Shown piece after piece: positions 1 through 64,000 of a DNA stretch of 64,000 nt (position 1 is the first letter of the stretch; every line of letters begins with the position of its first letter). The notes under the pieces were generated by a model. It saw only the letters and a list, made by a program, of their open reading frames with translations, searched no databases and was not told the DNA's origin. The DNA is taken from the NCBI GenBank assembly GCA_020073245.1, contig JAIQFQ010000001.1:418001-482000 (forward strand), written 5' to 3'. This DNA is from Terriglobia bacterium (GTDB lineage Bacteria > Acidobacteriota > Thermoanaerobaculia > Thermoanaerobaculales > Thermoanaerobaculaceae). The position numbers were made by a program, and so were the translations under genes.

Positions 1-1446
1 ATCCTGCCCCTGGCGGAGGCGGTCCGGACCCCGCCGGTGCAGGGGCTCGTTGGCGAACGTCCGGCGTTTCTGCACCGGCCATCCCGCCGACGCGCCGCCG
101 CGGTCGCCGCGGTGTTCGCGGTGCTCGCCGTTGCGCTCGCGCGGGCCCCCGCGTGGGACGAGCTCCCGGTGGCCGCCCTGCTTGCCAGCATGGCGCTCCT
201 CGGAGTGCTGCTCGTGGCCGTCTCGCCGATCCTGGATCTGCTGGCGCGCGGCGCCGCGGGACCGCTCGCCCGCGCCGCCGAGGGCACCCCGATCCGCCTC
301 GCGATCGCCGCCCTGGCGGCCGGACGGCGGCGAGCGAGTTGGGGCGCCGGCGCGGTCGGTGTTGCCGTCGCCCTCGCCGTCGCCATCGGCACGATGGTGC
401 ATTCGTTTCGCACCACCGTGATCGACTGGGCCAACCAGGGGATGCGTGCCGACATCTGGATTCGTCCGCTCGCCGCGACCACGGGCGTTCAGGTCGGTCG
501 CCTCGATCCGGAGGTCGTCCGGGTGGCGGAGCGCCTGTTCGGCAAGGACGTGATCGATCCGTTTCACACCGCCACGGCGTACGCGGGCACGCAGCCTGTC
601 ACGCTCGCGGGGGGCGAGTTTGCCGTGGTGGCCCGCCGAGGCGGTGTCACGTTCCGCGACGGACGCGACTCCCGCGCCGTGTTCGCCGCGGCGCTCGCAC
701 ACCGGGCGGCCGTGGTCGGTGAGCCGTTCGCCAGCCGATTCGGCGTCTGTGAGGGCGACACGATCACCCTCCACGTGGCGGACGGCACGCTGAGCCGCAA
801 GGTCGAGGGCATCTTCTACGACTACTCGAACCAGCAGGGGATGGTGGTCATCGACCGCAACGATTTCCTGCGCCACTATCCGGACGACGGGCCGCGCGAG
901 CTGGCGCTCTTCCTGCCCTCCGGTGTCGACCCCGCCGCCGCTCGCGACCGGCTGCTCGCGGCCCTCGGTGGCCGCTTCTTCGTCGAGGCGTTGCTCAACC
1001 GCGAACTCAGGGCGGAGGTCGTCGCGATCTTCGACCGCACCTTCGCGATTACCCGCGCGCTTCAGGCCGTGGCCGCCGCGGTGGCGGTGCTCGCCGTGCT
1101 GACCGTGCTCTTCGCACTGCTCGGCGAGCGCCGGAGGGATCTCGCGCTCGTGCGCGCCCTCGGGGGCACACGCCTCCAGGTCGCAGGTGTCGTTGCGGCG
1201 CAGGCCGCGCTCCTGGGGGCGACTGGAGCCGCCGGTGGGCTGGTGGTCGGGCTGGCGATCGGGTTCGTCCTGGTGAAGGTCGTAAACGTCCAGTCGTTCG
1301 GATGGACCCTCCGATTCCTGCCCCCGTGGCCCTCGCTCGCGGTCACGGGGGCGCTGGTCACCCTGGCCTGCCTCCTCGCGGGGCTCGCGCCGGCGCTCGC
1401 CGCCGCTCGGATGCATCCAGCAGAAGCGTTGCGGGAGGAGGGGTAG
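1..1446 (+). CDS. FtsX-like ABC transporter permease, 5'-truncated by the window edge
   Basis: Frame 1 open from base 1; C-terminal FtsX/MacB-type segment (RRRDLALVRALGGTRLQVAGVV...ARMHPAEALREE). Confidence 0.85.
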   Translation: MLPLAEAVRTPPVQGLVGERPAFLHRPSRRRAAAVAAVFAVLAVALARAPAWDELPVAALLASMALLGVLLVAVSPILDLLARGAAGPLARAAEGTPIRLAIAALAAGRRRASWGAGAVGVAVALAVAIGTMVHSFRTTVIDWANQGMRADIWIRPLAATTGVQVGRLDPEVVRVAERLFGKDVIDPFHTATAYAGTQPVTLAGGEFAVVARRGGVTFRDGRDSRAVFAAALAHRAAVVGEPFASRFGVCEGDTITLHVADGTLSRKVEGIFYDYSNQQGMVVIDRNDFLRHYPDDGPRELALFLPSGVDPAAARDRLLAALGGRFFVEALLNRELRAEVVAIFDRTFAITRALQAVAAAVAVLAVLTVLFALLGERRRDLALVRALGGTRLQVAGVVAAQAALLGATGAAGGLVVGLAIGFVLVKVVNVQSFGWTLRFLPPWPSLAVTGALVTLACLLAGLAPALAAARMHPAEALREEG

Positions 1447-1447
1447 C

Positions 1448-2524
1448 ATGCTCAAGGCGCTGCGGCTTGCGGTCCTTGCACTGGTCCTGGCTGCCGCCGG
1501 CTGGGAGACGGCCGTCGCCCCGCCCTCGCTACACTTCCCCCGCGACCACGGGGCTCACCCCGCGTTCCGCACCGAGTGGTGGTACATGACCGGCCAACTC
1601 GGCGACTCGGGAAGTCGCCGGTACGGCTTCCAACTCACCTTCTTTCGGCAGGGGCTCGACCCTTCGGCGCCCGAGCCCGGCCAGTCGGCGCTCCGCGCTC
1701 ACCAGGTGCTGGCGGCGCACCTTGCGATCGGTGAGCTTGGCAGCGGGCGGATGCACTTCGCCGAGCGCAGGCGCCGGATCGGGGGCGGGCTTGCCGGTGC
1801 AGCCGACGACGACCTCGATCTCTTCCTCGAAGACTGGACGATGCGGCGAACGCAGGAGGGGACGGTCGTCATCGCTGCATCGGACCGCGGGACCGCCACC
1901 GCCCTCCGCCTGGAACTCGCGCCGGCCAAGCCGCTGGTGCTCCACGGCGAGGGCGGGTTCTCGCCCAAGGGTCCGGCACCCGGGAACGCCTCCGTGTACG
2001 TCTCGTGGACTCGGCTGGACGCGCGCGGGGTCCTCGCTCTCGGCGGAAGCACCGCGCAGGTTCAGGGACAGGTGTGGTTCGACCACGAGTGGGGGACGAG
2101 CCAGCTCGGCCCTGACATTGCAGGATGGGACTGGTTCGGACTCCGCCTGGCGGACGGGCGCGAGTTGATGCTCTACCGCCTTCGCCGGGAGGACGGTAGT
2201 GCAGCGAGCGAGTCGGCGGGAACGCTTGTCGAGCGTGACGGATCGTCGCGCCACCTCAGTTCGGCCGATCTTGTCCTCGAGGCGAAGACGTGGTGGACGA
2301 GTCCGCGCACGGGCGCCCGCTACCCCGCGACGTTTCATGTCACGCTTCCTCTCGCGGGGCTCGATCTCGAGGTGCGTCCCCAAATACCCGACTCGGAGAT
2401 CGACGGGCGGGGTTCGACCGGAACGGTGTACTGGGAAGGTCCCGTCGGTGTCGCAGGCTCCTCAACTGGGGAGGGGTACGCGGAGTTGACCGGCTACGTC
2501 GCGTCGATGGCCGGGAGGTTCTGA
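1448..2524 (+). CDS. AttH/CrtC-like (lipocalin-like) secreted protein
   Basis: N-terminal signal-like segment; HFPRDHGAHPAFRTEWWYMTGQL and WFDHEWGTSQ motifs typical of the AttH/hydroxyneurosporene synthase family. Confidence 0.8.
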   Translation: MLKALRLAVLALVLAAAGWETAVAPPSLHFPRDHGAHPAFRTEWWYMTGQLGDSGSRRYGFQLTFFRQGLDPSAPEPGQSALRAHQVLAAHLAIGELGSGRMHFAERRRRIGGGLAGAADDDLDLFLEDWTMRRTQEGTVVIAASDRGTATALRLELAPAKPLVLHGEGGFSPKGPAPGNASVYVSWTRLDARGVLALGGSTAQVQGQVWFDHEWGTSQLGPDIAGWDWFGLRLADGRELMLYRLRREDGSAASESAGTLVERDGSSRHLSSADLVLEAKTWWTSPRTGARYPATFHVTLPLAGLDLEVRPQIPDSEIDGRGSTGTVYWEGPVGVAGSSTGEGYAELTGYVASMAGRF

Positions 2525-2538
2525 CCAGGCGAGAGACT

Positions 2539-2749
2539 GTGGTCAGTGGTCCGTGGTCCGGAACAACACGCCGGGAAGCAAAGATCGTTCGAAGGTTCAC
2601 AGGTTCGAATGTTCGAAAGTTCAAAGACGACGCGAAATCGGGAAAAGGGAAGAAGGTAGAGGGTAGGGAGTCGAAGGTAGAGGAAAGACAACGCGCGGGT
2701 TCCGTCGCCGGGCTTTCCTCTTCCGTCTTCCCTCTCCCAATTCTTCCCG
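2539..2749. repeat. Compound intergenic repeat region: GTGGTCN heptads (2539-2561), GTTCGAAN tandem words (2587-2626), polypurine arm (2640-2687) and inverted polypyrimidine arm (2713-2749)
   Basis: GTGGTCAGTGGTCCGTGGTCCGG; GTTCGAAGGTTCACAGGTTCGAATGTTCGAAAGTTCAAAG; GGGAAAAGGGAAGAAGGTAGAGGG...GAGGAAAG followed by CTTTCCTCTTCCGTCTTCCCTCTCCCAATTCTTCCCG. Confidence 0.6.
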
Positions 2750-2919
2750 TACCTGCTCGACCGAAGGCAGGGCGATGGCGGAAGGCGGGTAGCCGCGCCG
2801 CCGAGAGTGGGCCGGATGCTAGGCGCGCGAACTCGTCGCACCGGAGTGTAGCCGGAGGCTACATGAGGATGCAAACGGGCGAGCGCAACAACGCAGACGG
2901 TCCGCTATCGGCAGCGCGC

Positions 2920-3417
2920 CTACTCCACGACGACGAGCACTTGGCCGCCCTCGACCGTGGCCCCCGGGGTCACCATGATCCGCTCGACGCGTCCGGGGCC
3001 CTCTGCACAGATCTGGTTCTCCATCTTCATCGCCTCGAGGACCACGAGCGGCTGACCCGCCTTCACCTCATCCCCCTCGGTCACGCCAACGCTCACGACC
3101 CGCCCGGGGATCGGCGCGCGTACCTCGTGGGGTCCAGCGTGGGCGACGGTGCCGCTGGCCGCCCGTTCGAGCGGTCCCCGCAAGCGCACCTCGAACTGCA
3201 GTTGGGCGAGCGAGACGCGCCAGTGGTCGCGAGAGAGACGCTGACTTGCCACGGCGAAGTTGCGCCCGTCCGGCCAGAACAGGGCGTCGAGGCCAGTGTG
3301 GACCGGGAGCATCTCGACGATGTGCGGGGTGTCGTCCACTATGACCTCCCACGCCCCGTCGAGCCGCCTGGCCGAAACCTCGACCCTGCGCCCGTCGCGC
3401 TCGATCCACCACCTCAT
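2920..3417 (-). CDS. Biotinyl domain (BCCP) subunit of acyl-CoA carboxylase
   Basis: EAMKMENQI biotinylation motif; start MRWWIERDG; 166 codons including stop; same strand as the adjacent biotin carboxylase. Confidence 0.87.
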   Translation of the reverse strand: MRWWIERDGRRVEVSARRLDGAWEVIVDDTPHIVEMLPVHTGLDALFWPDGRNFAVASQRLSRDHWRVSLAQLQFEVRLRGPLERAASGTVAHAGPHEVRAPIPGRVVSVGVTEGDEVKAGQPLVVLEAMKMENQICAEGPGRVERIMVTPGATVEGGQVLVVVE

Positions 3418-3436
3418 CCCCACCCCCCACCCGCAC

Positions 3437-3594
3437 CGTGGATCGTGGTTCGTGGCTCGTGGATCGTTCCCCCGCCCGCCCGGTTGACATCTGAGAGTAG
3501 ACGTTCGACTGGCACGACACGCACGCCGGCGTGCCCGCTCAGTGTGGCGCCCTCCGTCGTATGAGCCACAAACCACGAACCACGGGCCACGTTC
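3437..3594. repeat. Paired inverted heptad-repeat element B: (CGTGGNN)n at 3437-3466 and (NNCCACG)n at 3563-3594
   Basis: CGTGGATCGTGGTTCGTGGCTCGTGGATCG versus GAGCCACAAACCACGAACCACGGGCCACGTTC; about 23/28 identity after reverse complement. Confidence 0.85.
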
Positions 3595-5113
3595 ATTTCG
3601 GTTCCCTGCCTTGCGCGAGGCGGCGCCCGGCCAAGCGCCATTCGCGCCCGTCGCGCTCCGCCGCTTCGAACCCATTCTGTGGAAGGTGCTCCGCCTCTTG
3701 GGCCGCCAGCACGGCTGCCGCAACGATCGCCGCGCGCTCGAGTTCGGGATCTACCGCGGCTTCGAGCGCCTGCACCGGCGCGCGCGCCAGCAGCTCGTCG
3801 AGCAGCCCCGTGTGGAGCGCACCGGCCTGGAACTCAGGGATGTCCAACAGGAGTCTGAAGAGCGGCAGGGTGGTGGCGATCCCGGAGATCCGGTACTCCG
3901 TCAGCGCCTGCCGAAGCCGCGCGAGCGCCCGCGGTCTGTCCTCACCCCAGATCACGAGCTTCGCGAGGATCGGGTCGTAGTCCAGCGGCACGAGCGAGCC
4001 CTCCCGGACTCCGCTATCCACACGCACGCCCGGCCCGTGCGGTCGTTCCAGCTGATGGATGACGCCGGGCGAGGGAGCAAACCCCCGGAGCGGATCCTCG
4101 GCGTAGATCCGGCACTCCACGGCGTGGCCGCGTGGCACCACGTCGGACTGATGCAGCGGCAGGGCTTCCCCGAACGCTTCGCGGATCATGAGCTGGGCGA
4201 GGTCCACGCCGTACACGACCTCGGTCACCGGGTGCTCGACCTGAAGGCGCGTGTTGACTTCGAGGAAGTAGAACTCGCCCGACTGCCCGAGAAGGAATTC
4301 CACCGTGCCCGCCGAGCGGTAGCCGGCCGCGGCGGCGACCGCGATCGCCGCCTCGCCCAGGCGGTGGCGCAGCGCCGGGTTGACCGCGACCGACGGGCAC
4401 TCCTCGAAGACCTTCTGGTGGCGGCGCTGGAGCGAGCACTCGCGCTCGCCGAAGTGGACGAGCGAGCCGTGGCGGTCGCCCAGGATCTGTACCTCGACGT
4501 GGCGTGGGCGCTCGATCAGCTTCTCCGCGTACACACGCTCATCGGCGAAGAACGCCTTGCCCTCCGAGGATGCGCGCGCGAACGCCTCCTCCAGCTCGCC
4601 CTCGGTGCGCACGATGCGCATCCCCTTGCCGCCCCCGCCGCCGACGGCCTTGAGGAGAATGGGGTAGCCGATCGCTGCGGCTGCGGCTCTGGCGGCGGCC
4701 GCATCCGCCAGTGGTTCGCTGCCCGGCACCACAGGCACGCCGACGCGGCGGGCCACCTCGCGCGCGGCAGTCTTCGAGCCCAACAACTCGATGACCTCGG
4801 GGGGCGGACCGATCCACACGAGGCCTGCGCTCTCGACCGCGCGGGCGAACCCCGCGTTCTCGGCCAGGAACCCGTACCCGGGGTGGATTGCGCCGGCGCC
4901 GCTCGCCCGCGCGGCCTGGAGTACCGCACCCTGGTCGAGGTAGGAGGCGCGCGCTGGAGCCGGGCCGATGCGCACCGCGAGGTCAGCCGCCAGGACATGT
5001 GGCTGAATGCGGTCCGCGTCCGAGTACACCGCGACGCTTCCATGCCCTAGCTCGTGGCACGCCCGGATCAGCCGCACCGCGATCTCCCCCCGGTTCGCGA
5101 TGAGGATCCTCAT
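3593..5113 (-). CDS. Biotin carboxylase subunit of acyl-CoA carboxylase (PccA/MccA/AccC type)
   Basis: MRILIANRGEIAVRLIRACHELG, KAVGGGGGKGMR, EVNTRLQVEHPVTE motifs. The track ORF extends upstream only through the repeat (HTIHDPRTTIHGVGGG). Confidence 0.95.
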   Translation of the reverse strand: MRILIANRGEIAVRLIRACHELGHGSVAVYSDADRIQPHVLAADLAVRIGPAPARASYLDQGAVLQAARASGAGAIHPGYGFLAENAGFARAVESAGLVWIGPPPEVIELLGSKTAAREVARRVGVPVVPGSEPLADAAAARAAAAAIGYPILLKAVGGGGGKGMRIVRTEGELEEAFARASSEGKAFFADERVYAEKLIERPRHVEVQILGDRHGSLVHFGERECSLQRRHQKVFEECPSVAVNPALRHRLGEAAIAVAAAAGYRSAGTVEFLLGQSGEFYFLEVNTRLQVEHPVTEVVYGVDLAQLMIREAFGEALPLHQSDVVPRGHAVECRIYAEDPLRGFAPSPGVIHQLERPHGPGVRVDSGVREGSLVPLDYDPILAKLVIWGEDRPRALARLRQALTEYRISGIATTLPLFRLLLDIPEFQAGALHTGLLDELLARAPVQALEAAVDPELERAAIVAAAVLAAQEAEHLPQNGFEAAERDGREWRLAGRRLAQGREPK

Positions 5114-5127
5114 CCCCCCACCCACCC

Positions 5128-5238
5128 CGTGGATCGTGGTTCGTGGGTCGTGGATCGTGTGTTCGCCACACAGAACCAGCCGCGGCCCAAGAAGAGATCG
5201 TCTTTCTCGACCCACGAACTACAAACCACGAACCACGG
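5128..5238. repeat. Paired inverted heptad-repeat element C: (CGTGGNN)n at 5128-5159 and (NNCCACG)n at 5208-5238
   Basis: CGTGGATCGTGGTTCGTGGGTCGTGGATCG versus CGACCCACGAACTACAAACCACGAACCACGG; about 25/30 identity after reverse complement. Confidence 0.85.
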
Positions 5239-5240
5239 TT

Positions 5241-6788
5241 TCATAGAGGGATGTTTCCGTGCTTCTTCGCGGGCATCCAGTCGCGCTTGTTGGCGGCAAG
5301 CTGGAGCGCGGCGATCACACGCCGACGCGTCGTTCGCGGCGCGATCACGGCGTCGATGAACCCACGCTCCGCGGCCACCAGCGGGTTCGCGAACTTCTCG
5401 ACGTACTCGCGCACCAGCTCGGAGCGCCGCGCCTCAGGGTCGGGCGCGCTGTCGATCTCCCTCTTGTAGAGGATGTTGACGGCGCCCTGCGGCCCCATCA
5501 CCGCGATCTCCGCCGATGGGAAAGCGAAGTTGAAGTCGGTTCGGATGTGCTTCGATCCCATCACGCAGTAGGCGCCGCCGTACGCCTTGCGGGTGATGAC
5601 CGTGACCTTCGGGACGGTCGCCTCCGCGAGTGCGAAGAGCAGCTTGGCGCCCTGCCGGATGATCCCACCGTGCTCCTGCTCGACGCCCGGCAGGAACCCC
5701 GGCACGTCCTCCACGATGAGGAGGGGGACGTTGAAGGCATCACAGAAGCGCACGAAGCGCGCCCCCTTGACGGAGGCGTTGATGTCGAGCACACCGGCGA
5801 GGTGCGCCGGTTGGTTGGCCACAACCCCGACCGGCCGCCCGGCGAGACGGACGAAGCCCACAACGATGTTGCGCGCGAAGTGGGCGTGGACCTCGAAGAA
5901 CTCCCCTTCGTCCGCCAGCGAGCGGAGGAGCTCCTTGATGTCGTAGGGCTTGTTGGGGTCCTCCGGCACCAGCGCGTCGAGCGCACCGTCCTCGCGGTCG
6001 GGGGAATCCTGGGTGGGGCGCACCGGCGGGTCCGCTGCGTTGTTGGAGGGGATGAACCCCACCAGGCGGCGAATGCTCCCGAGCGTGTCGACGTCGTCCT
6101 CGCATGCGAAGTGGGCCACGCCCGAGATCTGGCTGTGGGTCGAAGCCCCGCCGAGCCGTTCCATCGTCACGTCCTCGTGCGTCACCGTGCGGATCACTTC
6201 GGGACCGGTCACGAACATGTAGCTCGTGTTCTTCGCCATGAACACGAAGTCGGTGATTGCGGGCGAATAGACCGCCCCACCCGCACACGGACCGAGGATC
6301 GCCGAGATCTGCGGCACCACGCCGGACGCGATGGTGTTGCGCAGGAAGATGTCGGCGTACCCGGCGAGAGAGACGACGCCTTCCTGGATGCGAGCTCCGC
6401 CCGAGTCGTTGAGGCCTATGATCGGGACCCCGAACTTGAGTGCGAGGTCCATGATCTTGCAGACCTTCTCGGCGTGCGCCTCCGAGAGCGAACCGCCGAA
6501 CACGGTGAAGTCCTGGGCGAAGACCGCGACCTGCCGTCCGTCGATACGCCCGAATCCGGTGACCACGCCGTCGCCGGGAATGCGTTGGCGCTGCATCCCG
6601 AAGTCGTGGCTGCGGTGGGCGACGAGCCGGTCCACCTCGTCAAAGCCGCCGGGGTCCAGCAGGAGGTCGAGACGTTCGCGGGCGGTGAGCTTGCCCGCAG
6701 CGTGCTGCTTGGAGATGCGCTCCTTGCCGCCCCCGTCCAGGCTCGCCGACTCCAAATCCTGCAGACGCTTGCGGACGTTGTCGCTCAC
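5241..6788 (-). CDS. Acyl-CoA carboxylase carboxyltransferase subunit (PccB/MccB type)
   Basis: Carboxyltransferase motifs ([71 protein letters not shown]); GTG start at 6788 more plausible than the longer ORF. Confidence 0.95.
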
Positions 6789-6807
6789 GTCACCCCCCCG
6801 AACGTTG

Positions 6808-6822
6808 TCCGGCCGTGCCGGA
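6808..6822. promoter_or_regulatory. Palindrome in the divergent pccB-like / tldD-like intergenic region
   Basis: TCCGGC-CGT-GCCGGA perfect 6-bp arms. Confidence 0.35.
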
Positions 6823-6850
6823 AAGCGGTCTATGCTATCACGACGGTGCC

Positions 6851-8059
6851 ATGGAACGGGACCAGCCGACAGGCCTCGCAGAGCTCGCAACGGCGGTGAC
6901 GCGCGCCCGAATCCCGGGGCTCGAGGACCTCTACGTCGAGCGCCGGGCCGAATCGCTGTGGCGTCTGGCCGCCGGCCGCGTCGCCGCGCGCGAAACCTCA
7001 TTGCACGAGGGGGCGGCTGTGCGTCGTGCCGGCGTGTTGATATCCGGCGATGGACTCGATCGCTCGGTGCTGGCGAGCCTCCTGGGGATTGCCAGCCGAA
7101 CCCTGCCCGCGTTCTCGGTGCCGCGCTTCCCGGAGCCGCCCTCGCTCGAGCATGCCCTGGGTGAGTTGCCAACCGATTGGGTCGGCGTGCGGTGGCGGTG
7201 GACCTGGGCCGCCGTGCTCACGGGTCGAAGGGCAGTCACGGTGGCCCGCCCGCAGCTGGCGGAAGCGACCCTGGCCGACGGGCAGCGTGCCCTCTTCTGC
7301 TGGCCCCCGGTCACCGCCACACTGCCCGGGTCGGCTGATGTCCAATCTGTCGCCGCTGTGCGAGCCGGCAAGGTCCGCGTGCTGCTTGCTCCGGCCGCCG
7401 CGATTGTGCTGCTCCACGAGCTCGTAGGCCACCCGCTCGAGGCCGACCTCCTGCTCGAGGGCGCGTCGCCGTGGAGCCGGCGCATCGGCGAGCGCATCGT
7501 TCGGCTGCCGCTCTCCGTCACGGATGACCCCACGCGGTTCGACCTCCCGGGTGGCTTCAGCGCGGATGACGAGGGCACTGCGGCGGCCCCGCGCGCGTTG
7601 CTCGCCGAAGGCGTGTTGGCCGGGGCGCTGGCCGACCGGCGGACCGCTGGGGCCCTGGGCGTCGATCCGGGGAACGCCCGACGAGCCGGGGTGCACTCAC
7701 CTCCGAGGCCGCGGATTTCTAACCTGGTCGTGACCGCCGGTAATCTCCTGCTGGAGCCTCCGCGCGCCGACGCGTCGATCGAGGTGCTGGCGCTTGCGTC
7801 CGGGACCCTGGAGCGCGCATCCGGCATGGTTCTGCTGCGTGTGCGGAGAGCGTTCGCCCTCCGCCGTGGGGCGCGCCGGCAGGCCCTCGCGCCGTTCACG
7901 CTGGCCGGAACGGTGGAGACCGTCACAAACGGTCTGTTGGCGGTCGCGGAGCCGTCGACTCGCACCTCCGAGCCGGGGTGGTGTGCCAAGGACGGCGAAG
8001 TGGTCCCGACAGGCGGCTTCGCACCGTGGCTGCTCCTCGACGGATTGGAGGTGCGGTGA
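6851..8059 (+). CDS. TldD-like metalloprotease family protein
   Basis: [18 protein letters not shown] (HExxxH motif of TldD) and TldD/PmbA-like C-terminal half. Confidence 0.82.
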
Positions 8060-9351
8060 GGGCGTCGGCCGACCTGTTGATGGCAGCGCTCCACAGCGCC
8101 TCCGAGGAGCTGACCGGGAAGGGCGTGCGGTTCGAGGTCTTCGCCCGCCTCGGGGAGAGCGCTCGCCTGAGCCGCGACGCCTTGGGCGCCCTCGAGCGGC
8201 GCTCGAGCCGTGAGTTTGGCGTCGGCTGCCGCGTCAGCGGCGGGGGATGTGCCGGGTTCGGTGCCGCCTCCGGAAGGGGCGCGAGAGCTGGCAGGGAGGC
8301 TGCGCGCATCGCGCTCGGGGCGATGCTTCCCTCACCGGATCCGCTCCCCCCGCGCTCGGTGCTCGGTGTCACGGGAACATCCCTTCCCCATGACGTCCCC
8401 GATGGCGACCAGCTCGACGCGGTCCTGGCCGATGTGGCAACGCGCGTGTCCGGCGGCTCGCACGGCGTGAAGCTCGTGCAGGCGCGGATCCTCGCCGGGA
8501 CCTCCGCCGCCGCACTGGCAACGGGGGAGGGGTTCCACGCCACAGCGACGGCCGGAGGCACGGTGATGGAGTTGCTCGTCGCGCCGCCCGAGGGCCCGTG
8601 GCGGCACTTCCACTTCGCGGCCCCGGTGGTCTCCGACCTCGACCCCGCGACGATCACCGAACGCGTTCAGGAAACCGCACTGCTCGCCACCCGGGGACGC
8701 CAACCGGAGCGGCAGCTCGCCGACGTCCTGCTCGCTCCAGCGGTGGCCGCGCCGATCGTGGAGGCGCTTGCGCGCTATCTGACTGCCACGGGCGACAGAG
8801 ACAGGGAGGTGAGGGTCTCCGGGGTCTGGCGCCTGACCGATGACCGTCTCGGACCCGAGGGGCTGCTTCCCCTCCAGTGGGACGGCGAAGGGCTCCCGGC
8901 ACGGCGAATCGAGCTTATCCAACGTGGCAAGGTCGGCGAACGCCTGGCCACCTGGGAGATTGCCCAGCGGATCGGCGGCCGGCCGGGCGGTGCCGTCCGC
9001 CCCTCGTACCGCCACCCACCGGCGGCGGGGCCGGCCAATCTCGTGGTGCACCCCGCCGCCTCGACACCCCGGTCGACGCTGCTCAGCCGGGTGGCAAGCG
9101 GCTTCTACCTGGCGGCGCCGGCCGGGTCCGTTCGCGTAGACGCGACGGAGGGCCGGTTCGGCGTGCATGCCGCGGCGGTTGCGCTGCGGGAGGGCAGGCC
9201 GGTCGCGGCGCATCCGCTCGTCGAACTGCGCGGCTCCTTCCGGCGCCTCCTCGCCGGCCTGCTCGCGACTGGCGGCGAAAGCGAGAGCTTCTCCCTCTCC
9301 TGTGCTGTCACAACCCCTTCGCTCCTCTTCCACCGCCTCGAGATCGCCTGA
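8056..9351 (+). CDS. TldE/PmbA-like protein (partner of the upstream TldD-like protein)
   Basis: GTG start overlaps the upstream stop by 4 nt (GTGA); lacks HExxxH; PmbA/TldE-like organisation next to tldD. Confidence 0.7.
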   Translation: MRASADLLMAALHSASEELTGKGVRFEVFARLGESARLSRDALGALERRSSREFGVGCRVSGGGCAGFGAASGRGARAGREAARIALGAMLPSPDPLPPRSVLGVTGTSLPHDVPDGDQLDAVLADVATRVSGGSHGVKLVQARILAGTSAAALATGEGFHATATAGGTVMELLVAPPEGPWRHFHFAAPVVSDLDPATITERVQETALLATRGRQPERQLADVLLAPAVAAPIVEALARYLTATGDRDREVRVSGVWRLTDDRLGPEGLLPLQWDGEGLPARRIELIQRGKVGERLATWEIAQRIGGRPGGAVRPSYRHPPAAGPANLVVHPAASTPRSTLLSRVASGFYLAAPAGSVRVDATEGRFGVHAAAVALREGRPVAAHPLVELRGSFRRLLAGLLATGGESESFSLSCAVTTPSLLFHRLEIA

Positions 9352-9388
9352 GCGACGGGCCTCCCAGCGATCCGGGATGACGGTTGGG

Positions 9389-9417
9389 TTGACGTGTCAT
9401 ACGATCGTTTGATATAT
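9389..9417 (+). promoter_or_regulatory. Sigma-70-type promoter upstream of the tetR-efflux operon
   Basis: TTGACG (9389-9394), 17-bp spacer, ATATAT (9412-9417). Confidence 0.55.
9397..9412. promoter_or_regulatory. Candidate TetR-family operator
   Basis: TCATACGA|TCGTTTGA, 16-bp palindrome with one mismatched pair, in the -35/-10 spacer. Confidence 0.55.
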
Positions 9418-9463
9418 CTGCTCGGGCAGTTTGCGGCGCCCGCGCCGTAGCTCAGAGAACGAA

Positions 9464-10126
9464 GTGCCCGTCATACAGCGCCAACCTTCGCAGGCCGAAC
9501 ATGGGGCCGAAACGCGGAAGCGTCTTCTCGACACCGCCGAATGCCTCTTTGCCGATCGGGGCTTTGCCGCCACGTCAGTCCGGGACATTACCGCCGCGGC
9601 CGACTGCAACCTCGCGGCAGTCAACTACCATTTCGGCGGAAAGCAGAACCTCTACCGCGAGGTGTTCCGCCGAAGGTTGGCGGCGTTGCGCGAGCAGCGC
9701 ATCGCCAGCATCCACGCCGCTCGCGAGGAGACGGGCTCGCTCGAAGCGGTCCTTGCCGCGTTCGCCGGCACGTTTCTCGAACCGCTGGTCCGACGGGGCC
9801 GCAGCAGGTCGGTCCTCGACCTGCTCCAGCGTGAGATGCTCGACCCCCAGTTGCCGCCGGATATGTACCGGTCGGAGTTCGTCGAGCCCATCAACGGCGT
9901 GCTCGTGTCCGCAATGATGAGTGCGACGCCGGGTCTCGATGTCCGCTCGGCCCGGGTATGCGCCATCTCCGTGATCGGACAACTGGTACAGCTTGCGCGG
10001 CAGGTACGAAGGGCAAGGTTGCAGCCGAGCGCAGGTGATGACGTGTCGGCACTGAGTGAAACCGTCGCTCAGATCGTTCGATTTTCTGCCGCCGGCGTGC
10101 GCGCCTGCGCGAAGCGTGCGAGATGA
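9464..10126 (+). CDS. TetR/AcrR family transcriptional regulator
   Basis: N-terminal TetR HTH (TRKRLLDTAECLFADRGFAATSVRDITAAADCNLAAVNYHFGGKQNLYREVF); GTG start chosen, a TTG at 9431 is the alternative. Confidence 0.9.
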   Translation: MPVIQRQPSQAEHGAETRKRLLDTAECLFADRGFAATSVRDITAAADCNLAAVNYHFGGKQNLYREVFRRRLAALREQRIASIHAAREETGSLEAVLAAFAGTFLEPLVRRGRSRSVLDLLQREMLDPQLPPDMYRSEFVEPINGVLVSAMMSATPGLDVRSARVCAISVIGQLVQLARQVRRARLQPSAGDDVSALSETVAQIVRFSAAGVRACAKRAR

Positions 10127-10203
10127 GAAACCTCAGCCCCGAAAACGGCGTAGACGTTGCCCTGGGCAGCGCGATCATCCAACACTCACGAGGAGAGGAA
10201 AAA

Positions 10204-11688
10204 ATGCAGGACCCCCGACACAGACCTTTCCGCGCAGGGAAGGCGCTGCGTGCCGCATTCGGTGCGCCCGTGATCGCCTTGATGGTGTTCGGCGGCGCTG
10301 CTTCGGCCGGGTGGAAGACCCCACCCGTTCCTCAACGCCCAGACGCTCCGGTCGAGATGCCGACCTCGCCGCCGCCCGAGAACGCCGTCGCCGTCGCCGT
10401 TCCCGAGGACCTTCTGAAACCGGGTGCGACGATAACGCTCGCGAAGGTGGTGGACATCGCTCTGCAGAATAACCCTCTGACCCGGGCCTCGTACCTGCAG
10501 GCGCGCTCCGCCGCGGCTCAACTCGGAAGCAAGAGGGCGCCCTATTACCCGACCGTCAACGTCACCCTGAGCGGAACCCGATCCAACCAGCTCTCGCAAG
10601 ACCCGAACGTGTCGGCGACGGGGGACGTCTACGGCCCCTCGGTGGAGGTCGGCTACCTGCTTCTGGACATGGGAGGACGAGCAGCCGACGCCGATGATGC
10701 CAGGTTTGGCCTGATCGCCGCAGACTGGAGCCACAACGCGACCATCCAGGAAGTGATCCTGGGGGTGGAGACCACGTACGTGCTGTACGTCAACGCCAAG
10801 GCGCAGCTCGAGGCGGCACGGGCCAACGTCAAGGCCGCCGGCACGGCCCTCGATGCCGCGAACGGTCGCCACGACGCCGGCGTGGGCACCATCGCCGACG
10901 TCCTGCAGGCAAAGACGGCTTTCTCGCAGGCGCAGTTCTCACTACAGACCTTCGAAGGCGAGGTCCTCGCACTGCGGGGCGCGCTCGCCACCGCCATGGG
11001 CCTTCCCGCGACCATCCCGTACGATGTCGGGACTCTCCCGGCAGACGTTCCCCTCGACCGCGGCTCCGAGGCGGTCGACAAGTTGATCACGACCGCACGC
11101 GAGCGGCGGCCCGATCTCGCGGCCGCACGCGCGCTGGCGGAGAAGGCGGGTGCACACGTCCGGTCCGTGCGCTCGGAGGGGCTGCCGACGCTTTCGCTCT
11201 CGGCCGCCGCCCAGCGAAGCTACTATCGAACCACCCCGGTGACCGACCCCCACAACTATTGGTCGGCGGGCCTCTTCCTGAGGTTCCCGCTCTTCACCGG
11301 GTTCGCCAACGCGTACAACATCCAGAAGGCCAAGGAGGACGCGGAGGTTGCCCGCGCCCAGGCGGACACGCTCGAGCAGCAGGTGCTCCTGCAGGTCTGG
11401 ACGAGTTACTACGCGTTCCAGACCGCCACCCAGCTCGTCAGGACCAGCCACGACCTCCTCGAAAGCGCCGAGCAATCCGAGCGCGTGGCGCTTGGGCGGT
11501 ACAAGGAGGGTGTCGGCACGATCATCGACCTCCTCACCGCGCAGGCGGCTCTTGCCAGCGCGCGGTCGCAGGACATCCAGGCTCGCTCGGGGTGGTTCGT
11601 CGCCCTGGCTCAGCTCGCCCGCGACACGGGCACGGCCGCCCCTCTCGACCAAGCCATCACCGTCATCAAGGAAGGCACCAGGCCATGA
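10204..11688 (+). CDS. TolC-family outer membrane efflux protein
   Basis: Signal peptide, OEP/TolC repeats; ATG at 10204 behind a GAGGAGAGG ribosome-binding site. Confidence 0.9.
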   Translation: MQDPRHRPFRAGKALRAAFGAPVIALMVFGGAASAGWKTPPVPQRPDAPVEMPTSPPPENAVAVAVPEDLLKPGATITLAKVVDIALQNNPLTRASYLQARSAAAQLGSKRAPYYPTVNVTLSGTRSNQLSQDPNVSATGDVYGPSVEVGYLLLDMGGRAADADDARFGLIAADWSHNATIQEVILGVETTYVLYVNAKAQLEAARANVKAAGTALDAANGRHDAGVGTIADVLQAKTAFSQAQFSLQTFEGEVLALRGALATAMGLPATIPYDVGTLPADVPLDRGSEAVDKLITTARERRPDLAAARALAEKAGAHVRSVRSEGLPTLSLSAAAQRSYYRTTPVTDPHNYWSAGLFLRFPLFTGFANAYNIQKAKEDAEVARAQADTLEQQVLLQVWTSYYAFQTATQLVRTSHDLLESAEQSERVALGRYKEGVGTIIDLLTAQAALASARSQDIQARSGWFVALAQLARDTGTAAPLDQAITVIKEGTRP

Positions 11689-11720
11689 GACCGTCCGCTT
11701 CGCCCAGGAGAGATGCCCCG

Positions 11721-12878
11721 ATGAACACCACCGCCGCCCAACCCGTCATCCGAACGCAAAGGCCTCGACTGGCCGTACTGCCCGCCCTGACCCTCGCGAT
11801 CGCCCTCCTCAGCTCGTGCGACAACAGCGGGCAACAGAGGAGGGCTCAGCCCCCAGTGCCGGTGACCGCCGCCAAGGTGGTGCAAAAGACGGTTCCCGTG
11901 ACCTTCCGAGCCATCGGTCACGTCGAAGCCGTCGCCACCGTTGCCATCAAGGCCCGCATCGGCGGCGAGCTCCAGAAGGCGTGGTTCATTGAGGGACAGA
12001 CGGTGGCGAAGGGCGCCACCCTGTTCACCATCGACCCGCGTCAGTACGAGGCCGCCCTCCGCCTGGCCGAGGCGCAGCTGTCGAAGGACAGGGCCCTCCT
12101 CGAGAAGGCGGAAGCCGACACCAGGCGGTACGAGGGCCTGGTCAAGCAGGACTTCGTCACGAGGGAGCAGTACGATCAGATCACGTCCACCGCCGCTTCG
12201 CTGCGCGCCAGCGTCGCTGCCGATCAGGCGAACGTCGACAACGCGCGGCTTCAGCTGGCGTACTGCACGATCACCGCCCCCGTCGAAGGTCGCACCGGCA
12301 ACCTCAACGTCAAGCTGGGCAACCTCGTCAAAGCGGACGACACGACTCCCCTCGTCACCGTCAACCAGATCCGGCCGATCTTCGCCACCTTCTCGGTACC
12401 GGCACAACTCCTGCCTCAGCTGACGAGGCACGACGGAGCCCGGATCGGCGTCTCGGCGAGCCTCCCCCAGAACTCGGGTGCGTCCGAGGAGGGCACACTG
12501 ACGTTTGTCGACAATGCCGTCGACACCGCGACCAGCACCATTCTGCTCAAGGCGACGTTCGCCAACCAGGACGAGAGGCTCTGGCCGGGCCAGTTCGTCG
12601 ATGTCGTGGTGACGCTGGGCGAGGAGGCCAATCGCATCGTCGCCCCGGCCCCGGCCGTGCAGACGAGCCAGCAGGGCCAGTACGTGTTCGTGGTCAAGGA
12701 CGACCAGACCGTCGACCTGCGCTCCGTGAAGGTCAACCGCATGGACGAGACGGAGGCCGTCATCGATACCGGGCTGAAAGCGGGCGAGACCGTCGTGACA
12801 GACGGGCAACTCCGGCTCGTGCCGGGGGCGAAGGTCGAGATCAAGGCCGGCCTCGGGAACGCGGAGAAGCAGACATGA
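11721..12878 (+). CDS. RND efflux periplasmic adaptor (membrane fusion protein), lipoprotein
   Basis: Lipobox-like LLSSC; VQKTVPVTFRAIGHVEAVATVAIKARIGGEL... adaptor architecture. Confidence 0.92.
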   Translation: MNTTAAQPVIRTQRPRLAVLPALTLAIALLSSCDNSGQQRRAQPPVPVTAAKVVQKTVPVTFRAIGHVEAVATVAIKARIGGELQKAWFIEGQTVAKGATLFTIDPRQYEAALRLAEAQLSKDRALLEKAEADTRRYEGLVKQDFVTREQYDQITSTAASLRASVAADQANVDNARLQLAYCTITAPVEGRTGNLNVKLGNLVKADDTTPLVTVNQIRPIFATFSVPAQLLPQLTRHDGARIGVSASLPQNSGASEEGTLTFVDNAVDTATSTILLKATFANQDERLWPGQFVDVVVTLGEEANRIVAPAPAVQTSQQGQYVFVVKDDQTVDLRSVKVNRMDETEAVIDTGLKAGETVVTDGQLRLVPGAKVEIKAGLGNAEKQT

Positions 12879-15800
12879 ACCTGTCCGGGCTCTTCATCCG
12901 ACGTCCCGTCATGACCACCATCGTCATGGTGGCGGTCCTGATCTTCGGGGCCATGGCATACCGGCTTCTGCCGGTTTCCGACCTGCCCAACGTGGACTTC
13001 CCCACCATCTCGGTGTCCGCGTCGCTTCCAGGGGCCAACCCCGACACCATGGCCGCCTCGGTGGCGACCCCGCTGGAGAAGGAGTTCTCGACCATCGCCG
13101 GCGTCGACCAGATGACCTCCACAAGCGGACTGGGCAGCACGAACATCACGCTGCAGTTCGCCCTCGATCGCGATATCGATGCCGCGGCGCAAGACGTCCA
13201 GGCCGCGATCGCACGCACCGCCCGGCAGTTGCCCCCGGACATGCCCTACCCGCCCACGTACCGAAAGGTCAACCCAGCCGACCAGCCGATCCTGTTCATC
13301 GCCCTGACATCTCCCAGCATTCCCTTGTACCAGCTCGACGAGTACGGTGAGACCATCATCGCGCAGCGCATCTCGATGGTCTCAGGGGTGGCCCAGGTGG
13401 GTGTCTACGGCGGTCAGAAGTATGCGGTGCGGATCCAGCTCGACCCCCGCGAGCTGGCCAGCCGCAACATCAGCATCGGTGAGACCTCGCAAGCCGTCCA
13501 GGCCAACAACGTGAACCTCCCGTCCGGGATCCTCTGGGGACCCGAGAAGTCGTACACGCTCATGACGGCGGGCCAACTCACGGCCGCCGAAGCCTACCGC
13601 CCGATCGTGGTCGCCTACCGCGGCGGCAAGCCGGTACGCCTCGCCGAGCTTGGCAACATCTTGGACGGCGTCGAGAACAACAAGACCGCCGCGTGGTTCA
13701 TGGACCAGCGCTCGATCATGCTGGCGATTCAGAAACAGCCTGGCACGAACACGGTCGAGGTCGCACGCGCCGTGCGCGAGCTGCTGCCCACGTTCGAGAA
13801 GCAGCTCCCGGCCAGCGTTTCGATGCACATCGTGTTCGACCGATCCGAATCGATCCGCGACTCGGTCAACGACGTTAAGGTTACCCTGCTCATCACCCTG
13901 ACCCTGGTGGTGCTGGTGATCTTCATCTTCCTGAGAAACCTCTCCGCGACCGCGATCCCCTCGCTCGCCATGCCGATGTCGATCGTCGGCACGTTTGCGA
14001 TCATGTTCGCGCTCAACTACAGCCTGGACAACCTCTCGCTGATGGCGCTCACGCTCTCGGTCGGGTTCGTGGTGGACGACGCCATCGTCATGCTGGAGAA
14101 CATCTTCCGCCACATGGAAATGGGGAAGAAGGGCTTCCAAGCCGCAATCGACGGGTCGCGGGAGATCGGATTCACGATCGTCTCGATGACGCTCTCGCTC
14201 GCCGCGGTGTTCCTGCCCGTGCTGTTCATGGGAGGGATCGTAGGTCGGCTGTTCCGCGAGTTCGCGGTGAGCATCGGCGCCGCGGTCCTGATTTCGGGCG
14301 TCATCTCGCTGACGCTGACCCCGATGCTGTCGAGCCGGTTCCTCCGGCCGCCGCGCGAGGTCGAGCACCACGCGCTGTACAACGCCTTCGAGGGCGCCTT
14401 CAACGGCCTCCTGAACGGCTACAAGGCGGGGCTCACCTGGTCCCTGGCCCACCGCCGCACCATGATGCTCATCACCGCCGCGGTGACCGTCGTGATGGGC
14501 CTCCTGTTCGGGGTCGTCCCCAAGGGTTTCATCCCGTCCCAGGACGTCGGGATGCTCTCCGGACAGACCGAGGCCGTGGAGGGCATTTCCTTCGACGCCA
14601 TGGCGCGGCACCAGCAGGCCGTCGCGGCGATCCTCAGGGCAGACCCGAACATCGAGGTGTTCGGCTCCTCTGCCGGTGGGCGCGGTGGCGGTTCGTCGAA
14701 CTCGGGCTACATGTTCATCCGGCTCAAACCCCGGAGTCAACGTGAGCTGAACGCCGACGAGATCGTGGAGGAGCTGCGGCCCAAGCTGGCGGCGGTGCCC
14801 GGCATTCGCTCCTACCTGCTGAGCCCTCCAGCCATCCAGGTAGGGGGCCGCCAGAGCCGCGCCCTCTACCAGCTGACCCTATTCGGGCCGGACACCGCGG
14901 AGCTCTACCGCTTCGCCCCTCAGCTCGAGGCGAAGATGCGGGCCCACCCGATGCTGCAGGACGTCAACACCGACCTCCTGCTCAAGAACCCGCAGATCAA
15001 CATCGAAATCCACCGCGACAAAGCCGCGTCCCTCGGCGTCACGCCGCTCGAGATCGAGGACACGCTCTACACGGCCTACGGCACCCGGCAGATCTCCACG
15101 ATCTTCGCGCCGCAGAACGAGTACATGGTGATCATGGAGACCAAGCCGGAGTTCCAGACCGATCTCATGGACCTCTCCCTCCTCTACATGAGGTCGACAA
15201 ACGGTCAGCTCGTGCCTCTCGACTCGCTGGTCAAGACGACCGCAGGCGTCGGCCCGCTCACCGTCAACCACTCCGGCCAGCTCCCCTCCGTGACCCTCTC
15301 GTTCAACCTGAAGCCCGGGGTGGCTCTGGGTCAGGCGACCGCAGAGACCGAGAAGCTGGCCCGCGCCACCCTGCCATCCACGATCTCCTACGTGTTCCAG
15401 GGCACCGCACAGGCGTTCCAGTCATCGATGAAGGGGCTCGGGTTGCTCCTCATCCTGGCCGTGCTGGTGATCTACATGGTGCTCGCCATCCTGTACGAGA
15501 GCTTCATCCACCCGTTCACCATCCTCTCGGCGTTGCCGCTGGCGGGGGCCGGGGCGCTGGCGACCCTGGCGTTGTTTCGGAGCGACCTGAACATCTACGC
15601 CTTTGTCGGGATCATCATGCTGGTCGGCCTCGTGAAGAAGAACGGGATCATCATGATCGACTTCGCCATCGAAGCGCAGAAGGCGGGAAAGTCACCGAGG
15701 GATGCGATCTACGAGGCGTGCGTCGTGCGGTTCCGGCCGATCATGATGACCACCATGGCGGCGCTCTTCGGCACGCTCCCCATCGCGCTGGGCTTCGGCG

Positions 15801-15991
15801 CCGGGGCCGAGGCGCGGCGTCCCCTCGGGCTCGCGGTCGTGGGAGGCCTCCTCGTGTCCCAGTCGCTGACGCTGTTCATCACCCCGGTGATCTACACCTA
15901 CATGGAGAGCTTCCAGAAGAAGCTCGGCTCGTGGCTGTGGTTCCTCGGAGGGCGGGAGAGCCACACACCGACATCAGCGACGACGGCTTGA
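12875..15991 (+). CDS. RND efflux permease (HAE1 / MdtB-like)
   Basis: MNLSGLFIRRPVMTTIVMVAVLIFGAMAYRLLPVSDLPNVDFP; 1038 aa; 4-nt overlap with the adaptor gene. Confidence 0.95.
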   Translation: MNLSGLFIRRPVMTTIVMVAVLIFGAMAYRLLPVSDLPNVDFPTISVSASLPGANPDTMAASVATPLEKEFSTIAGVDQMTSTSGLGSTNITLQFALDRDIDAAAQDVQAAIARTARQLPPDMPYPPTYRKVNPADQPILFIALTSPSIPLYQLDEYGETIIAQRISMVSGVAQVGVYGGQKYAVRIQLDPRELASRNISIGETSQAVQANNVNLPSGILWGPEKSYTLMTAGQLTAAEAYRPIVVAYRGGKPVRLAELGNILDGVENNKTAAWFMDQRSIMLAIQKQPGTNTVEVARAVRELLPTFEKQLPASVSMHIVFDRSESIRDSVNDVKVTLLITLTLVVLVIFIFLRNLSATAIPSLAMPMSIVGTFAIMFALNYSLDNLSLMALTLSVGFVVDDAIVMLENIFRHMEMGKKGFQAAIDGSREIGFTIVSMTLSLAAVFLPVLFMGGIVGRLFREFAVSIGAAVLISGVISLTLTPMLSSRFLRPPREVEHHALYNAFEGAFNGLLNGYKAGLTWSLAHRRTMMLITAAVTVVMGLLFGVVPKGFIPSQDVGMLSGQTEAVEGISFDAMARHQQAVAAILRADPNIEVFGSSAGGRGGGSSNSGYMFIRLKPRSQRELNADEIVEELRPKLAAVPGIRSYLLSPPAIQVGGRQSRALYQLTLFGPDTAELYRFAPQLEAKMRAHPMLQDVNTDLLLKNPQINIEIHRDKAASLGVTPLEIEDTLYTAYGTRQISTIFAPQNEYMVIMETKPEFQTDLMDLSLLYMRSTNGQLVPLDSLVKTTAGVGPLTVNHSGQLPSVTLSFNLKPGVALGQATAETEKLARATLPSTISYVFQGTAQAFQSSMKGLGLLLILAVLVIYMVLAILYESFIHPFTILSALPLAGAGALATLALFRSDLNIYAFVGIIMLVGLVKKNGIIMIDFAIEAQKAGKSPRDAIYEACVVRFRPIMMTTMAALFGTLPIALGFGAGAEARRPLGLAVVGGLLVSQSLTLFITPVIYTYMESFQKKLGSWLWFLGGRESHTPTSATTA

Positions 15992-16013
15992 TGGACACCC
16001 TGCGGAAAGATGA

Positions 16014-16039
16014 GACGGGCGGCCTCCGGGCCGCCCGTC
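16014..16039 (+). terminator. Strong hairpin between the two RND permease genes (terminator/attenuator-like, no U-tract)
   Basis: GACGGGCGGCC-TCCG-GGCCGCCCGTC: perfect 11-bp stem, 4-nt loop. Confidence 0.5.
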
Positions 16040-16246
16040 GCCTTCCTCCACAACGTCGTCCGGCGTGACCTCATGGCCGTCGATGTCGTACCCCTCTTCC
16101 ACCCGGAAGAACAGCGGCGTCACCGGCGTTGTACTTCCAGACCGAGGCTCGCAAGGCGCGAGCGGCTCCAGGTGGAGATCGTCACAGGGCGCCGCCGAGA
16201 CCCGCCGGGGTCTCGATCGCCTGGGAAAAGGTGAGGACCGCGAAGC

Positions 16247-19200
16247 ATGAACATCTCAGAACTCTTCATCCGCCGACCCGTCATGACGACTCTGGTGATG
16301 CTGGGGGTGATGCTGTTCGGCATCATGGCGTACCGCCTGCTGCCGGTGTCCGACCTGCCCAACGTCGACTTTCCGACGATCCTGGTGACGGCGAGCCTGC
16401 CGGGGGCGAGCCCGGAGACGATGGCATCCTCGGTTGCGACCCCGCTGGAGCGCGAGTTCTCGACCATCGCCGGCATCGACTCGATGACCTCGACCTCGAG
16501 CCTGGGAAGCACGAGCATCACGGTGCAGTTCAACCTGGCGCGCAACCTCGACGCGGCCGCGCAGGACGTCCAGGCCGCGATCGCGCGCGCAAACAGGAAC
16601 CTCCCGCAGAACATGCCGTTCCCACCCAGCTACCAGAAGGTGAACCCAGCCGACACGCCGATCCTCTACATCGCGCTGACCTCGTCCGCGATCCCGATCT
16701 ACCAACTCGACGAGTACGGCGAGACGTTGATGGCGCAGCGCATCTCGACGGTCTCCGGAGTGGCTCAGGTGCAGGTGTACGGCTCGCAGAAGTACGCGGT
16801 CCGGATCCAGCTCGACCCTGACCAGCTCGCGACCCGCGGCATCGGAATCGACCAGGTCGAACAGGCCGTCCAGACCGGCAACGTGAACCTGCCGACCGGC
16901 ACGCTGTGGGGGCCGCACACCGCCTTCACGGTGCAAGCCAACGGCCAGCTGATGAAGGCCGGCGACTACCGGCCCCTCATCGTCGCCTACCGCAACGGCA
17001 GCCCCGTGCGTCTCTCCGATCTGGGACAGGTCATCGACAGCGTGGAGAACGACAAGACCGCCGCCTGGGAGGTCGACCAGCGCGCCGTGATCCTCGCCAT
17101 TCAGCGCCAGCCCGGCACGAACACGGTAGAGGTGTCGCAAGCCGTCCAGAGCCTCATGCCGACGTTCCGGGCGCAGCTTCCCGCTTCGGTGTCGATGAAG
17201 GTCCTCTACGACCGCGCCGCCTCCATCCGGAACTCGGTCAACGACGTCAAGTTCACGCTGCTGTTCACGCTCGCGCTGGTCGTCATGGTGATCTTCCTGT
17301 TCCTGCGCAACCTCTCCGCGACCATGATCCCGTCGCTCTCGATGCCGCTTTCCATCGTCGGCACGTTTGCGGTGATGTACATGATGGGCTACTCCCTTGA
17401 CAACCTGTCGCTGATGGCCATCGTGCTCTCCCTCGGTTTCGTGGTGGACGACGCCATCGTGATGCTGGAGAACGTGGTGCGTCACATGGAGCACGGGGAG
17501 CACCACTTCGCGGCCGCCCTCGCGGGTTCGAAGGAGATCGGGTTCACCATCCTGTCGATGACGCTGTCGCTGGCCGCCGTTTTCATACCGGTTCTCTTCA
17601 TGGGTGGAATTATCGGCCGCCTGTTCCACGAGTTCGCGGTCACGATCGGCGTCTCGGTGCTCATCTCCGGGTTGGTGTCGCTGACCCTGACGCCGATGCT
17701 CTCCAGCCGCTTCCTGCGGCCGCCCGGCGAGGAGCGGCACGGCGCCTTCTACCAGTTCTTCGAGCGTTTCTTCGAGGGCATGCTGCGCCTGTACGAGCGC
17801 GGCCTCACGTGGTCGCTGCGCCACCAGACCGTTGTGATGGCGACCGCAGTCGCTATCACGGTGGCCACCGTGGGGTTGTTCGTCATCGTCCCCAAGGGCT
17901 TCATCCCGAGCGAGGACACCGGCCAGATCTTCGGCTTCACGGAGGCCGCGGAGGGAGTGTCGTTCGACGAGATGGTCCGTCACCAGAAGGCGATCGCCGA
18001 GGTGGTCAAGGCCGATCCCAACGCCGAGTCGTTCATGTCCTCTGCCGGCGGCCGCGCCGGCTTCGGAAGCAACGTCGGCATCGTCTTCATCCGGCTGACG
18101 CCGCGCAGTAAGCGCACGCTTTCGGCGGACGAGGTCATCAACGAACTGCGCCCCAAGCTCGCTCAGGTGCCGGGCATCCGCGTCTACATGCAGAACCCGC
18201 CTCCGATCAGGATCGGCGGCCAGCTGACCAAGAGCCAGTACCAGCTCACGCTCCAGGGACCCGATACCGCGGACCTCTATCGGGTCGCCCCGCTGCTCGA
18301 GGCCAGGATGCGGCAGCTTCCCGGTCTGGTCGACGTCAACAGCGACCTGCAGATCAAGAACCCTGAGGTTAACGTCAACATCGACCGGGACAAGGCCGCG
18401 GCGCTCGGCGTGACGCCGGCAGCCGTCGAGGACGCCCTCTACTCCGCCTACGGCACGCGGCAGATCTCCACGATCTATACGCCGACCAACCAGTACCGGG
18501 TGCTCATGGAGCTCCAGAAGGAGCACCAGGCCGACCCGTCGGTGCTTTCGGAGCTCTACGTGCGCTCGTCTGGGGGCCAGTTGGTGCCGCTCGAATCGGT
18601 GTCCCGCTTCGACCGCATGCTCGGCCCGCTCTCGGTCAACCACCTGGGGCAGCTCCCGGCGGTCACGCTCTCGTTCAACCTGCGGCCCGGCGTCTCCCTC
18701 GGCGATGCTGTCCAGACGGTCACCAAGGCCGCGCGCGACATCATCCCCGCCAGCGTTTCGACCTCGTTCCAGGGGACGGCACAGGCGTTCCAGTCGTCGC
18801 TTTCCGGCCTCGGTCTGCTGCTGCTCATGGCTGTCGTCGTGATCTATATCGTGCTTGGCATCCTGTACGAGAGCTTCATCCACCCCATCACGATCCTGTC
18901 CGCGCTCCCGCTCGCCGGCTTCGGCGCCCTGGCCACACTCCTGATCTTCCGGGTCGACCTCAGCATCTACGCCTTCGTCGGGATCATCATGCTGGTCGGG
19001 CTCGTCAAGAAGAACGGCATCATCATGATCGACTTCGCGCTCGAGGCACAGCGCAAGGAAGGGAAGCAGCCCGCCGACGCGATCTACGAGGCATGCGTCG
19101 TGCGCTTCCGCCCGATCATGATGACCACCATGGCCGCGCTGTTCGGCACGCTCCCGGTCGCGCTCGGTATCGGCGCCGGCGCCGAGTCGCGTCGGCCTCT

Positions 19201-19405
19201 CGGCCTGGCGGTCGTCGGCGGCATCGTGTTCTCCCAACTGCTCACCCTCTTCGTGACTCCGGTCGTCTTCCTCTTCATGGATAGGGTCCAGGTCGCGCTC
19301 TCGCGTTGGCTACCCTTCCTCGCGCGCGGTCGGGGCGCCGAGGAGGGCGAGCAACCGCGCCTCGCCGACGTCGAGCCGCTGCTCGCCGCAACGGGAACCA
19401 GATAG
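16247..19405 (+). CDS. Second RND efflux permease (HAE1 / MdtC-like)
   Basis: [43 protein letters not shown]; paralog of the upstream permease. Confidence 0.95.
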   Translation: [1052 protein letters not shown]

Positions 19406-19464
19406 CGTCTCGACCCGCCCTCGACCCGAGATACGCGCGGTACGTGAGCGCGCGCGACGTCCCG

Positions 19465-20307
19465 TCAGTCGGAGGTCCGGACCGGGAGGACCGTGCGAGG
19501 GTCTTGAGAGCTGCGGTCCACCACCGAGCCCACGACCGCCACCCCGCCTTGGGCCACGAAGAAGAGATCCACAACCATCGGACCCGCACACACGGCGGGA
19601 AGCGCACCGCCGTATTCGACCCTTAGCTGCCGCCACTCCTGTGGCTGCATCGTGAAGGTGTGCGGAGTGTCCACCGGTGTGCCGTTGATGACAAGCTTGT
19701 CCGGGCGACCGTTTCGCGACTGCTGGAGCGTCACTTGGGTCGGGGTATCGCTCGGGTTCACGAGGTAGAGGTAGACCTCGAACGCCGGCGGCCGCGCACA
19801 CCGCAGAGGGTCCCAGAGCAGGCCCGGGAGTTGGTAGACAGTGCCGGGAAGGGACAGTTCGGCGCCCGAGAAGGCCGGCAGATCCTGGCCAAGGCCCGCG
19901 AGGGGACCTCCGGTGCCCGTCCCTCCACGCTCGTTGACGATCCGGCTTGAGATGCGGGCCGGTCCGTCCGTCGTGAACGTGAGGCCCCCGAGTACCTTGT
20001 CCGGACACCCGAGAGCAAGGAACAGATCCATGGCTGAGAGCATCACGGTCGTGTAGGGCGGCACCTCGCGGTACTCGGGGATCGGCGGCAGACACGGGAC
20101 TGACGTCTCCACCACGCCAGGAAGAACCGTCATCCCCCTGAACCGCACGGTTCTCGACCCCGGGTTGGTGAGGAAGATCTCCGACGTCCAGCGGTTGCCG
20201 CTCTTGCCGGGCCAGTGAAGGGCAAAGATCGGCAACACCAGATCGTCCGCCACCGCGACGCTTGCGGCGACCATCATGACCAGGGCAAAAGCGAGCCTCT
20301 TTCGCAT
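19465..20307 (-). CDS. Secreted hypothetical protein
   Basis: Signal peptide MRKRLAFALVMMVAASVAVADD; coherent protein-like composition; no confident family. Confidence 0.7.
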   Translation of the reverse strand: MRKRLAFALVMMVAASVAVADDLVLPIFALHWPGKSGNRWTSEIFLTNPGSRTVRFRGMTVLPGVVETSVPCLPPIPEYREVPPYTTVMLSAMDLFLALGCPDKVLGGLTFTTDGPARISSRIVNERGGTGTGGPLAGLGQDLPAFSGAELSLPGTVYQLPGLLWDPLRCARPPAFEVYLYLVNPSDTPTQVTLQQSRNGRPDKLVINGTPVDTPHTFTMQPQEWRQLRVEYGGALPAVCAGPMVVDLFFVAQGGVAVVGSVVDRSSQDPRTVLPVRTSD

Positions 20308-20577
20308 GGCAACACCTCTCTGGATCCGTTCGTGGCTGCCCACCAAGTTACTTCCTTCCGAGCGAGAGCTGCAAGAGGGACAGCCCACCGTGCTGCATGC
20401 GGAGCGCCCCGGGGGCGATTGGGCACCGGTTCGGGCCGCCGCTCAAATCGAAGCCAGGCATGAGGGACCGGAAACGGCCCTCGCCGCCGCCCGACCTGTC
20501 TGACATCGGACGCCGGGCGAGCTCGCACCCACCCGGCACCCGAACCTACGAACGAACCCCTCAAAGGGCTGCCGTAG

Positions 20578-22284
20578 CTACCGATGCCTGCGTCGGGGGA
20601 CGCTGATGTCCACGATCCTCCCCTCGGGCCGAACGTCCACACGGTGGAGCCCGACCACGTGGTCCTTCAGGACCTCGTATTCGAGGTCGGGGAGGATCTG
20701 CAGCTCGGAGATGTCGACGCCCATCATCGGCAGCAGCGCCGCGATCGCCTCGTTCACGGTCACCGAGTAGATGCGGTAGGGGTCGAGGCTCTGCCCGTGC
20801 ACGCGGACCGACTCCTGCCGTACCCGAGCACCGGCAACGGCCCTCGGGTCGTACTGAAAGCTCATGCCGGAAACCTGGAGGAAGAAGTCCTCGTTGATCC
20901 CGAGGTAGGCGAGGCCCATCTCCAGGCTTTCGATCAGCTCGGCGCCCGCAATCCGGAGCGTCGCGATCTTGAGGCCGAGGCCGGTCGCGGAGTCGTAGCC
21001 GTACGACACCGGCCGGAAGAGGTCGACCCCGACGATGGGCCCCCTAAATATCCCTTCGTCGATGAGACCGTTCGCGGTGATCGCGATGTCGGTGGAGGTT
21101 CTCGCGCGCAATGCGTCGGTGACGAGGTCGCCCATCGCGCTGTCGCGCTCCGGCCGGTCTGGGTCGGTTACGGTCTCAAGGTCGCAGACGGCGGTGGCGA
21201 GCCTGAGTTTGTAAACGTCGCCGTAGGTGGCGACGATACCCCGCTCGAGGTCGTCCACCACGCTCTGGACCTGCGGCAGCGGCCGCACCCTCTCGTCCAC
21301 GGGCAGCAGCCTGTAGCTCAAGACCCTCACCTTTCCCGCGTCGACCGTGAAGCGCAGCCGCCCGACGTACTCGTAATGTGACCCCGCCTGGAGGATCAGG
21401 GTAGGTCCGCCTTCGGGGTTGGCCACGGCCTCCGGCCGGTCGAAGACATTGTGGTCATGCCCGCCGACAATGATGTCGATGCCGGGGACGTTGGCGGCGA
21501 TCGCCCGATCGTAGAGCACCCCCAGGTGCGAGAGGCAGATCACCACCTCGGCCCCGCTGCGCCGAAGCTCCCCGACCTGTTGCGCCGCGATCCCCATCAG
21601 CACGGTTGGGTCGCCGGCGCCCAGGATCTGCACCGGCGCCGGCATGTTCATCACGTCGTCCGGCACGGTCATCCCGAAGATGCCGATGCGCACGCCCCCA
21701 ACATCCCTGATCAGGGCGGGGCGGATCCAGGTCGTCAACGCCGGGTAGCCGGAAAGGTCGAGGTTCGCCGAGAGCAACGGCAGCGTATCGTCGCCGTACG
21801 CCGCCGTGAGCGAGCCGGCGAGCACGGCCGGCCCGAAGTCGAATTCGTGATTCCCGACCGCCATGGCGTCGAAGCCGAGCTGCCTCATCAGCCGGAGCTC
21901 CGGCACGCCGAAGTACGCGTTGAAGAAGAGGTCGCCGTGGAAGACATCGCCAGCGTGCAGGAGCAGCACGTTGGGCTCCGCGGCGCGCACCCTGGCGATC
22001 ACCGTCGCCGCTTTAGCCATCCCACCGAGGGTGCCCTCGAAATGCCGATCCTTGGGCCCCCAGGCATCGAGGTGCGAGTGGGTGTCGTTGACGTGAAGGA
22101 GCGTGATCGTGGCCGGGCCCGTTCCGAGCGCCGGACAGGCCATGAGCCACGTCGCCGCCACGACCGCCACGGTCAGGCATGACACGACTCGCTGCAACCG
22201 GCCGGCGGCCCGACCGACCGCCTCCACTCTACCCGTCCCTGCCGCTCCGCTCTGTTTCCTTCCGCTGTCGCACTGCCTGTTCAT
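20578..22284 (-). CDS. 5'-nucleotidase / UshA-like metallophosphoesterase
   Basis: ITLLHVNDTHSHLDAWG, AVGNHEFDFG, GGHDHNVFD motifs; C-terminal 5'-nucleotidase domain (VTDALRARTSTDIAITANG). Confidence 0.92.
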   Translation of the reverse strand: MNRQCDSGRKQSGAAGTGRVEAVGRAAGRLQRVVSCLTVAVVAATWLMACPALGTGPATITLLHVNDTHSHLDAWGPKDRHFEGTLGGMAKAATVIARVRAAEPNVLLLHAGDVFHGDLFFNAYFGVPELRLMRQLGFDAMAVGNHEFDFGPAVLAGSLTAAYGDDTLPLLSANLDLSGYPALTTWIRPALIRDVGGVRIGIFGMTVPDDVMNMPAPVQILGAGDPTVLMGIAAQQVGELRRSGAEVVICLSHLGVLYDRAIAANVPGIDIIVGGHDHNVFDRPEAVANPEGGPTLILQAGSHYEYVGRLRFTVDAGKVRVLSYRLLPVDERVRPLPQVQSVVDDLERGIVATYGDVYKLRLATAVCDLETVTDPDRPERDSAMGDLVTDALRARTSTDIAITANGLIDEGIFRGPIVGVDLFRPVSYGYDSATGLGLKIATLRIAGAELIESLEMGLAYLGINEDFFLQVSGMSFQYDPRAVAGARVRQESVRVHGQSLDPYRIYSVTVNEAIAALLPMMGVDISELQILPDLEYEVLKDHVVGLHRVDVRPEGRIVDISVPRRRHR

Positions 22285-22390
22285 CGCCCGAATCCTCCTT
22301 GTCTCGCTACACAGCCTCTCTTGAATTGGGCCGCGCCGCCCACAGCTACGATGCGGAGAAGCAGCCATGTCTCCCGCCTTCGCTCTGTGC

Positions 22391-22492
22391 TCATTCCCCC
22401 GGCCGTGGCGGCGGCGCTCCTGGGGGGACCAGCGCCATTACCAGCACGGACACCGCTACGATGACGAGCAGCACGAGTACCCCTGCATTCAC
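22391..22492 (-). CDS. Candidate 33-aa single-TM small protein (GTG start)
   Basis: (V/M)NAGVLVLLVIVAVSVLVMALVPPGAPPPRPGE preceded by GGGAGGAAACG; not in the supplied ORF track. Confidence 0.4.
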   Translation of the reverse strand: MNAGVLVLLVIVAVSVLVMALVPPGAPPPRPGE

Positions 22493-22554
22493 CGTTTCCT
22501 CCCTTCTCGACCACGCCCAGAACGAGCGCTATCTGCGTTGACGCTGGCTCGCGA

Positions 22555-23094
22555 TCAATGGAACGAAAGGCCCGCGAGCGGCTCCCAACTCTGAAGCGCC
22601 CGGTAGCCGATGTAGGAAGCCGCGCCGATCACGACTGCGCCACCGATCGCAGCCCGAGCCCAGCTCTTCCTAGCGTCTTTGACCACCACGTCCACCACCG
22701 TCGTCTGGCCGGAGCGAATTACCAACGGCTTTTCCTGCACGCGCGATGGCGCGCCCATGTTTGGGGGCTTCGCAGACCATCGGACCCGAACCACGTACCG
22801 GCCAGGGGCCAGATCGGAGGCCGACCAGCGCGACACCGGGTCCTCGCGGATCAGTTCCTGCGAGCGGGATACGTCCCGGTACAATTCAGTGAGGACCTTG
22901 CGGTTCGAAACGACGTCCCGATGCAGATCGGACCAGTTTTCGAAGACCCGCACCTCGAGCGCGCCACCATCTGAGTCGCCACCGGCACCGGTGTTCCGCT
23001 TCACGTAGACCCCGCTCGCGCAGCCGACGCACCAGGGCGTCAACACGACGAGCAACCCCACGGTCACCTGCTTGTTTGAAACCCGACCTCGCAT
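22555..23094 (-). CDS. Putative lipoprotein with a TM segment near the C-terminus
   Basis: Lipobox-like VGCAS; beta-rich middle; AAIGGAVVIGAASYIGY. Confidence 0.65.
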   Translation of the reverse strand: MRGRVSNKQVTVGLLVVLTPWCVGCASGVYVKRNTGAGGDSDGGALEVRVFENWSDLHRDVVSNRKVLTELYRDVSRSQELIREDPVSRWSASDLAPGRYVVRVRWSAKPPNMGAPSRVQEKPLVIRSGQTTVVDVVVKDARKSWARAAIGGAVVIGAASYIGYRALQSWEPLAGLSFH

Positions 23095-23264
23095 CGCCGA
23101 CCTCCTTTCGCCCCGGCCCCACTCGCTCCTCGGGGTCTCTCACCACCCAGACTCGTCTCCGGCCGGGGGCGCGCCCTGATAAGGGCCTCACGGACAGGTG
23201 AAGGTTCGGCAACGGTGGGGCAACATTTTGAGAAACCCGTTCTTTCCAGAAGATGTTTGTTTGG

Positions 23265-23292
23265 TTGAAAATGGAGATGAGCAGGGTTATCT
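23265..23292 (+). promoter_or_regulatory. Sigma-70-like promoter in an AT-rich patch upstream of the CadC-like regulator
   Basis: TTGAAA (23265-23270), 16-bp spacer, TTATCT (23287-23292). Confidence 0.45.
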
Positions 23293-23308
23293 TGGTCCGA
23301 GAGCCCAG

Positions 23309-25216
23309 ATGAACGGGAATCGCGACCGCGAAGTGTACCGGGTCGGTGACCTCACGCTCGACGTCGAGACCAGGCTCCTGACACGTGCCGGAACGCTTGT
23401 GCCGCTGCCGCCCAAGACGTTCGAGCTTCTCGTCGAGCTTGTCCGCCGCTCTCCCGGAGTCGTCCGTCGCCAGGAGCTGCTCGACACCGTCTGGGCGCAC
23501 GAGTTGGTCAACGACGAGGCGCTGACGCAGAGGGTGATGCTCCTGCGGCGCGCTCTCGGCGACGACCCAAAAGAGCCGAAGTTCATCGCCTCGGCGCCCA
23601 GGTGGGGATACCGCCTGGTGGCCCCGGTCGAGCGCCTCGAACCCACGCCGTCGCACCCCGTGGCCTCGACTCGGCGAGAGGACGCCCCTGGGAGCAACGA
23701 CCGCCTGCGAGTGCTGCTGGCGACCACGCGCTCGAGGTCCCGCCGGCTGGTCTGGCTCTCCGCCATCCTCGTGGTCGCCGTCGCCACGCTGGTCGGGACC
23801 CTCGCCCTCCAGAATCGCCGCCACGCCATCGACTCACTCGCGATCGCTCCCTTCCGTGCCATCGAAGGCAGCGGGAGCGAGGTCGAGTACCTGTGCGACG
23901 GCATCCCCGAGACACTCAACAGGACCCTGAGGTCGGCGGTACCCGGCCTCCGGATCATCGCCGAGAGCTCGATGGCACGGTACAAGGGTGCGCAGGCCGA
24001 CCCGCAGAGGATCCGCCACGATTTCGGCGTTCGCGCGGTGCTCACCGGAACGCTGCTCCGGCGCGCCGACAAGCTGGTGATCGACACCGTGCTGGCGGAC
24101 GCCCAGGACGGGACGCAGCTGTGGGATGCGCACACCGAGCGCCCCGTCGCGGACCTCCTCGCCGTTCAGGACGAGATCTCGCAGGAGATCGTGAAGGGGC
24201 TGCGTATCCGGCTCTCTGGGACAGAACGCACCCGTCTTGCGAGGCGCCCGACGGAGAGCGTCGAGGCCTACACCCTCTACCTCAAGGGCCGGTACTTCTG
24301 GGACAAGCGGAACGAGAAGGGGTTTGAAGACGCGATCGCGTGCTTCAAGGCCGCGATCGACCAGGACCCCGCGTACGCCCTCGCCTACGCCGGCCTCGCG
24401 GACTGTTACGCCATCGAGAGCACGATTGAGTACGGCGCGGCCGCAGCCAACGAGGCCATGCCCAGGGCGCGGGCCCTCGCCAGGAAGGCCCTCGTGATCG
24501 ACGCGGATCTCGCGGAGGCGCACGCATCGCTCGGCCTCGTCCTCTGGCTGTACGACTGGGACCGGGCCGGCGCCGAGCGCGAGTTGCGCCGCGCCGCCAG
24601 GTTGGACCGCAACTGCTCCCAGGCTCTGCAATGGCTCGCCGAGATGCTCGCCGAGCAAGGACGGTCGGAAGAGGCGGACGAGGAGATCCGGCGGGCCATC
24701 GAGGTCGACCCACTCTCCCTCGTGATCAACGCGGACCGGGGGTTGTTCGCGTACTACCAGCGCGACTATGAGCCGGCGGTCCAGTACTACCGCCAGACGC
24801 TTGCGATGGAACCGAGCTTTGGCCAGGCCTGGCTCGGACTCGGCCTCGCGTATGCGCAGCAGGGGGAGCACGAAAAAGCGATCGAAGCCGTGAGGCACCT
24901 CTACAGCCTCGCCCCGATAACGCCCGTCATGGCGGCGCTCGGATACGTCAACGGCATGGCCGGCAAGAAGGATGAGGCTCGCAATATGCTCGACGAGCTC
25001 CTGGCGCTCGCCAAGCGGCGCTACGTTTCCAGCTACTACGTCGCCGGCGTGTTCATCGGGCTCGGGGATCGCGACCGTGCCTTCGAGTGGCTCGGCCGCG
25101 CAGGCGACGAGCGGGCGAGCCTGCTGGGGTCGCTCAGGGTCGATCCCGCCTTCGACCCGCTGCAGAGCGACCCGCGTTTTGCGGTGCTGCTCGCCCGCGT
25201 AGGCCTCGCCAAGTAG
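23309..25216 (+). CDS. CadC-like winged-helix transcriptional regulator with TM helix and TPR repeats
   Basis: N-terminal OmpR/CadC wHTH (VYRVGDLTLDVETRLLTRAGTLVPLPPKTFELL...), TM LVWLSAILVVAVATLVGTLAL, C-terminal TPRs. Confidence 0.88.
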   Translation: MNGNRDREVYRVGDLTLDVETRLLTRAGTLVPLPPKTFELLVELVRRSPGVVRRQELLDTVWAHELVNDEALTQRVMLLRRALGDDPKEPKFIASAPRWGYRLVAPVERLEPTPSHPVASTRREDAPGSNDRLRVLLATTRSRSRRLVWLSAILVVAVATLVGTLALQNRRHAIDSLAIAPFRAIEGSGSEVEYLCDGIPETLNRTLRSAVPGLRIIAESSMARYKGAQADPQRIRHDFGVRAVLTGTLLRRADKLVIDTVLADAQDGTQLWDAHTERPVADLLAVQDEISQEIVKGLRIRLSGTERTRLARRPTESVEAYTLYLKGRYFWDKRNEKGFEDAIACFKAAIDQDPAYALAYAGLADCYAIESTIEYGAAAANEAMPRARALARKALVIDADLAEAHASLGLVLWLYDWDRAGAERELRRAARLDRNCSQALQWLAEMLAEQGRSEEADEEIRRAIEVDPLSLVINADRGLFAYYQRDYEPAVQYYRQTLAMEPSFGQAWLGLGLAYAQQGEHEKAIEAVRHLYSLAPITPVMAALGYVNGMAGKKDEARNMLDELLALAKRRYVSSYYVAGVFIGLGDRDRAFEWLGRAGDERASLLGSLRVDPAFDPLQSDPRFAVLLARVGLAK

Positions 25217-25225
25217 GAGTGCCCA

Positions 25226-25981
25226 TTACTGCAGCTTTGCCAGCAGTTTCTCCGCCTGAGCCTTGATCCTGGGATGCTCCGCAGTCCAGCGCGGGTCAGG
25301 GGTCATCTCGACGATGCCCCTGAGCTGCTCCACGGCTTTGGCCTTCATCCCTTCGGACTTGTAGGTCTCGGCGAGGTAGAGCTTGGTCAGCGCGTCGGTC
25401 GGCGCGCCTGCGAGAGACTTCTCCAGGTGGACGATGGACTTCTTGTTGTCGCCCCCTTTGAAGAACGGCAGCTTGTAGTACATCCGACCGAGAACCCGAT
25501 CCGGACCGTAGCCCTCCACCGAGGGATCCAGTTCCAGGCACGTCTGCATCTCCTGTTTGATCGACGGCACGAGGGAGAGCGACTTGAAGATCCCCTTGGC
25601 CTCGCCGTAGACGCCGTACAGCACGCCGAGCCAGAAGTGCGCCTCGACGTCCTTGGGCGCGAGCGCCACGGCCTGCTTTACGAGCTCGATCCCGGCGTTG
25701 AAGATCGCCATCTTCTCACTGTCCGGCGCGTCGGCCCTCGCGTAGTTCCCGTAGAAGTACGCCGCCCGGGCACCCTCCCAGCGCGCTTCGACGGATATCG
25801 GCTCCGCCTTGGCAGCCCCTTGAAACAGCTCGAACGCCGCCTTGGCACGGGCCGGGTCAGCGCGCTGGTCGTAGGCCGCTCGCGCGTCCGCGAGTGTCCC
25901 GGTCGGTGCGCCCTGCCCGAGAGCAGAAAACCCGACAAGAGAGGAAACCGTCACCGCCACGAACGTCCCCCGAATCGTCAT
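25226..25981 (-). CDS. Secreted TPR-repeat protein
   Basis: Signal peptide MTIRGTFVAVTVSSLVGFSALGQ; TPR-like helices. Confidence 0.75.
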   Translation of the reverse strand: MTIRGTFVAVTVSSLVGFSALGQGAPTGTLADARAAYDQRADPARAKAAFELFQGAAKAEPISVEARWEGARAAYFYGNYARADAPDSEKMAIFNAGIELVKQAVALAPKDVEAHFWLGVLYGVYGEAKGIFKSLSLVPSIKQEMQTCLELDPSVEGYGPDRVLGRMYYKLPFFKGGDNKKSIVHLEKSLAGAPTDALTKLYLAETYKSEGMKAKAVEQLRGIVEMTPDPRWTAEHPRIKAQAEKLLAKLQ

Positions 25982-26051
25982 GATCGAGCTCCTTGTTGTC
26001 AGTTTACCAGTGCCTCGCGTGCGGTCCGGTAGAATCCAAGGGGAGGCGCAC

Positions 26052-27125
26052 ATGGAGTTCGGAATCCTGGGGTTGGAGTTGTCGGGCAAGACCACGCTCT
26101 TCTCCCTGCTGACCGGCCACGAGCCGACCGCCGGGCACGGGAAGCCCGCCGTCCACGTCGGGATCGCCCAGGTTCCCGACCCTCGACTCGACCGCCTCTC
26201 CGCGCTCTTCAAGCCGAAGAAGCACACACCGGCCACGGTTCGGTTCGTGGATGTGCCGGGGATCGTGAGGGGCGGCTCGGCGAGCCTGAACGCCCCCGAG
26301 TTGCGGACCATGGACGGGCTCGCAGTCGTGATGAGGGGGTTCGCCTCCGATTCCGTGCCCCACCCCGAGGGGAGCCTCGCCCCTTCCCGCGATCTGGAGC
26401 TCGTGGAAACCGAGCTCCTCCTCAACGATCTCTCGGTGGCCGGAAACCGCCTCGAGCGCCTGGGACACGACCTCGCCAAGCGACGGACCGCCGAGCTGGA
26501 GGCCGAACGCGACGCGCTGGAGCGCTGCCGTACTGCCCTGGAGGCCGGCACCCCGTTGCGCCGGGTGGACCTCACCCCGGAGGAGAGGCGCCTCCTCAAG
26601 GGTTTCGCCTTCCTCACGCTCAAGCCGATGCTGGTGGTTCTCAACGCCGGCGAGGGCGACGCCGGGGACCTGGCCGGCGCCGTCGGGCGTTCCGGACTCT
26701 CGGAGTTCGGCTCTCAACCTGGCGTTGCGGTCAGCGCCGTCTGCGCCACGATCGAACAGGAGATCTCGTGCCTCGCTCCCGGCGACCAGGCCGCGTTCCT
26801 TGCCGACCTCGGGCTGCCGGATCGGGCGCTCGACCGGCTCCTGCGGGCGGCGTATGAGCTGCTCGGGCTGATCTCCTTCTTCACGGCAGGGGACGACGAG
26901 TGCCGGGCGTGGTCGATCACGGCCGGCACCACCGCGGTCAAGGCTGCCGGCGTCATTCACTCCGACTTCGAGCGAGGGTTCATCCGGGCCGAGGTGGTGC
27001 CGTGGGTTGAACTCCTCGAGGCGGGCTCCTTCGCCGCCTGCCGGCCGCGAGGCTCGTTGCGGCTCGAGGGCAAGGACTACGTCGTGCAGGACGGCGACGT
27101 AGTGACCTTCCGCTTCAACGTGTAG
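26052..27125 (+). CDS. YchF/Obg-like P-loop NTPase with C-terminal TGS-like domain
   Basis: FGILGLELSGKTTLFSLLTG P-loop, DVPGIVRGGS, LNAGE (NxxE), C-terminal KAAGVIHSDFERGFIRAEVV...GKDYVVQDGDVVTFRFNV. Confidence 0.87.
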   Translation: MEFGILGLELSGKTTLFSLLTGHEPTAGHGKPAVHVGIAQVPDPRLDRLSALFKPKKHTPATVRFVDVPGIVRGGSASLNAPELRTMDGLAVVMRGFASDSVPHPEGSLAPSRDLELVETELLLNDLSVAGNRLERLGHDLAKRRTAELEAERDALERCRTALEAGTPLRRVDLTPEERRLLKGFAFLTLKPMLVVLNAGEGDAGDLAGAVGRSGLSEFGSQPGVAVSAVCATIEQEISCLAPGDQAAFLADLGLPDRALDRLLRAAYELLGLISFFTAGDDECRAWSITAGTTAVKAAGVIHSDFERGFIRAEVVPWVELLEAGSFAACRPRGSLRLEGKDYVVQDGDVVTFRFNV

Positions 27126-28107
27126 GGGTCGCCGTCGGCTTCGGCTCCTCGGAACCGGGTTCCGGGTTCGGGGCGGGCTCGGTGGAATCCGGTTCCGGAT
27201 TCTTTCCGGGTTCGGCGGAGCCGGGTTCCGGCGTCGGCGCGGACTCGGCGGAGTCGGGTTGCGGCGTCGGCGTCAGCTCCTCGGGTTGGGGCGTTGGGGT
27301 TCGCTTGATCCGCACCCGTTCCGTCACCGGCTGCACATCCAGCTGGGGCCGCGATGTCTGGGCAGCGGGCGGCGTGGCGATTACCGGAGCGGCACCCCTC
27401 GCAGGGGCCGCAGTAGGCGACGAGGGTCCTCCTGGCTGGGGTTGTGGCTTCTCAGGTGCGACCTGGGGAGTCACGCCGCCCGGGCCGGGTTGCGGCCGGG
27501 GGTTTGGTGAGGCGTCCATCATCCTCCGTATCGCTGCGGGATCGATCTCGGTGACCTTGAGAGTCGAGGTCCTCACTGCCTCTTCGTAGTGCCGGAGCCC
27601 CGCTTCGGCCTGCAGGCCGGAGTCGTAAACGAGGGGGTTCTTGAGCGGGTTGGCCAACTCGGGAGCGTACCGGTACGCCTTCGCATAGTCATGGATCGCC
27701 GCTTCCCGCTTCCCGCATCGCTCCTCCGCCAACGCAAGCATGAAACGGGCCTGTGCGTACCCCGGCCGCTCCTTGAGTGTCTTCTTGTAGTAACGCGTCG
27801 CCTCACGGTCACGGCCCTCGCGCTGCAGGACAAGCCCGAGGCGGTACGCTGCCTCGTAGTTGTGCTTGTCGAGTTTCAGGGCCGCGAGCAGGTAGTCCTC
27901 CGCATCGCCCGGGAACCCCTTCTCGAGGATCAGGACGCCAAGGTTGGCAAGATCCATCGAGGTCGCGCGGCCTGACTTGGCGAGCTCGAGGTAGTTGATG
28001 ATCGCCCGGTCCGCAGGGCGGTCCGGCGACAAGAAGCGCTCGAACACAGAGCCGCTGACCGCCAGCGCCAGAACCATGATTGTCACACCGAGCATCGCTC
28101 GCCTCAT
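27115..28107 (-). CDS. TPR protein with Pro/Glu-rich repetitive C-terminal tail
   Basis: N-terminal TM, TPR repeats, tail TPEPGSAEPGKNPEPDSTEPAPNPEPGSEEP. Confidence 0.75.
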   Translation of the reverse strand: MRRAMLGVTIMVLALAVSGSVFERFLSPDRPADRAIINYLELAKSGRATSMDLANLGVLILEKGFPGDAEDYLLAALKLDKHNYEAAYRLGLVLQREGRDREATRYYKKTLKERPGYAQARFMLALAEERCGKREAAIHDYAKAYRYAPELANPLKNPLVYDSGLQAEAGLRHYEEAVRTSTLKVTEIDPAAIRRMMDASPNPRPQPGPGGVTPQVAPEKPQPQPGGPSSPTAAPARGAAPVIATPPAAQTSRPQLDVQPVTERVRIKRTPTPQPEELTPTPQPDSAESAPTPEPGSAEPGKNPEPDSTEPAPNPEPGSEEPKPTATPTR

Positions 28108-28646
28108 TCATGCCTCCCGCGCCGGACCCGGGCCCGCACCCGCACGCTACCGCCGTCCTCGACCACCTCGAACCCCTCGACCATGGCTCCGCGCGATTCG
28201 AGCTGGCGGCGCTGCTGCTCGAGAGCATGGCGAAAGCCGTCAAACTCCACGGGCACGCCTCTCCCGAGCTTTTTCAAAGCGTCGAGGTAGCTCGAGAACA
28301 CCGCTTGGTAGTCCTCGCCACCCTCTGGTACGGGCGGCGTGGCGAGTTCGTTGAGCGCGCGCCGGGCGCCGCCGGCGCTGACCCGAGCCTCTTCCCGGTC
28401 CCGAAGCAACCTCTGCCAGAGCTGGTTGTACGTGGAGAAGCGGTGAAGCAACTGCTCCATGCGGAACTTCTCGGACGCGGAGCGGCCCTCGTTCCGGCTG
28501 AACTCCTGCAGCCGCCGTGCGAGTGCCGCGCGCTCGCGCTCGGGCGGCAGCGGCACTTGCCGGTCCCCCGCGAAAAAGCGCTCCCATTTGCGCGCCAATT
28601 CCTCAAGCCAGCGCTCGAGCTGCGCGACCAGGTCCGGAGTGCTCAT
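28104..28646 (-). CDS. Protein resembling the MXAN_5187 C-terminal-domain family
   Basis: LERWLEELARKWERFFAG...RFSTYNQLWQRLLRDREEA pattern; 4-nt overlap with the downstream TPR gene. Confidence 0.5.
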   Translation of the reverse strand: MSTPDLVAQLERWLEELARKWERFFAGDRQVPLPPERERAALARRLQEFSRNEGRSASEKFRMEQLLHRFSTYNQLWQRLLRDREEARVSAGGARRALNELATPPVPEGGEDYQAVFSSYLDALKKLGRGVPVEFDGFRHALEQQRRQLESRGAMVEGFEVVEDGGSVRVRARVRRGRHE

Positions 28647-28750
28647 GTCAGCGGAAGGATACACGCTCCCCGGCCAGCAGGCTCCATCTCCTGCCCACCC
28701 CAACAGTTGAGGGCCCGGCCGGGAAAAGCGGCAACGAGTAGAATCGCCTC

Positions 28751-30088
28751 ATGCCCAACCCTCTTGCGGCTCTCCCTGCCGTCCATCGGTTCCTCGCCTC
28801 GGACGAGATGGCGGATGCCGCCAGGCGCTACGGCTCCGCGGCGTTGCGCCGGGCGGTCCGGGAGGTCCTGGCCGCCGCCAGGTCAAAGGTCGGCCAGGGG
28901 GGGTCGGTACCTGCGCTTGCGACTCTGGCGACCGAGGTGCGAGCCATGCTGGAGCGCCGCGCGGCTGTTGCGTATCCGGAGGTCGTAAACGCGACCGGGG
29001 TCCTCATCCATACCAACCTCGGCCGCGCACCGTTACTCGCCTCCCAGACGTCGGGTTACCTGGCGCTCGAGGTTGACCTCGCCTCGGGCGAGCGGGGGGA
29101 GCGTCTGGCGCCCGTGAACGAGCGCCTGATCCGCTATTTCGGGACAGAGTCCGCAACCGTGGTCACCAACAACGCTGCGGCGCTGGTTCTCCTGCTCGCG
29201 GCCCATGCGGCCGGCCGCGAGGTGATCGTCTCGCGAGGCGAGCTGATCGAGATCGGGGGCTCGTTTCGCCTGCCGGAGATCATGGCGGCCGGCGGGGCCC
29301 ATCTCACCGAAGTGGGTTGCACCAACCGTACGCACCTCGAGGACTACGCCCGCTCTATCAGCGAGAACACCGGGGGAATCCTGGTCGTCCACCGCTCGAA
29401 CTTCCGCATCGACGGGTTCGTGGAGACGCCCGAGCTGCGCGATCTCGTCACACTCGGGCGGAGCCGGGGCATCCCGGTCTGGGTGGACGAGGGCTCCGGC
29501 TGCCACCTCGATCTGACCCCCTACGGACTTCGGCGCGAGCCCACGGTGCAGGAGGTCCTCGCCACCGGTGCAGACGCCGTGCTGTTCTCGGGCGACAAGC
29601 TCCTGGGTGGTCCGCAGGCCGGGATCCTGATCGGGAGGTCGACCGCCATCGCCCCACTGCGACATCATCCCCTGCGACGAGCGGTTCGCCCCGACAAGAA
29701 CACGCTCGTCGTCCTCGCCGCGACGCTCGACGCGTTCCTCGCGGAACGGCCGAATGACGTCCCCCTTTATCGCCTGCTGGCCATTCCGGAGGCCGCCGTT
29801 CGCGCCCGCGCCGGGCGCATTGCCAGGAAGCTGCGGCTCGCGGGCATCGAGGCCGAGATCCGGGCGACCAGGGCGGTGCTCGGAGGCGGCACGACGCCCG
29901 ACCAGACTCTTCCATCCTGGGCCATATCTCTTCGCAACGGCGGGAGTGCCGCGGATCGTCTGCGCCGTGCCCGGCCGCCGGTGATCAGCCGCATCGAGGA
30001 CGACCTGGCCCTCCTGGATCTGAGGGCGGTCCCTCCGGAACAGGATTCGTTGCTGGTCCGCGCGGCGGTGGCAGCCCTCGGCGTCTAA
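28751..30088 (+). CDS. selA: L-seryl-tRNA(Sec) selenium transferase
   Basis: YPEVVNATGVLIHTNLGRAPL, VVHRSNFRIDGF, FSGDKLLGGPQAGILIG motifs. Confidence 0.93.
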   Translation: MPNPLAALPAVHRFLASDEMADAARRYGSAALRRAVREVLAAARSKVGQGGSVPALATLATEVRAMLERRAAVAYPEVVNATGVLIHTNLGRAPLLASQTSGYLALEVDLASGERGERLAPVNERLIRYFGTESATVVTNNAAALVLLLAAHAAGREVIVSRGELIEIGGSFRLPEIMAAGGAHLTEVGCTNRTHLEDYARSISENTGGILVVHRSNFRIDGFVETPELRDLVTLGRSRGIPVWVDEGSGCHLDLTPYGLRREPTVQEVLATGADAVLFSGDKLLGGPQAGILIGRSTAIAPLRHHPLRRAVRPDKNTLVVLAATLDAFLAERPNDVPLYRLLAIPEAAVRARAGRIARKLRLAGIEAEIRATRAVLGGGTTPDQTLPSWAISLRNGGSAADRLRRARPPVISRIEDDLALLDLRAVPPEQDSLLVRAAVAALGV

Positions 30089-31362
30089 GCACCGCGTTCG
30101 AGTTCTGCCGGTGGAACCCCAAGGAAGCGCGCCAGTTCGCCCGTTTCGTCTCCCGAGAGCCGCACCGCCAGGCGACGTGCTTCAGGATCGTCAAGACCCT
30201 CGCGGCATGCGGCCGGGTCGAGGTTAAGCTCGTCCACACCCACCGTCCCACCCTCCGCCAGGATGACGACCCGTTCGAGGAGGTTGGCGAGTTCCCGGAC
30301 GTTCCCCGGCCAGGGCGCGAGAACGAGCGCAGCCATCGCCGCCGGCCGCAGGATAGGCGTCGGCACGGAGTGGCGAGTTCCAGCCCGCGCCAGCAGGTGC
30401 AGTGTCAGCGTCGGTATGTCGTCCCTGCGCTCGGTGAGAGCGGGCAGCCGGATCGGGAACACCGACAGCCGGTGGAAGAGATCGCGGCGAAACGAGCCTG
30501 CGGCGACGGCCTCGTCGAGGTCGCGGTTGGAGGCTGCCACCACCCGAACGTTGATGAGGATGTCACCCTCCCCGCCGAGGCGTGTGATGTTGTGCTCCTC
30601 GAGGGACCGAAGGAGCTTGGCCTGCGTGCCCATCGGTACCTCCCCGATCTCATCGAGAAAGAGCGTGCCGCGGTGGGCCTGTTCAAAACGACCGACGTGA
30701 CGCGCGGTGGCACCGGTGAAGGCCCCCCGCTCGTGCCCGAAGAGCTCAGATTCCACGAGGCTCTCCGGCACGGCCGCACAGCTGAACGCCACGAACGGCC
30801 CGTCCTTCCGTTTGGAGAGCCGGTGGAGCGCTCGTGCGAAGAGCTCCTTGCCGCTCCCCGACGGACCGAGCAACAGCACCGCCGCATCGGTGGGAGCCAC
30901 TCGGCGGAGTGCGGCCAGTGCTCCCGCGAAAAGGGGAGACGACCCCGCCAGCTCGTGTATCCCCTCGCCGGTCGGTGGAGTGGACAGGAGCGCGAGCCGC
31001 GGTTCGCATGCAGCGCGGACGACATCCAGCACGCGCTCGATGTCGAGCGGCTTGGGAAAGTAGTCTCGGGCGCCCATCTTCAGCGCCGCGACCGCTGTCT
31101 CAACCGTGGCGTATCCGGTGATCAGGAAGACCGGCAACAACGGGTCCGCGGTCCGCGCCGCTCGCAGCACGGCCAGGCCGTCTGCACCGGGGAGCTTGAG
31201 GTCGCTGATAACGGCGAGGTAGGGCCCTTTTTGCTGCAGTCGCTCCACCGCCGCGTCGCCGCGCAGCACCACCTCGACCTCGTACCCCTCCCTGTGCAGG
31301 GTCGCTCCCAACATCTCGGCCAGGCTGCGTCTGTCCTCCACCACAAGCACGGGGGCGCTCAC
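30085..31362 (-). CDS. Sigma-54-dependent response regulator (NtrC family)
   Basis: Receiver domain; AAA+ with GPSGSGKELFARALH, GAFTGA, GTLFLDEIGEVP; short C-terminal HTH remnant. Confidence 0.93.
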   Translation of the reverse strand: MSAPVLVVEDRRSLAEMLGATLHREGYEVEVVLRGDAAVERLQQKGPYLAVISDLKLPGADGLAVLRAARTADPLLPVFLITGYATVETAVAALKMGARDYFPKPLDIERVLDVVRAACEPRLALLSTPPTGEGIHELAGSSPLFAGALAALRRVAPTDAAVLLLGPSGSGKELFARALHRLSKRKDGPFVAFSCAAVPESLVESELFGHERGAFTGATARHVGRFEQAHRGTLFLDEIGEVPMGTQAKLLRSLEEHNITRLGGEGDILINVRVVAASNRDLDEAVAAGSFRRDLFHRLSVFPIRLPALTERRDDIPTLTLHLLARAGTRHSVPTPILRPAAMAALVLAPWPGNVRELANLLERVVILAEGGTVGVDELNLDPAACREGLDDPEARRLAVRLSGDETGELARFLGVPPAELERGA

Positions 31363-33008
31363 GTCAACCCCTGGCGCGGCAGCCACACGATGAAGCGGGC
31401 GCCACCGCCTTCCCGCGGTTCGTGCTCAACGTCACCTCCGTGGAGTCGCGCGAAACGACGCGCCAGCGCAAGTCCGAGGCCTCCCGAGGGCTTGCTGGAT
31501 ACAAACGGAAGGAAGATTCGCTCGCGCAGTTCCTCGGGGACACCGGGTCCGTCATCCTCGACGACGACGCGAACGGCGATGGGTGTTGTATCGACACGCA
31601 CGCTCACGGAGCCTCCGGTTGCAGCCACGGCTTCGACGCCGTTTCGGAGCAGGTTCTCGACCACAACACCAAGGGCGAGCGAGTCGCCGATGACGGTGGT
31701 TGGCGCCCCCGCGACGTTTACGGGGACCTGTGGGAACGCGGCAGCCACCCTGTCTGCCGCCTCAGCCACCAGGCCGATAAGGGCCACCGAATCGTGCCGG
31801 AGCTCCCGAGGTTGAGCAAAGCGCAGGAACCGCTCGAGCAGGTCGACCAACCCCTCGGCCTCCTCGTTGATTGCGGCGACGAAACGTGCGCTCTCCTCGG
31901 GCTCCGCCCCCGGCAGGAGGCGCAGGTAGCCGCGCATCGTCGCGAGAGCGTTGCGCAGTTCGTGTGCCATTCCGGCCGCGAGCTCGCCCAACCCCGCCAT
32001 GTGCTCCCTCTCCGCAAGCGCCCGCTCCAGGGCCTCCATCCCGGTGCGGTCGGCGAGAAACACCACCTCCCCCTGCGTTTCGCCGCTGGCTGCGAGCAGG
32101 GGGAGACGGCGAACCTCAACCGCTCTCTCACCGAAACGCGCATCCCGCGCGGCCGCCGCCATGGACGGCGGGAGGGGAGCGCCCACGCTCAGGGATGGGA
32201 CGAGCTCGCGCGCGGCGGGGTTGGCGGCCCGAACGGAGCCCCCGGGCTCGGTGATCACGACACCGGCGTCCGATCCGCGGGTCAGCACACCCGCGAGCAC
32301 CTCGAGCTCGTCGGCGCGCCGTCGCAACGCCGCCTCGGACTCCTCAAGCCGCCGCACGGTGTCGTGGAACGTCTCGACGAGGAACCGGTCTTCCGACTCG
32401 TTCTTGGGCCCGCCGGTCACTCGGATCGCTTCGGCCAGCAGCTCACGGTAGGGCGCGAGCACCCTTGCGACCAGGGCCCACGCCACGAGACCGCCCCCGA
32501 GGGCGACGACGACAGCGAGCACGGCGCCGACGCTGCGCCACTTCCCTACGGCGCCGGCCCCGAACACGGGCACGATGGCCCGAATGACTCTGCCGTCCGC
32601 CAGCGGCTGGTATGCGACGAGAACGCTGCCGGTTCTCGTCGTCAGCGGTCCGGCCACTGGCTGGCCTTTCCGCTCCCACTCCGCCCTCGACTTCCATGGC
32701 CACCAGGCTGTCACATCCGGGGCGGCCGTCCCGATCCGGTCTACGATCACGTCGTCCTGCAGGATCGTCAGCCCCCACCCTACGGTCCGCAGCGCCGCCC
32801 CGAAGCGGGGCGCCTCGCCCCCCGCAATCCTTCCGGCCAGGACCTGTGTCGTGGCCAGTGCGGCCCGTCGGGCTTCTTCCTCGACCAGACGAGTGACCAC
32901 GAAGACCCCTGCCATCTCGGCGATCACCATCGCGACCAGCATCACGAGCGTCGCGGCGATCAGGAGACGCGCCTCGCGGAAGCGACGGGAGGGCAAGCCC
33001 CCGCTCAC
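31359..33008 (-). CDS. Membrane sensor histidine kinase
   Basis: N-terminal TM; H-box ELAAGMAHELRNALATMRGY; HATPase DDGPGVPEELRERIFLPFVSSKPSGGLGLALARR. Confidence 0.92.
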   Translation of the reverse strand: MSGGLPSRRFREARLLIAATLVMLVAMVIAEMAGVFVVTRLVEEEARRAALATTQVLAGRIAGGEAPRFGAALRTVGWGLTILQDDVIVDRIGTAAPDVTAWWPWKSRAEWERKGQPVAGPLTTRTGSVLVAYQPLADGRVIRAIVPVFGAGAVGKWRSVGAVLAVVVALGGGLVAWALVARVLAPYRELLAEAIRVTGGPKNESEDRFLVETFHDTVRRLEESEAALRRRADELEVLAGVLTRGSDAGVVITEPGGSVRAANPAARELVPSLSVGAPLPPSMAAAARDARFGERAVEVRRLPLLAASGETQGEVVFLADRTGMEALERALAEREHMAGLGELAAGMAHELRNALATMRGYLRLLPGAEPEESARFVAAINEEAEGLVDLLERFLRFAQPRELRHDSVALIGLVAEAADRVAAAFPQVPVNVAGAPTTVIGDSLALGVVVENLLRNGVEAVAATGGSVSVRVDTTPIAVRVVVEDDGPGVPEELRERIFLPFVSSKPSGGLGLALARRFARLHGGDVEHEPREGGGARFIVWLPRQGLT

Positions 33009-33793
33009 GGGCGCACCCACCCCAGCGCACGGACGATCGTCGATTCGGCGAAGAGCACCACGACCCCGGCCGCACTCAGGAACGTGCCGAACGGCAGCTC
33101 GGTGTCCCGCCGTCCCCTGCCGGTCGCGATCAACGTCAACCCCACCAGGGCACCCCCGGTGGCCCCAACGCCGAGCGTGAGCAGCATCCCCCTCCAGCCG
33201 AGGAACGTTCCGATCATCGCAAGGAGCTTGACGTCGCCGAGTCCCATCCCCTCGACACCGCGCAGGCGGCGGTAGGCCACCATGACGGCGTAGGGTAGGC
33301 CGGCGCCTGCCGCCGCACCCACAATCGCATCCGAGAACGAGACCAGACCCCCCAGCCACCCGAAAGCCAGCCCGATTGCGATGCCGGGAAGCGTGAGGAG
33401 ATCGGGCAAGAGGTGGTGCTCGAGGTCGATGAACGCGAGCGGCAACAAGAGCATAACCAGCAGCATCGCCTCCAGTCCCACGATGGTCAAGCCGAAGCGC
33501 GCCACCACGCCCGCCGCCAGGATCCCCGCCGCGAGCTCGACCGCGGGGTAGCGCACGGAGATCGGCTTCCTGCACGCTCGGCAGCGACCGAGCAGGATCA
33601 GGTAGGACAGCACCGGAACGTTGTCAAACCAGCGCACGAGCGTGCCGCACGCCGGACAGTGCGATCTCGGGCGCAGCAGCGACATCCCTCGCGGCAGGCG
33701 GTACATCACGACGTTGAGGAAGCTCCCGAGGATGAGACCGTAGGCGCCAGCCACCACGAGCGCGAACCACCCCGGGATGAAGCTCTCAGCCAT
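33005..33793 (-). CDS. pilD: Prepilin peptidase (A24 family)
   Basis: GSFLNVVMYRLPRGMSLLRPRSHCPACGT, CRACRKPISVRYPAVEL, GMGLGDVKLLAMIG. Confidence 0.95.
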   Translation of the reverse strand: MAESFIPGWFALVVAGAYGLILGSFLNVVMYRLPRGMSLLRPRSHCPACGTLVRWFDNVPVLSYLILLGRCRACRKPISVRYPAVELAAGILAAGVVARFGLTIVGLEAMLLVMLLLPLAFIDLEHHLLPDLLTLPGIAIGLAFGWLGGLVSFSDAIVGAAAGAGLPYAVMVAYRRLRGVEGMGLGDVKLLAMIGTFLGWRGMLLTLGVGATGGALVGLTLIATGRGRRDTELPFGTFLSAAGVVVLFAESTIVRALGWVRP

Positions 33794-35018
33794 GCATCCC
33801 CCGCCCGGCTCCTCCGACCCTAGGCACTGGCAGCGCCTGCACGCCACCGTCCCGGGACTCCGCCACTCTGACTCCGGCCGTGCAGGCCAACTCCCGGTAG
33901 AGTCCCTCCTGTTGCCGCACCATCGTGGCGCGCTCGAACTCCGCGAGGCCCTGGCTAGCCGCCCCGGCCAGACGCCCCCGAAGCTCCGGGTTGCGCAGGA
34001 TCGCGGCGACGCGGGAGACGAGACCTCCCACATCGCCCTCTGCGACCAGGAAGCCGTTTTCGCCGTCCCGCACGACCTCCGAAACGCCGTCCACCGCCAT
34101 CGCGACCACCGGCACCCCCGCGGCGAGTGCCTCCACCACCACGCGCGGCAACCCCTCGAAGCGCGAGGTGAGCGTCACGAGAGTCGCCGCGTCCAGGACC
34201 GCCGGAATGTCGCGTCGCCACCCGGGAAGGTGGAGGCGTCCTTCGAGCCCCGCCTCGCCCCTCTTTCGCTCGAGCACGCTGCGCAGCTGGCCGTCTCCCA
34301 CCAGCAAGAAGTGCGCGTCGGGAAAGCTCTCAGCCAGCCCGGCCGCGAGCTCGACGAAACGCTCGGGGGCCTTCTGGGGCTTGAAGCACGCGATTTGAAC
34401 CACCAGAGGCGCTGCGACAGGTATCCCAAGTTCGGTGCGCACTTCCCTGCCGCCGGCGTGAGCCCGGAACTGCGCGAGATCGACCCCGGAGCGGATCACG
34501 CGTCCCCGCACCTCCGAAAAGAGCCCGAGGCGCACCCCATCCTCGAGGTTGCGGCGGGACACCGCGACAAACGCGGTGGTCCAGCGTGCCGCCATCTTCT
34601 CGGCCGAGAGAAAAGCCCACCGAACAGGCAGGCTCTGGTAGGGGCCGAACCCGAAACCGTGGATCGAGTGGACCACGATCGGTACGCCTTCCCGCCCAGC
34701 CGCAACCCGGCCCAGGATCCCGGCCTTCGAGGAGTGGGTGTGCACGATGTCGGGGCGGAAGCGTCGGATCGCCCTCCTCACCTCGAGGTACGCACGCAGG
34801 TCCAGCCACGGCCGGACCTCCCGCCGCAGGTGTGGAATCTCGAAGATCTCCACGTCAGCGACCTCGTGCGCCTCAGACAGCAGCTCGCCAACGTCGGCGC
34901 ACGCGAGGGCGACGGCAAACTCGCTGCGGTCCAGCGCCGCCACGGTATCGAGCGTGTTGCGTTGCGCGCCCCCGAGCTCAAGCATGGTGATCACATGCAA
35001 GACCTTTAGCCGGGTCAT
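33786..35018 (-). CDS. Glycosyltransferase (GT4-type)
   Basis: MTRLKVLHVITMLELGGAQRN; SRFEGLPRVVVEALAAGVPVVA. Confidence 0.92.
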   Translation of the reverse strand: MTRLKVLHVITMLELGGAQRNTLDTVAALDRSEFAVALACADVGELLSEAHEVADVEIFEIPHLRREVRPWLDLRAYLEVRRAIRRFRPDIVHTHSSKAGILGRVAAGREGVPIVVHSIHGFGFGPYQSLPVRWAFLSAEKMAARWTTAFVAVSRRNLEDGVRLGLFSEVRGRVIRSGVDLAQFRAHAGGREVRTELGIPVAAPLVVQIACFKPQKAPERFVELAAGLAESFPDAHFLLVGDGQLRSVLERKRGEAGLEGRLHLPGWRRDIPAVLDAATLVTLTSRFEGLPRVVVEALAAGVPVVAMAVDGVSEVVRDGENGFLVAEGDVGGLVSRVAAILRNPELRGRLAGAASQGLAEFERATMVRQQEGLYRELACTAGVRVAESRDGGVQALPVPRVGGAGRGMHG

Positions 35019-36310
35019 GGTGTCAGCCGCCGCGCCACCGCGGCGCCATCCCACAGCGCATCCTCCATCGTCGAGTACTTCCACTCCGCCCATCGCCCTG
35101 CCAGCATGACACCGGAAGCGCGAAAGACGTCACGCAACACGGCCACTGCCCGGGGACGGGGCGCATCGAAGATCACGTACGCGGGGTCCAGGCGGACCTC
35201 CTCCACTGTCAGAACGTCGGCTGGGTCGCGTAGCAGGCCGAGCTCCACCAGGCCCTCCAGGCAGCGGTCGCGAAGATCAGGCGGCACGCGGGCACCCGTA
35301 GGGACGCTGGCCTCGACCGACAGAACGTGGCATCCGGCCGGCGCGATGCGGCCGTGATTCGAAGGGATGCCGACACGATAGAACGGGAAACGCTCCTCCG
35401 GGACGTACAGCCAGTGCTCGCGGCGCGCCGCAGGCCCGCGCACGCCGAGGTTCAGGTTCACCACGGCCACGGCTCGCAGCCGCGACGCCGCCTCCCGAGC
35501 GTCGGCCGGCAGGTCGGCCGTCATCTCTGCAAGGTGCGACAGCGGAGCGGTGGCCACCAAAGTGTCCCACGGCACCACCTCCCCGGAATCCAGAACGAGC
35601 TCGCGCGCTGCGAGGCGTAGCGAGCGCACAGAGCACGAGCACCGCAAAGGGGGCAGCTTGGCCGCGATGGCATCGGCAAGCACCTGAATCCCGCCCTCGC
35701 GGGGGTAGAGGAAGGTCGCGTTGTACCCGACCGACTTCCGGTAGAGGCCGAGCGAACCGTCGATGACGTCGGCGAGCTCCGGGCGGGGGACGTAACGGCC
35801 AACCCACTCGGTTGTCAGTTCCGCCAGGTCCGTGCGGTAGAGCTTCCGGTTGTACGGGATGAAGAAGTGACGAGCGAAGCCGTCGCCAAACCTCGTGAGA
35901 ACCCAGTCCAAGAAGTTGCGGGGCTGTGTCTCCGGATCGGGCCTCCCGAGGTGGGCCTCGATGAAGCCCAGTAGGCAGTCCCGCCGGATCTCGCGGGGGA
36001 GCCGGTAGGTATTGATCTGGATTGGGTACGGCGTCACGCTCCCGCCGAGGGCGATGGCGGCCCGTCGCCGGTGCGAGCGCAACGCGCTGCGGACCCCGAT
36101 CGCGCGGAGCAGGTCCTGGCTCTCGGGGCGCGCAAGGTGCAGCAAGTGGCCGGTGAGGTCGAAGCGGAACCCGTCGCGCGAGGTCGTTCGGCAAGCCCCG
36201 CCAGGAGTCGCCCCTTTCTCGAGAACCGCCGCGGCCACGCCGACCTTGTGGAAGTGGTACGCGGCCGACAAGCCGGTGAGGCCGGCTCCCATGACGACGA
36301 CCCGGGTCAC
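35015..36310 (-). CDS. FAD-dependent oxidoreductase (protoporphyrinogen oxidase / UDP-galactopyranose mutase-like)
   Basis: VVVMGAGLTGLSAAYHFHKVGVAAAVLEKGATPGGACRT; polysaccharide-cluster context. Confidence 0.85.
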   Translation of the reverse strand: MTRVVVMGAGLTGLSAAYHFHKVGVAAAVLEKGATPGGACRTTSRDGFRFDLTGHLLHLARPESQDLLRAIGVRSALRSHRRRAAIALGGSVTPYPIQINTYRLPREIRRDCLLGFIEAHLGRPDPETQPRNFLDWVLTRFGDGFARHFFIPYNRKLYRTDLAELTTEWVGRYVPRPELADVIDGSLGLYRKSVGYNATFLYPREGGIQVLADAIAAKLPPLRCSCSVRSLRLAARELVLDSGEVVPWDTLVATAPLSHLAEMTADLPADAREAASRLRAVAVVNLNLGVRGPAARREHWLYVPEERFPFYRVGIPSNHGRIAPAGCHVLSVEASVPTGARVPPDLRDRCLEGLVELGLLRDPADVLTVEEVRLDPAYVIFDAPRPRAVAVLRDVFRASGVMLAGRWAEWKYSTMEDALWDGAAVARRLTP

Positions 36311-37320
36311 TCGGGTACCTCCATCCGCACGCGAGCCAGCACGACCAGCAGCAGGAGCACGGCGAACGCATAGCCTCCCAGCATCCACACGCCGACTTGC
36401 CACGACCACAGCAGGGCGGTGCCGACACCGACTCCGGCGCCGACAGCGGCCAGCGCGATGACCGCGCTCGCGGCCTTGCCTACGTTGCCGCCCATCAACG
36501 CCCGCAGCCGGAGGGGGAAGTGGTCGGGGCTGCCGTACCAGAATGGCTTCCCCGCACGCGCGCGAAGGATGCTCACATACGCGGTGTCGGCAAGAGGCAC
36601 GCCCAGGATTGCAAGCGGTGCCAGGAAGCCGGCAGGGCTCTTCTCGCTCCACCGGATTGCAATGGCGAGCGCCCCGAGGGTGAGCCCGACGGCGAGCGAA
36701 CCGGCGTCGCCGAGATAGATACGTGCCGGGTGGACGTTGAACACCAGAAAGCCGCACAGCGCGCCTGCGAGGGCCAGCGAGGCGGCCGCCTCGGGGTACT
36801 CGCCAGTTGAAAGCGCTACGACGCCGAACGCGAGCGCCGCCACGGCGCCGACGCCGGCCGCCAGGCCGTCCATGACGTCGAGAAGGTTGAACGCGTTGCA
36901 CACCGCGAACAGCCACAGCGCAGCGAGCGGCCATCGCAACCCCTGGGGCACCTCGGCGAGCTCGATCACGGCCCCGCTGCGCAGCAGAACGAACACGGCG
37001 ATGGCCTGGCCCGCGATCTTCGCGGCCGGCGTGAGCACCCCAAAGTCGTCCACCAGGCCCACGAGGAGAGTCAGCGTGCCGGCAAGCAGGAGGCCAAGGA
37101 GCAGGCCGTTGAACGAGAAGACGAGTCCCAATGCCACGAGGTACGCGAGGAAGACCGCAAGGCCTCCCAGGTAGGGCACCGGTTCGACCTGTTGCTTGAG
37201 TTTCCCATCGGGCGTGTCCACGATGCCGAACCGGAGCGCTGCCTGCCGGGCAAGAGGGGTGAAGTAGAGCCCTAGAACGAACGCAAGCACGAAGCCGAGC
37301 ACGACGAGCACGGGGCTCAC
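36307..37320 (-). CDS. WecA/MraY-like polyprenyl-phosphate glycosyl-1-phosphate transferase
   Basis: GIVDTPDGKLKQQVEPVPYLGGLAVF; NAFNLLDVMDGLAAG; YLGDAGSLAVG. Confidence 0.93.
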   Translation of the reverse strand: MSPVLVVLGFVLAFVLGLYFTPLARQAALRFGIVDTPDGKLKQQVEPVPYLGGLAVFLAYLVALGLVFSFNGLLLGLLLAGTLTLLVGLVDDFGVLTPAAKIAGQAIAVFVLLRSGAVIELAEVPQGLRWPLAALWLFAVCNAFNLLDVMDGLAAGVGAVAALAFGVVALSTGEYPEAAASLALAGALCGFLVFNVHPARIYLGDAGSLAVGLTLGALAIAIRWSEKSPAGFLAPLAILGVPLADTAYVSILRARAGKPFWYGSPDHFPLRLRALMGGNVGKAASAVIALAAVGAGVGVGTALLWSWQVGVWMLGGYAFAVLLLLVVLARVRMEVPE

Positions 37321-38261
37321 AGGAGCTCCGAGAGGCGCCGCCTCGGGATGTGGCGGCGCTGCGCCACCGCTCGCCGCGCTCGGGGCCATGCCCGGCGCAG
37401 TTCGCCCAGCACCAGCGGACGACGGAGCAGCACCCAGGCCAGCATGGCCACCTCGCCCGGCAAAAGTACGGGCAAGCGCAGCCAGAAATCAACCGGGTGG
37501 AGGTTCCGGAGCAACGTCGCCCATCGGTTCACGAGGATCGACGCCGCCAGAGCGGGTGTCCTCCGGAAGATGAGCCTGCCACTGCCCGGCGTGGCCGTCG
37601 CGCTGCGGCGGTGGGTGGCGATGGCGCGCGGCTCATAGAGCACCGGCCATCCCGCATTGCTCACCCTCCAGCCGAGATCGAGGTCCTCCCAAAACGCGAA
37701 GTACTCGAGCGGGAACACGTCGCCCCCGACGACCGCGGCTTCGAGCGCGGTACGTCTGTAAAGCATGGCGGCTCCGCACGCGGCGAGCACCGTGTCGGCC
37801 TGGGCAAACCGACCCGCCGCCCGGGCACCGTAGCCGCGATCCCGGACACGCAGAAGAAGCGGGGTGAGAATCTGCCCGCAGGAATCGAGGACCTCGCCTC
37901 CAGGCCGCAAGAGTCTGGCCGCCACGCCACCCGCGTCCGGGCGCCGCGCCAGCAACTCGCAGCAGACCGCGAAGAAGTCGGGGGCCGGGAAGCAGTCGGG
38001 GTTGAAGAAACCCACCACATCCGCTTCGGGTTCAACTGCGGCCAGACCTGCAGCGCACCCCCCGGCGTAGCCGGCGTTCTCCGCGAGAGGCACGCTCCGG
38101 ACGCCGGCCGGCGGGCGTTCCACGAGGCCCAGCGAACCGTCGGTGGAGGCACAGTCCACCAGCACGACGTCGACCGCCATGGTCTGGGCGCACAACGCCG
38201 CAAGGCAGACGGGAAGGTCCTCACCCCCGTTGAAGTTGACGACGACCGCGCCGGCCTTCAT
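37317..38261 (-). CDS. Glycosyltransferase family 2
   Basis: MKAGAVVVNFNGGEDLPVCLAAL...VVLVDCASTDGS...ENAGYAGG...FFNPDCF. Confidence 0.92.
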   Translation of the reverse strand: MKAGAVVVNFNGGEDLPVCLAALCAQTMAVDVVLVDCASTDGSLGLVERPPAGVRSVPLAENAGYAGGCAAGLAAVEPEADVVGFFNPDCFPAPDFFAVCCELLARRPDAGGVAARLLRPGGEVLDSCGQILTPLLLRVRDRGYGARAAGRFAQADTVLAACGAAMLYRRTALEAAVVGGDVFPLEYFAFWEDLDLGWRVSNAGWPVLYEPRAIATHRRSATATPGSGRLIFRRTPALAASILVNRWATLLRNLHPVDFWLRLPVLLPGEVAMLAWVLLRRPLVLGELRRAWPRARRAVAQRRHIPRRRLSELL

Positions 38262-39298
38262 CTCCCTCCCACCGCGCGCCATACATCGAGGTGCCGGCGC
38301 GCCACGTCCTTCCAACGGAAATGGGCGGCAAGGGACGGGCCTGCCCCTCGCAACCGGTTGGCGGCTTCGGAATCGTCGATGACGCACGCAAGTGCCGCAA
38401 GGAACGCCTCGAGGTTCCCGCTCTCGAAGAGCGCCACTGCCGGGGCGAAGTGCTCGCGGTGCACCGGGAGGTCGGACGCCACGACCGGCGCCCCGCATGC
38501 GAGCGCCTCCAAGACCGGGAGGTCGAACCCCTCGCCACGAGACGGAGCCACGACGACCGTCGCACCGGCATACACCGAAGGAAGGTCGTCATCCTCCACT
38601 CGCCCGAGCACGCGAAGCCACGGTTTCGGCTGACGAAGTGCTTGAACGTCGGCCCGCGCCTCACCCACGACGGTCAGCTCGAGATCCGGGTGAGCAGCAC
38701 GCAGTTCGGCGCATGCGGCTAGCGCGAGGTCCGTGCCGCGTCTGGGCTCCATTGCGCCGAGCTGCAGCAGGTAGGGGCGCAGCAGCCCCAGCCGTGCGCG
38801 CGTCAGGGCGACCGTCTCCGGAGGTGGCGGTGCGAACCGCAGGTGATCCACCCCGTAGCCGGTGAGGTGGATACGATCGAGCGGTACGCGGCAGCGTTCC
38901 GCAATCGCCTCCGCTACGCTCCGCGAGCCAGTGAGGACCGCATCTGCGCGGCGGACGCCGGGCGGGATGAGGAGCCGGAGCGTGTTGGTCCGGCCGCCGG
39001 GGAACCACTCGGGGTGCTCGAGCACCAGGACGTCGTGGACCGCCACCGTTACGGGACAGTGCGGTCTGAGCGGCGGGTAGTAGAAGGGAAAGTGGAACAC
39101 GTCGAACCCCCGCCCGGTTGCGCGCTGGAGGTCCCAGAGGACCCAGGGCAACGTGCGGCGTCGGCCGTCGGGCGATAGCAGCGCAAGCTCGAGATCGGGG
39201 TGTTCGAGCCCCGCGCACCCCGCGAGGAGCCCCTCGAGGTAGCGCGCGACCCCAGCCCGTTGCCCCACCAGCGGCTTCCCGTCGACGCCCACCCTCAC
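38258..39298 (-). CDS. Glycosyltransferase family 1/4-type
   Basis: [52 protein letters not shown]. Confidence 0.92.
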   Translation of the reverse strand: MRVGVDGKPLVGQRAGVARYLEGLLAGCAGLEHPDLELALLSPDGRRRTLPWVLWDLQRATGRGFDVFHFPFYYPPLRPHCPVTVAVHDVLVLEHPEWFPGGRTNTLRLLIPPGVRRADAVLTGSRSVAEAIAERCRVPLDRIHLTGYGVDHLRFAPPPPETVALTRARLGLLRPYLLQLGAMEPRRGTDLALAACAELRAAHPDLELTVVGEARADVQALRQPKPWLRVLGRVEDDDLPSVYAGATVVVAPSRGEGFDLPVLEALACGAPVVASDLPVHREHFAPAVALFESGNLEAFLAALACVIDDSEAANRLRGAGPSLAAHFRWKDVARRHLDVWRAVGGR

Positions 39299-40410
39299 GA
39301 GAGCCTCCCGCCGTACTCGTTCCGCCGAGGAGGTCGTCCGGGCCCCTCCGCCGCATCCTCCCCGACGACGGCGGCGATAACCGTCGCGTAGCGCGCGGCC
39401 ATGGCGTCCGCCGTGAACTCGCGACGCCACGTGGCCTGGCCGCGCTGCGCCAGGCTCGACCTGGCCGGCGGATCAACGAGCAGGCCTCGAACCGAGGCGA
39501 CCCACGCCGCGACGTCGTCCGGATCCCGGAGCACCGCGTCGTCCCCGTTCTCGACCACCTCCGGTACGCCGCCGACGGCGCTCGCCACCACCGCGACGCC
39601 GCACGCCCACGCCTCGAGGAGGACCAGCGGCAGTCCCTCCGCACGCGACGGGACGAGCAGCAGTGCGGCTCGCCGCATCATCCAGCCGAGAGCGTCGGTC
39701 CACGGCAGCAGCTCCACGGCACCGATCGTGCGCCGTTCCTCGCCGCCGACCCAGACCCAACGCACGCCGTGTCGCGACGGGGCCAAGGCCCCGGCGACCG
39801 CTGAGAACGTGTCGAAGCCCTTGCGGGCGTCGGGTCGGCCGATGCCCAGCACCACGTCTCCGCCGGCGAACAACGCGGCGTCCGCAGTCGATGGTGGCTC
39901 GTCCGGGGGTGACGCGACCCCGTTGTGGATCACGCCCACGCGCCCCGCTGGGAGTCGCCATCGCGCCTCGAGCGCCCGGGCGGAGGTAGCGCTGACCGCG
40001 AGCCACCTTGCCGCCCGCCCCTTGAGACGGGCGAAGATGGCGTCCCGTGCCCTCGAGGCCAGCGGGTAGAGTTCGGTGGCGTGTTCCACCACGACCGCCG
40101 GTACCTTCCTGGCAACCAGCGCCGTGGCGAACGCGAGCTCACCCGGCGACCCGGCGTGGAGGAAGACGACGTCCGGCCCGAACTCTCGCAGCCTCGCGAG
40201 GAGACGTCGGTGACCGGTGAGGTCGGTGTTGCCCGTGATCGCCAGACAGACCCACGCCGCCGGGCCACCGCCCGCGAGGGTACGCGTCTGAATTGGCGTC
40301 ATCACCGCGACCTGGTGATCGCGCCCCTGGACGGCCGCGAGGGTTTCGACCACCCGAAGGAGCCCGCCGCGGAGTGGGGCCATCGCGAGGTGTACGATGC
40401 GTCGACTCAT
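39295..40410 (-). CDS. Glycosyltransferase (GT4-type)
   Basis: [58 protein letters not shown]. Confidence 0.92.
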
Positions 40411-40428
40411 GTCCTCCTCGGGACGGCG

Positions 40429-41502
40429 ATGCGGATCGGGTTCGATGCGCGGGCAGCGTTCCTCGACCCCCACAGGGGGTTCGGTCGCGTCGCGCGCGCC
40501 CTCGCCGGCGCGCTGCTCGACGCTGTGCCTGGCGAGGTCGTCCTCTTTGTCAGCCATGGCGCACGTGTACCGCACTCATGGTACTCACGTGCCGCATCCG
40601 TCGTCCAACTTTCCCGCCCTCGCCGCGGGGCCTTCCTGTTCGACCCGATCGCCTGGCAGGTCACGTTGCGGCGTCACCGACTCGACGTCCTGCACCTGCC
40701 GACCTGGGGCGTCCCACGCGGCGTGCCTATCCCCACCGTGGCCACGTTCTACGACGCCACCCCTTTCCGCTTCACGTCACCCCCCCAACGATGGAAGCGC
40801 TGGCGGGCACGGATGACGATACGCTCGCTGGTGCGGGCGACCGTGATCCACGCCATCTCGGAGCACGCCAGGGACGAATTGCTGGGCGTCACGCCGGTCC
40901 GGGGGGAGAAAGTGTCGGTCGTCCACCTCGGGGTGGATGCGACGTTCTCTCCGGCGCCGACGCCCGAGCGACCGCGCCATCTGCTGTTCGTGGGCGGCGC
41001 GGACCCTCACAAAAACCTCGACCTGCTGATCGGGGCCCTCTCGGATCCCGCGGCCAGGGCGCTGCCTCCGCTCGTGATCGCCGGGCCGACTCGCGTCTCC
41101 CGTAGTGGTCGAGCGATGGCGTCTAAAGCGGTCACAAAGGTGGTGTCGAATCCGACCGACTCGGAGCTCGTGGACCTGTACCGCGGGGCTCTTGCGTTGC
41201 TGTTACCTTCGCGAAACGAGGGGTTTGGCCTTCCGGCTCTCGAAGCGATGGCGTGCGGGTGTCCCGTTATCGCGGCCAACACCGGGGCGCTGCCCGAGGT
41301 CTGCGGGGACGCCGCCATGCTCCTGGACCCTGACGACCGCGCGGCCTGGCGGGATGCGATCACCACGCTCGCCACCGATGCCCACCGGGTCGACATTCTG
41401 AGGAAGGCGGGTCTCGCTCGTGCGCGCTCGTTCACCTGGGAGCGCACCGCAGGCTCGATGCTCGACCTCTATCGCCGGGCCGTCCGCCGCGAGAGCTCCT
41501 GA
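40429..41502 (+). CDS. Glycosyltransferase family 1/4-type
   Basis: [58 protein letters not shown]. Confidence 0.93.
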
Positions 41503-43832
41503 AGTTCGCTCCTGACGGCGACGTCGCGCGCCCGTCGCGCGCCATCGAAACCGCCGGGGAGAGCCGCGAACGGATCGGCCGTCGCGCGTGCCGCCCAAAG
41601 GACTCTCATGTTGGCGAGCCAGGAGCCGTCGCGGTCCAGCAACCGGCCGGAGTGGTACTCGACCTCCGGAAAATCGTCGATGTGAGGAGGCACGTCGGAG
41701 ACCAGGGCGGCGACCTCCCGCGGCCCGAGCATCAGCATCGCCGCGAGGCTCTGTGGGCCCGTCACACCTGCTTCCGCGAGCGTCGCCGTCAGCGAGGGAT
41801 CGTCCAGCGCTCCCCAGCGCAGCGGAACAGGCCCGGTTACGGTCGATCCGGTCACAACGGTGAACTCGTTGAGCACCACAGGGTCGTACCAGATGCAGGT
41901 GTTCGGGAACACCTCCCAGAACGCCCTCACGATGGCAAGGTACGATTCCGTTGTCAGAGAGTACATCGGCAGCCACATCGAGACCACGCCTTCGGGCCTG
42001 AGGTGCCGGCGGCAGAGCTCGAAGTACTCGCGCGTGTAGAGGGTCGAGTTGCCCGCGTAGACGGGGTGAATCGAGTCGGAGAGGATCACATCGAACGCCT
42101 CCCGGCTCGACAGCAGCAGGTTGCGACCGTCGTTGAGCACGATTCTCGTCCGGGGGTCGTGCAGCACCGCGTGGTTGATGTCGCCGAAGACCCTGTCGGA
42201 AACCGCGAGCACCTCGGGCGAGATCTCGGCGATCACGATCTCGCGGACCGGATGACGGGCCACCGCCCACGCCGTCCCACCCGAGCCAAAACCAATGTGA
42301 AGCACGTCAGTCGGGTGAGGGTGGAGCAGGAGTGGCAAGTGGCCCTGAAGCCGTTGGATCGCGCGTAGTGGGGGTGAGGTGCCGGCGACGTTGACGCCGT
42401 TGAGCTCGAGCGACCGCCACGTCCCTCGCTGATCGGTGATCCTGCGGACCGCCACCGTGGCCGAGGCGCTCTCCCGGAGCTCCTCCACCACCCCCTCGGC
42501 CACCACCGCTGCGCCGCGCAACACCGTGCCGGCCGGCGCCATGGAACCTTCGACTACCAGGAGAGCGACGACGCCAAACCCGGCAACCCGGAGCCCGCGC
42601 GAGCCCGCCAACATCGCACCGACGACGGCGCTGGCCGCCCCGAGGCCGAGGATGAGATTCTGGCTGCCGACTCCAGGAACCAGGAGGAGGGGACCCAGGA
42701 TCGAGCCCAGGATCGCTCCCGCCGTATTGGCCGCCGCCACTTCACCGGTTCGGGCCTCAGGCGAGGCGCCCGAGGGGTATGCGGCGACGCAGAGCGGGAA
42801 GCTCGCACCGAATGCCAGCGTGGGAGGAAGGATTGCGACAGCCACGGCAAGCGCGAGCCCAACCTGGAGCCCAGCGAAGGATGAGAAACGCCCGTTCGCG
42901 GCCAGCCAGCCCAAAACGCCGCCGAAACGGCTCAGAACGGCGATCTGGAGCCCCATGGAGATACCGAGGAGCACCTGGCATGCGGCGAGGCCTCGCCGGG
43001 GGTCGCACGTGGTGCGACGGGCGAGGGCCGAGCCGGCGGCCACCCCGAACAGGTACACCGCGAGGATCGCCGCGAAGGCGTAGACGCGAGAACCGAGGTT
43101 CAGCAGCAGGATGCGCGTCCACACCAGTTCGCTTGCGAGCGCCACAAACCCCAGGAACGCGGGCACCGTCAGCCACGTGCGCCGGCCCCCGAGGCGCGCT
43201 GCTGTGATTTCTCTCGGCCGGGAACGAACGACGGGATCGATCAGCCACGCGATGCCAGCCACGAGCAGACCGACCGTCGCGAACACGGAGAGCGTTCCCC
43301 GCTCCCCCAGCGCTGGCAGCACCACGAACGCCGCAAGCACAGCGCCGCAGACGGCGCCAAACGTGTTTGCGGAGTACAGGCCGGCCACCCTCCGCGCAAG
43401 CGGGTTTCCTTCTCCGATCCGGGCCACCAGGAGCGGGAGCGTGGCTCCCAACGCGATCGTCGGCAGCGCCAGGAACATCCACGCGACTGCGAAGCGCGCC
43501 AGGAGCGGCAATCCCCATCCGGAGAGCGGCTCGGGGCCGAGTCCAGCGGCGACCCGCTGCAGGAGGGGCAGCAGAGACGGCGTTGCGAGGGCGACGAGCG
43601 CCGCCATCGCTTCGGCCGCGCCGTACAGTCGCAGGTGGAAGCGCAGGCGGTTTGCAAATTTCGCTACCAGCGCCCCCCCGATCGCCATGCCCGCCATGTA
43701 GGCCGCCACTACCGAAACCGCCGCCCACAGCGAGTTCCCGACCACGAGGCCGAGGGCCCGCACCCAGACCACCTCGTAGGCGAGGGCCACCATGCCCGAA
43801 GCGAAGAAGAGGGCGGTCACCAACGGCGCCAT
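41469..43832 (-). CDS. Fused membrane transporter-like / spermidine synthase-like protein
   Basis: Multiple TM N-terminal half; C-terminal methyltransferase/synthase-like half ([69 protein letters not shown]). Confidence 0.85.
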
Positions 43833-45757
43833 GCCGCCCCCACCAGGAGACCCAGGCTGACGAGCGACACGACGGCACCTGCGACAAGACCCGGCGGACG
43901 GTAGCGCGCCGTCACCTCATGCTCGCCGGGAGGAACCTCGACGCCGTGCAGGATTCCTGCCCCGTTCACCTCACGGACCGGGACGTCGTCCAGCCGCAGC
44001 TCCCAGCCCGGATCCGGCGTCTCCAGCCAAAGGAAGACACCTCCGTGCTCGCGAGTCGTGACGCTCCACCTGTGTCGGTCGGTAGCAGTGAGCAAGGGGT
44101 GGACCAGCCCACACCGTTGGAGCGCCTGCCCTGGCTGCGGCAGGGTGCACGCAACGGAAACCTCGGGCCACGCCTCCGGGTTGTCGTAGACAACCAAGTC
44201 ACCGTCGCGACAGACCTCGGCAAACCCCGGGATCGGGTGGTGTGACACGATCCGGTCGGCGCCGAGGGCGTTGAGCCACCACCGGCCGGCGGGTCCGCGG
44301 TCGGCTTCCCTCAGGTGGGCGTCGAGCAGCCGCGAGACCAGTGGACCGAACGTGCGCGCGCTGCGGCGGCCGTCGAGGACGGCGGTGTAACCAAGACAGA
44401 GTGAGCGCAGCCGCGGCTGACGCTCCTCCTGCACCCAGGCGAGCTGTTGCAACGACGGGCCAACAGGGTAGATCCGAGCGGCCTGACGCTGCGCGTCCAG
44501 GCACATCGTGCGCTCCGAGCCGTCCCGTTTCTGGAGGCTGAGAATCTCGGGCACGTGCCAGGCCACCGCGAGCGTGCCAACGAGGGCCGCCGGGGCCGCG
44601 AGGGGCGTCACGAGCGCGGCCCCTGCCGCCACGGCTCCGAGCAGCGTCGCCGTAGGCGACCCGCCAAGCGCCAGACCGGAGAGTCCGGCTGTCACCGCGA
44701 GCGCGATGCCGACCCAGACTCTCGGCCGCCGGGATCCGATTGCCGCCGCGCCCGCGGGCACCAGCGCGACGACGGCCGGGAACAGCAGTCTCCCCGAATA
44801 CCTCACCAAACCGACCGTGGCGAAGTTCCAGACCTTCAAGCCCAAAGGGAAGGAAGGCAGCACACTCAAGGCGATCAGGAACCATCCCCACCATGCCAGG
44901 TGCCGCACGGGTCGTCGCCGGTCCAACACCGCCACAGCACCAAGCACAAGGGCCCAGAGCGGTACGGTGAGGTGCTCGACAAAACGCGCCCCGGTGCGCT
45001 GCGGCAGTGGAGCCCCTGGCACGGCCATTGCCGGCAACTCCCGGGGCATCACGACTCGCGCCATCCCTATCTCGGACGCTGCCCGAGGACCGCGATCGCC
45101 GCCCCGGACCCAGGCCGCGAAAGGCACGGCCTGGACCGCGACGATCCCCACCGCGAGAACCAGCGCCGCCAGCGTGCGTCGCCGGGGCGCAATGGTCACG
45201 GCAACGACGCCTGCAATGACCGCAAGTTGGGGCTCCGCAGCAAGATAGGAAAGCGCAAGAAACCCCGCGGTGGCCGAGAGGCTACCGCCCAGGGCAGCCC
45301 ACCAGACCCACGGCATCCAGGCCAGGGCGTCGAGGTTGTTGAGCACCCCCACCGAGCACAGGACTGGACCGGCGGCCGCGGCGGTCCAGCCTGCCACCAG
45401 ATCCAGCCAACCGCCGACGCCGAGCCTGCGCGCCAGGAACGCACAGCCGACGGCGAGGATGGCCAGGTGCAACCCAGCTTCCACACCAACGGCCACAGCG
45501 GTCGGCAGCACCGCCGCGAGCCAGACCGGGGGGTAGAGCAGCCCGGTCTGGGGGTTCGCGAAGAAAGGCTCGCCACATCCCACATCCGGGTTCCAGAACG
45601 GGCCCCTCCAGCCGGCTAGGACTTCGGCTGTCCGATACCGTAGGGGCACGAAGTAGCTCGGCAGGTCCTGCCCAGTCGGCACCCACCCGAACAGCGCCGC
45701 AAGCACCACGACCAAACCCGGGAGACCGGCCAAGACCAGGCGAAACCCCGGTTTCAT
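43817..45757 (-). CDS. YfhO-like multi-TM membrane protein
   Basis: Multiple TM segments; PFWNPDVGCGEPFFANPQTGLLYPP motif. Confidence 0.78.
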   Translation of the reverse strand: MKPGFRLVLAGLPGLVVVLAALFGWVPTGQDLPSYFVPLRYRTAEVLAGWRGPFWNPDVGCGEPFFANPQTGLLYPPVWLAAVLPTAVAVGVEAGLHLAILAVGCAFLARRLGVGGWLDLVAGWTAAAAGPVLCSVGVLNNLDALAWMPWVWWAALGGSLSATAGFLALSYLAAEPQLAVIAGVVAVTIAPRRRTLAALVLAVGIVAVQAVPFAAWVRGGDRGPRAASEIGMARVVMPRELPAMAVPGAPLPQRTGARFVEHLTVPLWALVLGAVAVLDRRRPVRHLAWWGWFLIALSVLPSFPLGLKVWNFATVGLVRYSGRLLFPAVVALVPAGAAAIGSRRPRVWVGIALAVTAGLSGLALGGSPTATLLGAVAAGAALVTPLAAPAALVGTLAVAWHVPEILSLQKRDGSERTMCLDAQRQAARIYPVGPSLQQLAWVQEERQPRLRSLCLGYTAVLDGRRSARTFGPLVSRLLDAHLREADRGPAGRWWLNALGADRIVSHHPIPGFAEVCRDGDLVVYDNPEAWPEVSVACTLPQPGQALQRCGLVHPLLTATDRHRWSVTTREHGGVFLWLETPDPGWELRLDDVPVREVNGAGILHGVEVPPGEHEVTARYRPPGLVAGAVVSLVSLGLLVGAAWRRW

Positions 45758-47484
45758 GGCCCTTCCCCAAGAGCGGCCCGCAGTCGTGAAACCGTCGCCG
45801 AGTCGAGCCGGGCCAGCTCTCTTTCGTAGTCGGTCACAAACGTGGCCCCACTTGCCCGCCGCGTCGCCGCCTCGGCTCGCCGCAACGCTTCGTGCGCCTG
45901 CTCCACCTCGCCCTGGGCCAACCGCAGAGTGGCCAGCTCGAGCCATGCCGGGGCACAGTTCGGTTCCAGGAGGACTGCGGTGCCGAGTGCACGCATGGCG
46001 CCGGGCCGATCGCCGAGCGCGCGTCTGGCGGTGGCTTCCCCAAGCGCCCCCCATGGGTCGAGCGGATTGACTCGCCGGGCCTCCGCAAACGCATCCACCG
46101 CGGCAGCGGCAAGCCCCGCCTCGTCTCGCAGGGTGGCTCTCCTCAACCGGATGTTCCCCAGCAGACGCCAGGCGCGAGCAAACCGCGGCCGAGCCGAACA
46201 CGCGAGGCGCGTCAGCGCTTCCGCGTCAGCCAGTGAGTCGTCGGAGGGAGGTCGGCTCCGAAGGGCGGCCTCGGCCCTGCCCACCAGACTCTCAGCGCTC
46301 GGTCCCAGTCCCCAGTCCGGAAGGGCGAGAATCGCCGCCGAGATGGCCGCCAGGGCGACGACCGCCACCACCAGGCCTGCACGCGGGCCCGCCCGCCCTC
46401 CGCCGTTCCGGCGACGTTGCACCGAACCCAGCGCCAACGACCCGGTCCACAGGACGGCCGGAAAGACGACCTGCGAGTTGACGGCAGAGGTGGCGGCGAG
46501 GGCCACGGCTACACCCCACGGCGCGGCGCCGCGACCCCGGAGCTGCAGAGCCACGCTGATCAATAACCCGGCGGTGAGGGCCACGCCTGGGAGTCCGAGC
46601 GAGGCAGCAGCTTGGAGGAAGTCGCTCTCGGCCAGGTCGGGGAGGCGCGCGAAACGAGCGAACTCGCCGTCGCGCGGAAAATTGTGGGCGATCGCCACGT
46701 CTCCGTAGCCGCCCGGGCCGCAGCCCAGGGGCAGCTCTGCCGCTGCGACCTTGAACGCCACACCCCAGATCCGGAACCGTTCGTAGCGCAGAGGATCGCG
46801 GTCAACCGCGAGCCTGATCCCAAGCCCGAGGACCCCTGCCGCCGCAACGAGTCCGGCCCCCACCGCAAGACCCCGGTTTCGGCGCCCCTTCAACCCCCAC
46901 ACCACGGCGACCGCGAGCGCCCCGAGGAGCGCCCCTCGAGAGCCTGACGCAAGGATGCCAGCAACACCGACGGCCAGCAGTGCCGCTCGCACGGCGATCG
47001 CCACCCGCAGGAACGGGGTGAGGGCGAGGCCCAGAAGGATAAGCGTCGCGGCTCCGTTGGGGTTGCCGAACGGCCCGGCCGGCCTGCCCGCATGCAACGC
47101 GCGCTCGACCGCCATCCAGACCGCCGCACACGTCCCAGAGCAGACGACCGCGAGTCTTCCCCACGAAGCGGTTCGGGGCGTCCCCGCAGACGCAGCCAAG
47201 GCGAGTGCCGCCAGAGCGGCCGCGACGGCCCGCGTCGCCCCGAACGCAGCCACCGGACGCAGCGCGGCGTCTGCCGCGACCCATGCGACCAGTCCCGCCG
47301 CCCACGCCACGGGTGCGGTCGGACGAAAGGCGGCGTCGAGGTTCTGGAGCAACAGCGCTGCGGCAACGGCCACGGTGAGAACGGCCACCCACGGCGAGGG
47401 CCCCGCGCCCTGCGCCGCGAGCACCCAGGCCGCGGCGGTCGGCACGAGCAATGCCGGCAGATCTTTCAGCGATGGAGCGCGCAC
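45754..47484 (-). CDS. O-antigen ligase-like (Wzy_C) membrane protein with C-terminal TPR
   Basis: Multi-TM; PFGNPNGAA, ASGSRGALLG; TPR-like C-terminus. Confidence 0.78.
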   Translation of the reverse strand: MRAPSLKDLPALLVPTAAAWVLAAQGAGPSPWVAVLTVAVAAALLLQNLDAAFRPTAPVAWAAGLVAWVAADAALRPVAAFGATRAVAAALAALALAASAGTPRTASWGRLAVVCSGTCAAVWMAVERALHAGRPAGPFGNPNGAATLILLGLALTPFLRVAIAVRAALLAVGVAGILASGSRGALLGALAVAVVWGLKGRRNRGLAVGAGLVAAAGVLGLGIRLAVDRDPLRYERFRIWGVAFKVAAAELPLGCGPGGYGDVAIAHNFPRDGEFARFARLPDLAESDFLQAAASLGLPGVALTAGLLISVALQLRGRGAAPWGVAVALAATSAVNSQVVFPAVLWTGSLALGSVQRRRNGGGRAGPRAGLVVAVVALAAISAAILALPDWGLGPSAESLVGRAEAALRSRPPSDDSLADAEALTRLACSARPRFARAWRLLGNIRLRRATLRDEAGLAAAAVDAFAEARRVNPLDPWGALGEATARRALGDRPGAMRALGTAVLLEPNCAPAWLELATLRLAQGEVEQAHEALRRAEAATRRASGATFVTDYERELARLDSATVSRLRAALGEGP

Positions 47485-49031
47485 GCCGCCTCCAACTCCG
47501 CGAGATCGCCGCGCCAGGGCGCCCGGCGACGCGCCTCCCGGATCCACACGAGGGCCTCGCCAGGACGTCCCTCGGCGAGAAGCAGGCGGCCGCGCGTCTC
47601 CGCCCAGCGGGCCGAGCGCGGCTGGACCCAGGCACGCTCCGTCAGTACCGAGTCGAGTCGCTTGAGCGCAGCGGCCGGCTGTGCGCAAACGAGCGCTCGA
47701 GCGGCGGCCATCTCCACGGGGGTCACGGTCCAGGGGGCCCACCGGGCGGCTTCCATTGCCGCCTCGGTTGACTCCTCGCACGGTGGCACGCCGGCCGCAG
47801 CGGCTGCGACGTCGCTGCGCCAGCCGAGCGTGCTGAGAACCGTACCGGTGCCGAGGAGCGCGACGAGCGCCCACGAGCGAAGCGGTTTCGCCGGGATGGG
47901 CGATACCCGCCCGGCAAGCGTGCCCGCCAGCACTGCCCAGGGAAGCAGCACCTCGGGCGCGTACGCAGAGAAATCGACGAGGTTGTGGAGCGGGAGCGAC
48001 GCGACGGCGAGAGTCAGCCCCTTGTGCGGGGACCAACCTCGCCGGATCAGCTGAACGAGCCATCCGATGCCGACCGCCAACGGAACTGCGCCTGCCACAC
48101 CGAACTCCGCGAGGAGCTGCAGCGGCGTGTTGTGCGTGTACGGGGTGATGTTGAGCGCCCCGGTCGGGCCCGGCAGGGCGGCCTGTCCGACTCCACCGAC
48201 ACCCACGCCCAGCCATGGGTTCTGCACGAACACCCATGCCGCCGAACGCCAATTTAGCCAGCGGAGTCGAAGCGGCTCGAGGCGCCCGATGTCGGAGCGC
48301 GAGGCCACGACCGCAGCCGCCACCACCACCAGGACGCCCACACCCGCCAGCACGAAGCGGCTGCGGAGGTTCCTCACCAGGAACGGAAGGAGCATCACAG
48401 AGCCGACAATCACGGCAGCGAGCGAGCGGGTCAACACGATGGCCGTCGCGAGAACGCCGAGCGTCACGGCCAAGCCGACGCGACTCCACCGTCGCGACCG
48501 CCACGCACGCTCCGCAAGAACGGGTACCGACAACATCAGGAGAGCCGCATAGTGACCCGGCAGCGCGGAGGTTCCGAACACCCTGCCACTCGCCAGCCTC
48601 GTGACGGCCGCCTCCTGCCAGCCCGACGGCAGCGCGTCGACGGCCGACCGGGCGACCGCCAGCCCACCAAAGGCCTGGCTGAGTGCCACGGTTGAGGTCA
48701 GCGCGAGGCCAAAAGCGAGCAGGCCGACGTGCCGGTCGCTCGGCGCCCCGAGGCGCGCCATGCCGAACAGGATCGCCGCCCCGAGGAAAAGCAAGGAGTG
48801 TCTCAGCGCCAGCTCGTGGTCGGCGGCAACCAGCCACGAGGAGGCCAGCAGCACCAAACCCGCAAACAGCCAGCGTGAATCCAGCAGGCGGCGTCGAGCG
48901 GGTGGAAGGGCGAGGCACACCACGAGGAGCAGCGTCCAGAACAGGGGCTCGAACGAGGTGTAGCGCGCGGCGCCCCAGCCCGCCACCACCCCGGTCACCG
49001 TCGCTACGACGGCCAAGCCCGCCAACCCCAT
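47466..49031 (-). CDS. O-antigen ligase-like (Wzy_C) membrane protein
   Basis: Multi-TM; LTRSLAAVIVGSV; WVFVQNPWLGVGVGGVG...YTHNTPLQLLAEFGVAGAVPL. Confidence 0.82.
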   Translation of the reverse strand: MGLAGLAVVATVTGVVAGWGAARYTSFEPLFWTLLLVVCLALPPARRRLLDSRWLFAGLVLLASSWLVAADHELALRHSLLFLGAAILFGMARLGAPSDRHVGLLAFGLALTSTVALSQAFGGLAVARSAVDALPSGWQEAAVTRLASGRVFGTSALPGHYAALLMLSVPVLAERAWRSRRWSRVGLAVTLGVLATAIVLTRSLAAVIVGSVMLLPFLVRNLRSRFVLAGVGVLVVVAAAVVASRSDIGRLEPLRLRWLNWRSAAWVFVQNPWLGVGVGGVGQAALPGPTGALNITPYTHNTPLQLLAEFGVAGAVPLAVGIGWLVQLIRRGWSPHKGLTLAVASLPLHNLVDFSAYAPEVLLPWAVLAGTLAGRVSPIPAKPLRSWALVALLGTGTVLSTLGWRSDVAAAAAGVPPCEESTEAAMEAARWAPWTVTPVEMAAARALVCAQPAAALKRLDSVLTERAWVQPRSARWAETRGRLLLAEGRPGEALVWIREARRRAPWRGDLAELEAACALHR

Positions 49032-49214
49032 CCCGGAAGTCTAGCCCGGATTATTCATGGGGAGCCGCAACCGTGCAGTGGCGCGGCGTCCCCCGAGCCC
49101 AGAGCACGCTCGCCAGGGCGGCCAGATCCGCGCTCGCGGTAGGTTCATTCGCGAAAAGTGCGGGCTGGCCCGGATCGGGGCCAGTGGCTCAGCCGAGCGG
49201 TGCGGCAGGCAAGA

Positions 49215-49247
49215 GAGGAAAAGAAAGGGGGGACGCGATGTCCCCCC
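49215..49247 (-). terminator. Rho-independent terminator downstream of the proximal pilin gene
   Basis: - strand: GGGGGGAC-ATCGC-GTCCCCCC followed by TTTCTTTTCC. Confidence 0.75.
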
Positions 49248-49271
49248 GGGCGTGCAGCTCGCAACGTGCGT

Positions 49272-49733
49272 TCAGTTCGTCTGCATTCCTTCCGGCCACG
49301 CGTAGAACTGGCCGTTGGCAAACACGATCGCCTGCGAGAAATCGGTCGTCGGACCGCTCGAGGCTTCGATCGTCCCGCCACCACCCTTCGCCTTCGAGTA
49401 GATCGTGTAGGAGATCCCGGCCACATCATTCGCCACATAGAACGCCTGGTTCCACCCGTCGTTGATCGGCAGCCGTTTGATGAACGTCGGCGTCAGGTAG
49501 GGGTCCAACTGCGTCGTCAGGTCCCCGGCGATGGCCGTCTTCGGATAGAAGTTGAAGTCGACCGAGTACGCCTCGAGGGCCGTGGCGATGGCCCGCATGT
49601 CGGCCATCGACCTCTTCTGCCGGCCGCGGTTGATGGCGTTCAGCAGGTTCGGGATGGCGATGGCCGCGATGATGCCGATGATCGCGACCACGATGAGCAA
49701 CTCGATCAGTGTGAACCCTCTTTGCTTTCTCAT
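49272..49733 (-). CDS. Type IV pilin-like / pseudopilin protein
   Basis: MRKQRGFTLIELLIVVAIIGIIAAIAIPNLL class III signal; 154 codons including stop; ends WPEGMQTN. Confidence 0.93.
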   Translation of the reverse strand: MRKQRGFTLIELLIVVAIIGIIAAIAIPNLLNAINRGRQKRSMADMRAIATALEAYSVDFNFYPKTAIAGDLTTQLDPYLTPTFIKRLPINDGWNQAFYVANDVAGISYTIYSKAKGGGGTIEASSGPTTDFSQAIVFANGQFYAWPEGMQTN

Positions 49734-49760
49734 GCGATCCTCCTGTCGTCCAACCACATT

Positions 49761-49776
49761 AGCAAATGGCGTGCCA
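49761..49776 (-). promoter_or_regulatory. Sigma-54 (RpoN) -24/-12 promoter upstream of pilin at 49733
   Basis: - strand TGGCACG-CCAT-TTGCT, matches TGGCACG-N4-TTGCW. Confidence 0.85.
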
Positions 49777-49803
49777 CTAGGAGCGGTCGTTTCGGCCGTG
49801 CGA

Positions 49804-49822
49804 AGTGACGCCTGGCGTCACT
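49804..49822. promoter_or_regulatory. Perfect inverted repeat upstream of the sigma-54 promoter (candidate activator site or terminator of distal pilin)
   Basis: AGTGACGCC-T-GGCGTCACT, 9-bp arms. Confidence 0.5.
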
Positions 49823-49854
49823 CAAACCTGCCCGATGTGCCAGCCCACGGCACT

Positions 49855-50307
49855 TCAGTTCGTTTGCATGCCGTCGGGCCATTGCACGAAGACCCCGTTG
49901 AACATCACGATGTTGTCGGAGAAGCTCGTGGTGGGACCGAACCGCACGGGGATCTGTTCGATGCCGTGGGCTCCGAAACTCTTCACCGTGTATTCGATCC
50001 CGTTTGCCTCGTAGTAGATCGGTCGTTGCCATCCGTCGATGCCCGGCATGTGCCTCACGTAGGTTGGGATGAGGTACGGCGCCAGGAGAACCGCATCGCC
50101 CGGACCGACCCTCGGCATGAACGGGAAGTCGGTCGCGTACGCGGAGATCGCCGTGGCGATCGTTCGCAACTCCGCCAACGTCCTCTTCTGGCGGGCGCGC
50201 TGGATGGCCGAGGTAATCGCGGGCATGGCGATCGCGGCCACGATGCCGATGATCGCCACCGTAATGAGAAGCTCGATCAGCGTGAAACCGCTCCGCTTCG
50301 AACGCAT
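49855..50307 (-). CDS. Type IV pilin-like / pseudopilin protein, paralog of the adjacent pilin
   Basis: MRSKRSGFTLIELLITVAIIGIVAAIAMPAI; ends WPDGMQTN. Confidence 0.93.
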   Translation of the reverse strand: MRSKRSGFTLIELLITVAIIGIVAAIAMPAITSAIQRARQKRTLAELRTIATAISAYATDFPFMPRVGPGDAVLLAPYLIPTYVRHMPGIDGWQRPIYYEANGIEYTVKSFGAHGIEQIPVRFGPTTSFSDNIVMFNGVFVQWPDGMQTN

Positions 50308-50327
50308 GGCCACGACTGCTTCCTTTC

Positions 50328-50342
50328 GCAAAAGCCGTGCCA
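50328..50342 (-). promoter_or_regulatory. Sigma-54 (RpoN) -24/-12 promoter upstream of pilin at 50307
   Basis: - strand TGGCACG-GCTT-TTGC. Confidence 0.85.
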
Positions 50343-50376
50343 ACCAAGAAACGGAGACGACCAGGGCCGATCCGCC

Positions 50377-52740
50377 ATGCAGCACCAGGCGGCCGCGCGT
50401 GCGCCATTCGATAGACTGTCCTTGGTGCCAAGGCGCGTGACGCTGCCGCTGGTCGTGCTGATCACGTTCTGGGCCGGGCTCTATCTTCCCCACTTGCTCG
50501 CGCGTCGGACCCTGCCAGCGCGCGATGTCTCGGCCACACAGATCCCGTGGCGAGTGGTGTGGCGGGACCAGGTGCTGGCGGGGCAACTTCCTCTCTGGGA
50601 CCCCAACTCCAACGGCGGCAGGCCGCTCCTCGCCAACCCCAACACGATGGCGGTCTATCCGGGGACGCTGCTGTTCCTGGTCATGACGCCGGAGGCAGCG
50701 GCAGGTTGGCACCTCGCGCTACATCACCTGCTCCTGTTGTTGGGGTGCTACCGCCTGGCCCGGCGAAGCGGCGCCGGATCCGCCGGGGCCGCAGTCGCGG
50801 CGGCTGCCGCGGGCACCTGCGGCATCGCCTGGTCCAGCCTGACGTTCCTCAATTTTCAGGCGTCCCTCGTGTGGACGGTCTGGGGTTTGGCAACCGTCAT
50901 TCCTCCTCCGGCGCCGGGGCGGCCAGCCCTCCGGCGAGCGCTCGCGGGCGGCGCTCTCATCGGACTCTCCTTCCTGGCCGGCGAACCGGTCACGGCCGCG
51001 TTCGGTGCGGCAGCGTGGAGCCTGATCGCACTATGGACGTGGCGCCCCCACCCCTGGCTCTACCTCGGCCCATTGGCAGGTGCCGCTGCGCTCGTCGCCG
51101 CACCTGTCCTTGTCCCCCTGCTCGCGGTGTTTCCGGAGACCGTCCGCGGCGCCCTCGAGCCCGCCCGCGGAGCTCTGTCAGCCGACGCGCTCGCCCCGAG
51201 GCGCTTCGTCGAGATCGTATTTCCCAACCTGCTCGGCGCCCCCCTGGGCGACTCTGCCTCGGGTTTCTGGGCGCGGCCCTCCTTCCCGTGGCAACGCTAC
51301 TACCCATTGATCTTTCTCGGCGCCATGCCTCTGCTCTGCCTCCCCTTCGCCAGGCGACACGGAAGAACACTCGCCCCCTGGTGGACAGTTGCGGCAATCG
51401 GCACCGTAGGTGCGATAGCTCTGGCGCCCGCTGCGGTCGCCAACCGCGTCCAGACTTTGCCCCCCCTCGGCTCGGTCCGGTACGCGATCAAGTTCCTGCT
51501 CCTCGTTGTGCCCGCCCTGCCACCTCTGGTGGCTGCGGGCTGGGAGTCCCTGACCAGGGCATGGGAGTCGGGAGGGCGTCGCTACGTTCGCGCGGTGGCG
51601 CTCGGAACACTCATGCTCTCACCGATGGCGATCGCCCCGAACAGGCTCCTGCGCCCGCTGCTCGCGGCGCTCTACCCTGCATCGCACACCGTTCTCTCGG
51701 AGACACCCACACCGGTATTGGCCCACGCCGCGCTAGCGGACTGGCTCGCGGTCGCCCTCCCGCCCGCCGTGGTTTCCCTGGCCGGGCCGATACCTGCCCT
51801 CGCCACGGCGGCAGCACTCGGCGCCAACCTCGTCGGGGGATCCGGAGTGCTGCTGTTTGACGGCGACGCGCGATGGGCCGCGGTGCCACCCGCACGCGCG
51901 GCACTTCGAGATCCAGCGGTCCTCGCCGTCCTGCAGGACCCCGAGCCGACGCCGCGGCTCGACTCGTCGCTGGAACGGTTTTGGGTCATGCACCAGGAGT
52001 TGGTTCCGGGATCGGGAACGCGCTGGGGTGTCCGATACGTCCTCACCCGCGGGCCCGATGGCCTCGAGCCGGTCAACCAGGAACTCCTGGCAAGCGCCAC
52101 GGCTCACATGAGTGTCGAAGAGCGAGCGCGGGTCGCAAGCGCCCTCGGAGCAACCGCAGTGATCTGCCGATCGTATCTTCCGGGTTGGCAAGGCACCTGG
52201 GTAGGCCGCCTGTGGGTCGGTGCCGTCGCGCGCCCCTCTGGAGCGGCCTACCTCGCGCGGCGCCTGCTGCCCGCCGACAGCATGTTGGCGGCCGCCACGC
52301 TCATGGCGTCCGCGGGCTTCCGGCCGGGCGAGGACGCCGTGGCGCCCGGAGGCGGAGGCGTAACGGCAGCAGGAGGAGGCTCAGCGCAGGAGCTCGGAGG
52401 ACCGCCTCACCGCCGACGCTTCGACGTCCAGGCCGATGGCCCTGGGTTGTTGGTGGTTCAGCAGAGCTTCATGAGGTGCTGGCGGGCCACCGTGGATGGC
52501 GCCACGGTTCGAACCGAGCCGGCGAACGGGGCTGCCACCGGCATCCGTGTGTCTGCGGGGCGCCACCGCGTCGAGCTCTTCCTCGACCCGACTCCCTACC
52601 GAATCGGCGTCGCCGGGCCGGTGCTGCTTCTCCTGATCGCCGGGCTCATCCGGAAGGCGGGCCCATCACAGGGCCCCGTGGCTGCCAGTGGTGCCGTGGG
52701 GCATAGCACCCAGGCCACCCGATCGGAGCCGCAACCGTGA
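50377..52740 (+). CDS. YfhO-like multi-TM membrane protein
   Basis: Multi-TM; QLPLWDPNSNGGRPLLANPNTMAVYPG motif; similar layout to the protein at 43817-45757. The ORF runs upstream to 49552; start chosen at ATG 50377. Confidence 0.78.
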   Translation: MQHQAAARAPFDRLSLVPRRVTLPLVVLITFWAGLYLPHLLARRTLPARDVSATQIPWRVVWRDQVLAGQLPLWDPNSNGGRPLLANPNTMAVYPGTLLFLVMTPEAAAGWHLALHHLLLLLGCYRLARRSGAGSAGAAVAAAAAGTCGIAWSSLTFLNFQASLVWTVWGLATVIPPPAPGRPALRRALAGGALIGLSFLAGEPVTAAFGAAAWSLIALWTWRPHPWLYLGPLAGAAALVAAPVLVPLLAVFPETVRGALEPARGALSADALAPRRFVEIVFPNLLGAPLGDSASGFWARPSFPWQRYYPLIFLGAMPLLCLPFARRHGRTLAPWWTVAAIGTVGAIALAPAAVANRVQTLPPLGSVRYAIKFLLLVVPALPPLVAAGWESLTRAWESGGRRYVRAVALGTLMLSPMAIAPNRLLRPLLAALYPASHTVLSETPTPVLAHAALADWLAVALPPAVVSLAGPIPALATAAALGANLVGGSGVLLFDGDARWAAVPPARAALRDPAVLAVLQDPEPTPRLDSSLERFWVMHQELVPGSGTRWGVRYVLTRGPDGLEPVNQELLASATAHMSVEERARVASALGATAVICRSYLPGWQGTWVGRLWVGAVARPSGAAYLARRLLPADSMLAAATLMASAGFRPGEDAVAPGGGGVTAAGGGSAQELGGPPHRRRFDVQADGPGLLVVQQSFMRCWRATVDGATVRTEPANGAATGIRVSAGRHRVELFLDPTPYRIGVAGPVLLLLIAGLIRKAGPSQGPVAASGAVGHSTQATRSEPQP

Positions 52741-53884
52741 ACGACAATACCTCGCACGCGTAGTCGTAGGCGAGCCCGTTCTTGGCGTGGACCGCGGCGT
52801 CCACGACATACCGGCCCGGAGCCAGCTCAAGGCGGGGAAACTCGAGGGTGATCTGCCCGTCGCCGGCGAGACGCTCCGGCCGCCATCCGTCAAGGTCGGT
52901 GTTGGTGCCGAAGACGTGGGTGCCATCCTCACGACGGATCGCCACACCAAACACGAAGTCCTCCTGGGGTATCCGGACCGCATAGGAGATGCGAATTTCG
53001 GCAGGCTCGCCGCTGACGAGCAGACGCAGCGGTCTGCCGCCAACGTCCAGCAGCTCGACGCTTTCCAGCGCCACTGCGCCGTTCCCCCACCGCCGAGAGC
53101 TGCCACCTGCGGCTTCACCGCCCGCTTCGTCACTTGCAACGTCCGAGCGATAACGCGCCACCGCCGCACCGGCTGCTCCGGTCAGCACGGGTGTGCCACC
53201 CTTCAGATAGAGCGCACGCTGGGCGAGCTGCTCGACCAACGCCAGATCGTGGCTCACGAGGAGGATCGCGGTGCCGCGTCGCTGGAGCCGAGCGATCCGC
53301 TCGAGACAGCGATGGGCGAAAGCCTCGTCGCCCACGGCGAGGATCTCGTCCACCACGAGCACATCAGGCTCGACCACCACGGCCACCGAGAAGCCGAGCC
53401 TGACGTACATCCCGGATGAGTACGTCTTCACGGGGAGATCGATGAAAGGCTCGATCCCGGAGAACGCGATGATCTCGGGAAGGCGGCGAATCACCTCGGT
53501 GCGTGACAGCCCGAGCATCATGCCGTTGATGATGGCGTTGTCACGCCCCGAGATCTCCGGATGAAAACCTGCACCCAGCTCGATGAGGGCCGTGACCCGG
53601 CCCGCAACTTCGACCGTGCCCTCCGTGGGTCGGAGAATTCCGGCCACAAGCTTGAGCAGGGTGGATTTTCCCGAACCGTTCGGCCCGATCACCGCGAACG
53701 TCTCGCCCGGCGGGATCTCCAGGTCCACACCCGAGAGCGCGAGAAACCCCTGCTGCTCCTGCTGCGCACGCCACAACTCACCGTGCAGCAGGGCGCCCTT
53801 CAGCGAGTGCAGCCGCCCTCGCCGCGTCAGCGGAGGGTAGTTCTTCGAGACCCCCATGAGCCGGATCGCGGGCGCGGTGCTCAC
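52646..53884 (-). CDS. wzt: Polysaccharide ABC exporter ATP-binding protein with C-terminal Wzt_C-like domain
   Basis: AVIGPNGSGKSTLLKLVAGILRPTEGTVEVAGRVTALIELGAGFHPEISGRDN; TYSSGMYVRLGFSVAV; C-terminal beta domain. Confidence 0.93.
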   Translation of the reverse strand: MSTAPAIRLMGVSKNYPPLTRRGRLHSLKGALLHGELWRAQQEQQGFLALSGVDLEIPPGETFAVIGPNGSGKSTLLKLVAGILRPTEGTVEVAGRVTALIELGAGFHPEISGRDNAIINGMMLGLSRTEVIRRLPEIIAFSGIEPFIDLPVKTYSSGMYVRLGFSVAVVVEPDVLVVDEILAVGDEAFAHRCLERIARLQRRGTAILLVSHDLALVEQLAQRALYLKGGTPVLTGAAGAAVARYRSDVASDEAGGEAAGGSSRRWGNGAVALESVELLDVGGRPLRLLVSGEPAEIRISYAVRIPQEDFVFGVAIRREDGTHVFGTNTDLDGWRPERLAGDGQITLEFPRLELAPGRYVVDAAVHAKNGLAYDYACEVLSFTVAAPIGWPGCYAPRHHWQPRGPVMGPPSG

Positions 53885-54699
53885 ACCGTCTCCGCGATGG
53901 TCTCGCGCAGGCGCGAGAAGATCCAGGTTCCCACGAACCAGAAGATGAGCGCGACCGCGGTGGCCCACGCCCACGTCACCAGGGAGGGGACCTCGCCGAG
54001 GAGCACGACATCCCGGTATACCTGGATCAGCGGCGTCACCGGGTTCGCCTGGATCATCCGATGGAGGATAGGCACGCGGACCTGGTCCAGCGTGTAGATG
54101 ATCGGAGTCGCGAAGAAGAAAAGGTTGAGCATGTTATGGAGAAGGTCCTTGAGGTCTCGAAAGTGGACGGCGAGTGCCGCCACCGCGAGGGCGAGGCCAC
54201 CCACAGCCAGGACCCAGACAAGCAGAGCGAACGGCAGCAGCACCACCGTCCACGGAAAGCGAACCAGCCCCATCCCCGCCACCACCGCGGTGCCCGCCAG
54301 CAAGATCGGCAGCGCCAGCAGGTGGTGGACGAGGTGCGATAGAACCGTCACGGCCGGGAACACCTCCGGCGGGCAGACCACCTTGCGGAGGAGCGGGCCG
54401 TTGTCCGAGAGGACGATGGCCGCGTCCAGCAGCGCTCCTGACCCAAAGAGCCACGGCAGCAGACCCGAAAACAGGAGGAGCGGGTATGGGAACGCGCTCG
54501 TTGCCCGCGCGGGGATTACGTAGGTGAACACCGCCGTGTAGATCCCGAGCAGCAGCAAGGGATTGAGGAGCGACCAGAGGTATCCGAGAAATGTCCCCCG
54601 ATAGCGAGCCTTGAGCTCGCGCGCGACGAGCACGCCCACGAGGGCACGATTGCGGTAGAGAGACAGGAAGATCCCATCCCTCATCGGGCCGGAACTCAC
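53881..54699 (-). CDS. wzm: Polysaccharide ABC exporter permease
   Basis: ABC-2/Wzm-type: LVARELKARYRGTFLGYLWSLLNPLLLLGIYTAVFTYV; ATPIIYTLDQV. Confidence 0.93.
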   Translation of the reverse strand: MSSGPMRDGIFLSLYRNRALVGVLVARELKARYRGTFLGYLWSLLNPLLLLGIYTAVFTYVIPARATSAFPYPLLLFSGLLPWLFGSGALLDAAIVLSDNGPLLRKVVCPPEVFPAVTVLSHLVHHLLALPILLAGTAVVAGMGLVRFPWTVVLLPFALLVWVLAVGGLALAVAALAVHFRDLKDLLHNMLNLFFFATPIIYTLDQVRVPILHRMIQANPVTPLIQVYRDVVLLGEVPSLVTWAWATAVALIFWFVGTWIFSRLRETIAETV

Positions 54700-55823
54700 G
54701 CCCCACCTCCTGCCCGGCGCTCCTTCTCCAGGAACGAGTCAAAGTCCTCCACCTTGCCGCCGTGGATCCAGTGGTTCCTGAGTGCGCGTCGGATGTCGCC
54801 GTCCTCGGTGAAAGCGATTGGGCCCATCACCCCGACCGTGCCGGATAGCGCACGCAAGCGCTGCGCAACCGAGGATCCGGAGGACTCCTGCAGACCCCTG
54901 AGCGAGGCCAGGAGGGCGAGGGCAGCGTCGTACCCGTGCGCGGCGTAGATGTCGGGGAACAGGTTGTAGGTTGCCTTGTACCGGCTGACGAAGGACCGAA
55001 CCGGCTCGTCGCGCGACGTCACGTCGAGGCTCGCCAGCGGGAAGAACACTCCCTCCGCGGGGGACGCGGCCCGCGCGAGCAGCGACCCGGCAGAGAACGC
55101 CGATGTGGTGCAGATCGTTCCACGAAAGCCGAGGTTGCGAAGGAGTCGAAGCGCCCCGAGGATCGCCTCGCCGTAGCCGCAGATGTAGACGCCGTCGGGC
55201 GGGTGCCTGGCAATCATCTCGCGCACCTGTCCCTGCCAGCCACTCTCGTCCAGGCGAACGGAACCCGTGATCCTGCCACCGCGGCTGGTCAGCTCCCCGA
55301 CGAACACCGGAAGCAACCCGCGGGTGTAGTCGTTGTCCTCCTGGAGCACGAAGACGGTCCGCGTGCCGCGTGTCAGCACCAGGAAATCCGCTGCTTTGAC
55401 GCCCTCGAGCTCGTCGGAGGGATAGACACGGAAGAAGAACCGCGTGCGGCGTGCAAGGTCCGGGGCCGACGCGGATGGTGAGAGCAGGACGCATCCCATT
55501 CGGTCGGCCACGGGGATCAGGGCCTTGGCCTCAGCCGAGGTGACACCGCCGATGACGGCCACCGCGCCCGTTTCGAAGAGCGCCTCGGCCGCGCTTGCCG
55601 CGCGCGCCGGGTCCGACCCGGAGTCTCGGTAGAGGACCTCGAGGCCCAGAGGTGCCGTCCGCCTCGCCAGTGCGTCGTCAAATGCGAGCTTGACGCCGCT
55701 CTTGACCGAGGCGCCGTAGATCCCGGCATCGCCGGTCTCGGGGATCACCACCCCGATCCGGAGGCGTGCGTTGCAGCCGCCGACGGTCACCAGCACCGCC
55801 AGCGCGGCGGCTTGCCGCATCAT
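54696..55823 (-). CDS. LivK-like periplasmic ligand-binding lipoprotein
   Basis: Lipobox-like VGGC; RIGVVIPETGDAGIYGASVKSGVKLAFDDA; AVIGGVTSAEAKALIPVADR; SPSASAPDL. Confidence 0.88.
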   Translation of the reverse strand: MMRQAAALAVLVTVGGCNARLRIGVVIPETGDAGIYGASVKSGVKLAFDDALARRTAPLGLEVLYRDSGSDPARAASAAEALFETGAVAVIGGVTSAEAKALIPVADRMGCVLLSPSASAPDLARRTRFFFRVYPSDELEGVKAADFLVLTRGTRTVFVLQEDNDYTRGLLPVFVGELTSRGGRITGSVRLDESGWQGQVREMIARHPPDGVYICGYGEAILGALRLLRNLGFRGTICTTSAFSAGSLLARAASPAEGVFFPLASLDVTSRDEPVRSFVSRYKATYNLFPDIYAAHGYDAALALLASLRGLQESSGSSVAQRLRALSGTVGVMGPIAFTEDGDIRRALRNHWIHGGKVEDFDSFLEKERRAGGGA

Positions 55824-55940
55824 CGAACTCCTCCCACCGCCACGTCCACGAGCGCATCGCCCCGGACACCCAGGCTAATCGGAGGGTAGAGAGAACGCCT
55901 GTCGCCGTCAACTTGGTGGCTGCGACCCCGAAGCAGGTGC

Positions 55941-55965
55941 GGGACCGCGCGACGCGCGAGGTCCC
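55941..55965. terminator. GC-rich hairpin between manC-like gene and the LivK-like/Wzm/Wzt operon
   Basis: GGGACC-GCGCGACGCGCGA-GGTCCC; no clear U-tract. Confidence 0.35.
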
Positions 55966-56097
55966 GTCTCACGTCGTGGGCCGTCTCCCCGGAGGAGGAT
56001 CGGGGCGACGCCTCTGCAGCCTCCAGGAATTCGACGACTGCCTTCGTGTCGAAGATTCTCGTGGGCGGCCGAAACGCCTCGTCCGGTCGCCCTCCTC

Positions 56098-57192
56098 CTA
56101 GAGGATCTCGTCACGGCCTTCACTGCGGAGCTTTTCGACGAGTTCCTTGACCCGTTGTACCTGGTCTCGCGGCACCACCAGTACGGCGTCACGCGTCGCC
56201 ACCACGACGAGATCGTGCACGCCCACGGTGGCCACGAGCGGGCCGTCGGAGATCAGGACCGAACGTTCGCTGTCGACGGCCACGACGTCGCCGAACGCGA
56301 CACCATCTTGGGACGAGGGCAGTACCTCGGAGAGCCCGCCCCACGACCCGACGTCAGACCAGGCGAAATCCACGCCGACCGCCCAGACAGGTGTCGCTTT
56401 CTCCATCACGCCGAAGTCCACCGAGACCCGCTGCAGGGCGGGGTAGTGGCGCTGCAGCGCCTCGGGCTCACCGACCGTGTCGGTGGCGCCCATGAGCCCG
56501 TCGAGGCCTGCCGCCAGTCCGGGGAGATGCTCCCGAATGGCAGCCTCGATCGCCTTCACCGTCCACGCAAACATCCCCGAGTTCCAACGGAAGTTGCCGG
56601 CCGCAAGGAACTCCTCGGCCATGGCCTTGTCGGGCTTTTCAACGAAGCGTCGCACTACATGGACCTCGTGGGCACCTGCCGCACCGGTGAGCTCTCCCAT
56701 CTCGATGTACCCGAAACCCGTCTCGGGCCGCGTGGGCCGCAGAGCCAGGGTCACGAGACCTCCACGCGCGAACGCCGTTGCAGCCGCCGCCGACAGCGCC
56801 GACCGCAGCGCGACCCCATCCGGGATCAGGTGGTCGGCCGGAACCACCAGCATGACCGCCCCCGGCGCCGTGCGGGCGAGCCGCCACGCCACCCATCCGA
56901 CGCAGGCGGCGGTGTCCCGCCCTTCAGGCTCGGCCAGCACGTTCTCGCGAGGCAGCCGAGGGAGCTCCGCTCGAACCGCCTCGACGACCTCCTGCGACGT
57001 CACCACCAGCGTGCGTCCGGGAGCCACGAGCGGGCTCAGGCGGTCGACGGTCGCAGAGAGAAGCGATCGGCCCTGAGCGAAGGGGAGGAGCTGTTTGGGC
57101 CGGGACCGGCGGGAGAGCGGCCAGAACCGCGTCCCGGCGCCTCCGGCCATCACCAGTGCAAAAAGCGGAGCGCCATCAGCCGAAGAAGTCAT
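56098..57192 (-). CDS. manC: Mannose-1-phosphate guanylyltransferase
   Basis: ALVMAGGAGTRFWPLSRRSRPKQLLPF; FVEKPDKAMAEEFLAAGNFRWNSGMF; DFAWSDVGSWGGL. Confidence 0.92.
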   Translation of the reverse strand: MTSSADGAPLFALVMAGGAGTRFWPLSRRSRPKQLLPFAQGRSLLSATVDRLSPLVAPGRTLVVTSQEVVEAVRAELPRLPRENVLAEPEGRDTAACVGWVAWRLARTAPGAVMLVVPADHLIPDGVALRSALSAAAATAFARGGLVTLALRPTRPETGFGYIEMGELTGAAGAHEVHVVRRFVEKPDKAMAEEFLAAGNFRWNSGMFAWTVKAIEAAIREHLPGLAAGLDGLMGATDTVGEPEALQRHYPALQRVSVDFGVMEKATPVWAVGVDFAWSDVGSWGGLSEVLPSSQDGVAFGDVVAVDSERSVLISDGPLVATVGVHDLVVVATRDAVLVVPRDQVQRVKELVEKLRSEGRDEIL

Positions 57193-57886
57193 AGAGCCCC
57201 CGCAAGTCGGTCACCCGGACGTATCCGTTGCCGAAGATCCCCGCGCGATCCACGAGCACCGCCCGCATCCCCGCGCTCTCGGCTCCCCTGTAGTCGTCGA
57301 GCGGCGAATCTCCAACGTGCAGGCACCACGCCGGCTCGAGGCTGAGGCGCATCGCGGCGCGACGAAAGATCTCGGTGCCAGGCTTCTCGACGCCCTCGAG
57401 GGCGGAGACCAGCACCTCGTCGAAGAACCCCGCGAGACCGAGGCGCTCGAGGAGCACCGGAAGGCGTGAGTCCCAGTTCGACACGACGGCCAGGCGCACG
57501 TCGTATGACCGCAACCGGCCGAGCACCTCCGCCACCTCAGGGTAGACGTGCCATAGCCCCGGGTTCGCGAACGCATCCATCAGCTCCGTCAGGGCCGACT
57601 CCCAGGGTGCCGGGTGACCGAGTTGGTCAAGAACGCGCCGAACGAACTCGCCCCACCACTCCCATTCGCTCCCCTTGAAGTGGTGGTAGCGATCGAGCCC
57701 TCGCGGGTGGAGCTGCGTGAGGTCCGACCAGACCCGCTGGAACACCGGCGAGACCTGGTCGGCCGTCACCGGACAACCCAGGCGGGAGAGCACCGTTGCG
57801 TACACCTCGGGCGCACCGGGGCGAGACTCGAATAGCGTCCCACCCACGTCGAAGAGCACCGCCTGTGGGGAATTGCCGTCCGCCAC
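57176..57886 (-). CDS. HAD-superfamily hydrolase
   Basis: VLFDVGGTLFESRPG; AVVSNWDSR; HVGDSPLDDYRGAESAGMRAVLVDR. Confidence 0.92.
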   Translation of the reverse strand: MADGNSPQAVLFDVGGTLFESRPGAPEVYATVLSRLGCPVTADQVSPVFQRVWSDLTQLHPRGLDRYHHFKGSEWEWWGEFVRRVLDQLGHPAPWESALTELMDAFANPGLWHVYPEVAEVLGRLRSYDVRLAVVSNWDSRLPVLLERLGLAGFFDEVLVSALEGVEKPGTEIFRRAAMRLSLEPAWCLHVGDSPLDDYRGAESAGMRAVLVDRAGIFGNGYVRVTDLRGLYDFFG

Positions 57887-57952
57887 CCGAGGTTGCCTCC
57901 CACGTCGGTCCGACGCGCTATTCTACGCGCGACGGCACACACTGGAGGGTCG

Positions 57953-58195
57953 ATGCGCATCACCTGCAACCGCTGCGGCCAGGCCAGCGACGCTCTGACG
58001 CAACCGCCGATGCCCACCGCACTGGGCGGTGAGATCCAGGCGAGCATCTGCCCGGCGTGCTGGCGCGAGTGGCTCGGAACTCAGGTGATGCTGATCAACG
58101 AGTATCGTTTCAACCTCATGGACCCGGAAGCGCGCCGGACCCTCGAAGGGCAGATGCGCGCCTTCCTGAAACTGCCGTCCCAACGCCCGGAGTGA
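57953..58195 (+). CDS. YggX-like Fe(2+)-trafficking/oxidative damage protection family protein with CxxC...CxxC
   Basis: CNRCGQ...CPACWREWLGTQVMLINEYRFNLMDPEARRTLEGQMRAFL resembles the YggX core. Confidence 0.75.
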   Translation: MRITCNRCGQASDALTQPPMPTALGGEIQASICPACWREWLGTQVMLINEYRFNLMDPEARRTLEGQMRAFLKLPSQRPE

Positions 58196-59649
58196 CACCC
58201 CTCGCCGACCTCGCCCGCTCGATGTTCGCCGCCGCGGTTGCGGCCGTCTCCCCTGAGACACTGCTGAAACGAGTCGTCTTCACACCGGACGGCCTTCGTC
58301 TCGAAGACCGTGGCTTCCATCCGAGGAACATGCTGTACCTCGTCGCGCTTGGCAAGGCGGCTCCTGGCCTCGCGGCCGCGTTCCTGCGTCGCTGCACACG
58401 CGCGCCCGACTCCGTCTTCGTCCTTGCGCCCGATGGTGCGCCGACGCCGGGTTCGGTGATCGGGTTCACGCGCTTTGCGGGCCACCCGGTTCCAGACGCT
58501 CGAGGCGCCGCCGCGACCCGTGAGTTGCTCGCCACGCTCGGTGCTGCCACCCCTGAGGACGGCGTCGTTGTGCTGCTGTCGGGGGGCAGCTCGGCGTTGC
58601 TCGCCGAACCGCTGCAGGGAATCGATCTCGAGGAAGTCCGTGCCCTCACCCAGGCCCTTCTCACCGCGGGTGCAACGATCCGCGAGCTCAACGCGGTGCG
58701 CAAGCATCTGCTCGCGGCGTCCGGCGGTCGCCTCGCGCTGGCTGGCCGCGCCCCGGTCCTGACCCTCGCCCTCTCGGACGTGCCGGACGACGACCTCACG
58801 ACACTCGCGTCCGGCCCGACGGTGGGAGATCCGACCACGTTCGCAGACGCTCTCGGCGTGCTCGAACGAAGAGGCCTTGTGCTTTCGTTTCCGAACGTGG
58901 CACACCTCCTGGCGGCAGGAGCCCGCGGCACGAGGCCCGAGTCCCCGAAGCCGGGAGATCCGCGGCTTGCTCGGGCCGACACACGTGTGCTCGCGTCAAG
59001 TGCCCAGGCGCTTGCTGCCGCTGCGGAGGTCGCTCGAGACGCCGGTCTGGCGGCCTATGGGTTGACCCGTACTTTGCGCGGGGAAGCACGCACCGTCGGC
59101 AGCGCTCTCGCAGCGTTGGCGGCGAGCCTCGCCCCGGCGGAAGGGACGGCGTTGCTTCTCGCCGGGGAGACGACCGTGACCGTCCGTGGTGAGGGCTGCG
59201 GTGGTCGCAACCTGGAGCTGGCCCTGGCGGCGGCGATGGCTCTGGCCGATGTCCCTGAGCGCTGCCTGCTCGCAGCCGGAAGCGACGGCATCGATGGGAT
59301 CTCGCCCGCTGCCGGCGCGGTTGTGGACGGGGCGACCATCGCCCGGGCGGCCGCCCGGGGTCGCGATGCTGCGGCTGCGCTCGGGTTCAACGACTCGTGG
59401 GGGTTCTTCCAGGGGCTGCCCGAGGCCATCGTCACGGGCCCAACCGGTACCAACGTGGCGGACCTCGTCTTCGTGCTCGCGGCCGGCGCGGCCTCGGATT
59501 TCCTGCCGACAGCCCCCACGCTGACTCGTCGCGCCCCCGAATTCCCGGGAGGGGCCTTGCGACGCCGCGGTCGCTCCAGTCGCCCGAGACACCTCAGGGG
59601 GACGAGACTTGGCTACACTGGTGACAATGATCCTCCATCCCCTCGCTGA
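58192..59649 (+). CDS. Glycerate 2-kinase (MOFRL/GckA family)
   Basis: LVALGKAAPGLAAAF; VLLSGGSSALLAEP; LALSDVPDDDLTTLASGPTVGDPTTFADAL; GSDGIDG. Confidence 0.92.
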   Translation: MTPLADLARSMFAAAVAAVSPETLLKRVVFTPDGLRLEDRGFHPRNMLYLVALGKAAPGLAAAFLRRCTRAPDSVFVLAPDGAPTPGSVIGFTRFAGHPVPDARGAAATRELLATLGAATPEDGVVVLLSGGSSALLAEPLQGIDLEEVRALTQALLTAGATIRELNAVRKHLLAASGGRLALAGRAPVLTLALSDVPDDDLTTLASGPTVGDPTTFADALGVLERRGLVLSFPNVAHLLAAGARGTRPESPKPGDPRLARADTRVLASSAQALAAAAEVARDAGLAAYGLTRTLRGEARTVGSALAALAASLAPAEGTALLLAGETTVTVRGEGCGGRNLELALAAAMALADVPERCLLAAGSDGIDGISPAAGAVVDGATIARAAARGRDAAAALGFNDSWGFFQGLPEAIVTGPTGTNVADLVFVLAAGAASDFLPTAPTLTRRAPEFPGGALRRRGRSSRPRHLRGTRLGYTGDNDPPSPR

Positions 59650-60391
59650 CGGCTTTGTGGGAATCCTGCAGTCCGCGCACGCCTTTGCGGCATTCCAGAT
59701 CGCTGAGCACTGGGGAAACCGACTCACGCCGCGGCCGTCGCCACGACCCGAGGTCCTTGCCGCCGTGCTCCTGCACGATGCCGGATGGGATGGCCGTGAG
59801 GTTCAGCGGCTCGATGTCCAGGGCCGTCCCCTTGCGTTCGACACGCTGCCCGAGGACGAGCACGAGAAGATCTGGGCCTCGTCCGTCGAACGCGCCGCTG
59901 TGCTCGGCCGCTATCCCGCATACCTCGTCTCGCACCACGTGTCGAACCTTGCGGAGATGGGTGGGACCGAGCGCCACCGCGCCTTTCTGGTCGGCCAGGA
60001 GGAGCTGCGGGAACGCCTCCGTTCGGAGTTGGCCGACGATCCGCGCTATCGGGCAGCGCTCCTCACCGAGACCGATCTGGTGAATCGAGCGGTGATGCGT
60101 CTCGCTGATGCGCTCGCCGTTCACCTGACCCGTGGTGGAGAGAACGCCCTGTTCCCCAGCTTGCCACGCCGGGGAGGCTCGGTGCCCCTCTCGGTGAAGC
60201 CGATGGCGGAGCGTGCCTTTCGGTTGCGTCCATGGCCCCTAGTCGGCCAGCGGCTGGATCTCACGACGGAAGGGCGGCGGCTTCCCGCCCAGCGTTTCCC
60301 GAACGAGGCCAGCCTGCGCGAGGCGTGGGAGCGAGCGCCGACGGTGCGGCTGACCTGGACGCTCCTCGCGACCGGCACGCCCGTCGATTGA
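59627..60391 (+). CDS. DUF3891-like protein
   Basis: AVLLHDAGWDG...WASSVERAAVLGRYPAYLVSHHVSNL pattern; ATG start in frame within ORF 59609-60391. Confidence 0.65.
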   Translation: MILHPLADGFVGILQSAHAFAAFQIAEHWGNRLTPRPSPRPEVLAAVLLHDAGWDGREVQRLDVQGRPLAFDTLPEDEHEKIWASSVERAAVLGRYPAYLVSHHVSNLAEMGGTERHRAFLVGQEELRERLRSELADDPRYRAALLTETDLVNRAVMRLADALAVHLTRGGENALFPSLPRRGGSVPLSVKPMAERAFRLRPWPLVGQRLDLTTEGRRLPAQRFPNEASLREAWERAPTVRLTWTLLATGTPVD

Positions 60392-60416
60392 CAGGTCGGC
60401 GTCCACAGTGTAGAAA
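60388..60416 (+). promoter_or_regulatory. Sigma-70 promoter of tRNA-Asn
   Basis: TTGACA (60388-60393), 17-bp spacer, TAGAAA (60411-60416), about 35 bp upstream of tRNA. Confidence 0.75.
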
Positions 60417-60450
60417 GGTTGGCCCCGCACCCCGGGGACGGAGTTGGTGC

Positions 60451-60525
60451 TCCGCAGTAGCTCAATGGTAGAGCATCCGGCTGTTAACCGGAGGGTTGGG
60501 GGTTCGAGCCCCTCCTGCGGAGCCA
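60451..60525 (+). tRNA. tRNA-Asn (GTT), CCA encoded
   Basis: TCCGCAG acceptor pairing with CTGCGGA, anticodon arm TCCGG-CTGTTAA-CCGGA, T-loop GGTTCGAGCC, GCCA end. Confidence 0.95.
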
Positions 60526-60604
60526 ATCTCCTCAAGAACCTACACGGTGTGGCTCCAATGGGTTGTAATTCCGCTGCCCCCATGTTGCCCCGACGCGAAC
60601 TGCT

Positions 60605-61032
60605 ACGCCGGCGGCACCCAGGGGCAGGACTACCCGGCGCTGGTGGCAAGCGAAGGTCTCTCGGCCACGCAGAGCGCGTACCTGACGGGCCTGACGGAAA
60701 ACACCGCCCGCTACCGCTCCAACATCGGGATGGTCAACGTGAGAGGGGAGCCGGCGACGGTGCTGGTGGGGCTGTTCAACGGCGACGGGACGAGGCTGAC
60801 CGAGTACCCGGCGTCGTTGGGCGTCGGGCAGTGGTCGCAGGTGACGCAGCTGTTCCTGAACCATGCGGGGCAGACGGCGATGGACCGGGGCTATGCGAAG
60901 GTGACGGTGGAGTTCGGGTCGGGGGTCTTTGCGTTTGGCTCGGTGGTCGACAACATCACCAACGACCCTACTGCCGTCGCGATGCAGCGAGAGCCGCGGG
61001 CGAGCCGGCCGAGGCACTGGAATGACCCTTGA
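60605..61032 (+). pseudogene. 5'-truncated fragment of a secreted extracellular-domain protein
   Basis: Protein-like only from about GGTQGQDYPALV..., ends GVFAFGSVVDNITNDPTAVAMQR; no signal peptide or RBS; abuts tRNA-Asn. Confidence 0.6.
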
Positions 61033-61150
61033 CCCGGCCCGGTCCTCCGGGGCTAGCCCGCACTCCTCGCTGTCCCTGATGCGGTGGGCCGACGCGCGGT
61101 GGTAGATTCGTACCGGGAAAGTGCACGCTAGAAGGTGCATCGGAGGAGAC

Positions 61151-63109
61151 ATGCGAGCTCGTTGGTTGATGCTGGCAGGAGTCGCGGTGGGCCTCGTCGT
61201 TCCGAACGTGATGGCGGACCCGCCGGCGCGGGTCGGAAGGCTCAATCTGATCAACGGTGCGGTGTCGTTCCGGCCAGCGGGTGTTGACGACTGGGCCCCG
61301 GCTGAGCCCAACCGGATCGTCACCACCGGGGATGGACTCTGGATCGACGACAACTCTCGGGCGGAGGTGCACGTCGGATCTACAGCGGTCCGTTTCGGGC
61401 CACAGACCGCATTCGACTTCGAGAACGTCGACGACCAGACGCTGCAGGGGAGGCTTGCGCAGGGCAGGGTCAGCGTCCGGATCCGCCTCGTCGATGAAGG
61501 CCAGGCCTACGAGATCGACACGCCGAACGGCGCGCTCTCGCTCACCCGTACGGGTGACTACCGCATTGAGGTCGGCCGCGACGGCAACCAGTCGAGGTTG
61601 ACGGTGTGGTCGGGAGGCGCCGAGGTGATGTCGGCCGGGTCGTCCTTCCAGGTTCGCGAGCACCAGGTGGCGACCATCACCGGCGCGGATTCGCCGACCT
61701 TCGACCTCGAGGACGTTGGACCACGCGACGACTGGGACCACTGGTGCGCCGGGCGCGACCGCCGCGAAGACAACTCTCAGTCCCTGCGGTACGTCTCCCG
61801 AGAGATGCCGGGCTACGAGGACCTGGACGACGCCGGGCACTGGATCGCGGACGCGGAGTTCGGGAACGTGTGGGTTCCTGACCGTGTCGCGCCGGACTGG
61901 GCGCCGTATCACATGGGACACTGGGTCTGGAGGGATCCGTGGGGGTGGTCGTGGATCGACTATGCCCCATGGGGGTTCGCACCGTTCCACTACGGTCGGT
62001 GGGCCTACGTCAGGTCGCGCTGGGCTTGGAGTCCCTTCGCGATCGGCGTCGCCATCGTCGCGCGCCCTATCTTCGCGCCGGCGTTGGTAGCGTTCATCGG
62101 CGGAGCGAGGTGGAACATAGGCATAATCGGCGGGGCGGTGGCCTGGGTGCCGCTTGGGCCGGGAGAGGTGTACCGTCCGGCGTACGCGGTCAGCAACACG
62201 TACATCCGGAACGTGAACATCACCAACGTCACGAACGTCACCAACATCACGAACGTTACGAACGTGACCAACACGACGGTCATCAACAACTACCGCAACA
62301 TCAACGTGCACAACGCTGTGATGGCCGTGCCGGTAACGGCGATGGCCGGCGGTCAAAACCTCGCCCGTGTGGCTGTGCCCGTCACGAGGCAGCAGCTCAT
62401 GGCGGCACCTGCACCCGCCTTCGCACCCCATATCGCGCCGACCAGGGAAGCCGTGATCGGTGTCGGGCTGCACGGCAGCGCGTCTGGTCAGATCGTCGCG
62501 CCGCCTCCGAGGCTGCTGAACCGACAAGTCGTCGCGAAGATCGCACCGCCACCAAAGCCTATCCCGTTCGCGGCCCAACAGCAGGTCCTGGCTGCGAACA
62601 ACGGAACGCCTCTCGAGCTGCAGCAGCAGGCGCAGCTCCGCCAAACGACGCAAAGCCTACAATCCACCGGCGCGGGCCAGTTTAGACCGGCCACCATCGG
62701 CACCGGTCTCAAGCCAGTGCGGGCCAACCTCGCGCCTGCGATAAAGGTGGCGCCGGTGTCGGGCGGTGGTTTCGTGCAGTTCGAGTCGCACGGCACCACC
62801 GACACGATGCAGACCACCGGCGCCGGCCAGACCACCTCGGGCGCCGGGACGGGGGGTCACACCACGTACCACGGCACCACCGGGACGACGCAAACCACGG
62901 GCGCCGGCCAGACCACCTCGGGCGCCGGGACGGGCGGCCACACGATCTCCCGCGGCGCCACCGGCACGACGCAGACCACGGGCGCCGGCCAGACCACCTC
63001 GGGCGCCGGGACGGGGGGTCACACCACCTACCACGGCACCACCGGCACGACGCAGACCACAGGTACGGCAAAGGCGCCACCGACACCTAAGCCAACGCCG
63101 AAGCACTAG
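61151..63109 (+). CDS. FecR-domain / DUF6600-like secreted protein with Asn/Thr ladder and Gly/Thr tandem repeats
   Basis: Signal peptide; FecR-like N-terminus; GHWIADAEFGNVWVPDRVAPDWAPYHMGHWVWRDPWGWSWIDYAPWGFAPFHYGRWAYV core. Confidence 0.87.
   Translation: MRARWLMLAGVAVGLVVPNVMADPPARVGRLNLINGAVSFRPAGVDDWAPAEPNRIVTTGDGLWIDDNSRAEVHVGSTAVRFGPQTAFDFENVDDQTLQGRLAQGRVSVRIRLVDEGQAYEIDTPNGALSLTRTGDYRIEVGRDGNQSRLTVWSGGAEVMSAGSSFQVREHQVATITGADSPTFDLEDVGPRDDWDHWCAGRDRREDNSQSLRYVSREMPGYEDLDDAGHWIADAEFGNVWVPDRVAPDWAPYHMGHWVWRDPWGWSWIDYAPWGFAPFHYGRWAYVRSRWAWSPFAIGVAIVARPIFAPALVAFIGGARWNIGIIGGAVAWVPLGPGEVYRPAYAVSNTYIRNVNITNVTNVTNITNVTNVTNTTVINNYRNINVHNAVMAVPVTAMAGGQNLARVAVPVTRQQLMAAPAPAFAPHIAPTREAVIGVGLHGSASGQIVAPPPRLLNRQVVAKIAPPPKPIPFAAQQQVLAANNGTPLELQQQAQLRQTTQSLQSTGAGQFRPATIGTGLKPVRANLAPAIKVAPVSGGGFVQFESHGTTDTMQTTGAGQTTSGAGTGGHTTYHGTTGTTQTTGAGQTTSGAGTGGHTISRGATGTTQTTGAGQTTSGAGTGGHTTYHGTTGTTQTTGTAKAPPTPKPTPKH
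62210..62280 (+). repeat. 9-nt-period repeats encoding (N-[VI]-T) ladder
   Basis: RNVNITNVTNVTNITNVTNVTNTT; AACGTNACN-type codon triplets. Confidence 0.85.
62792..63065 (+). repeat. 81-bp in-frame tandem repeat, about 3.4 copies
   Basis: Units begin at 62792, 62873, 62954, 63035; encode GTTGTTQTTGAGQTTSGAGTGGHTTYH (27 aa). Confidence 0.92.
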
Positions 63110-63137
63110 ACAACGACTCCTCTGGAAGACGGACATC

Positions 63138-63167
63138 GGAGCCGGATCGGCCTGTTGATCCGGCTCC
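63138..63167. terminator. Hairpin between convergent genes
   Basis: GGAGCCGGATC-GGCCTGTT-GATCCGGCTCC, perfect 11-bp stem; no U-tract. Confidence 0.5.
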
Positions 63168-63247
63168 ATGAGTCCCACGGTTCCGGCTCGGGGCAGGAGA
63201 TTCGGGGGTCGGCCGCCCTTCTCATCTGGAGGGGCCGGAGCGCCGGC

Positions 63248-63949
63248 TCACAACGGCGCGAGGTCTGTGAGCCTAGCGATTCGTCCGCGGTGATGACTCA
63301 GGCGGTGGACGGCCTTGCCAACAGCGGACAGCGCGCCGTCGGGGCCGACCCGGAGCGCGGCACCGGTGGGTATCCCAAAGCCCACGGTCTCGTCCGTGAG
63401 CGCCAGGAGCGTGCGGAGTTCCTCCCAATCGTCCGACTCGGCGTGCGTATCGCACACCAGCGGTGCCAGGGCCATGCAAGGGAACGTCTCCACGCTCGCG
63501 TCATCACGCGGGTCCGCCCAGCGCACCCAGCATCGCGCCAGCATGATGCTGCCGGCCGATAGACCGAAGAAACCCTTACCGGCAAGGTAGAGGTTTCTCA
63601 GGTATGCGGAAAGCCCATGCCGTTCGAGGTGTTTCATTCCAGCTTCGACGTCCCCACCGCTGATGAACACGATGTCGCAGCTCTCGAGCACGGCTCGAGC
63701 CTCTGCAACGTCGGAACGTGGCGAGGCGAGCGGAACAAGTCGCACCTCCCCCGCGCCGGCTCGTTTGAAAATGGCAGCAAGCCAGCGGAAGAAATCCCCG
63801 TCATCGTCGCTGGCGACCCCGACATACGCGACCGAGGGACGCTCCCTCCCCGCGTCGGCGAAGACCGCTTCCAGAAGAGACTCCGGACGCTGGCGAGCGG
63901 TTCGTTGTCCCCCGCCAATGAGGTGGATCGGTCTGGTCGATCCTCTCAT
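63248..63949 (-). CDS. Peptidase E / cyanophycinase-like (S51) serine hydrolase
   Basis: HLIGGG; FISGGDVEAGMKHL; FFGLSAGSIMLA nucleophile motif. Confidence 0.8.
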   Translation of the reverse strand: MRGSTRPIHLIGGGQRTARQRPESLLEAVFADAGRERPSVAYVGVASDDDGDFFRWLAAIFKRAGAGEVRLVPLASPRSDVAEARAVLESCDIVFISGGDVEAGMKHLERHGLSAYLRNLYLAGKGFFGLSAGSIMLARCWVRWADPRDDASVETFPCMALAPLVCDTHAESDDWEELRTLLALTDETVGFGIPTGAALRVGPDGALSAVGKAVHRLSHHRGRIARLTDLAPL

Positions 63950-64000
63950 CGGGTCGTCCGAGGCTCGGCCGTTGTCGTGGCAGAGCGTGTCACCCGACGA

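Follow-up and report, generated by a model that had tools for sequence, protein, structure and literature searches.

A hairpin-forming insert between two genes of a bacterial carboxylase operon carries the arms of a genome-wide family of heptad arrays

Dispersed intergenic inverted repeats that lie near gene 3' ends, form hairpins in mRNA and expand in lineage-specific bursts are represented in bacteria by REP/BIME and by MITE-type elements (Correia/NEMIS and similar). The STRR heptanucleotide repeats of Calothrix and Nostoc are intergenic and tandem, with several heptamers per genome, as in the family described here; we know of no description of them as kind-matched convergent pairs at conserved junctions.

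Cyanobacterial STRR repeats are also mentioned in a study of the heptameric repeats GGGAATC, or (GGGANTN)n, of Xanthomonas and GGGGA(T/C)T of Nostoc (Wurmthaler et al. 2015, PMC4692102). The Xanthomonas repeats, of one G-rich kind per species, were interpreted as G-quadruplexes (PMC4692102). These tandem, degenerate heptads lie between genes, a short way past the end of the upstream gene; position 6 and four other bases of the unit are conserved, arrays usually have four units, and each genome holds 70-75 inverted pairs in convergent orientation, with a location that is conserved while the sequence varies between species (PMC4692102). The TAACTGA direct repeats of Beggiatoaceae, Cyanobacteria and Bacteroidetes are likewise intergenic heptamer arrays, present in many copies per genome beside genes without a common function (MacGregor 2015, PMC4679880). 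Across 7006 surveyed prokaryotic genomes, heptamers were the most abundant intergenic tandem repeat, with no clue to function (PMC6344855). A literature search on 7-bp repeats in Acidobacteria returned nothing.

The present family fits among these intergenic heptamer repeats and is closest to those of Xanthomonas, sharing their tandem degenerate heptads, position close after the upstream gene, predominance of four units, convergent pairs, and conserved location with variable sequence. Unlike them, it has several kinds of unit per genome, some of them not G-rich, as well as octads, concerted swaps of kind, gain at empty sites, a loop-side AAAGAC motif and a G-rich start-side tract. It resembles REP/BIME and MITE-type elements in consisting of inverted repeats dispersed between genes, close to gene 3' ends, and in its bursts; it differs in that its arms consist of repeated heptads, each copy has its own spacer, several kinds occur side by side and no link to a transposase was found. 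The TAACTGA repeats differ from it in that they are of a single invariant kind and precede start codons in direct orientation, a single indirect repeat excepted (PMC4679880).

The window, a stretch of 64,000 nucleotides from an uncultured Terriglobia bacterium (Acidobacteriota) with a 4.38 Mb genome, contains a three-gene carboxylase operon on the minus strand, in the order carboxyltransferase, biotin carboxylase, biotinyl subunit. Gene calls were made with a simple dicodon predictor, which recovered the three operon genes exactly. Both intercistronic gaps hold an element (C in the first, gap C; B in the second, gap B, 3418-3592) whose arms are convergent arrays of the 7-base unit GTGGNTC, about four units each. 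The features, in window coordinates and order of transcription, are as follows.

5241 to 6788, minus strand: carboxyltransferase gene, first in the operon, GTG start (Pfam PF01039, 7.3e-196)
5208 to 5238, minus strand: element C stop-side arm, GTGGTTC GTGGTTT GTAGTTC GTGGGTC
5200 to 5205, minus strand: AAAGAC motif on the loop side of the C stop-side arm, of the type enriched (as AAGAC) 3' of arrays
5158 to 5207, minus strand: element C spacer (loop), not alignable with the G009 spacer at the same place (498/1000 shuffles as good)
5128 to 5157, plus strand: element C left (start-side) arm, GTGGATC GTGGTTC GTGGGTC GTGGATC
5114 to 5127, minus strand: G-rich tract from element C to the biotin carboxylase ATG
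3593 to 5113, minus strand: biotin carboxylase gene (Pfam PF00289/PF02786/PF02785), stop TCA at 3593-3595
3563 to 3591, minus strand: element B stop-side arm (5' arm on the mRNA), GTGGCCC GTGGTTC GTGGTTT GTGGCTC, starting 1 nt past the stop codon
3467 to 3562, minus strand: element B spacer, single copy in the genome, with no match in eight congeners at the search sensitivity
3471 to 3508, minus strand: relic within the B spacer, a decayed ACAG-type array plus GGGCGGGCGGG tract, with an intact counterpart in gap B of G009
3437 to 3466, plus strand: element B left arm (start-side, 3' arm on the mRNA), GTGGATC GTGGTTC GTGGCTC GTGGATC = CGTGGATCGTGGTTCGTGGCTCGTGGATCG
3418 to 3436, minus strand: Shine-Dalgarno-like G-rich tract from the B start-side arm to the biotinyl-subunit ATG, of the type enriched (as GGGNGGG) at array-bearing starts
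2920 to 3417, minus strand: biotinyl (BCCP-like) subunit gene, Biotin_lipoyl (Pfam PF00364, 9.5e-18)

A sequence-only reading of this DNA had described element B as a second copy built on the plan of element C, and its anatomy holds. The left arms differ at one of 30 positions (29/30 identical), the right arm of B ends 1 nt from the biotin carboxylase stop codon, and on the mRNA the left arm of B is followed by a G-rich start context (GGGTGGGGGGTGGGG-ATG). The two spacers are unrelated, as stated, although that of B does hold the decayed ACAG array and GGGCGGGCGGG. Both elements fold as RNA better than shuffled sequences (element C z -3.4, element B z -2.65), and element B has only a weak version of the loop-side AAAGAC motif. 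As an insert able to form a hairpin between two operon genes, element B is real.

The same reading had proposed, as one alternative, that gene conversion among copies keeps the arms alike, and the 29/30 identity of the B and C left arms is in its favor. However, other left arms of the same kind, unlinked to these, already match B and C at 24-28/30, slightly lower, so the B-C identity is no sign of a special relationship. The right arms of B and C diverge more than the left ones, and in G009 gaps B and C bear different arm sets. Furthermore, an arm's own partner ranks in pairing at a mean percentile of 0.47 among arms of its kind; since own partners pair no better than others, arm-to-arm conversion or copying does not account for the match. 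Gene conversion is therefore largely refuted and can hardly be credited.

Stable hairpins in two successive gaps of a carboxylase operon could also be read as a regulatory RNA, attenuator or terminator specific to that operon. Against this, the same elements adjoin many unrelated genes, their loops are not conserved, and some relatives have no element at the carboxylase operon. No intrinsic terminator (GC-rich stem plus T-run) or promoter was found in 2400-6900, and Rfam 15 gave no match above the gathering score there, the sub-threshold matches being to miRNA families and located elsewhere in the region. Operon-specific regulation is thus highly improbable. A phage origin was also considered and set aside, there being no phage match.

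Array statistics were obtained from sampled stretches of the source genome (G000, 464 kb) and of the congener G009 (360 kb), with smaller samples from nine other genomes. A scan that made no assumption about kind, requiring a 5-nt core repeated three times, was applied to the two large samples. Period-7 arrays were intergenic in 16/18 cases in the source genome and 39/48 in G009, and period-8 arrays in 4/4 and 11/14, while arrays of periods 5, 6, 9, 10, 12 and 13 were essentially never intergenic; the few period-14 matches are presumably period-7 arrays counted twice over. The heptad kinds in these two genomes are GTGGNTC/GTGGTCC, GACAGTT, GAGAGTT, GTCAAAC, GGGTAGA and GGGGTCC, and the octad kinds are GTTCGAAG and GAGGAGCN. 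The pattern GTGGNNCGTGGNNCGTGG occurs 68 times in the source genome, compared with none for the reversed pattern. Unit number is narrow, with 3-5 units in 90/94 arrays (four in 40, five in 31) and no long tail.

Among classifiable pairs of arrays sharing one gap, 31/36 are convergent and of a single kind, some of the 31 sharing an arm within one gap, and 5 are mixed. Nested pairs exist, with octads outside heptads (G009 C42 9166-9387). Arrays occur in 18% of convergent, 12% of co-directional and 2% of divergent gaps in the source genome, and in 36%, 25% and 8% in G009. They lie mostly near gene 3' ends, many starting a few nucleotides past a stop codon. Where a co-directional gap holds both orientations, the order is a purine-rich arm on the stop side, then a pyrimidine-rich arm, by 14 to 0; solitary arms occur in 25/39 co-directional array-bearing gaps. 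In many GTGG pairs (loci L012, L018 and L002, elements B and C) one arm has the subtype GTGGATC and the other GTGGTTC, which places a mismatch at a constant unit position in the stem, possibly a way of avoiding a perfect palindrome.

The gap next to the operon (2524-2760) is a composite of three array kinds of the same family.

2539 to 2559, plus strand: lone GTGGTCA/GTGGTCC array, lying beyond the stop codon of a plus-strand gene (1448-2524)
2587 to 2626, plus strand: octad array of GTTCGAAG, then AAAGACGACG
2641 to 2747, plus strand: GGGTAGA/GGGAAGA heptad pair with convergent arms at about 2641-2685 and 2714-2747, from sequence and TRF

AAAGAC follows two of these three arrays, and the syntenic gap of G009 has other kinds. 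Abutting the 3' end of the biotinyl-subunit gene, at 2770-2919, is a dispersed repeat of about 150 bp (...GTAGCCGCGCCGCCGAGAGTGGGCC...GGTCCGCTATCGGCAGCGC) outside the heptad family, with four more copies (70-79%) in the 464 kb of the source genome and five in G009.

Orthologous gaps were compared among relatives; one congener, G007, is identical to Acidobacteria bacterium 37-71-11 across the compared operon region, which places the source genome in Acidobacteriota. In gap C of five species the same plan stands between the same stop codon and a G-rich start context, built from four types of heptad: GTGGNTC (the source genome and G007), GACAGTT (G009), GACAGCT (G012) and GGGGTCC (G008). Both arms changed kind together between species, and kind does not track relatedness, G007 and G008 having different gap C heptads at 90% nucleotide identity. 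The pairing energies of own arms in gap C sum to -272.8 kcal/mol, and only 2/120 permutations are as good, namely the observed one and the one exchanging arms between the two GTGG species, which would pair better with arms exchanged. In most syntenic array-bearing gaps of the source genome and G009 the kind has likewise changed. Low-complexity drift without conserved boundaries, named beforehand as the result that would tell against the elements, is contradicted by these orthologous gaps.

Empty sites, which the sequence-only reading had advised seeking in relatives, were found at gap C of G006, which is short and without arms, and at the purM-purN junction of seven genomes. The latter is compact in all four outgroup genera examined and in three congeners (G001, G002, G004, G005, G006, G008, G012) and filled in four congeners by cassettes of about 130 nt; being empty in outgroups, these junctions show that the cassettes were gained. 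Within the genus, single genomes contain 0-330 exact matches to the GTGG pattern, 0-152 to ACAGT, 0-154 to AGAGT and 0-119 to GAGGRGC; another genus has 264 AGAGT matches, with 3 in its congener. Samples of some members of the taxonomic family contained no arrays. Where one orthologous cassette could be compared in G010 and G011, the arms are more conserved (61/64 identical) than the loop (31/46) and the genes (flanking DNA about 86%).

Gain in formerly compact junctions bears on the possibility that the arrays arose in place by slippage of simple repeats, with palindromic pairing produced by template switching. Heptamers are indeed over-represented among simple repeats in bacteria (PMC4692102, PMC6344855), and the arrays are tandem and degenerate. 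Nevertheless, the same few kinds occur at hundreds of unrelated sites, unit number is narrow rather than long-tailed, own partners are no more complementary than other arms of the kind, and whole cassettes stand where junctions were compact. The slippage account is already disfavored and considered very unlikely.

Of the earlier suggestion of a mobile or copied cassette, the copying and gain are upheld by the empty sites in relatives, by boundaries conserved while arms were exchanged and by species-specific bursts. Spacers had no match elsewhere in the genome or in congeners, except where a spacer contains another array, and since they are not common to the copies, a simple copied cassette is unsupported. 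The same applies to a classical MITE, that is, a non-autonomous element with terminal inverted repeats that is moved whole by a transposase whose gene lies at another locus, such as the Y1/RAYT enzymes that mobilise REP sequences. The elements do have terminal inverted repeats, insertion at sites empty in relatives and lineage bursts, and Y1_Tnp genes are present in 14/17 family genomes and in none of the three genomes of g6, two of which had no arrays in their samples. On the other hand, recent MITE copies have interiors in common and no interior is shared here, several unrelated arm kinds coexist in a single genome, and the source genome's own Y1 is a 159-aa fragment only. Mobilisation by RAYT/Y1 was rejected, the Y1 genes not being flanked by arrays: a family array lies within 1.5 kb of 1/20 Y1 loci, the other 19 having none at that distance. 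Examination of these Y1 transposase genes yielded no dispersal enzyme, and no target duplication was identified at purM-purN, where filled and empty junctions are too diverged to read. A classical MITE is accordingly judged unlikely.

A fixed number of units, dispersal and occurrence in both orientations are compatible with arrays acting as DNA-binding sites, for instance for a protein of nucleoid or partition type that recognises four heptads, in which case the hairpin potential would be incidental. This is quite improbable, as divergent (promoter) gaps are avoided and both arms switch together; one protein could not read the arrays, because kinds differ completely at orthologous sites. Neither can a quadruplex be the shared principle, since GACAGTT and GAGAGTT arms occupy the same places as GTGG arms. 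Quadruplex-capable G-tracts are absent from these arms, GTGG being without a run of three G and GACAGTT and GAGAGTT without any G-tract.

Gap B of G009 indicates how element B may have been built. On the stop side it has a GTGG arm of the same kind and in the same place as that of element B, and on the start side two ACAG-type arrays with a G-rich tract after each of them. The relic in the B spacer aligns with the start-proximal ACAG array and GGGCGGGCGGG of this gap at a local score of 45 (dinucleotide shuffles mean 20.9; 1/1000 as good). The GTGG start-side arm of element B sits between the ACAG relic and the ATG, suggesting that an arm can be added on its own, to match one already present; here a GTGG arm would have been placed opposite an existing GTGG arm, next to a decaying ACAG arm. 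In two other genomes gap B contains larger tandem modules, in G010 (L069) a module of a GGACCAC array plus GTCTCTCGTCC in five copies and in G005 (L070) a module of array plus G-rich tract in three. These modules suggest that arm and tract can duplicate as one unit.

Two accessory motifs appear to be new: AAAGAC/AGAGAC on the loop side, and a Shine-Dalgarno-like tract, rich in G, next to many start-side arms. AAGAC was observed 21 times within 22 nt of arrays on the 3' (loop) side, compared with 1.6 expected, and 4 times on the non-loop side, compared with 1.0 expected. GGGNGGG lies just upstream of the start codon in 8/23 genes with a start-side array versus 29/569 without (p = 2.7e-5). At purM-purN a GGGAGGGTGGGTGG-like tract is present in the four filled junctions and in none of the empty ones.

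The anatomy of the elements, their gain in compact junctions, the arms matched in kind, the concerted swap of kind and the lineage-specific bursts are facts of the genomes compared. Their best explanation, which we hold to be fairly probable, is that they are inserted, kind-matched intercistronic mRNA hairpin cassettes under arm-level selection, element B being one dispersed copy. According to this proposal, small hairpin cassettes would insert into intercistronic gaps and into intergenic space at 3' ends. When complete, a cassette would comprise about four degenerate heptads or octads as its stop-side arm, often with AAAGAC/AGAGAC next, a unique spacer, and a convergent start-side arm of matching kind, often followed by a G-rich tract that could provide the next gene with a ribosome-binding site. 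A few kinds would be amplified in each lineage, and at a given junction an old cassette would give way to a newer one, frequently of a different kind.

Position and polarity, together with the matching and the conservation of the arms, lead us to infer a function as an mRNA hairpin: the arms would pair as an intercistronic stem-loop, and this pairing would keep them matched. By analogy with other intercistronic hairpins, the structure probably protects the 3' end of the upstream message and uncouples translation of the next gene, for which the G-rich tract probably restores ribosome binding. Several observations stand against the hairpin cassette. Arm pairing is not maximised and shows systematic mismatches, no dispersal enzyme was found, solitary arms are common, the G-rich tract is found at a minority of starts, and spacers differ per copy, which is unusual for copying as a unit.

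A bolder reading, offered tentatively and with more doubt than conviction, is a class of element whose heritable identity is the arm heptad kind and not an end-to-end copied sequence. Kind-matched convergent pairs would be added to gene junctions around non-homologous spacers, take each other's place from species to species and bring in a new ribosome-binding tract. If true, such a class would be a general source of heptamer periodicity in bacterial intergenic DNA. The family may help explain the abundance of 7-base repeats between bacterial genes. The hairpin swaps at orthologous junctions amount to a natural experiment in which position, unit number and arm matching persist; what is retained is the heptad plan and the pairing, not the letters, and this counts against the G-quadruplex, single-protein-site and slippage accounts. 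The purM-purN junction, with and without a cassette, is a ready test site.

A few further repeats and homologues were recorded. A second biotin carboxylase homologue in the source genome (L091, G000:C20:1853-3181) has an in-frame TAG and is either a pseudogene or an assembly error. In the window, an 81-bp tandem repeat of 3.4 copies, threonine/glycine-rich and probably coding, lies at 62789-63060, and a 9-base repeat at 62212-62277. In G033, from another family of the class, the plan recurs: convergent four-unit pairs with short spacers (L231, L232) are built from quite different heptads, such as GATGGCA, GGCAGAA, GAATTGT and GAGTGCT.
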